This document shows positions 1-33,377 of a stretch of 33,377 bases of DNA, in pieces. Position 1 is the stretch's first letter; each line of letters begins with the position of its first letter. Source of the DNA: Paramagnetospirillum caucaseum (GTDB taxonomy: Bacteria > Pseudomonadota > Alphaproteobacteria > Rhodospirillales > Magnetospirillaceae); NCBI RefSeq assembly GCF_000342045.1, contig NZ_AONQ01000049.1:1-33377 (forward strand), written 5' to 3'. A program made the position numbers and the translations under genes. Below the pieces are notes generated by a model that ran no database searches, was not told the origin of the DNA, and was given only the letters and a program-made list of their open reading frames with translations.

Positions 1-1
1 G

Positions 2-3000
2 GAGGTTGTTTCCGCCAGTGATGTGCTGACCAGCGAGGATGGTTCCGGCTCCGGTTCCGCCGTGGCGAGTGATGTGGACGGCGATACGCTCCGCTACCAT
101 CTGGTCGATACGGACGGCAACCAGGTGAGCAGCCTGAGTACCGATCACGGCACGGTGACCATCGATTCGGCGACCGGCGAGTACACGTTCACTCCCAATG
201 CCGAGGCCCAGGCCTTGGGTGTCGGGGCGGTCCAGAGCGACACCTTCAAGGTGGTCGCCACAGACGGCACCACCACCAGCGAGCCGACCACGGTGGGCGT
301 GACCATCACCGGCAGTAACGACGGCCCGATCGTGAGTGGCGCGGTGGATCTCGGCGATACCGCCGAGGACAATTCCATCACCTTCACCAAGGCGCAGCTG
401 CTGGCCAACGCCTCGGACGTGGACGGCGACAGCCTGTCGGTGAGCAACCTCACCTCGGCCAACGGCACCATCACCGAGAACAGCGACGGCACCTACACCT
501 TCACGCCGGCCGAGAACTTCAGCGGCAGCGTGGACGTCAGCTACACCGTCAGCGACGGCCAGGGCGGGACCACCGCCGGTTCGGCCTCCCTGGACGTCAG
601 CGCGGTGGCCGACCAGGCCAGCGTCTCGCTGTCCATCGGCGAGGGCGCGGTCGACACGAACGGCAGCTTCACCGTCACCAACCATGACGGCTCGGCCGGG
701 TATCACAATACCTACGGCTATTACGTCATGGACGAGAACGGCAACCCGACCTCCGGCGAGATCATCTGGAAGGACGTCCACGACACCAACGGCCAGTCGG
801 TCACCATCGAGGGCGTCGATCCCGATCAGGTCGGGTTCTTCATCATCCCCAACGGCGACCAGAATTCCAGCATCCGCGACGGCTCCGACGTGACCTTCAC
901 CAAGGATTCCGCGGGCAACTGGCAGGTGGTGGACAGCAACGGCGCCGTCCTTTCGGGGACCGGGACCAAGGTCCTGTTCGACAACAAGGACCTCAATTCC
1001 GACGATCTGGTGCACATGCAGGATACCAGCCGGGATGGCGGCAACCAGAACTGGGAAGACCTGAACGGCGGCGGCGACCGCGACTACAACGACCTCAACA
1101 TGACGGTCGAGTGGGGCGAAGCCGAGCCGACCTCTACCCATGAGGTCAACATCGCGGCCAGCTTCCCCGATATGGACGGCTCGGAAGGCCATACGGTAGT
1201 CCTGAACGGCCTGCCGGAGGGCGCCACCCTGTACCAGGACGGCGTCGCGCTGGTCCCCGGCGCCGACGGCAGCTACACCCTGGACGCCTCGGATCTGGAC
1301 GGGCTTACCCTGACCACCGCTCCGGGCTTCAGCGGCGAGATCGAGCTTTCGGTCACCGCGACCAGCGCCGACGGCGCCAGCACCGCCTCGGCCAGCGCCC
1401 AGGCCGAAGTCAATATCGACCTCGGCAATACGGGCCCCGATGCCGGCGAGGCAGAAAGCGTCAGCACCGCGGTCAACAATGCCGTCACCGGCCAGGTGGA
1501 AGCCACCGACGCCGACGGCAACGACCTGAACTTCTCGCTGGCCACCGGCAACGACGGCCCGCAGCACGGTTCGGTCGCGCTCAACCCGGACGGTACCTTC
1601 ACCTATACGCCGACCGGCAATTTCAGCGGCACCGACACCTTCAAGGTGGTGATCGACGACGGCCACGGCGGCACCACCACCGAGACGGTTTCCGTCACGG
1701 TGGAGAACCCCAATCACCGGCCGGTGGCCGGCGACGACAGCCGCATCGACGATGATGCCCAGGGGCCGGCCCTGTCGGTGTCCATGGGGACCACCACGGT
1801 TGAGACCACCACCACCGGCACCAGCGCCGACGTGGACTGGAACGGTCTGGACACCATGTCCGACCCGACCACGGCGACGCCGACCACCAATGTCGCCGGC
1901 GACCTCAACACCGCCAACAACGGCAGCAACAATGCCGACGTGATCAGTATCGGCGGCGACAACAACGCTAGCATCAGTACCGGCAACGGTGACGATCAGG
2001 TGACCATCGGCGACGATGTCAACGCCAAGATCGACCTGGGCAACGGCACCAACGCCCTGGATATGGCCGATGACGTCAACGCCTCGGTGTCCGGCGGTTC
2101 GGGCAACGATACCGTGCGGGTCGGCGACGACCTCAATGGCAATATCGACCTGGGCAATGGCGACAACCGCCTGCAGGTGGGCGGCGACGCCAACGCGTCC
2201 ATCTCCACCGGCTCGGGCAGCGACGACGTCAAGATCGTCGGCGACCTCAACAGCAATATCAGCCTCGGTTCGGGTGCCGACGACCTGCAGACCGGCGGCG
2301 ACGCCAACGCCTCCATCGATGTGGGCGAAGGCAACGACCGGGTGCTGGTCGGCGACGATCTCAGTTCGAAGGCGAGCCTCGGCTCCGGCGACGATTATCT
2401 GGAAGTGGCCGACGATTCCTGGGCCTCCATCGATGCCGGTTCGGGCAACGATACCGTCAAGATCGGCGGCGACATCAGCTCCAAGGTGGACATGGGCTCG
2501 GGGAACGACCGGGTGACCATCACCGGCGACAACCTGTGGGCGACGGTGACCGGCGGCTCGGGCACCGACTCCATCGAACTGACCGGTGTCACCAAGGCCG
2601 AGTGGGATGCCAACGCCAACGGCGTCAAGAACTACGTCAAGGACTTCGAGAACATCAAGTTCGCCGACGGCCAGGTGATCGGTGACGCTTCGGCCTTCGA
2701 CACCACCACCACGACCTCCACCTACAAGACCCCGCTGACCATCGAGGCGACGCTGAACGATACCGACGGCAGCGAGACGCTGTCGCCGGTGACCATCGGC
2801 AACATCCCGGCGGGCGCCACTCTCGAACTGGACGGCGAGGTTCTGACCCCCAACGCCGACGGCACCTATACCCTGAACGTGATGTCGGGCTCGCCGGTCG
2901 AGGTGACCCTGGTCACCGATACCCCGGTCACCGCCAACAGCCTGAACCTCACCACCACGGTGTCCTCCACCGAGGCCCATGGCGGTGACGTGTCGGTCAC

Positions 3001-4675
3001 CACCCAGGTGGGCGTCGGCAGCAATGCCGGCGAGACGGTGGCCGACGACCGCATCGCCACCGACACCAACCGGACGGTGAGCATCGACAGCGCCGACCTG
3101 CTGGCCAACGACACCGACGCCGATGGCGATGCCTTGAGCATCATCTCGGTGGGCAATGCCCAGCACGGTACCGTCAGCCTCGGCGCCGACGGCCAGGTCG
3201 TCTTCACCGCCGACAGGGGCTTCGAGGGCACCACCACCTTCGAATACACGGTCAGCGACGGCCATGGCGGCACCGACGTCGCCACCGTGTCGGTCTATGT
3301 GGACGATCCCAATGACGCGCCGGTGATCAACGCGGCCCAGACCACCGAGACCCTGAGCGTCGATTACAGCGAGCCTAATTCCTCGAATATCGGCCGGGTC
3401 AGCGCCACCGACGTCAACGGCGACACCCTGACCTACTCGGTGCTCGACAGCGGCAACCAGCACGGCAACCTGGTGATCGACTCCGATAGCGGTTCGTTCT
3501 TCTACAACGCCGACGACACCAGCTGGAGCGGCACCGACACCTTCACCGTCCAGGTGGACGACGGCAATGGCGGCCTGGCGACCCAGACCATCTCGGTCCA
3601 GGTCACCGGCGGTTCGGGCGGCGGCAACGGCAGCGGCGGCGGCCATGCCATCGGCTGGGGCAATGGCGGCGGCCGTGACGAGAGCTGGGGCGCCAACGGC
3701 TCGTGGTCGGTGGGCGGCAACCATTCCGGCGGCGGCCACGGCAATAACGGCTGGGGCAACGGCGACCAGGATGCCCCCGGCAATTCCGGCGACCACAACA
3801 ATGCCGAGAACGACCATTCCGGCGGTGGACGCGGCCATTCCGGCGGTGGTCGTCACGGTTCCGGCGGCGGTCGTTCCGGTGGCGGTCATGGCCATGGCGG
3901 CTGGGGCCACAACAGCGGCGGTGGCAATGACGGCGACGTCGTCCATGCCAGCGACGACGGCACCAACTGGAGCAGTGGCTGGCGCGCCGTGGATGTGGGC
4001 AACGGCGACCAGGACGGCACCAACGACACCATCAGCATCTCCGGCTACAACCGCCACAACGAGTCGTATAACGGCGACAGCGGCGACACTCTGATCGGGG
4101 CCGGCGGCAACGATTACATGTCGCTGGAGGGAGCCGATCACGGCCAGAAGATCAGCGGCTTCGACCACATCCAACTGGGCGACGGCGACAACGTCATCCT
4201 CGACATGACCACCAGCCGCTATGATTACGGCGACCTGACGGTGGCCGGCGGCACCGGTCACGACGTGATCTGGTCGGCCAGCGGCGACGACCTGCTGGTG
4301 GCCGGCGATGGCGGCAACACCATCCATGGCGGTGCCGGCGACGACACCATCGTGGCGGGGGCCGGCAGCGACGACCTGATGGGTCAGGACGGCAGCGATC
4401 TGTTCCTGTTCGACTTCGGCACTGGCCACGACACCGTCAACGGCGGCGCCGGCGGCAACTGGACCGACACCATCGACCTGTCCACCAACATGGGCGAGGG
4501 GGCGAGCATCACCATCTCGACCGGCGGCAGCGATTGGACGGTGGCTTCGGACGGCGATCACGACGCGGCCGGCACCATCAATCTCGGCCAGGACAAGTCG
4601 GGCACCATCACGGTTCACAGCCAGGATGGCGACCAGACCATCGAGTTCACCAACATCGAGAGCATCAAGTTCTAG
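2..4675 (+). CDS. Giant type I-secreted RTX/cadherin-repeat adhesin (5' partial)
   Basis: The frame is open from the left edge, so the N-terminus lies outside; about 1,557 residues are visible. Numbering residues from the Met at base 23, domains in order are: VCBS/cadherin-like (to ~98), cadherin-like (~105-193), a DUF4114-like domain (~200-365, ending in the hallmark EDLNGGGDRDYNDLN), an Ig-like segment (~370-465), cadherin-like (~468-560), a Thr-rich linker, eleven 19-residue repeats (639-848), an Ig-like segment (~900-995), two cadherin-like domains (~1003-1193), a Gly/His/Ser-rich linker (1196-1302) and RTX-type GGxGxD repeats (~1355-1465). It ends in IESIKF, a short hydrophobic-acidic tail typical of type I secretion substrates. 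The composition is strongly acidic with many DxDGD-type calcium sites. The likely role is a surface or biofilm adhesin exported by an HlyB/HlyD/TolC-type machine not present here. Family is confident; the ligand is unknown. Confidence 0.9.
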   Translation, partial: EVVSASDVLTSEDGSGSGSAVASDVDGDTLRYHLVDTDGNQVSSLSTDHGTVTIDSATGEYTFTPNAEAQALGVGAVQSDTFKVVATDGTTTSEPTTVGVTITGSNDGPIVSGAVDLGDTAEDNSITFTKAQLLANASDVDGDSLSVSNLTSANGTITENSDGTYTFTPAENFSGSVDVSYTVSDGQGGTTAGSASLDVSAVADQASVSLSIGEGAVDTNGSFTVTNHDGSAGYHNTYGYYVMDENGNPTSGEIIWKDVHDTNGQSVTIEGVDPDQVGFFIIPNGDQNSSIRDGSDVTFTKDSAGNWQVVDSNGAVLSGTGTKVLFDNKDLNSDDLVHMQDTSRDGGNQNWEDLNGGGDRDYNDLNMTVEWGEAEPTSTHEVNIAASFPDMDGSEGHTVVLNGLPEGATLYQDGVALVPGADGSYTLDASDLDGLTLTTAPGFSGEIELSVTATSADGASTASASAQAEVNIDLGNTGPDAGEAESVSTAVNNAVTGQVEATDADGNDLNFSLATGNDGPQHGSVALNPDGTFTYTPTGNFSGTDTFKVVIDDGHGGTTTETVSVTVENPNHRPVAGDDSRIDDDAQGPALSVSMGTTTVETTTTGTSADVDWNGLDTMSDPTTATPTTNVAGDLNTANNGSNNADVISIGGDNNASISTGNGDDQVTIGDDVNAKIDLGNGTNALDMADDVNASVSGGSGNDTVRVGDDLNGNIDLGNGDNRLQVGGDANASISTGSGSDDVKIVGDLNSNISLGSGADDLQTGGDANASIDVGEGNDRVLVGDDLSSKASLGSGDDYLEVADDSWASIDAGSGNDTVKIGGDISSKVDMGSGNDRVTITGDNLWATVTGGSGTDSIELTGVTKAEWDANANGVKNYVKDFENIKFADGQVIGDASAFDTTTTTSTYKTPLTIEATLNDTDGSETLSPVTIGNIPAGATLELDGEVLTPNADGTYTLNVMSGSPVEVTLVTDTPVTANSLNLTTTVSSTEAHGGDVSVTTQVGVGSNAGETVADDRIATDTNRTVSIDSADLLANDTDADGDALSIISVGNAQHGTVSLGADGQVVFTADRGFEGTTTFEYTVSDGHGGTDVATVSVYVDDPNDAPVINAAQTTETLSVDYSEPNSSNIGRVSATDVNGDTLTYSVLDSGNQHGNLVIDSDSGSFFYNADDTSWSGTDTFTVQVDDGNGGLATQTISVQVTGGSGGGNGSGGGHAIGWGNGGGRDESWGANGSWSVGGNHSGGGHGNNGWGNGDQDAPGNSGDHNNAENDHSGGGRGHSGGGRHGSGGGRSGGGHGHGGWGHNSGGGNDGDVVHASDDGTNWSSGWRAVDVGNGDQDGTNDTISISGYNRHNESYNGDSGDTLIGAGGNDYMSLEGADHGQKISGFDHIQLGDGDNVILDMTTSRYDYGDLTVAGGTGHDVIWSASGDDLLVAGDGGNTIHGGAGDDTIVAGAGSDDLMGQDGSDLFLFDFGTGHDTVNGGAGGNWTDTIDLSTNMGEGASITISTGGSDWTVASDGDHDAAGTINLGQDKSGTITVHSQDGDQTIEFTNIESIKF
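1937..2566 (+). repeat. Eleven tandem 19-residue (57-bp) repeats inside the adhesin
   Basis: Residues 639-848 of the adhesin form units of exactly 19 residues (the last has 20), such as DTVRVGDDLNGNIDLGNGD and DDLQTGGDANASIDVGEGN. The consensus is [D/N]-x-hydrophobic-x-hydrophobic-G-x-D-x-N-A-x-I-x-x-G-x-G-x. Each unit combines an RTX-like GxGxDxVxV strand with a second GDDxNAxIxL strand, suggesting a beta-solenoid with two strands per turn. The DNA is diverged between units, so this is an old protein-level repeat, not a recent duplication. Confidence 0.85.
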
Positions 4676-4696
4676 GGATGGGGTGAACACTTTACC

Positions 4697-4733
4697 GGGT
4701 CCGTCCGCCTGCCACGGCGGGCGGACCCTTTTT
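4697..4733 (+). terminator. Rho-independent terminator of the adhesin gene
   Basis: A 13-bp stem (4697-4709 with 4716-4728, one G-T wobble) with a six-base loop is followed directly by TTTTT at 4729-4733. It lies 22 bases after the adhesin stop and just before the kinase start, so the kinase probably needs its own promoter or readthrough. Confidence 0.85.
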
Positions 4734-4748
4734 ATGGGGGCGGGGGAC

Positions 4749-5597
4749 ATGGACGAGCCGGTGGAGGCGTCGGCGGCGCTGGAGCTGCAAGGCTATCGCC
4801 TCCATCGCCTGGTGGCGGTGACGGCGTTTTCGGACATCTGGCTGGCCGAGGATCTGGGGCTCGGCCGGGCCGTGGCGGTCAAGGCCTTCACCCCCAAATC
4901 CGACGAAAACGGCATCATTCCGCCGTTCCCGGTGGCCGAGTGGCGCCGACGCTTCTATCAGGAGGCCCGGCTGCAGGCCCGCTTCGACCATCCCCATATC
5001 GTGCCGGCGGTCGGCCTGGAGCATGCCGCCGACGGCCGGCCCTGCCTGCTGATGCAATACCTGCCCCTGTCCCTGCGCCACGAGATCGGCCCCGACCTCT
5101 TCGATGGCGGGGCGGGCGAGGGGGAAACGGCCCGCGCCGCCACCCCGGCCCGCACCAAGGCGGTGCTGCTGCAGGTGCTTTCGGCGCTGGTCGACATTCA
5201 CGGCAAGGGTATCGTCCATCGCGATCTCAAGCCGCGCAATCTGCTGCTGGCCGGCGGTCCCGGCGGGCGGGTCAAGATCGGTGATTTCGGCATGGCCAAG
5301 CCGCCGGGCGAGCCGGTCTCGGCGGGGCGGGAGTGGTTCGGCACCCGCGAGTACATCAGCCCGGAGCAATACGCCCAGGCCAGTCAGGCCACCGACCGTT
5401 CCGACATCTTCTCGCTGGGGGTGATCGGCATCCGTATGCTGACCGGACACTTCCCCGACCGGCGGCGGCTGGCGGCGGTGGAGGGGCTGCCCGCCGCTTT
5501 CGCCGATCTGCTTGCCCAGTGCCTGGAGGCCGATCCCGCCCGCCGTCCCGACGCCGCCGGCATGGCGGCGCGCCTCGCGGCGATCGGCTTGCCTTGA
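4749..5597 (+). CDS. Minimal Ser/Thr protein kinase (Hanks type)
   Basis: A 282-residue eukaryotic-type protein kinase consisting of the catalytic domain only, with no transmembrane segment, PASTA or other sensor domain. Visible motifs are the VAVKAF lysine (K45), a helix-C glutamate in the FYQEARLQ region (E72), the catalytic loop HRDLKPRN (D159), the metal-binding DFG (D179) and SPEQ (205-208) replacing the usual APE. The Gly-rich nucleotide loop is degenerate: the expected position reads VAVTAFSDIWLAED with no GxGxxG. The ATG at 4749 follows a G-rich stretch; an in-frame ATG at 4734 is possible but abuts the terminator U-tract. It is cytoplasmic and phosphorylates unknown protein targets. 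Proximity to the adhesin suggests, but does not show, control of surface attachment. Confidence 0.85.
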   Translation: MDEPVEASAALELQGYRLHRLVAVTAFSDIWLAEDLGLGRAVAVKAFTPKSDENGIIPPFPVAEWRRRFYQEARLQARFDHPHIVPAVGLEHAADGRPCLLMQYLPLSLRHEIGPDLFDGGAGEGETARAATPARTKAVLLQVLSALVDIHGKGIVHRDLKPRNLLLAGGPGGRVKIGDFGMAKPPGEPVSAGREWFGTREYISPEQYAQASQATDRSDIFSLGVIGIRMLTGHFPDRRRLAAVEGLPAAFADLLAQCLEADPARRPDAAGMAARLAAIGLP

Positions 5598-5646
5598 GGC
5601 GGGGCGAAGGCGCATGATGGGGCGTTGACCAAGCGGCCGGACCGAG

Positions 5647-5949
5647 ATGATTTCCTCCATAGCCTCGACGACATTGCTCAGTGGCTTGGCCACCCAGTCG
5701 CGGGTTGCCGAGAAAGCCGCCGGCAACATCGCCAATCTCACCACGCCCGACTATCAGGCCCAGAGGGGCCAGGTGGTGTCCACCAGCCCGGCCGGGGCGG
5801 CCTATGTCCCGCTGCCGCCCGAGGGCGGGGTGGATCTGGCGCGCGAGGTGATCGACCTCGGCCAGGCGAAGCAGGCCTATATCCTGGCCGCCCGCACCTT
5901 CTCCCGCATCGCCAGGACGGAGAAGGAAGCCCTGGACGTTCTGGCCTGA
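5647..5949 (+). CDS. Short flagellar rod/hook-family-like protein
   Basis: A 100-residue protein resembling the two conserved ends of flagellar axial proteins (FlgB/FlgC/FlgG family) joined with almost nothing between. The N-terminus (SSIASTTLLSGLATQSRVAE then AAGNIANLTTPDYQAQR) matches the rod-protein signature in which an NIAN motif is followed by T-P-x-Y. The C-terminus (VDLAREVIDLGQAKQAYILA) matches the heptad-type C-terminal helix of rod and hook proteins. FlgB and FlgC are normally about 130-140 residues, so the exposed middle domain is missing. No other flagellar gene is nearby. It could be a minor rod or hook component or a diverged relative with another role. The ribosome-binding site is weak (CCGAG before the ATG). 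Confidence 0.6.
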   Translation: MISSIASTTLLSGLATQSRVAEKAAGNIANLTTPDYQAQRGQVVSTSPAGAAYVPLPPEGGVDLAREVIDLGQAKQAYILAARTFSRIARTEKEALDVLA

Positions 5950-5972
5950 TCCCCCATCCGGAAACCCCGTTC

Positions 5973-6506
5973 ATGTCCGACAAGCCCAAGGCCTACCTCG
6001 CCGGTCCGGCCGTGTTCCATCCGGCCGCCAAGGCCCTGCTCGACTATCTGGTGGAGATGTGCGGCCAGCACGGCCTTCAGGGTGTGGCGCCGTTCGAGCC
6101 CGAGGCGGAGCAGCGCGGCCTGCCGCCGGCCGAACTGGCGGCGCTGATCCGGCGTGGCAACGTGGGGCGGATTCGAGAATGCGACGTGGTGATCGCTTGC
6201 GTTTCGCCGTTCCGCGGCCCCGGTTCCTGCCCCGGAACCACCTGGGAGATGGGCTATGCGGAAGCCCTGGGCAAGCCGGTGGTGGCGTGGTCCGAGGACA
6301 TGCGCCCCTACAAGGAGCGGGTTCCCCACGATTGTGACGCCGACGGGCGCTCGTTCTGCCGCCAGCACGGCATGCTGGTCGAGGATTTCGGCCTGGTGGA
6401 GAACCTGATGTACGCCGCCGCGCCCGCCGGGGTTTTGCCGGATTTCGAGGCGGCGCTCACGGAAGCGTGTCGGCAGGCTGAAGCTGCTCGGCAAGGGGCA
6501 GGGTGA
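5973..6506 (+). CDS. Nucleoside 2-deoxyribosyltransferase-family protein
   Basis: A 177-residue protein with the fold signature of nucleoside 2-deoxyribosyltransferases: an N-terminal AYLAGPAVF strand-loop, a middle DVVIACVSPFRGPGSCPGTT segment and the WEMGYAEALGKPVVAW motif whose Glu is the usual nucleophile. Classical members exchange the base of deoxynucleosides; relatives hydrolyse deoxynucleoside monophosphates, so the exact substrate is open. The ATG at 5973 follows the flagellar-like gene by 23 bases with only a weak ribosome-binding site. Its 3' end overlaps the convergent histidine kinase gene by 50 bases (6457-6506). It is likely cytoplasmic, acting in nucleotide salvage or cleanup. 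Confidence 0.75.
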   Translation: MSDKPKAYLAGPAVFHPAAKALLDYLVEMCGQHGLQGVAPFEPEAEQRGLPPAELAALIRRGNVGRIRECDVVIACVSPFRGPGSCPGTTWEMGYAEALGKPVVAWSEDMRPYKERVPHDCDADGRSFCRQHGMLVEDFGLVENLMYAAAPAGVLPDFEAALTEACRQAEAARQGAG

Positions 6507-7872
6507 AGCGGAAGGAGCTTCCCTCCCCAGGGACCGATTCCACCCAGATGTGGCCGCCCAGGCGGCTGACGATCCGCTTGCAGATGGCCAGTCCCACCCC
6601 GGTGCCGGCATAGCTGGAATAAGGGTGGAGGCGGCGGAACAGTTCGAACACGTCCTGCTCCGCCGGGTCGAAGCCGATGCCGTTGTCGCTGACCGAGAAC
6701 ACCCACTGGCGGTCCTGGCGCTCGGCGGCGACCCGCACGCGGGGGGCGATTCCCTCCTTGCGGTACTTGACGGCATTGCCGATCAGGTTCTGGAAGACCT
6801 GGATCAGCAGGACCGAATCGGCGGCGACATCCGGCAGGGGGCCGACAGTAATCTCGGCCCCGCTCGAATCGATGGCTTCGCGCAGGTTGTTGAGTGCGCT
6901 GTGGCAGGCGGATTCGGCCGAGACCGGTTCGATCCGCCCCTCGTTGCGGGTGGTGCGCGAATAGGCCAGCAGGTCGTTGATCAGGTGGTGCATGCGGATG
7001 GCGCCGCCGGTCACCAGATCGAGGTATTGCCGGCCGCGGTCATCCAGGACCTGGGCGTAATCGCGCTCGATCATCTGGGCGAAACAGGCGACGGTGCGCA
7101 GCGGCTCCTGCAGGTCGTGGGACGCCACATAGGCGAAGCGTTCCAGCTCGGAATTGGCCTCGGTCAGGGTTTCCACCGCCTTGGCCAGCTTTTCCGCATG
7201 GGAGCGGCGGTCCTCCTCGGTGCGGACGCGGTCGGTGACGTCGCGCACGATGTGAAATCCCCCCGCCGGACGGCCGTCCGGGCCCGGCAGCGAGCCGTAG
7301 CTGGTCTCGAACCAGGCGGTGTCGCCGTCGGTGGTCAGCGACTGCAACTGGACGAAGGACTCGCCGGCCAGGGTGCGGTCCCAGCATTCCGCGAACAGGC
7401 GGTAGCGGTCGGGGACGTGGACGAACAGCTCCTCGATGGACATGCCGATCCTGACGTCGCGCTCGAAGAAGTTCCAGCACACCGCCTGATAGCGGGGATT
7501 GAAGGCGGTCAGGCGTCTGTTGCGGTCCCAGGCGGCGATCAGGTCGTGGGAGCCGCGCATGATGCCCGACAGCCGGGTGTTGACCTCTGTCAGCTCGCGG
7601 TTGCTTTCGGCCAGGGCGGCGCCCCGCCGGTCCAGTTCCTTTTCCCAGCGGCGCAGCAGCACCAGCAGCATCAGCGCCGTCACCAGGACGAAGGCGCAGC
7701 CCTTGGCCACCTCCAGCAAGGAGGCCATGCCCGGGGGTTCCGGGACATTCATCCACACGGCCAGGGACGACAGGAAAATCCAGCTCAGTCCGACGGCGGC
7801 ATAGATGCCGGTGATGCGCCAGGAGACCTTCAATGGGGTGAAATCCTTGGGGGAATGTCTGGACACGATCAT
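6457..7872 (-). CDS. Membrane PAS sensor histidine kinase
   Basis: A 471-residue sensor kinase. Order: two N-terminal membrane segments (~19-41 and ~52-73) with a very short loop, a coiled coil (~75-100), a PAS domain with PAC-like end (~102-218), a second coiled coil, a HisKA domain with phospho-acceptor H252 in ASHDLQEPLR, and an HATPase domain with N-box (NLIGNAVKY), DNGIGF and GTGVGLAI motifs. The HDLxEPLR type is shared with phytochrome-like and PAS kinases. The ATG at 7870-7872 lies 40 bases after the stop of the next kinase gene and both read leftward, so they are probably co-transcribed. No response regulator is adjacent. The short loop implies sensing by the membrane or the PAS domain; the ligand is unknown. 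Confidence 0.88.
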   Translation of the reverse strand: MIVSRHSPKDFTPLKVSWRITGIYAAVGLSWIFLSSLAVWMNVPEPPGMASLLEVAKGCAFVLVTALMLLVLLRRWEKELDRRGAALAESNRELTEVNTRLSGIMRGSHDLIAAWDRNRRLTAFNPRYQAVCWNFFERDVRIGMSIEELFVHVPDRYRLFAECWDRTLAGESFVQLQSLTTDGDTAWFETSYGSLPGPDGRPAGGFHIVRDVTDRVRTEEDRRSHAEKLAKAVETLTEANSELERFAYVASHDLQEPLRTVACFAQMIERDYAQVLDDRGRQYLDLVTGGAIRMHHLINDLLAYSRTTRNEGRIEPVSAESACHSALNNLREAIDSSGAEITVGPLPDVAADSVLLIQVFQNLIGNAVKYRKEGIAPRVRVAAERQDRQWVFSVSDNGIGFDPAEQDVFELFRRLHPYSSYAGTGVGLAICKRIVSRLGGHIWVESVPGEGSSFRFTLPLAEQLQPADTLP

Positions 7873-7912
7873 CAATTCTACCAGAGAGCGCTCCCCATGG
7901 CACACAAATGCT

Positions 7913-10177
7913 CTAGTCCGGTAGTCTGGGCAGGGTGAAGACGATGCGGGTGCCCTTGCCGGGGCCGTCGGATTCCGCCCAGATGCGGCCGCCGTGGCGT
8001 TCGATGATCTTGCGGCAGACCGGCAGGCCGATGCCGGTGCCGCCGCCGTATTCGTCGCGCTGGTGCAGGCGCTGGAACAGCCCGAAGATCCGTTCCTCGT
8101 ATCCCCGGCCAAGTTCGAGGCCGATGCCGTTGTCGGCCACGGTGATCCGCCACATTTCCGGCCCGTCGGCGCGGCAATCCACGGTGATGCGCACCGGCTG
8201 GGCGCCGTGGTACTTCAGCGCGTTGCCGAACAGGTTGAGCAGGACGCGGTAGAGTTCGTCGTCGCTGCCCATGACCTGGGGCAGGGGGGCGGCGATCTCG
8301 ATGGTGGCGCTGGCGGCTTCCATCTGGCTGCGCAGGCTGTCGCGGGTGCCGGCCGCCAGATCGGACAGTGACACCGGGTGCATGGCCTGGGTGCCGCGCC
8401 CGACCCGGCTGACCTCCAGCAGGTCGCGCACCAGGCAGTCCATGCGGTTGGCGGCGTCGGTAATGATCTTGACGAATTCCCGCTCATCGCCGTCCAGCCG
8501 CCCTTCCAGCCGCCGGGCCAGCAGGGTGGAGAACGAGGTGATGTTGCGCAGCGGCTCGCGCAGGTCGTGGGAGGCGACGTAGGCATAGGCCTCGAGATCG
8601 GCGTTGGAGCGCTCCAGCGCCTGATTCTTGTCGCGCAGCGCCTCCTCGATCGCCTTGGCCTGGGTGATGTCGGTATGGAATCCCAGGGTATAGGGAGAGC
8701 CGCTGGACGGATTGGCGACCTCGAAGGACTTGGCGTGCAGCCAGGCCACCGTGCCGTCGGGGCGAACCACCCGAAAGTCCGATTCGTATTCCCCCGATCC
8801 GATACGCGACGCCACGAAATTCATCACCTGGTCGCGGTCCTCGGGATGAATCCAGGCCGGCCACAGGGAGGGATCGGCCACCAGTTCCTCGGGGTCCCGT
8901 CCCCACAGGCGGCGGAAGGCCGGGCTGACATAGTGGAAGCGGCGATAGTCCATGTCGGCGATGTAGAACACCTGATCGATGGTCTCGGCCATTTCGCGGA
9001 AGCGCCGCTCGCTTTCCGCCAGAACCCGTTCGGCCTGCTTGCGTTCGGAAATGTCGCGCAGGAAGACGAACAGCCGTCCGCCGCCCGCCGGGAAATACGA
9101 GGTGCTGATCTCCACGTCCCATTCGCCGCCGTCCCTGGCGCGGTGGCGGGTCTCGAAGCGGCGGGCCTCTCCCTTGACCACGGTCTCGATGTTGGCGCGG
9201 ATGGATTCCTCGGTCTGGACGGCGTCCAGGTCGGAGATGATCATGCTCAGCAACTGCTCGCGGCTGTAGCCCGAGCGCGCGGCATAGGCGTTGTTGACCT
9301 CCATGAGGCGGCCCTGGCGGTCGGTCATCCAGAAGCCGTCGGACGAAGTTTCGATGATGGCGCGGTAATGCTGTTCGCTGTCGCGCAGCGCCAGGGTCAT
9401 CCGGGTGTTGGCCACCAGCCGGGAATGGCTGCGCCGGGCGATTGCGCCGATGGCCAGCGTCCCCAGGACCCAGAGGACGCCGTGGGTGGTGCTCATGGTC
9501 CGCACCGCGCCGGCCTCGCTGGCCAGATAGGGCGCCAGCGGCACCGAGACGCCGATGCCACCCCGCACCTCGCCGTCCTGGAAGCCGAGATGGCCGTGGC
9601 ATTTCTGGCAGCTGGGCTCCATGCGGAACGGCTTGAACAGGCGCAGGAAGGGGGCGCCGTCGATGTCGGAAACCTCCATCAGCTCGGTCTTGCGGCCCTC
9701 GGCGAACTGGCGGATGCCCTCGGCCTCCCACGGGTCGGCCTTGTTGTTGGGGTTGAGGTAGATGATCCCGACGATGCGCCCCTTGATGCCGTAAAGCTCG
9801 CCATGGTCCTGCATCATCTCGCGCAGCATGTAGGCGGGATTCATCAGGGTCAGCCGCCGCCCGTCATCGGCGATCAGGTCGCGGTCGGGCAGGTGGGCCA
9901 TCCACGGGCTGGGCGGCGTCTTCTCGGTGGGCTCGACATAGACGCCGCCATGGCCCGAGGCCCACAGGCGATAGGCGACGTCCTTGTTGAAATTGGCCAG
10001 GGCGGTGTTGGTGGCCAGTTCCAGGGTGATCTCGTGCTGCTTGGCGATGTTCCAGGCCAGCGATCCGCCCAGCAGCAGGCTCCAGGCCAGCAGGCCCAGG
10101 GCAGCATAGCGCGCCACCCGGGCCTTGACCTCGGCGAGGGCGGGGATCGCATCCGAACCTGGTTGCGTGGCGCTCAA
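7913..10177 (-). CDS. Sensor histidine kinase with Tll0287-like c-heme sensor and two PAS domains
   Basis: A 754-residue sensor kinase. A membrane segment at ~26-44 is followed by a periplasmic domain resembling DUF3365/Tll0287-like sensors, with a CQKCH c-type heme motif (C190, C193, H194), then a second membrane segment (~230-247). Cytoplasmic parts are PAS 1 (~265-380), PAS 2 (~390-508), HisKA with phospho-acceptor H537 in ASHDLREPLR, and HATPase with NLFGNALKY, DNGIG and GGGTGIGL. The heme suggests sensing of redox state, oxygen or nitric oxide in the periplasm. The start is TTG (10175-10177): no ATG or GTG lies upstream before the in-frame stop, and AGGA plus a GGGGGA run precede it. It is transcribed toward the second kinase; no partner regulator is seen. 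Confidence 0.85.
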   Translation of the reverse strand: MSATQPGSDAIPALAEVKARVARYAALGLLAWSLLLGGSLAWNIAKQHEITLELATNTALANFNKDVAYRLWASGHGGVYVEPTEKTPPSPWMAHLPDRDLIADDGRRLTLMNPAYMLREMMQDHGELYGIKGRIVGIIYLNPNNKADPWEAEGIRQFAEGRKTELMEVSDIDGAPFLRLFKPFRMEPSCQKCHGHLGFQDGEVRGGIGVSVPLAPYLASEAGAVRTMSTTHGVLWVLGTLAIGAIARRSHSRLVANTRMTLALRDSEQHYRAIIETSSDGFWMTDRQGRLMEVNNAYAARSGYSREQLLSMIISDLDAVQTEESIRANIETVVKGEARRFETRHRARDGGEWDVEISTSYFPAGGGRLFVFLRDISERKQAERVLAESERRFREMAETIDQVFYIADMDYRRFHYVSPAFRRLWGRDPEELVADPSLWPAWIHPEDRDQVMNFVASRIGSGEYESDFRVVRPDGTVAWLHAKSFEVANPSSGSPYTLGFHTDITQAKAIEEALRDKNQALERSNADLEAYAYVASHDLREPLRNITSFSTLLARRLEGRLDGDEREFVKIITDAANRMDCLVRDLLEVSRVGRGTQAMHPVSLSDLAAGTRDSLRSQMEAASATIEIAAPLPQVMGSDDELYRVLLNLFGNALKYHGAQPVRITVDCRADGPEMWRITVADNGIGLELGRGYEERIFGLFQRLHQRDEYGGGTGIGLPVCRKIIERHGGRIWAESDGPGKGTRIVFTLPRLPD

Positions 10178-10300
10178 ATCCTGTCCCCCAGTGCGTCGCC
10201 GCTCCAGCCAATCTTCGGAAATGATACCAAAGGTCTAGGCGTGCGGCATCATGACATCTCGTGACGAATCCTGACCAAACGGGCAGTCCGGGAGTAGATC

Positions 10301-10366
10301 ATGGACTTTGCCGCGCTGTGGGCCATCTGGACGAAAGGCCGGCGCACCCGATATAAAACTGAATGA
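10301..10366 (+). CDS. Possible 21-residue leader ORF translationally coupled to arfB
   Basis: An ATG at 10301 follows a GGGAG motif (10289-10293) at good spacing and opens a 21-codon frame (begins MDFAALWAIW, ends in a basic RYKTE). Its TGA at 10364-10366 overlaps the arfB ATG (10363-10365) as ATGA, the classic coupling arrangement. An in-frame TAG at 10295-10297 rules out a longer version. Two Trp and a basic tail are visible; it resembles no family I know. It may be a leader peptide setting arfB translation, or chance. Confidence 0.4.
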   Translation: MDFAALWAIWTKGRRTRYKTE

Positions 10367-10782
10367 TCCACATCACCCACCGCATCTCCATTGACGAGAA
10401 GGAAATCGACGAGAGCTTCGTCCGCTCGTCCGGCCCGGGCGGCCAGAACGTCAACAAGGTCGAGACGGCGGTCCAACTGCGCTTCGATGCGCGGCGTTCG
10501 CCGTCGCTGCCCGATGATGTGAGCGTGCGGTTGCAGAAACTGGCGGGCAGCCGCCTGACCCAGGACGGCGTGATCATCATCATCGCCCAGACCCATCGCA
10601 GCCAGGAGCGCAACCGCGCCGAGGCGCTGGACCGGCTGGTGGAGATGATCCGCGAGGCCGCCAAGCCGCCACCGCCAAAGCGCCGTCCCACCAAGCCCAC
10701 CAAGGGCTCCAAGGAGCGTCGGCTGGAGAGCAAGGGCAAGCGCTCCGAGACCAAGAAGTTGCGGTCGGAACGGCCGGAATAG
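10363..10782 (+). CDS. arfB: Ribosome-rescue peptidyl-tRNA hydrolase ArfB (YaeJ)
   Basis: A 139-residue release-factor-like hydrolase that frees ribosomes stalled without a stop codon. The catalytic GGQ is in SSGPGGQNVNKVETAV (residues 22-37), the diagnostic class I release-factor loop. No codon-recognition domain is present, and the protein ends in a long Lys/Arg/Pro-rich tail (~101-139) of the kind ArfB inserts into the empty mRNA channel. The length matches E. coli YaeJ (about 140). It acts on the 70S ribosome in the cytoplasm. The start overlaps the stop of a possible 21-codon upstream ORF. A TATAAA sequence at about 10352-10357 lies too close to the start to be its promoter. Confidence 0.93.
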   Translation: MIHITHRISIDEKEIDESFVRSSGPGGQNVNKVETAVQLRFDARRSPSLPDDVSVRLQKLAGSRLTQDGVIIIIAQTHRSQERNRAEALDRLVEMIREAAKPPPPKRRPTKPTKGSKERRLESKGKRSETKKLRSERPE

Positions 10783-10818
10783 GTGCATGCCCCGCGAGGG
10801 CCGATGTGAGGTGACGAC

Positions 10819-11163
10819 GTGGCAATCCTCGAGACCTTCCACGCCAAGGGGCTGACCAGCCAGGCGGCCTATCGCAGCCGGGACGAGGCTGCGTTCTGGG
10901 TCCGGGCGCACCGCAACCGTTTGCTGGCGGGCTGGGTCTGCGACCTGACCGACGAGGACAGCCAGAACTACCTCCGCCTGCTTCTCGATGCCGATTTCGC
11001 CAGGGTTTCGACCTCGGCCACCGAGGGGTTCCTGATGCTGAAGATCCGCAACGACCTGATGGGCTTCGGCATCTTTCTTTCCCCCGCCGAGTTGAAGGAT
11101 GTCTGCCGGCGCTTCGAGCAGCAGGCCTTGCTTGAGCAGGGGGAGGGCGTGCCGGCTCCTTGA
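10819..11163 (+). CDS. DUF1476 / ATPase inhibitor zeta-like protein
   Basis: A 114-residue protein matching the alphaproteobacterial zeta (DUF1476) pattern: a short N-terminal segment, RDEAAFWVRAHRNRLLAGW (the conserved RxEx5-6AxRN+LLGxW core), a helix with LLLDADFARV (family VVxADFEE) and MLKIRNDLMGFGI (family KIRxDF). Zeta of Paracoccus-type F1-ATPase blocks ATP hydrolysis with its N-terminal helix. This copy is diverged (Trp/Cys substitutions, Ser/Thr-rich central loop), so it may be a second, specialised paralogue. The start is GTG at 10819, preceded by GAGGTGA. It follows arfB by 36 bases, possibly in the same transcript. Confidence 0.7.
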   Translation: MAILETFHAKGLTSQAAYRSRDEAAFWVRAHRNRLLAGWVCDLTDEDSQNYLRLLLDADFARVSTSATEGFLMLKIRNDLMGFGIFLSPAELKDVCRRFEQQALLEQGEGVPAP

Positions 11164-11277
11164 GGCTGATCTGAGCCGCAAGACCGCCTGCCGCCTCCCG
11201 AATCCGTCCCTTCCCTTTGCAGCGCCGGGCGTTCCGCATCCCGCCGGCGGGTGCTTCCCCATGGCTGTTCCGACCGC

Positions 11278-11320
11278 TTGACACGATAATTCTATTAGTC
11301 TACAGATTAGCAGACTAAAG
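11278..11320 (+). promoter_or_regulatory. Candidate promoter and operator of the sulfate uptake operon
   Basis: A perfect -35 TTGACA (11278-11283) is followed after 17 bases by a weak -10 (TACAGA, 11301-11306). Overlapping the -10 is the inverted repeat TTAGTCT-N10-AGACTAA (11295-11301 and 11312-11318) with an internal ATTAG direct repeat. The A/T-rich dyad stands out in GC-rich surroundings and is placed where a repressor would block polymerase. The regulator is unknown; an Rrf2-type sulfur regulator is one possibility. Confidence 0.55.
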
Positions 11321-11355
11321 AGAGGTGGCGTGCCCCATGTGTGGAGTTGGAGGGT

Positions 11356-12402
11356 ATGATGATCGGATTTCATGAGGATGAGGCGCGAAGCCTGCTGTTG
11401 GCCGCCCTGTTCGCGGTGGTGCTGGCCCTGGGGCTGGCGGTCCTGATGCCCGGCGCCCAGGCGGCCGAGTCCCGCACGCTGCTCAACGTGTCCTACGATC
11501 CCACCCGCGAGCTGTATCAGGCGCTCAACGAGTCCTTCATCAAGCAGTGGAAGGCCATGAGCGGCGAGGACCTGAAGATCAACCAGTCCCACGGCGGTTC
11601 GGGCAAGCAGGCCCGTTCGGTGATCGACGGGCTGGAGGCCGACGTGGTGACCCTGGCGCTGGCCTACGACATCGACGCCGTCGCCGACAAGGCCAGGCTG
11701 CTGGACGGCGGCTGGCAGAAGCGTCTGGCCTACAATTCGGCGCCCTACACCTCGACCATCGTGTTCCTGGTCAGGAAGGGCAATCCCAAGCAGGTCAAGG
11801 ATTGGGGCGATCTGGTCAAGCCGGGCGTCTCGGTGATCACCCCCAATCCCAAGACCTCGGGCGGGGCGCGCTGGAACTATCTGGCCGCCTGGGGCTACGC
11901 CCTCGACCGCAACGACGGCGACGCCGCCAAGGCCCAGGATTTCGTGGCCGCCCTGTTCCGGAACGTTCCGGTGCTGGATTCGGGGGCGCGCGGCTCCACC
12001 GTCACCTTCGCCCAGCGCGGCCTGGGCGACGTGCTGCTGGCCTGGGAGAACGAGGCCCATCTGGCGCTGAAGGAATTCGGTTCGGGCTTCGAGATCGTCA
12101 CCCCCTCGCTGTCCATCCTGGCCGAGCCGCCGGTGGCGGTGGTCGACAAGGTGGTGGACAAGCGCGGCACCCGCGCCGTCGCCCAGGCCTATCTCGAGTT
12201 CCTCTACACCCCCGAGGCCCAGGAGATCATCGCGCGGAACTTCTACCGTCCCCGCGATCCCGAGGTGGTCAGGAAGACCGCCGCCGCCTTCGCGCCGGTC
12301 AAGCTGTTCACCATCGACGACGTGTTCGGCGGCTGGCGCAAGGTCCAGACCGAGCACTTCTCCGACGGCGGCGTGTTCGACCGCATCACGGCCAAGAAAT
12401 AG
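11356..12402 (+). CDS. cysP: Sulfate/thiosulfate-binding periplasmic protein
   Basis: The periplasmic solute-binding component of the sulfate ABC transporter. It has an N-terminal hydrophobic signal segment ending AQA (cleavage before AES, about residue 36), then diagnostic Sbp/CysP motifs: [61 protein letters not shown] and [12 protein letters not shown]. The length of ~348 residues fits the family. The n-region is acidic before the hydrophobic stretch, unusual for a signal peptide, so the true start may be ATG 11359 (spacing from GGAGGG is better) or GTG 11341. It heads cysP-cysT-cysW-cysA, with a promoter/operator candidate directly upstream. The family binds sulfate and sometimes thiosulfate. 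Confidence 0.93.
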
Positions 12403-12413
12403 GGGCGGAGAAA

Positions 12414-13262
12414 TTGGCCGTCCTCGCCCTTTCCCTGCCGCGCCGCGCGCCCAGCGTCATTCCCGGCTTCGGCCCGACGCTGGGCTTCACCCTGGCCTAT
12501 CTGTCGCTGATCGTGCTGCTACCGCTGGCGGCGCTGGTGATCAAGGCGGCGGGCACCACGCTGGAGCAATGGACGGCGATCCTGAGCGACCCCCGGGTGC
12601 TGTCGGCGCTCGGCCTGTCGTTCGGCGGCGCCCTGGCCGCCGCGCTGATCAACGCGGTATTCGGTCTGCTGGTGGCCTGGGTGCTGGTGCGCTATCCCTT
12701 TCCCGGCCGCCGGCTGGTGGATGCCGCCATCGACCTGCCCTTCGCCCTGCCCACAGCCGTGGCCGGCATCGCGCTGACCGCGCTGTACGCCCCCAACGGC
12801 TGGCTGGGCCGGCTGCTGGAGCCGCTGGGCGTCAAGGTGGCCTTCACGCCGCTGGGCGTGGTGGTGGCCATGGTGTTCATCGGCCTGCCCTTCGTGGTGC
12901 GCACGGTGGAACCGGTGCTGCACGACGTGGACCTGGAACTTGAGGAGGCGGCCGCCTCGCTGGGCGCCGACCGGCTGCAGACCTTCCTGCGGGTGATCCT
13001 GCCGGCCGTCTTGCCGTCGCTGCTGACCGGCTTTTCCCTGGCCCTGGCCCGGGCGGTGGGCGAGTACGGCTCGGTGATCTTCATCGCCGGCAACCTGCCC
13101 GGCGTGTCCGAGATCGCGCCTTTGCTGATCGTCACCAAGCTGGAGCAGTACGATTACGTGGGCGCCACCGCCATCGCCACGGTAATGCTGGCGATTTCGT
13201 TCACCCTGCTGCTGGCGGTCAACCTGCTGCAGAAGTGGCGCCGCGCGCAGATGGGAGGGTGA
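12414..13262 (+). CDS. cysT: Sulfate ABC transporter permease CysT (CysU)
   Basis: A 282-residue inner-membrane permease with about six hydrophobic segments and the binding-protein-dependent transport signature: the EAA loop reads EEAAASLGADRLQTFLRVIL, followed by a LPSLLTGFSLALARAVGEYGS stretch diagnostic of CysT. The start is TTG at 12414, preceded by GGCGGAG; no ATG lies between it and the first membrane helix. The cysP stop is 11 bases upstream. It pairs with CysW as the translocation channel, powered by CysA. It ends MGG-stop with only four bases before cysW. Confidence 0.93.
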   Translation: MAVLALSLPRRAPSVIPGFGPTLGFTLAYLSLIVLLPLAALVIKAAGTTLEQWTAILSDPRVLSALGLSFGGALAAALINAVFGLLVAWVLVRYPFPGRRLVDAAIDLPFALPTAVAGIALTALYAPNGWLGRLLEPLGVKVAFTPLGVVVAMVFIGLPFVVRTVEPVLHDVDLELEEAAASLGADRLQTFLRVILPAVLPSLLTGFSLALARAVGEYGSVIFIAGNLPGVSEIAPLLIVTKLEQYDYVGATAIATVMLAISFTLLLAVNLLQKWRRAQMGG

Positions 13263-13266
13263 GACG

Positions 13267-14106
13267 ATGAGCGCGAGTTCGACCCGTGAAACGCCGCCGG
13301 TGCGCTGGGGGCTGACCCTGCTGGCCCTGGCGTTCCTGGCCCTGTTCCTGGTGGCCCCCCTGGTCGCCGTGCTGGCCGAGGCCTTCGCCAAGGGCTGGGA
13401 CGCCTATGTCCGCGCCCTGTCGGGGGACGACACCTGGTCGTCCATCCGCCTGACCCTGATCGTCGCCGCCATCTCGGTGCCGCTCAACGTCGCCTTCGGC
13501 CTGGCGGCCAGCTGGGCCGTCGCCAAGTTCGATTTTTCCGGCAAGAGCCTGCTGGTCTCGCTGATCGAGCTGCCGTTCTCGGTTTCCCCGGTGATCTCGG
13601 GGCTGATCTACGTGCTGCTGTTCGGCCTGCAGGGGCTGCTCGGCCCCTGGCTGGCGGAAAACGACCTCAAGGTCATCTTCGCGGTGCCGGGCATCGTGCT
13701 CGCCACCGTCTTCGTCACCTTTCCCTTCGTGGCCCGCGAGTTGATTCCGCTGATGGAGGAGCAGGGGCGCGAGGAGGAGGAGGCGGCGTTGACCCTGGGG
13801 GCCTCGGGCCTTGCCGCCTTCTGGCTGGTGACCCTGCCCAATGTCCGCTGGGGGCTGCTGTACGGCGTGCTGCTGTGCAACGCGCGGGCCATGGGAGAGT
13901 TCGGTGCCGTATCCGTGGTTTCCGGCCATATCCGGGGACTGACAAACACCATGCCGCTGCATGTGGAGATACTCTACAATGAATACGATTTCGTCGGCGC
14001 TTTCGCGGTCGCCTCTCTCCTCGCCGTTCTGGCCCTTGTCACTCTGGCGGTCAAATCGGCGCTCGAATGGTGGCATCGGGACGAACTTGCCGCCGCAGGC
14101 CATTGA
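13267..14106 (+). CDS. cysW: Sulfate ABC transporter permease CysW
   Basis: A 279-residue second permease of the sulfate importer. Hydrophobic segments start at ~14-37, and the central region has [20 protein letters not shown], diagnostic of CysW. The EAA loop is [36 protein letters not shown] and [19 protein letters not shown] follow near the C-terminus. The ATG at 13267 has a GGGAGGG ribosome-binding site lying in the last codons of cysT, indicating translational coupling. The gene is followed by cysA after ten bases. Confidence 0.94.
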
Positions 14107-14116
14107 GGAAGCCGGT

Positions 14117-15160
14117 ATGATCGAGGTCGAGAACGTCTCCAAGCGCTTCGGCAATTTCGCCGCGCTGGACCAGGTGTCCCTGCGGGTGGCCCAGGGCAAG
14201 CTGGTGGCGCTGCTGGGGCCTTCGGGCTCGGGCAAGACTACCTTGCTGCGCATCCTGGCCGGGTTGGAGCAGCCCGACGACGGGCGCATCCGTCTGGGCG
14301 GCATCGACGCCACCGGTCTGGGAACCCGCGACCGCAAGGTGGGCTTCGTCTTCCAGCACTACGCCCTGTTCCGCCACATGACGGTGGCGGAGAACATCGC
14401 CTTCGGCCTGAAGGTCCGGAAGGGCGCCAATCGTCCCTCCAAGGCCGCCATCACCGAGAAGGTCCATACCCTGCTGGAACTGGTGCAGCTGGAAGGCCTG
14501 GCCGGGCGCTATCCCAGCCAGCTGTCGGGCGGCCAGCGCCAGCGCGTCGCCCTGGCCCGCGCCCTGGCGGTGGAGCCGCGCCTGCTGCTGCTCGACGAGC
14601 CGTTCGGCGCGCTGGACGCCCAGGTGCGCAAGGACCTGCGCCGCTGGCTGCGGCATCTGCACGACGAGATGGGCCTGACCGGCGTGTTCGTCACCCACGA
14701 CCAGGAGGAGGCGCTCGAGGTTGCCGACGAGGTGGTGGTGATGAACAAGGGCCGCATCGAGCAGATCGGCACCCCCGCCGAGATCTACGACAGCCCCGCC
14801 ACGCCCTTCGTCTACCGCTTCCTCGGCAACGTCAACGCCGTGGCCTGTCGGGTGGCCGGCGGCCAGGCCCAGGTGGGCGGCCTGCATATCGGTGAGGGAA
14901 GGGCTGACGGCCCCGGTACCGCCTTCATCCGCCCCCATGACGTGGAAGTTCTCGAACTGTCGCCCGATCTGCCCCAGGCGAGGGTCCGCCAGGTAGTGGT
15001 GCTCGGCCCCGTGGTGCGCGCCGAACTGGAACTGGCCGGCGGCGTCACCGTCGAGGCGGAATTGTCGCGCGACATCAAGGACAAGCTTGGCCTGCGGCGC
15101 GGCCTCGAGGTCTCCGTCTTCCTGCGCAAGGCGCGGGTTTTCGTCGGCGAAAACGTGTAG
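14117..15160 (+). CDS. cysA: Sulfate ABC transporter ATP-binding protein CysA
   Basis: A 347-residue ATPase subunit. Walker A GPSGSGKT (34-41), Q-loop [12 protein letters not shown] signature [19 protein letters not shown], Walker [13 protein letters not shown] and switch H in [16 protein letters not shown] are all present and intact. A C-terminal regulatory extension (about 240-347, TOBE-like, with the CysA-typical FIRPHDVEV) follows. The ATG at 14117 has GAGGAAG upstream. The protein is cytoplasmic and energises CysT/CysW. Only 37 bases separate it from the cytochrome gene, so sulfate uptake and sulfide oxidation genes may share a transcript. Confidence 0.95.
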
Positions 15161-15197
15161 AATGCGCCGAATTTCCCTCACCGAGGTGGAGGTTGCC

Positions 15198-15497
15198 ATG
15201 CGGATATTGCCGATTCTGGTCATTCTGGGTGTGGTTGTCGCCCATCCCGTCACGGCCCGGGCCGCCGAGCCCGCCCCGCTGGCGGCGGCGGTCTGCGCCA
15301 ATTGCCACGGCACGGAGGGCCGGAACGAAGGGGCGATCCCGGCCATCGCCGGCAAGCCCGCCTTCCTGATCGCCGGCAAGCTGCGCGATTTCAAGGCCGA
15401 CAAGGTGGCCAACGCCACGGTCATGCCGCGTCTGACCAAGGGCCTTACCGAGGCCGAGATCGACACGGTCGCCCAGTATTTCGCCAATCTGCGCTGA
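15198..15497 (+). CDS. fccA: Monoheme cytochrome c, probable cytochrome subunit of flavocytochrome c sulfide dehydrogenase
   Basis: A 99-residue class I cytochrome c with a cleavable signal peptide (hydrophobic 3-15, cleavage near ARA/AEP), heme motif CANCH (C33, C36, H37) and probable axial Met76 in TVMPRLTKGLTEAEI. This is the pattern of the small single-heme FccA/SoxE-type subunit that takes electrons from FccB. The ATG at 15198 has a strong GAGGTGGAGG site; an upstream ATG at 15162 is in frame but poorly spaced and would bury the signal peptide. It lies between cysA (37 bases) and the flavoprotein (14 bases) on the same strand. It is periplasmic. A generic c553-type carrier is the main alternative, but the context favours FccA. 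Confidence 0.82.
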   Translation: MRILPILVILGVVVAHPVTARAAEPAPLAAAVCANCHGTEGRNEGAIPAIAGKPAFLIAGKLRDFKADKVANATVMPRLTKGLTEAEIDTVAQYFANLR

Positions 15498-15511
15498 GGG
15501 GAGTGAACGCC

Positions 15512-16792
15512 ATGACCAACGCTTTCGATCGCCGTTCCTTCCTGGCCCTGGCCGGCGCCGCCGGCCTGTCGTCGCTGACCTCGGCCTGCGCCACCGGCCC
15601 GGCCGGCACCGGCCCCCGCGTGGTGGTGGTGGGCGGCGGCTTTGGCGGGGCGACTGCCGCCAAGTATCTGCGCCGCCTCGATCCCTCGCTGCGGGTGACC
15701 CTGGTGGAACGTTCGACCCGCTTCATCACCTGCCCGTTCAGCAATTCGGTGATCGGCGGCTTCCGCTCGCTGGAGGCCAACACCTTCGGCTACGAGGGCT
15801 TGCGCGGCCACGGGGTGGAGGTGATCCACGCCGAGGTGACCAATATCGACGCCGCCGCCCGGCTGGTGGTGCTGCAGGGCGGCGAGAAGCTGCCCTACGA
15901 CAAGCTGGTGCTGTCGCCCGGTATCGACATCAAGTGGGGCGCCCAGGGCTATTCCGAGGCCGACGCCGAACTGGCGCCGCACGCCTGGAAGGCCGGGCCG
16001 CAGACCCTGCTGCTGCGTCGCCAGCTGGAGGCCATGCCCGACGGCGGCGTGGTGGTGATGTCCATCCCCGCCAACCCCTACCGCTGCCCGCCCGGCCCCT
16101 ACGAGCGGGCCAGCCTGATCGCCCATTACCTCAAGACCAGGAAGCCGCGTTCCAAGCTGCTGCTGCTCGACGCTAAGGACAGCTTCTCCAAGCAGCCGCT
16201 GTTCATCGAGGGCTGGGACGCGCTGTACAAGGGCCTGATCGAGTGGGTGCCACTGTCCAAGGACGGCAAGGTGACCCAGGTGGACGCCAAGCGGCTGACC
16301 GTCGAGACCGAGTTCGGCACCCGCCACAAGGCCGACGTCCTGAACTACATCCCCGGGCAGACCGCCGGGGGCATCGTCATCGCCGCCGGCCTGGCCGATT
16401 CCTCGGGCTGGGTGCCGGTGGTGCCGCAGACCTTCCAGTCGGTCAAGGCGCCCGACATCTACGTGGTGGGCGACGCCACCAGCGCCGCGCCGCAGCCCAA
16501 GTCGGGATTCGCCGCCAACTCCCAGGCCAAGGTTGCCGCCGCCGCCATCGTGGCGTCGCTGCGGGGGCAGCCGGCACCCGATCCCATCTGGATGAACACC
16601 TGCTACTCGTTGCTGTCGCCCGATTACGGCATCACTGTGGCCGGGGTCTACCGGGTCATCAACGGCAAGATCGCCGACGTCCCCGGCTCGGGCGGCATCA
16701 GCCCCAAGGGGGCCTCGGCCATGTTCCGGGGGCTGGAAGCCTCCTACGCCGAGAGCTGGTACGCCAACATCACCCAGGATATCTGGGGCTGA
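15512..16792 (+). CDS. fccB: Flavocytochrome c sulfide dehydrogenase, flavoprotein subunit
   Basis: A 426-residue FAD enzyme that oxidises sulfide to sulfur/polysulfide in the periplasm and passes electrons to cytochrome c. It has a Tat signal (DRRSFLALAGAAG, residues 6-18), the FAD-binding VVVVGGGFGGATAA motif (37-50), the second FAD site IYVVGDAT, and the FCSD C-terminal domain beginning around MNTCYSLLSPDYGI. The two redox cysteines are C192 (YRCPPGPYERA) and C364 (NTCYSLL), matching the C161/C337 pair of characterised FccB. The ATG at 15512 follows GAGGGGAG. FccB is exported folded by Tat with its cytochrome partner encoded immediately upstream. The family assignment is secure. Confidence 0.93.
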   Translation: MTNAFDRRSFLALAGAAGLSSLTSACATGPAGTGPRVVVVGGGFGGATAAKYLRRLDPSLRVTLVERSTRFITCPFSNSVIGGFRSLEANTFGYEGLRGHGVEVIHAEVTNIDAAARLVVLQGGEKLPYDKLVLSPGIDIKWGAQGYSEADAELAPHAWKAGPQTLLLRRQLEAMPDGGVVVMSIPANPYRCPPGPYERASLIAHYLKTRKPRSKLLLLDAKDSFSKQPLFIEGWDALYKGLIEWVPLSKDGKVTQVDAKRLTVETEFGTRHKADVLNYIPGQTAGGIVIAAGLADSSGWVPVVPQTFQSVKAPDIYVVGDATSAAPQPKSGFAANSQAKVAAAAIVASLRGQPAPDPIWMNTCYSLLSPDYGITVAGVYRVINGKIADVPGSGGISPKGASAMFRGLEASYAESWYANITQDIWG

Positions 16793-16794
16793 TT

Positions 16795-16826
16795 CCAAGA
16801 TTCGTGCCCGAGCGGAAAAATCTTGG
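16795..16826. promoter_or_regulatory. Inverted repeat between fccB and the PaaX-type regulator
   Basis: CCAAGATT (16795-16802) and AATCTTGG (16819-16826) are perfect 8-bp arms around a 16-base spacer, two bases after the fccB stop. No U-tract follows the second arm, so it is a poor intrinsic terminator; it could be an operator for the downstream regulator gene or an mRNA 3' end hairpin. Confidence 0.4.
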
Positions 16827-16898
16827 TTGCCCGAAAACGCGGCTTCATTAGGATGTGCCGCGTGATCGGGCGACTTAGTCTTTATCCAAGCAGGCGGC

Positions 16899-17831
16899 AT
16901 GAACCGGCGGATCGGTGAAATCGTAGGACAGGTTCTGGCGCGACTTCGCCCCAAGGCGAAGTCGCTGATCATTACCGTCTACGGCGATGCCATCTCCCAT
17001 CACGGCGGCAGCGCCTGGCTGGGCAGCGTCATCAATCTGGTGGAACCCCTGGGGCTGAACGAGCGCATCGTGCGGACCTCGGTGTTCCGCCTGTCCAAGG
17101 AGGCGTGGCTGTCCTCCATGCAGATCGGGCGGCGCAGCTATTACCGCCTGACCGAGATGGGCCGGCGCCGCTTCGAGGCCGCCCACAACCGCATCTACCA
17201 CTACAACGGCAAGCCCTGGGACGGGCGCTGGACCCTGGCGGTCACCAATATCGAGGGCATGGACGCCGAGCGCCGCGATTCGCTGCGCCGCGACCTGGGC
17301 TGGCTGGGCTTCGGCCAGCTGGCCAGCGGCGTCCTGGTCCACCCCGACCCCGACCGCAGCGCGGTACGGCAAGCCCTGGCCGAGGCCGGGGTGCAGGACC
17401 GCGCCGTGATGATGAGCGCCGCCGCCGAGGATTGGGTGACGCCCGAGGCCTTGCGCGACCTGATCCACACCTGCTGGGACCTGGACCGCCTGGCCGCCGA
17501 CTACAACGAGTTCCTCGACACCTTCCGCCCGCTGTGGCAAGCCCTGTCCGGCAACGGCGAGCTGGACCCCCAGATGTGCTTCGTGGTCCGCACCCTGCTG
17601 ATGCACGGTTATCGCCGCGCCTTGCTGCGCGACCCCATGCTGCCCGACGAATTGCTGCCCGCCCACTGGCCGGGGACCTCGGCGCGGGTGTTGTGCCGCA
17701 ACCTCTACCGTCTGGTCCAGTCGGCGGCCGAGACCCATGTCATGGGCATGCTGGAAACCGCCGAAGGCCCGGTGCCCGAGGCCCATCCCGCCTATTATAC
17801 CCGCTTCGGCGGGCTGCAATCGGCCGACTGA
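16899..17831 (+). CDS. PaaX-family transcriptional regulator
   Basis: A 310-residue regulator with the three-part PaaX layout: an N-terminal winged-helix domain (~15-90, including SLIITVYGDAISHHGGSAWL and IVRTSVFRLSKEAWL), a central domain (~100-180, with YHYNGKPWDGRWTLAV) and a C-terminal domain (~200-275, with LIHTCWDLDRLAADYNEFL and RTLLMHGYRRALLRDP). The model PaaX represses phenylacetate degradation genes by sensing phenylacetyl-CoA. No paa gene is in the window, so its target here is unknown. The ATG at 16899 has only a weak AGGCGG site. It may regulate its own promoter or a distant operon; the nearby 8-bp inverted repeat is a candidate site. Confidence 0.88.
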   Translation: MNRRIGEIVGQVLARLRPKAKSLIITVYGDAISHHGGSAWLGSVINLVEPLGLNERIVRTSVFRLSKEAWLSSMQIGRRSYYRLTEMGRRRFEAAHNRIYHYNGKPWDGRWTLAVTNIEGMDAERRDSLRRDLGWLGFGQLASGVLVHPDPDRSAVRQALAEAGVQDRAVMMSAAAEDWVTPEALRDLIHTCWDLDRLAADYNEFLDTFRPLWQALSGNGELDPQMCFVVRTLLMHGYRRALLRDPMLPDELLPAHWPGTSARVLCRNLYRLVQSAAETHVMGMLETAEGPVPEAHPAYYTRFGGLQSAD

Positions 17832-17851
17832 GCTTTTCCCGAGGTTTCGAG

Positions 17852-17951
17852 TGTCATCCCCGGCGAAGCCGGGGGGCTGGCGGCGAGGTGCCGATTCTGA
17901 CGGCGCGGAACCGGCGGAGATCCTTATCCCCTGCTGATCGTCGGGATGACA
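17852..17951. repeat. Dispersed palindromic intergenic element, copy 1
   Basis: A 100-bp element bounded by TGTCATCCC (17852-17860) and its complement GGGATGACA (17943-17951). Its right half contains GGCGGAGATCC followed by a CGTCGGGATGACA end, which matches in reverse orientation the left half of the element at 27111-27215. It lies in the 203-bp gap between the PaaX-type gene and the YibQ-like gene; no gene is seen there. Its size and termini resemble short non-autonomous repeats common in alphaproteobacterial genomes. Confidence 0.7.
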
Positions 17952-18034
17952 GGCGGGAAACGACCGCCATGAGCCTTTGCGCCTCCGGCCGTTTGGCCTT
18001 ACAAGGGGGGCGGCTTCAACCTGGGTGGTGAGAC

Positions 18035-19153
18035 GTGGGGCGGCGAGACGTCAGACGGATGCTGATGGGCAACAAGAGGCCCCTGTGGGAACGTCCCGTT
18101 GTCCTGGTCGGCTTGATGGCCGCGGTCCTGGTGATCGGCGTCGGCATCGGCCTGGGGGTGGGCCTGTGGTCGGGCAACTCGTCAAAGGCGCCGCAGCCCG
18201 GAGCGGAGCAGGCTCCCGCGCCGGTGGTCGCCGCCTCTCCCCCGCCGCGGCCCGGGCCGTCGTCGGGCGATGACGACGAGGGCCGCCCGCTGCTGGCGCC
18301 GCCGCCGCCGCGCCCCGATCCCGGCTCGTCCGAGGCCCTGGAATTCGGCCATGCCTCCGACGTGGTGGCGCTGGCCCCCATGCCGCCGCCGCCTCAGCCG
18401 GCGCCCGAGATCAAGCTGCCGCCCGCCGGGGCGGCGGTCTGGCTGCGCAACGCCCAGCCGCCGCCGAAGACCGGCGGCCGGCCGGTGATCGCCATCATCA
18501 TCGACGACCTGGGCGTCGACCGTCGCCGCAGCGAGCGCATGGCCCAGTTGAAGGCGCCGCTGACCCTGTCCTACATGACCTATGCCGAGGATGTGGCGCG
18601 TCAGGCCCACGATGCCAGGGGGCATGGCCACGAGCTGATGGTGCATGTGCCCATGCAGCCGCAAAGCGCCTCCTACGATCCCGGCCCCGAGGTGCTGGAG
18701 GTGGGGCTGGCCGCCGACGAGATCCGCCGTCGCCTCGACTGGGGGCTGTCGCGCTTCGACGGCTATGTGGGCATCAACAACCACATGGGCTCGCGCTTCA
18801 CCTCGGACCCGGCGGGCATGCGGGTGGTGATGGGGGAATTACGCCGGCGCGGCTTGGCCTTCATCGATTCGGTGACCTCGGAGCGCACGGTGGGGGCCGA
18901 GACGGCGCGGCATTACGGTGTGCCCTTCGCCTCCCGCCATGTCTTCCTCGACAACGACCAGGGCGTCGCCCATGTGCGCGCCCAGCTGGCCAAGACCGAG
19001 GCTTACGCCCGCAAGCACGGCGCCGCCATCGCCATCGGCCATCCCCATGACGGCACCATCGAGGCCCTGGCCGGCTGGCTGCCGGGGCTGGAGGCGCGCG
19101 GCTTCGCCCTGGTGCCGGTCAGCGCCATCATCCGCATGGGCAACGGACAGTAA
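18035..19153 (+). CDS. Divergent polysaccharide deacetylase family protein (YibQ-like)
   Basis: A 372-residue, or slightly shorter, protein with one N-terminal membrane segment (~21-46), a long Pro-rich linker (~50-150) and a C-terminal NodB-like barrel (~155-370) of the YibQ (DUF610) group. Family motifs are VIAIIIDDLGVDRR, LTLSYMTYAEDV, HELMVHVPMQPQS, YVGINNHMGSRFTSD, FIDSVTSE and AIAIGHPHDGTIEAL. In characterised deacetylases the DD and His motifs bind metal; the function of this group is unproven and probably concerns the cell envelope. The start may be GTG 18035 (after GGTGGTGAG), ATG 18059 or ATG 18065; I used the first. The domain faces the periplasm. Confidence 0.85.
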   Translation: MGRRDVRRMLMGNKRPLWERPVVLVGLMAAVLVIGVGIGLGVGLWSGNSSKAPQPGAEQAPAPVVAASPPPRPGPSSGDDDEGRPLLAPPPPRPDPGSSEALEFGHASDVVALAPMPPPPQPAPEIKLPPAGAAVWLRNAQPPPKTGGRPVIAIIIDDLGVDRRRSERMAQLKAPLTLSYMTYAEDVARQAHDARGHGHELMVHVPMQPQSASYDPGPEVLEVGLAADEIRRRLDWGLSRFDGYVGINNHMGSRFTSDPAGMRVVMGELRRRGLAFIDSVTSERTVGAETARHYGVPFASRHVFLDNDQGVAHVRAQLAKTEAYARKHGAAIAIGHPHDGTIEALAGWLPGLEARGFALVPVSAIIRMGNGQ

Positions 19154-19162
19154 ATCTCCCCC

Positions 19163-19193
19163 TTGACCTTCCATGGGCTGGAAGGTTCACACT
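19163..19193 (+). promoter_or_regulatory. CueR-type (MerR family) copper-responsive promoter
   Basis: The dyad ACCTTCC-N7-GGAAGGT (19166-19186) lies in a TTGACC (-35, 19163-19168) to CACACT (-10, 19188-19193) interval of 19 bases. This stretched spacer with a central dyad is the hallmark of MerR-family activators, and the arms equal those of the E. coli copA CueR box. It drives the copper chaperone gene 33 bases downstream. No cueR gene is in the window. Confidence 0.85.
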
Positions 19194-19225
19194 CCCCCCA
19201 GTTCAATCCTCATGGGGAGAAGGTC

Positions 19226-19426
19226 ATGTCCACCACCTATCGCGTCACCGGCATGAGCTGCGGCGGCTGTTCCAAGTCGGTGACCGCCGCCATCCAGGAA
19301 ATCGCCCCCGGCGCCAAGGTCGAGGTGGACCTGGGCGACAAGGCGGTGACCGTCGACGGCGCCGACGAGGCCCAGGTCAGGCAGGCGGTGGATTCCGCCG
19401 GCTTCGGCTTCGAGGGAAGGGTTTAA
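19226..19426 (+). CDS. copZ: Copper chaperone CopZ (heavy-metal-associated domain)
   Basis: A 66-residue single HMA domain with the metal site GMSCGGCSKSV (Cys12 and Cys15, MxCxxC) near the N-terminus and the usual beta-alpha-beta-beta-alpha-beta length. Such proteins bind Cu(I) in the cytoplasm and hand it to a CopA-type P-ATPase or a copper regulator. The ATG at 19226 follows GGGGAGAAGG. The CueR-type promoter directly upstream strongly supports copper as the metal. No P-ATPase is adjacent, so the gene stands alone. Its TAA (19424-19426) overlaps the stop of the convergent regulator gene by three bases. Confidence 0.92.
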   Translation: MSTTYRVTGMSCGGCSKSVTAAIQEIAPGAKVEVDLGDKAVTVDGADEAQVRQAVDSAGFGFEGRV

Positions 19427-19992
19427 CCCTCGGTCAGGCTGGCGCCTTCCGCCCGGGCCAGCCGGCGCAACACCTCGGCCATCTCTTCCAGCGCGTCCAC
19501 CTGATGGTCGAGCCACACCCGCCCCAGCGGGCCGTTCAGCGCCCAGGCCGGGCAGGAGGCGGTGCGCGATGCGATCTCGCAATCGCAGGACCGCAGGATG
19601 GCATCGATCTGGCGGCGGCGCACCACCGGCGGCGCCAGATCGAGGAAGGCCAGCTTGAGGCGGATGCCCACCTGCCCGAAGGTGGAGAGCGGCGAGGCCA
19701 GGGGCTGGGCGACCAGATCGTGCAGCCGGCGGCGGCCGTCGCCGGTGATGGCCAGGCGCATGGAGCGCTCCACCGGGTTGAGCAGGCCATCCTCCAGCAT
19801 CTCGTCGATGGCGTCGAACACCAGCTGGGTGACCGGCGCCCAGGCTGGCCCGGTCAGGGTGGCGACCGCCTGCATGGCGTCGTCCATGGATAGTGGCGCA
19901 CGCTCGGTGGCCCCCAGCACGGCCAGCCAGATGTAATCCCGGGCGGTCATGGCCTGCCGGTTGAGGATCGTCCTGCCCTCGATGAAACCCAT
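19423..19992 (-). CDS. PadR-like winged-helix transcriptional regulator
   Basis: A 189-residue protein. The segment from about residue 16 (ARDYIWLAVLGATERAPLSM) through LVFDAIDEMLEDGLLNP and LAITGDGRRRLHDL has the PadR-like winged-helix pattern: helix, helix, a recognition region, and a wing with an ITGDGRR turn. The C-terminal half (FGQVGIRLKLAFLDLAPPVV onward, with a dyad-forming helix near LDHQVDALEEMAEVLRRLAR) fits PadR dimerisation. The effector is unknown. The ATG at 19990-19992 has GGAGGGCG upstream. A Fur-box-like dyad sits 20-34 bases before the start, suggesting iron control. It converges on copZ, sharing the TTAA at the two stop codons. Confidence 0.65.
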   Translation of the reverse strand: MGFIEGRTILNRQAMTARDYIWLAVLGATERAPLSMDDAMQAVATLTGPAWAPVTQLVFDAIDEMLEDGLLNPVERSMRLAITGDGRRRLHDLVAQPLASPLSTFGQVGIRLKLAFLDLAPPVVRRRQIDAILRSCDCEIASRTASCPAWALNGPLGRVWLDHQVDALEEMAEVLRRLARAEGASLTEG

Positions 19993-20006
19993 CGCGCCCT
20001 CCAAGT

Positions 20007-20032
20007 GCAAATGCGAATGACTCGCAATATGC
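20007..20032 (-). promoter_or_regulatory. Fur-box-like operator upstream of the PadR-like regulator
   Basis: The core TGCGAATGACTCGCA (20012-20026) is a 5-5-5 dyad that fits the Fur pattern TGxxAATxAxTxxCA, with outer GCA...TGC flanks (20007-20032). It lies just upstream of the leftward regulator gene at 19992. The match in sequence and placement supports iron-responsive repression; binding is inferred. Confidence 0.6.
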
Positions 20033-20054
20033 GCGGAGCGAAGGGTTTTTGCAA

Positions 20055-20074
20055 GCGGCTTCGTTGGGAGCCGC
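20055..20074 (-). terminator. Weak hairpin after trpE
   Basis: GCGGCT (20055-20060) pairs with AGCCGC (20069-20074) just past the trpE stop on the minus strand. No T-run follows in the transcript, so it is only a weak terminator candidate. Confidence 0.25.
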
Positions 20075-20075
20075 C

Positions 20076-21596
20076 CTACTGCTTGACCAGGGTATAGTCG
20101 ATGGCGTCCTCGGCGGCGCGCACCAGGGCGCGGGCCTTGTTCATGCATTCCTCATGCTCGGACAGCGGCACCGAATCGGCGACGATGCCGGCTCCGGCCT
20201 GGACGTACATGGTGCCGTCCTTGACCAGGGTGGTGCGCAGGGCGATGCAGGTGTCCATGTTGCCGTTGCCGTCGAAATAGCCGATGGCCCCGGCATAGAA
20301 CGAGCGCCGCTCGGTCTCCAACTCGTCGATGATCTCCATGGCCCTGATCTTGGGGGCGCCCGAGGTGGTGCCGGCGGGAAAGCCGGCCATCAGGGCGTCC
20401 ATGGCGTCGCAACCCTCGCGGATGCGGCCCTCGACGTTGGAGACGATGTGCATGACGTGGGAATAGTATTCCACCGCCATCTTCTTGGTGACCTCGACCG
20501 AGCCGATGGAAGCCACCCGGCCCACGTCGTTGCGGCCCAGGTCCAAGAGCATCAGGTGTTCGGCCAGCTCCTTGGGGTCGGCCAGCAAATCGGCGGCCAG
20601 TTCCTCGTCCTCGGACGGGGTCTTGCCCCGGCGGCGCGTGCCGGCGATGGGGCGGATGGTGACCTTGTCGTCGCGCAAGCGGACCAGGATTTCCGGACTG
20701 GAGCCCACCAGCTGGAACTCGCCCAGGTCCAGGAAGAACAGGAACGGGCTGGGGTTCAGCCGGCGCAGCGAGCGGTACAGCGAAAAGGGCGGCAGCCGGA
20801 ACGGCACCGCCAGGCGCTGGGACAGCACCACCTGGAAGATGTCGCCGGCGGCGATGTAGTCCTGGGCCTTCTCCACCATGCGGCAGTAATGCTCGGGCGA
20901 CACGCTGGGCACCGGAATGGGCTGGTGCTCGTCGCGCGGGAAGCCGAGATAGGTGTGGGGCAGGGGGCTTTCCAGGGATTCGACCACATGCTCCAGGCGC
21001 TCCCAGGCCAGATCCCAGGCGGCCTGGGCATCCATGCCGGGGCGCGGCCAGACCGGGGCGACGGCGGTCAACGTGCCGTTGACGTTGTCGAACACCGCCA
21101 TGATGGTCGGGCGCATGAAGATGCCGTCCGGCACCTGGATGGGATCGGGATTGGCGTCGGGCAGCTTTTCCGCCAGCCGCACCATGTCGTAGCCCATATA
21201 GCCGATCAGGCCGGCCGACATGGGGGGAAGGTGGGGCGGCGTCTCGATGCCGCATTCCGCCACCAGGGCCCTGAGGGAGTCCAGCGCGCCGGACCTGGCG
21301 GCCACCGGGCAGGGCTGGTACGAGCCGGTCTTGGAGCGGGCGTTGCGGTTGATCCACGCCTGGTTGCCGACGCACTTCCACAGCAGGTCGGGCTTCATGC
21401 CGAGGATGGAATAGCGGCCGCGCACCGCGCCGCCTTCCACCGATTCCAGCAGGAAGGCGTTGGGCTGGCCGTTGGCCAGCTTCAGGAAGGCGGAAACCGG
21501 CGTCTCCAGATCGGCCACCAGCACCCGCCAGACCACCTGAGGCCTGCCGCTGTCATAGGCTTCGGCGAAGGCGGGGAAGTCGGGCTGGTGGCTCAT
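20076..21596 (-). CDS. trpE: Anthranilate synthase component I TrpE
   Basis: A 506-residue chorismate-using enzyme making anthranilate, the first step of tryptophan synthesis, with TrpG (not in the window). It has an N-terminal regulatory domain with LLESVEGGAVRGRYSILG (the LLES motif for tryptophan feedback) and a C-terminal chorismate-binding domain with IAAGDIFQVVLSQR, LVGSSPEILVR, RPIAGTRRRGKTPSEDEELA, LLDLGRNDVGRVA, FPAGTTSGAPKIRAMEIIDELE, YAGAIGYF and VQAGAGIVADS. All are intact. The ATG at 21594-21596 lies ten bases past the ppiD stop, so the genes form one transcription unit read leftward. The length fits the proteobacterial family. Confidence 0.97.
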   Translation of the reverse strand: MSHQPDFPAFAEAYDSGRPQVVWRVLVADLETPVSAFLKLANGQPNAFLLESVEGGAVRGRYSILGMKPDLLWKCVGNQAWINRNARSKTGSYQPCPVAARSGALDSLRALVAECGIETPPHLPPMSAGLIGYMGYDMVRLAEKLPDANPDPIQVPDGIFMRPTIMAVFDNVNGTLTAVAPVWPRPGMDAQAAWDLAWERLEHVVESLESPLPHTYLGFPRDEHQPIPVPSVSPEHYCRMVEKAQDYIAAGDIFQVVLSQRLAVPFRLPPFSLYRSLRRLNPSPFLFFLDLGEFQLVGSSPEILVRLRDDKVTIRPIAGTRRRGKTPSEDEELAADLLADPKELAEHLMLLDLGRNDVGRVASIGSVEVTKKMAVEYYSHVMHIVSNVEGRIREGCDAMDALMAGFPAGTTSGAPKIRAMEIIDELETERRSFYAGAIGYFDGNGNMDTCIALRTTLVKDGTMYVQAGAGIVADSVPLSEHEECMNKARALVRAAEDAIDYTLVKQ

Positions 21597-21606
21597 GATG
21601 ACGCTG

Positions 21607-23479
21607 TTACTCTTCGCGGGTCAGCTGGGGACGGTCGACCTTGACGCCGATGGAGGCGTTGAGGGCGGCGATGTACTGGTCGGCGATGTCGGTGGCCACC
21701 GCCTGCGACACGCGCTGGCGGGCCGCCTGGGTGACGGCGGGGTTGGCGCCGACGTCGAAGCCCACCACGCCGGTCAGGCGGGCCACCAGGGTGCCGCCCT
21801 GCACCGGGGCGATGGCGACGGCGCCCGGCGGGGCCGTTGAACAGCTCGGCGATGATGGTGGCGGGCAGGGTGGTGCCCTCGGCCGGTTCGCGGGTGAACG
21901 GCTTGGCGGCTTCCAGCTTGGCGCCGGCCGAGAGGGCCACCTGGGCGGCGCTTTCGCCGGCCTTGATGCGGTCGGCCAGCTTCTGGGCCTTGTCGCGGGC
22001 CTGCTCCTGGCGGCGCTCGGCCTGCCAGGTGGCCAGCACCTCGGCCTTGATGTCGGCCAGAGCCTTGGGGGCCGGCGGGGTCACGCCGTCGACGCGCAGC
22101 AGGAAATAGCCGTTGTTGGGCACTTCGGTCAGCGGGCTCTCGGTGCTCTGGTCGGTGTGGAAGGCCACGTCGAGGAACTGGTCCGACTTGGGCAGGTCGG
22201 CCACCGGCTTGCCGTTGGTGCCGCGTCCCTGGGCGTCCACCGCCGCGATGGTGACGATCTTGAGGTTGTGGCGCTTGGCCGCCTCCTCCAGGGTGGCGCC
22301 GCCGCCCAGGGCGTCCTCCACCTTGTTGGCCAGCTCCGACAGGCCGTCCATGGCCTTTTCCTTGCGCAGATCCTGCTCCAGCTGGGCCTTGGCCTCGGCG
22401 AAAGAGCGGGTGCGGCCGGCCTGGACCTGGCTCACCTTGACCACGTGCCAGCCCAGCGCCGACTTGACCGGCTGGCCGGTGGCGCCGGAGGCAAGCTTGA
22501 ACACCGCCTCGGCCAGACCATCGGGGAGGTCGCCCTTCTCGACGGTGCCCAGCTCGATGATCTCGGCGCCCAGCGCCTTGGCCACCGCCGCCAGATCCTT
22601 GCCCCCCGTCACCATGTCGGTGGCCTGGGCGGCGGCGGATTGCTCGTTGAAGACGATCTGCGACACGGTCCGGCGCTCGGGCGTGGTGAACTCGTCGATG
22701 CGCTGCTGGTAGGCGTCGTTCAGCATGACCTCGTCGATGCTGACGTCGCCCGCCACGTCGGAGGGACGCAGCAGCAGCACGGTCAGCGCCCGGAATTCCG
22801 GCGCCATGAAGCGGTTGAGGCTGTCCTTGTAATAGGCCTCCAGCTGGGCCGCGTCGGGGGCGGGGGGCAGCGGGGTGGACTCGTCCTTGATCACGAAGGT
22901 CTCGGCGGTCCGGCGCTCCTCGCGCCAGGTCAGCAGCGGATCGGTCAGCGCCTGGGGCGCGCCGATGCCGGCGGCGACGGTCTCGACCATCTGGTTGCGC
23001 ACCATGTTGGTGCGCTCGGTCTTCATGAAGCTGTCCTCGGTATGGCCCAGCCGGGCCAGCCGCGCCTGGAAGATCTCGCGGTCGAACTGACCCGTCGGGC
23101 CCTTGAAGGCCGGGTTGGAGGCCACCCGGCGCAGGATGGTCTCGTCGGTGGCGGCCAGCCCCAGCGAGCGCGCCGCCTCGTCGATCAGGGTCCGCGCGAT
23201 CAGCGAATCGATGGTGCGGTCCAGCATGCCCATCTTGCGGGCATCGTCGGCGGTGAGCTTGCCGCCGAACAGCGGCTGCAGCCGCTCAACCTCGCGCTTG
23301 AACTCGGCCATCACCTCGGCGGCCGACATGGAGGTCTTGCCGATCTCGATGGCCGGGCTGCGGCCCACGCCGCCGCGCACCACGTCGCCGGCACCCCAGG
23401 CCACGAAGCTCAGAGCCAGCAGGGCGAACAGCAACCTGACGATCCAGGTCTTCGAAGCGGAGCGGAATACGTCGAGCAT
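21607..23479 (-). CDS. ppiD: PpiD/SurA-type peptidyl-prolyl isomerase with a frameshift
   Basis: An inner-membrane-anchored periplasmic folding factor of about 623 residues. A membrane helix (12-31) is followed by a SurA_N-like domain, a parvulin-type rotamase region (~255-350, with ERRTVSQIVFNEQ and ALGWHVVKVSQVQ) and a C-terminal helical domain. Reading continuously, the frame loses homology after ELFNGPAG and ends about 10 codons past the trpE start (at 21593). Dropping one base from the CCC at 21824-21826 restores GGAVAIAP-like sequence continuing into GGTLVARLTGVVGF and a stop at 21607, the expected family end. This is a sequencing error or a true mutation of the last 70 or so residues. 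The ATG at 23477-23479 has a poor ribosome-binding site. Confidence 0.85.
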
Positions 23480-23661
23480 GGAGGCAGCCGAGTCCCGAAA
23501 AAGATGTTGGGACGCGCCGGATGCCGGCCGTCCTGAGGCAGGGCGCATAATAAGGAGGGGGCAGGGGGGCCGCAACATGGAAGTGGCGCCCTCCATGCCG
23601 GTTTTCCGCCGCCGCCGGCGTTGCCGAAAGGCATATTCGACGCCGATGGGGCGAAATGTTG

Positions 23662-23743
23662 TTGCGGCAAAACCCTGGAATCTGTGTATATAATAAAAAA
23701 CGAAGGTAAGCCGATTCTTATAAGCCGGCGCCAACCATAAGAA
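23662..23743 (+). promoter_or_regulatory. AT-rich promoter and inverted repeat upstream of the DsrE-like gene
   Basis: A TATAAT (23689-23694) within a strikingly A/T-rich run ending in AAAAAA has only a poor -35 (TTGCGG, 23662-23667, spacing 21). Downstream, TTCTTAT (23715-23721) and ATAAGAA (23737-23743) form a 7-bp inverted repeat, 13 bases before the ATG at 23757. The repeat could be an operator or leader hairpin. The rest of the 277-bp gap (23480-23756) shows no gene; on the minus strand TATTAT at 23547-23552 is a weak candidate -10 for ppiD. Confidence 0.5.
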
Positions 23744-23756
23744 CGCAGGGAAGCCA

Positions 23757-24158
23757 ATGTCGTCCAAGCCGCTGTACGTGATGCTGTGCTCAGGCGAGCA
23801 CGAGAAGATTCAGCTGGCCGCCATGGTGGCCTCGGTGGCCGCCGTCTCCGACCGGCCGGTCGAGGTGTTCGTCACCATGAACGCCGTCCTGGCCTTCGAG
23901 CGGGGCAAGAGCCCGGCCGAGCGCTATCAGGGAGGCCACTTCCACGAGATGTTCAAGACCCAGAACGTCCCCGACGCCATCGAGCTGTTCGGTCAGGGCA
24001 AGATGCTGGGCGAGATGAAGATGTGGGTGTGTTCCATGGTGCTCGATCTCAAGCACTGGGACCATGACAAGCACCTGACCGAGGATCTGTTCGACGGTCC
24101 CATGGGTCTTGCCAAGTTCCTCGCCGATTCCGAGGGCGGCGAACTCATCACCATCTGA
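23757..24158 (+). CDS. DsrE-family sulfur-carrier protein
   Basis: A 133-residue cytoplasmic protein of the DsrE/DsrF-like fold. It opens with a beta strand and LCSGEHEKIQLAAMVASVA, and has the typical conserved Cys in MKMWVCSMVLDL (C92), equivalent to the persulfide-carrying Cys of DsrE and DsrE2 proteins; C11 is a second thiol. It lacks the N-terminal membrane helices of DsrE2. DsrE proteins accept sulfur from TusA and pass it to oxidation or modification enzymes. The ATG at 23757 follows GCAGGGAAG. It is first in a DsrE-TusA-SQR-DUF1641 row, 27 bases before the TusA gene. Confidence 0.85.
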   Translation: MSSKPLYVMLCSGEHEKIQLAAMVASVAAVSDRPVEVFVTMNAVLAFERGKSPAERYQGGHFHEMFKTQNVPDAIELFGQGKMLGEMKMWVCSMVLDLKHWDHDKHLTEDLFDGPMGLAKFLADSEGGELITI

Positions 24159-24185
24159 CCTCACCTTTCTGGAAGGAAGAACATC

Positions 24186-24416
24186 ATGGCCGAACGCCAG
24201 AAGATCGACGCCCGCGGCGCCTTTTGCCCCGGGCCGCTGATGGAGCTGATCGCCGCCCTCAAGCTGGCGTCCATCGGCGACGAGGTGGATGTGTGGTCGT
24301 CCGACAAGGGATCGGCCTCGGATATTCCCGCCTGGTGCGCCAAGGTCGGCCATTCCGTGGTCGAGGCCTCCGAGCATGACGGGTACTGGAGTGTCGTGGT
24401 GCGTAAGGCCAAATAG
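24186..24416 (+). CDS. TusA-family sulfurtransferase
   Basis: A 76-residue sulfur-relay protein with the defining motif GAFCPGPLMELIAALK (C14, CPxP) and the C-terminal SDKGSASDIPAWCAKVGHSV region with a second cysteine (C51). TusA-like proteins carry a persulfide on the CPxP cysteine; in sulfur oxidisers they shuttle sulfur between DsrE-type and heterodisulfide-reductase-like proteins. The length equals the family's. The ATG at 24186 has GGAAGGA. It lies between the DsrE-like gene and the flavoprotein, supporting a role in sulfide-derived persulfide transfer rather than tRNA thiolation. Confidence 0.9.
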   Translation: MAERQKIDARGAFCPGPLMELIAALKLASIGDEVDVWSSDKGSASDIPAWCAKVGHSVVEASEHDGYWSVVVRKAK

Positions 24417-24479
24417 GCGTACAATACCCGATAGCCGACGCCAAAATGGTGCGGAAAGTGCCGCGAAGACGGCATAGGG

Positions 24480-24510
24480 GAAATATATATACATCAATAC
24501 TCTCGTAGGG
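24480..24510 (+). promoter_or_regulatory. Possible internal promoter before the SQR-like gene
   Basis: The 103-bp gap after TusA contains an AT-rich TATATATA-type run (24484-24491), unusual in this GC-rich sequence and similar to the AT-rich run upstream of the DsrE-like gene, followed by GGGAGGGAG as ribosome-binding site for the ATG at 24520. No clear -35 was seen. Confidence 0.35.
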
Positions 24511-24519
24511 AGGGAGTTC

Positions 24520-25659
24520 ATGTCGAAGACGATTCTGATCGTCGGCGGGGGGCTTGCGGGCACCATCGTCGCCAATGGCATCTGTCGCCAGATGGGAGCC
24601 GAGCTGCGCTCCGGCGCGCTCAACATCACCATGCTGGGCACCAGCGAGACCCATATGTACCAGCCGGGCCTGCTGTACATTCCGTTCGGCCGCATGCGCG
24701 AGGCGGAGCTGTTCCGCGACCAGCGCAAGGTGCTGGACAAGCGGGTCAACTTCTTCGTCGATCCGGCCAAGGCCATCGACGTGGAGAAGAACCAGGTCAC
24801 CACCGAGGCCGGCCGCACCTTCAAGTATGACTACATGGTGCTGGCCACCGGCTCGCGCATCATGCCGCAGACCATTCCCGGCATGAAGGAGGGCGGCCAC
24901 TGGTTCTACGACCTGGACGGTGCCCGCAAGCTGCGCACTGCCCTGAACGAGTTCAAGGGCGGCAAGATCGTCATCAACGTCAACGCCCCCCACAAATGCC
25001 CGGTGGCGCCGCTGGAAGTGGCGTTCATGCTGCACGACTACCTCAAGGCCAAGGGCCTGTGGGACAAGGCCGAGCTGACCTACACCTACCCCATCGGCCG
25101 GCTGCACGCGCTGGAGCCCGTCGCCCACTGGGCCAAGCCGGAATTCGAGAAGCTGGGCATCAAGTACGAGACCTTCTTCAATACCGAAAGCGTCGATCCC
25201 CAGGCCAAGACCATCAAGTCCATGGAAGGCAGCGAACTGCCCTACGACCTGCTGATCACCATTCCGCCCCACCAGGGCGCCCAGGTGATCGACGATTCCG
25301 GCCTGGGCAAGGGCGGTTGGGTGCCGACCAACACCAAGACCCTGCACCGCGAGGGCTCGGCCAACGTCTTCGTGGTGGGCGACACCACCAACATTCCCAT
25401 CTCCAAGGCCGGCTCCACCGCCCATTTCGAGGCCGACGTCACCATCGACAACCTGGTGTCGCTGTGTCAGGAGAACACCTTCGCCCGTGAATACGACGGC
25501 AAGGTGTTCTGCTTCGTCGAGACCGGGCTGGGCAGCGGCACCTATGTGTGGTTCAACTACACCACGCCGCCCAATCCCGGGCCGCCGTCGCAGATGATCC
25601 ACTGGTTCAAGCTGGCCTACAACCGGCTGTACTGGCTGTCGGCCCGCGGCCTGCTCTAG
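24520..25659 (+). CDS. Sulfide:quinone oxidoreductase-like flavoprotein
   Basis: A 379-residue FAD enzyme of the SQR/FCSD superfamily. FAD motifs: ILIVGGGLAGTIVANG (5-20), YMVLATGSR (105-113) and the second site VFVVGDTTNIPISKAG (283-298). The redox cysteines are C160 (HKCPVAPLEV) and C331 (VFCFVETG); the third cysteine of classical SQR, expected near 128-130, is replaced by aromatics (GGHWFYDLDG). The C-terminal HWFKLAYNRLYWLSARGLL is amphipathic, typical of the membrane-docking helix that reaches quinone. There is no signal peptide, so unlike FccB it faces the cytoplasm. The ATG at 24520 has a strong GGGAGGGAG. It likely oxidises sulfide or a persulfide to quinone; its substrate is not certain. 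Confidence 0.85.
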   Translation: MSKTILIVGGGLAGTIVANGICRQMGAELRSGALNITMLGTSETHMYQPGLLYIPFGRMREAELFRDQRKVLDKRVNFFVDPAKAIDVEKNQVTTEAGRTFKYDYMVLATGSRIMPQTIPGMKEGGHWFYDLDGARKLRTALNEFKGGKIVINVNAPHKCPVAPLEVAFMLHDYLKAKGLWDKAELTYTYPIGRLHALEPVAHWAKPEFEKLGIKYETFFNTESVDPQAKTIKSMEGSELPYDLLITIPPHQGAQVIDDSGLGKGGWVPTNTKTLHREGSANVFVVGDTTNIPISKAGSTAHFEADVTIDNLVSLCQENTFAREYDGKVFCFVETGLGSGTYVWFNYTTPPNPGPPSQMIHWFKLAYNRLYWLSARGLL

Positions 25660-25669
25660 GAGGGGCGCC

Positions 25670-26215
25670 ATGAACGAGATCCCCAAGATCGAGGTCGATT
25701 CCTCCGTCAGCGAAATGGCCCGTCTGGCCCAGGGCGTGCGCGACGCCCTGTCCGATTCCATGGTCGAGCGCCTGACCAGCACCGCCGGCAACGCGCTGGA
25801 GGTGGTGGACAAGCTCAACGAGCCCGACGTCAAGGACGGGCTGATCGCCCTGCTCGACGCCGTCGGCACCCTGCAGCGCACCGGCGCGCTGCAGACGGTG
25901 ATCGACGCCCTGTTCATGCTGCACGCCATGCGTTCGGCGGCCACCGATTCCATGGTGGACCGCGCCTTCTCCTTCATCGAGCACATGGCCAACAACTTAG
26001 GGACCGAGGACCTCGCCACCCTGGCTCACGAGGCCAAGGGCGCCATGGAGGACGCCATCGATTCCTGCAACATCCCGGGCGGCGGCGGGGGCCTGTTCGG
26101 CACCATGCGCATGCTGTCCCAGAAGGAGACGCAGGAAGCGCTGCGCTTCATGCTGTCCTTCTCATGCTCGCTGAAAAAGCGCGCCATCTACCTGGCCAAG
26201 AGCCCGCAGGTCTGA
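25670..26215 (+). CDS. DUF1641 family protein
   Basis: A 181-residue mostly helical soluble protein. The C-terminal region GGGGGLFGTMRMLSQKETQEA followed by LRFMLSFS is the DUF1641 signature (GG-Lf-x-l-r-x-x-x-dpevqralrfll). Earlier helices (~15-130) hold LLDAVGTLQRTGALQTVIDA-type amphipathic segments. Two cysteines, C133 and C166, flank the signature. It starts ten bases after the flavoprotein stop with AGGAGGGG, so the two are tightly coupled; DUF1641 genes commonly sit beside SQR-like genes in sulfur-metabolising bacteria and archaea. Its role is unknown; a scaffold or partner for the flavoprotein is my inference. Confidence 0.82.
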   Translation: MNEIPKIEVDSSVSEMARLAQGVRDALSDSMVERLTSTAGNALEVVDKLNEPDVKDGLIALLDAVGTLQRTGALQTVIDALFMLHAMRSAATDSMVDRAFSFIEHMANNLGTEDLATLAHEAKGAMEDAIDSCNIPGGGGGLFGTMRMLSQKETQEALRFMLSFSCSLKKRAIYLAKSPQV

Positions 26216-26239
26216 GCGGAGGCCGAGGCGACATCCATG

Positions 26240-26273
26240 GGGCGGGGCCGGAAACGGCTCCGCCCGGTTTTTT
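26240..26273 (+). terminator. Rho-independent terminator of the DsrE-TusA-SQR-DUF1641 unit
   Basis: An 11-bp stem (26240-26250 with 26255-26265, one G-T wobble) closed by a GAAA tetraloop, followed after two bases by TTTTTT (26268-26273). It lies 25 bases after the DUF1641 stop and closes the unit before tpiA. Confidence 0.85.
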
Positions 26274-26345
26274 GGCCTGTAGCCCTCGCCCTTCTGGTGC
26301 TATATGGCCCGCAGCACTTTTCGTCAGGCAAGGGGAGACGCCGCC

Positions 26346-27101
<756 letters not shown>

Positions 27102-27110
27102 CCCCTCATT

Positions 27111-27215
27111 TGTCATCCCGACGCCCCTGGGCGGAGGGATCTCCGCCTGGGCTGCTGGTGCCGGATTGGCAAAGCCGCGTCTGGATGAGATCCCTCGGCT
27201 TGGCCCGCGATGACA
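27111..27215. repeat. Dispersed palindromic intergenic element, copy 2
   Basis: Begins TGTCATCCCGACG (27111) and ends GCGATGACA (27207-27215), near-inverted termini with one mismatch. Its left half, read in reverse, matches the right half of the element at 17852-17951 (shared GGCGGAGATCC core and CGTCGGGATGACA end). It lies ten bases after tpiA, in the 277-bp tpiA-secG gap (27102-27378), which contains no gene. Confidence 0.7.
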
Positions 27216-27315
27216 TGCTCTGTGTGCGAAAGCTGAGGATAAGAGGCGCGGGGCAGGAACTTTGCACTAGCCTTCCTGCCTCTCCGGGGCTAAAAACGCC
27301 TGCAACAATTCCTTC

Positions 27316-27364
27316 GCGCCCGAGGCCGGTTCCGTATGGGACCCGGTCGCGGGCGGCCAATTTT
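27316..27364 (+). terminator. Long imperfect hairpin with short T-run before secG
   Basis: CGCCCG (27317-27322) pairs with CGGGCG (27350-27355), and an inner stem continues (GGCCGG with CCGGTC, TCC with GGA), closed by a GTATG loop; TTTT follows at 27361-27364. It could be the tpiA terminator or a leader hairpin of secG, which starts 15 bases later. The stem has mismatches and the T-run is short. Confidence 0.4.
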
Positions 27365-27378
27365 CCGGTGGCTTATCC

Positions 27379-27717
27379 ATGGACGTCTTCCCGATCATCC
27401 TCGTCATTCATCTGATCCTCGCCGTATCGCTGGTGGGTGTGATCCTGCTGCAGCGTAGCGAAGGCGGGGCGCTCGGCATCGGTGGCGGCAGCGGCGGTGG
27501 ATTGATGAGTGGCCGCGCGGCGGGCAACCTGCTGACCCGGACCACCGCCATCCTGGCGACGTCGTTCTTCGTCACCAGCCTGGCGCTGGCCCTGCTGGCC
27601 AATTCGCGCACCGGCGGCGGTTCGCCGTTCGACAAGCTGAACGACGCTTCGGCCGTTCCCGCCGCTCCGGCGGCGCCGGCCGAGCCGGCCGCTCCCAGCG
27701 CGCCGCTGTCGCGCTAG
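27379..27717 (+). CDS. secG: Preprotein translocase subunit SecG
   Basis: A 112-residue membrane protein of the Sec translocon, associating with SecYE. Two membrane segments (about 3-23 and 53-72) flank a Gly-rich loop with the family motif LLQRSEGGALGIGGGSGGG (residues 24-42). The C-terminus is Ala/Pro-rich, common in alphaproteobacterial SecG. The ATG at 27379 has only a weak GGTGG. Its position between tpiA and pyrG is the usual alphaproteobacterial order. No tRNA gene was seen next to it. Confidence 0.93.
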   Translation: MDVFPIILVIHLILAVSLVGVILLQRSEGGALGIGGGSGGGLMSGRAAGNLLTRTTAILATSFFVTSLALALLANSRTGGGSPFDKLNDASAVPAAPAAPAEPAAPSAPLSR

Positions 27718-27740
27718 GCCAAGCGGACCGGGATTTATAG

Positions 27741-29435
<1,695 letters not shown>

Positions 29436-29462
29436 CTCGCGTCTCGTCTAAAGGCTTTCGCC

Positions 29463-30314
29463 ATGACCCAGACCCGCCATCATGTTGCCGTCAATGACGA
29501 TGTCATTCTCGGCAACGACCTGCCTTTGGTGCTGATCGCCGGGCCGTGCCAGATGGAAAGCCGGGAGCATGCCCTGGAATGCGCCGAGGCGCTGAAGGTC
29601 ATGGCGGCCGAGGCGGGCATCGCCCTGATCTACAAATCGTCCTTCGACAAGGCCAACCGCACCTCGCTGGCCGGCCGGCGCGGAATCGGGCTGGACAAGG
29701 CCATTCCCATCTTCGCCGAGATCAAGGCCAGGCTGGGCCTGCCGGTGCTGACCGACGTCCATACCGAGGAACAGTGCACCATCGCCGCCAGGGTGGCCGA
29801 CGTACTGCAGATTCCCGCCTTCCTGTGCCGCCAGACCGACCTGCTGGTCGCCGCCGGGCGCTCCGGCGCGGTGATCAACGTCAAGAAGGGGCAGTTCCTG
29901 GCGCCCTGGGACATGGCCAACGTGGCCGCCAAGATCGAAAGCACCGGCAATTCGCGCATCCTGCTGACCGAGCGCGGCGCCAGCTTCGGCTACAACACCC
30001 TGGTCACCGACATGCGCGGCCTGCCGATCATGGCCAAGACCGGCTGGCCGGTGATCATGGACGCCACCCACGCCGTTCAGGCGCCGGGCGGCCAGGGCAA
30101 TTCATCGGGCGGCGACCGCCGCTTCGCTCCCGTCCTGGCGCGGGCCGCCGTTGCCATCGGCATCGCCGGATTGTTCGTGGAATGCCATCCCGATCCCGAT
30201 CATGCGCCGTCCGACGGCCCCAACATGATCGCCATGAAGGATATGCCGGCGCTGATCGAGGTGCTGATGAAGCTCGACGCCACCGCCAAGTCGTATCCCG
30301 TTTCCATAGACTGA
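29463..30314 (+). CDS. kdsA: 3-deoxy-8-phosphooctulonate synthase KdsA
   Basis: A 283-residue enzyme that joins arabinose 5-phosphate and phosphoenolpyruvate to make KDO 8-phosphate for lipopolysaccharide. Signature segments are LIAGPCQMESREHALE, LIYKSSFDKANRTS, PVLTDVHTEEQC, QIPAFLCRQTDLLVAAG, INVKKGQFLAPWDM, PVIMDATHAVQAPGG and FVECHPDPDHAPSDGPN. The Cys in IAGPCQM is at the metal-ligand position of the metal-dependent class. The ATG at 29463 follows AAAGG; eno starts 27 bases after its stop, so pyrG-kdsA-eno probably form one operon. Confidence 0.96.
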   Translation: MTQTRHHVAVNDDVILGNDLPLVLIAGPCQMESREHALECAEALKVMAAEAGIALIYKSSFDKANRTSLAGRRGIGLDKAIPIFAEIKARLGLPVLTDVHTEEQCTIAARVADVLQIPAFLCRQTDLLVAAGRSGAVINVKKGQFLAPWDMANVAAKIESTGNSRILLTERGASFGYNTLVTDMRGLPIMAKTGWPVIMDATHAVQAPGGQGNSSGGDRRFAPVLARAAVAIGIAGLFVECHPDPDHAPSDGPNMIAMKDMPALIEVLMKLDATAKSYPVSID

Positions 30315-31619
<1,305 letters not shown>

Positions 31620-31643
31620 GCTTTCGTTTCAAGGACGAAGCGG

Positions 31644-31669
31644 AAAGGGGGCCTTCGGGCCCCCTTTTT
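31644..31669 (+). terminator. Strong terminator after eno, possibly bidirectional
   Basis: GGGGGCC (31647-31653) and GGCCCCC (31658-31664) form a stem closed by a UUCG tetraloop, extended by AAA-TTT pairing and followed by TTTTT (31665-31669). On the opposite strand it lies just after the stop of the DmsC-like gene, where AAA gives a short T-run, so it may serve both. Confidence 0.92.
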
Positions 31670-31672
31670 ATG

Positions 31673-32512
31673 TCAGGCCTCGACCGTCCGGCTGACGCTG
31701 CGGCCGCGTACCGGGGTGTGGCTGATGCGCGGCCCGCGGGTGAAGGCGGCCCTGGTCACCAGCAGGGCCTTGATGCCCCAGCCGGACACCGCCGCCAGCA
31801 GGCCGCCCAGGGCGGCCAGGGGGGCGGGGACGACCAGCGCCATGCCGATCAAAGCCAACCCGGCCAGCTGGGCGGCCCTCAGGCCGCGGGCGGTGGGGGA
31901 GGCCAGGCAATCCAGGGTTCCGGCCGGCGCCTTGCTTGCGACCAATCCCCGGCGATAGGCCCACCAGGCTCCCTCGCGGGCCAGGCCGGCGGCCAGGGCG
32001 ACGGCGATCAATGCGGGCGAGGCCTCGCCCAGCACCAGGACGGCGCCGCTGCCCTCGGCCAGGCCGGTGGCGATGATCAGGGGGACGATCTCGGGCTGCT
32101 TCCAGGCGGGAATGCCGCGCGCCGCCTTGAGGATACGGGCCTGGCAGTAGAGGAAGCCCGCCGCCAGCACCAGGATGGCCGGCAGCAGCGCCTGATGGCC
32201 GAACACCACGTACCCGGCCACCGCCGCCGCCAGGGGCGCGGCGATGATGCCCTCGCGGGTCATCCACGAGGTCTGGGGGTGGAAGAAGACGTTGAGCGCC
32301 CGCCACGGCTTGCCGATCTCCAGCCAGACCAGGGACAGCCCGGCCATGACGAAGCCGATTCCGGCGGCCAGGGGGATGGTGGCGTCGCTTCCGGCCAGGG
32401 CCGCCGCCGCCGCGACCAGCAGCAGCCCGGTGCCGGTGCCGCCGCCGATGAAATTGCCCGCCGCCCGCAGGTCCCAGAAGCCTTGACGCTTGGCCGTCGC
32501 GATCTGTCTCAT
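31673..32512 (-). CDS. DmsC/NrfD-type membrane anchor subunit of a molybdoenzyme
   Basis: A 279-residue polytopic membrane protein with about eight hydrophobic segments. It opens FWDLRAAGNFIGGGTGTGLL and continues with LEIGKPWRALNVFFHPQTSWMTREG, a feature of DmsC/PsrC/SoeC-type quinone-binding anchors that pass electrons between membrane quinone and an FeS subunit. The C-terminal half keeps the Arg/Lys-rich loops. The start overlaps the FeS subunit stop as ATGA (32509-32512), so it is translationally coupled. The catalytic molybdopterin subunit is not in the window. Candidates are DMSO, thiosulfate/polysulfide or phenylacetyl-CoA oxidoreductase, or sulfite dehydrogenase (Soe); sequence alone does not decide. 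Confidence 0.72.
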   Translation of the reverse strand: MRQIATAKRQGFWDLRAAGNFIGGGTGTGLLLVAAAAALAGSDATIPLAAGIGFVMAGLSLVWLEIGKPWRALNVFFHPQTSWMTREGIIAAPLAAAVAGYVVFGHQALLPAILVLAAGFLYCQARILKAARGIPAWKQPEIVPLIIATGLAEGSGAVLVLGEASPALIAVALAAGLAREGAWWAYRRGLVASKAPAGTLDCLASPTARGLRAAQLAGLALIGMALVVPAPLAALGGLLAAVSGWGIKALLVTRAAFTRGPRISHTPVRGRSVSRTVEA

Positions 32513-33162
32513 AGCGCACCCTTGTCCCAGAGATAATAGAAGCCCGGCCCGGTTCCCTCGTCCTCGTGCATGCGGAACCACTGGTTCTCGGCCACCAGAC
32601 GCGACACGGCGCTGTCCGGGTCCTCGATGTCGCCGAAGCGCAGCGCGCCCGACAGGCAGGAATTGACGCAGGCCGGCGTCGCCTCGGGGTCGACGCCCGG
32701 CACCTTGCCCGCCTTGACGCCGACGTCGATGCGGTCGACGCAGAAGGTGCACTTGGTGGCGACGCCGATCTTGGCCGGGTCGAAGCGGGCCTGCTCGGAG
32801 GCCACCGCCGCGCGGCCATAGGCGAAGTCGGCTTCGTCCACCTTGTAGCGGGCCTCGTAGGGGCACGAGATGGCGCAATAGCCGCAGCCGATGCACAGGT
32901 CGTAGTCGATGGTGACGATGCCGTCCTTGCGCTTGCCGGTGGCGGTGGAGGGGCAGACCTCCATGCAGGGCGGTTCGTCGCAATGCTGGCAACCGGTGGG
33001 GACGAAGACGCGGCTGACCTCGGGGTATTCCCCGGCCTCCAGATCGAGGACGCGGCGCCACTGCACGCCGGGCGGGGTGCCGTTGGTTTCCTTGCAGGCG
33101 GCGGTGCAGGTCTGGCAGCCGACGCAGCGGCGCAGGTCGGCGATCATCACATAGCGGGTCAT
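32509..33162 (-). CDS. Four-cluster [4Fe-4S] electron-transfer subunit of a molybdoenzyme
   Basis: A 217-residue ferredoxin-like subunit (DmsB/PhsB/SoeB/PadC type). Cysteine groups: [13 protein letters not shown] (residues ~12-24), [14 protein letters not shown] (~58-71), [12 protein letters not shown] (~90-101) and CTFC (~137-140) with CVNSC (~164-168). These four groups are the usual four [4Fe-4S] binding sites of DMSO-reductase-family B subunits. There is no signal peptide; such subunits travel with a Tat-exported catalytic partner or stay cytoplasmic. The ATG at 33160-33162 overlaps the upstream fdhD stop (ATGA) and its own stop overlaps the anchor start. Electrons pass between the molybdenum subunit and the quinone-binding anchor. 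Confidence 0.87.
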
Positions 33163-33377
33163 CGGGACTCTCCCGGCAGGATGCGTTCGGCCCCGGCATA
33201 GAGGACGTGGCTGTTGTTGCGCGCGAAGCCCACCAGGGTGAGGTTCAGCGCCTCGGCCATGCGGATGGCCAGCACGGTGGGGGCGCTGATGGCCGCCAGG
33301 ATGCCGATGCCGGCGGCGGCGGCCTTCTGCACCATCTCGTAGCTGGCGCGGCTGGTGACCACCACGGCACCGGCGGC
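33159..33377 (-). CDS. fdhD: FdhD, sulfurtransferase for molybdoenzymes (3' part only)
   Basis: Only the last 72 codons are in the window; the gene runs off the right edge. [35 protein letters not shown] and [17 protein letters not shown] match the conserved FdhD C-terminus (TSRxSxEMVQKAA, SAPTxLAV, LxGFxR). FdhD passes sulfur from a cysteine desulfurase onto the molybdenum cofactor of formate-dehydrogenase-type enzymes. Its stop overlaps the FeS-subunit start (TGA 33159-33161, ATG 33160-33162). The partnering enzyme's catalytic subunit is presumably upstream, to the right. Confidence 0.92.

Follow-up and report, generated by a model that had tools for sequence, protein, structure and literature searches.

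A conserved DsrE–TusA–SQR–DUF1641 gene module in Paramagnetospirillum caucaseum, a candidate cytoplasmic entry unit for sulfide oxidation

A module of four genes is found in Paramagnetospirillum caucaseum, encoding a DsrE-family sulfur carrier, a TusA protein, a flavoprotein that is by sequence and predicted fold a type III sulfide:quinone oxidoreductase (SQR), and a DUF1641 protein. The four genes form a conserved unit beyond chance and beyond this genus. The module lies in the window, by which we mean the whole analysed stretch of 33,377 nucleotides, contig C49 of a 4.86 Mb genome. We think it probable that the module acts as a sulfide-oxidising entry unit in the cytoplasm, which would hand persulfide to its carriers and on to the rDsr or sHdr pathway, with DUF1641 linking the SQR to quinone.

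A survey of loci found by similarity to the SQR shows the order DsrE–TusA–SQR–DUF1641 to be complete in 57 of 63 cases; because of how the loci were found, this count measures conservation of the neighbourhood and not its frequency. The six exceptions are four loci cut by contig ends (L051, L058, L063 and L064), one with an SQR fragment (L065) and one where a recognisable DsrE was not found (L027), and the SQR itself is incomplete in five of them. The nearest loci, with SQRs 92–97% identical, are labelled Phaeospirillum, Paramagnetospirillum, Magnetospirillum and once Terasakiella. The taxonomic spread of the four-gene order takes in alphaproteobacteria, gammaproteobacteria (by locus label) and a MAG of the Magnetococcales. 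Of 120 genomes drawn from the order without regard to the SQR, 27 carry it, and all 27 have the four-gene order, one of them split over two contigs. The first-pass annotation had proposed that the genes belong together as one module, and this fixed order far beyond the genus bears it out. In a class-wide draw of 387 genomes, 6 have the SQR (the window's own is one of them), which rules out the module as a general alphaproteobacterial trait. Four of the five further carriers have all four genes. The fifth (L181, genome G191) has an OsmC-like gene at the expected place of DsrE, and no recognisable DsrE was found at that locus.

The module is flanked by trpE–ppiD on the minus strand on one side and by tpiA on the plus strand on the other, as first annotated; these flanks are seen in only a minority of the four-gene loci. 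An insertion between ppiD and tpiA had been suggested, and the order sample supports it. Of 30 tpiA loci examined in this sample, 13 show ppiD as the immediate divergent neighbour of tpiA, without an intervening module. Among the 13 are loci of a module-free genome of the same genus (G090) and of three module-free genomes of the same family (G076, G107 and G015), and also that of G052, where the module is on another contig. In all nine carriers of the window's family among the 30, ppiD is found on the module's outer side, with tpiA less than 3 kb from the SQR gene on the same contig, and at the remaining 8 loci neither ppiD nor the module is seen. From the 13 module-free adjacencies and the nine carriers with the module in between, the ppiD–tpiA adjacency looks ancestral; the module seems to have been inserted within this family, with or without later loss in some members.

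The four genes are all on one strand, as claimed (Table 1). The gap between the SQR and DUF1641 genes is 10 bp here, with a median of 12 bp over 61 loci, and the gap between TusA and SQR ranges from 23 to 241 bp (median 74, 59 loci). The leader upstream of the DsrE gene had been described as the module's own AT-rich promoter region. Its AT-richness and a TATAAT are visible, but a full sigma-70 consensus was not found there in a promoter scan. The strong terminator of the earlier description is confirmed by an 11-bp stem with 10 G–C pairs followed by a T-run, which closes the module; terminator-like sites over the whole region number 2 against 2.1 expected from shuffles, so that they are not in excess. 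An FccAB-type sulfide dehydrogenase is also encoded in the window, thus the module is not the window's sole sulfide oxidase.

Table 1. Features of the module and its borders (positions in the window).
Feature	Position	Strand	Basis
Four-gene module DsrE–TusA–SQR–DUF1641	23757–26215	+	ORF list, profile matches
AT-rich leader, probable promoter region, TATAAT at about 23689	23675–23756	+	sequence
DsrE-family sulfur carrier, 133 aa, invariant C92	23757–24158	+	ORF, profile, alignment
TusA-family sulfur carrier, 76 aa, invariant C14-P-G-P	24186–24416	+	Pfam, alignment
103-bp AT-richer gap ahead of the SQR gene	24417–24519	+	base composition
Type III sulfide:quinone oxidoreductase (assigned), 379 aa, C160 and C331	24520–25659	+	profile, alignment, model
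DUF1641 protein, 181 aa, proposed membrane/quinone-coupling subunit of the SQR	25670–26215	+	Pfam, profile search, model
Intrinsic terminator stem-loop, then T-run	26240–26265	+	terminator scan

For the alignments, 45 DUF1641, 37 SQR, 22 DsrE and 20 TusA proteins were hand-chosen from the SQR-based locus set, and each alignment includes the window's own protein. The TusA protein passes Pfam PF01206 (75.8 bits, cut-off 28.6) and its CPGP motif is invariant in 20/20 aligned proteins. The DsrE-type carrier of the first-pass annotation stands as far as its cysteine is concerned, C92 being invariant in 22/22 proteins, but the window protein scores below the Pfam cut-offs (19.1 against 25 for DrsE_2, PF13686; 17.2 against 22.7 for DsrE, PF02635). 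All 22 aligned DsrE proteins match DrsE_2 at E <= 0.1. The closest PDB sequence is 2qs7 (E 1.3e-4), named DsrE2B of Sulfolobus solfataricus (PMC4175335). C92 would be the DsrE active-site position.

The absence of a Dsr or Hdr-like acceptor had been noted, which is true of the window but misleading for the genome. Contig C31 carries a dsr cluster in which DsrA, DsrB, DsrF/TusC, DsrC, DsrK and DsrO are found above cut-offs and DsrM and DsrP are matched below them; DsrE and DsrH are not individually identified there. A 651-aa flavoprotein of the cluster (best match NF009410) we take to be DsrL. The joint presence of DsrF, DsrC and this DsrL-like protein speaks for an oxidative (reverse) Dsr pathway. 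An sHdr acceptor can be rejected for this genome: no sHdrA was found at E <= 1e-40, and the only two CCG matches are both in one 265-aa frame, whose neighbourhood we take to be one of lactate oxidation.

Co-occurrence with an acceptor pathway is observed in three genome samples, which overlap (G131 of the 50-genome set and G004 of the order sample, for example, have identical coordinates). In the order sample, DsrA is found in 26 of 27 carriers versus 21 of 93 non-carriers (p 1.7e-12, Fisher, ignoring phylogeny), and by genus in 15/16 carrier versus 15/46 non-carrier genera (p 2e-5). Since 21 of the 47 DsrA genomes lack the module, DsrA does not imply it. In the sole DsrA-lacking carrier, G034, an sHdr-like cluster is recognised by CCG matches and gene layout (L130), and in G004 the dsr cluster lies about 6 kb from the module on the same contig (L108, read from translations). 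Behind the SQR-found loci stand 50 genomes, a count that leaves aside 13 of the 63 loci (L003–L008, L012, L013, L022, L051, L058, L060 and L063); DsrA is present in 38 of them and a strong sHdrA in 8 of the remaining 12. The sHdrA search covered 33 genomes (G000, G034, all 12 DsrA-negative genomes and 19 of the 38 DsrA-positive ones), and 5 of the 19 DsrA-positive genomes also have a strong sHdrA. At L040 and L052, sHdr genes are in the same locus as the module. Class-wide, with the best few candidates per genome scored, DsrA or sHdrA is found in 5/6 carriers versus 11/381 non-carriers (p 3.6e-7, Fisher, ignoring phylogeny). The idea of a cytoplasmic sulfur relay fits this pattern of genes.

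The strong rDsr/sHdr association in the three samples, together with two further TusA genes of this genome outside the module, makes it unlikely that the module is a detoxification or sensing unit, in which the SQR clears endogenous sulfide, TusA and DsrE serve tRNA thiolation or molybdenum cofactor synthesis, and the rDsr link only reflects sulfidic habitats. Such a unit would be in line with carriers in which neither DsrA nor a strong sHdrA was detected, namely G137 (with only a 36% match), G155, G162 and G163 of the 50 genomes; in G191 of the class sample, rated 95% complete, neither DsrA nor sHdrA was detected. Two of these carriers are single-cell genomes. The haloarchaeal TusA–SQR–DUF1641 genes near TauE-type exporters (L185, L186) also speak for it, as do L069 and L189, where the haloarchaeal module is near an MBL-fold gene, possibly a persulfide dioxygenase, with further TusA and DsrE genes nearby.

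The DUF1641 protein passes Pfam PF07849 (25.8 bits, cut-off 21), which 21 of the 45 aligned relatives match at E <= 0.01. Searched against the PDB on its own, it matches YjlC and the entry named 'NDH-2 membrane coupling protein' (E 0.003). A profile of the 45 sequences finds these two at 7.2e-6 and 1e-5 and ForE1 at 8.3e-4, and the next entry is a different kind of protein (E 0.01). ForE1 is the menaquinone-linking subunit of the formate dehydrogenase ForCE from B. subtilis (PMC8808070). Because the top matches of the profile are coupling subunits, DUF1641 would couple this SQR to quinone; the first-pass annotation, which assigned it no role, is now too pessimistic given this kinship. The YjlD–YjlC pair of B. 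subtilis (PDB 9pxk and 9snk; 9a63, an integrative model) combines, as here, a flavoprotein of the same superfamily fold with a DUF1641-type partner. Its donor is NADH, in contrast to sulfide here, and its NDH-2 role is taken from entry titles and molecule names. We know of no sulfur carriers for YjlD–YjlC. The catalytic subunit of ForCE is an unrelated Mo/W enzyme (PMC8808070), whereas here it would be the SQR flavoprotein.

DUF1641 genes are also found beside other redox enzymes. In Ignicoccus, DUF1641 is next by locus number to a flavoprotein (PMC3149612), and in Parageobacillus it heads the gene list of a hydrogenase operon (PMC12976888). In Sulfobacillus thermotolerans the DUF1641 gene adjoins the SQR gene, as here, and the levels of both proteins were raised on sulfide concentrate (2.2-fold and 5.8-fold); that DUF1641 protein has 335 residues and its gene is upstream of the SQR gene, whereas here it is shorter and downstream, the authors give it no function, and the paper's passages on the pair do not mention TusA or DsrE (PMC7409299). 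Among 231 plasmid records that contain an SQR relative, eleven were examined, ten haloarchaeal and one from Chloroflexota. DUF1641 follows the SQR homologue in 10/10 haloarchaeal plasmids, with TusA just upstream in 9/10.

DUF1641 might instead assist the SQR as a chaperone or as a scaffold for sulfur transfer, and its resemblance to YjlC and ForE1 would then be that of a general helical partner. The sequence similarity is weak (E at best 7e-6 for the profile and 0.003 for the protein alone), the all-helical predicted model has a pTM of only 0.35 and gave no structural match in Foldseek, and ForE1 may also affect the integrity of ForC1 (PMC8808070). However, the top three PDB matches are solved DUF1641-type partners of quinone-linked dehydrogenases (with the NDH-2 role from molecule names), and we regard the scaffold role as improbable.

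The assignment of the flavoprotein, first annotated as SQR-like, is supported by both sequence and fold. Its redox cysteines C160 and C331 are invariant in 37/37 aligned proteins, and both align with cysteines of human SQOR. The predicted model (pLDDT 90) has the SQR fold over the whole chain, and its best structural matches are human SQOR and other SQRs. The best-scoring family is NCBIfam NF049943, a selenoprotein subtype, with 342 bits against a cut-off of 525; the window SQR has Cys at the redox positions and is not a member of this subtype. Its distance from biochemically studied SQRs (about 19–24% identity over the fold) and the fact that type III SQRs are little studied would leave room for a reversed or different reaction, either the reduction of persulfidated TusA/DsrE with quinol or NADH or the oxidation of TusA persulfide by quinone without the enzyme ever meeting free sulfide, but this is quite improbable with both SQR redox cysteines conserved, SQRs as the best fold matches and a DUF1641 relative serving a quinone-reducing dehydrogenase.

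Class III SQR is already a named class (PMC13047784). The enzyme of cable bacteria and other Desulfobulbales has two canonical cysteines (159 and 339) like the window SQR, and its predicted location on the cytoplasmic face matches the cytoplasmic reading here (PMC13047784). It differs in its extra cysteines, and the sections of that paper on this SQR describe no TusA–DsrE–DUF1641 operon (PMC13047784). The window SQR retains one helix at its C-terminus, where classical SQRs extend further by only about 10 to 30 residues, which weakens a strict loss-of-anchor argument. This argument is further weakened by the Chloroflexota locus L071, where TusA–SQR is present with an equally short SQR (380 aa) and DUF1641 was not detected in the 13 kb examined. 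A short C-terminus thus does not require DUF1641.

In the entry unit as we propose it, the type III SQR would take electrons from sulfide via C160, C331 and FAD on the cytoplasmic side, leaving a persulfide. DUF1641 would contact the SQR, dock it to the membrane and help quinone to receive the electrons. The persulfide would be transferred directly to TusA (C14) and DsrE (C92), in this direction, and not be released as polysulfide; from the two carriers the sulfur would go to the rDsr pathway in this genome and to sHdr in other carriers of the module. In haloarchaea, the acceptor may be a dioxygenase, encoded by the MBL-fold gene seen at L069 and L189. A wider proposal, which we make tentatively, is that DUF1641, as one small helical subunit, serves as a general quinone adaptor for cytosolic dehydrogenases as unrelated as NDH-2, formate dehydrogenase, some hydrogenases and type III SQR, and that SQR, DUF1641, TusA and DsrE form one complex channelling persulfide from sulfide to rDsr/sHdr without free polysulfide.

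Some elements of this arrangement are published, the linkage TusA–SQR–DsrE4 for Metallosphaera (Liu et al. 2014, PMC4175335) and a quinone-linking role for DUF1641 in ForCE (PMC8808070). The genes Mcup_1722–1724 of Metallosphaera cuprina encode TusA together with a potential SQR and a DsrE homologue that has the active-site cysteine, a grouping shared with our module. There, DsrE4 is downstream of the SQR, whereas DsrE comes first here, and DUF1641, present in our module, has 0 occurrences in the text of the paper (PMC4175335). In the literature searched, DUF1641 occurs in nine papers and together with SQR in two, in one of which SQR9 is the name of a strain. We found there no description of the conserved four-gene bacterial unit, of the coupling-subunit reading of its DUF1641 or of its nesting within rDsr/sHdr genomes, and no structure papers on YjlC/YjlD.

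Our analysis suggests how sulfide enters two well-known sulfur-oxidising pathways. It addresses two open points, namely how sulfide sulfur is delivered to rDsr/sHdr in the cell and how soluble flavoproteins reach the quinone pool, and both become open to direct test through a conserved operon in which an SQR is paired with sulfur carriers and a subunit of the coupling type. It also suggests a role for DUF1641, a family still named 'unknown function' in Pfam. If persulfide is channelled within one complex, this would be a missing cytoplasmic entry step of the rDsr/sHdr pathways.

In addition to the SQR of the module, the window carries a second sulfide oxidase, of the FccAB type, whose flavoprotein is matched by flavocytochrome c models and in which both of the SQR-type cysteines are aligned. 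From its sequence, the N-terminus of this flavoprotein looks like a Tat signal. The flavoprotein gene is preceded by a small CxxCH cytochrome-like ORF, and upstream of the pair stands a CysA-like gene of a sulfate/thiosulfate ABC transporter.

Coordinates of sulfur-related features in the window and at other loci
Feature	Location	Strand	Profile match
FccAB-type pair	window 15087-16792	+	
Flavocytochrome c flavoprotein	window 15512-16789	+	FCSD_central 174.9 bits; FCSD-flav_bind 100.7 bits
OsmC-like gene (genome G191)	L181:3005-3547	-	72.8 bits, under the model's cut-off of 95
Two-flavoprotein gene set (Halobellus limi plasmid)	L190:2227-6107		
Further tusA with YeeE-like gene (genome of the window)	L105:5034-6501		

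The frame of the ppiD gene (- strand) flanking the module is broken at about 21824, close to its 3' end. In the alignment to relatives one frame matches up to this position and another beyond it, and the break may be a sequencing error or a real defect.

Several other loci present variants of the module. In G191 the OsmC-like gene occupies the expected dsrE place ahead of TusA-SQR-DUF1641; a search of this genome for DsrA and for sHdrA, markers of the rDsr and sHdr pathways, detected neither. On the Halobellus limi plasmid, two further genes come after TusA-flavoprotein-DUF1641: one encodes another flavoprotein, and the other is again annotated as DUF1641 but has no Pfam match in the visible part of its protein. 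The DUF1641 proteins of loci L016, L028, L057 and L058 are 234-242 aa long, and alignment reveals an additional copy of the N-terminal DxMVER...NALEVVDRLND segment in that of L016.

An additional TusA is found immediately 5' of the module at L038, L039, L040, L042, L045, L055 and L056. At L039 it is accompanied by a gene that we take to be DsrE2-like and that comes from a cluster present in 7 loci. The genome of the window also holds a further tusA, adjoined by a divergent YeeE-like gene; judging these labels by the look of the sequences, we presume that this pair resembles thiosulfate uptake pairs.
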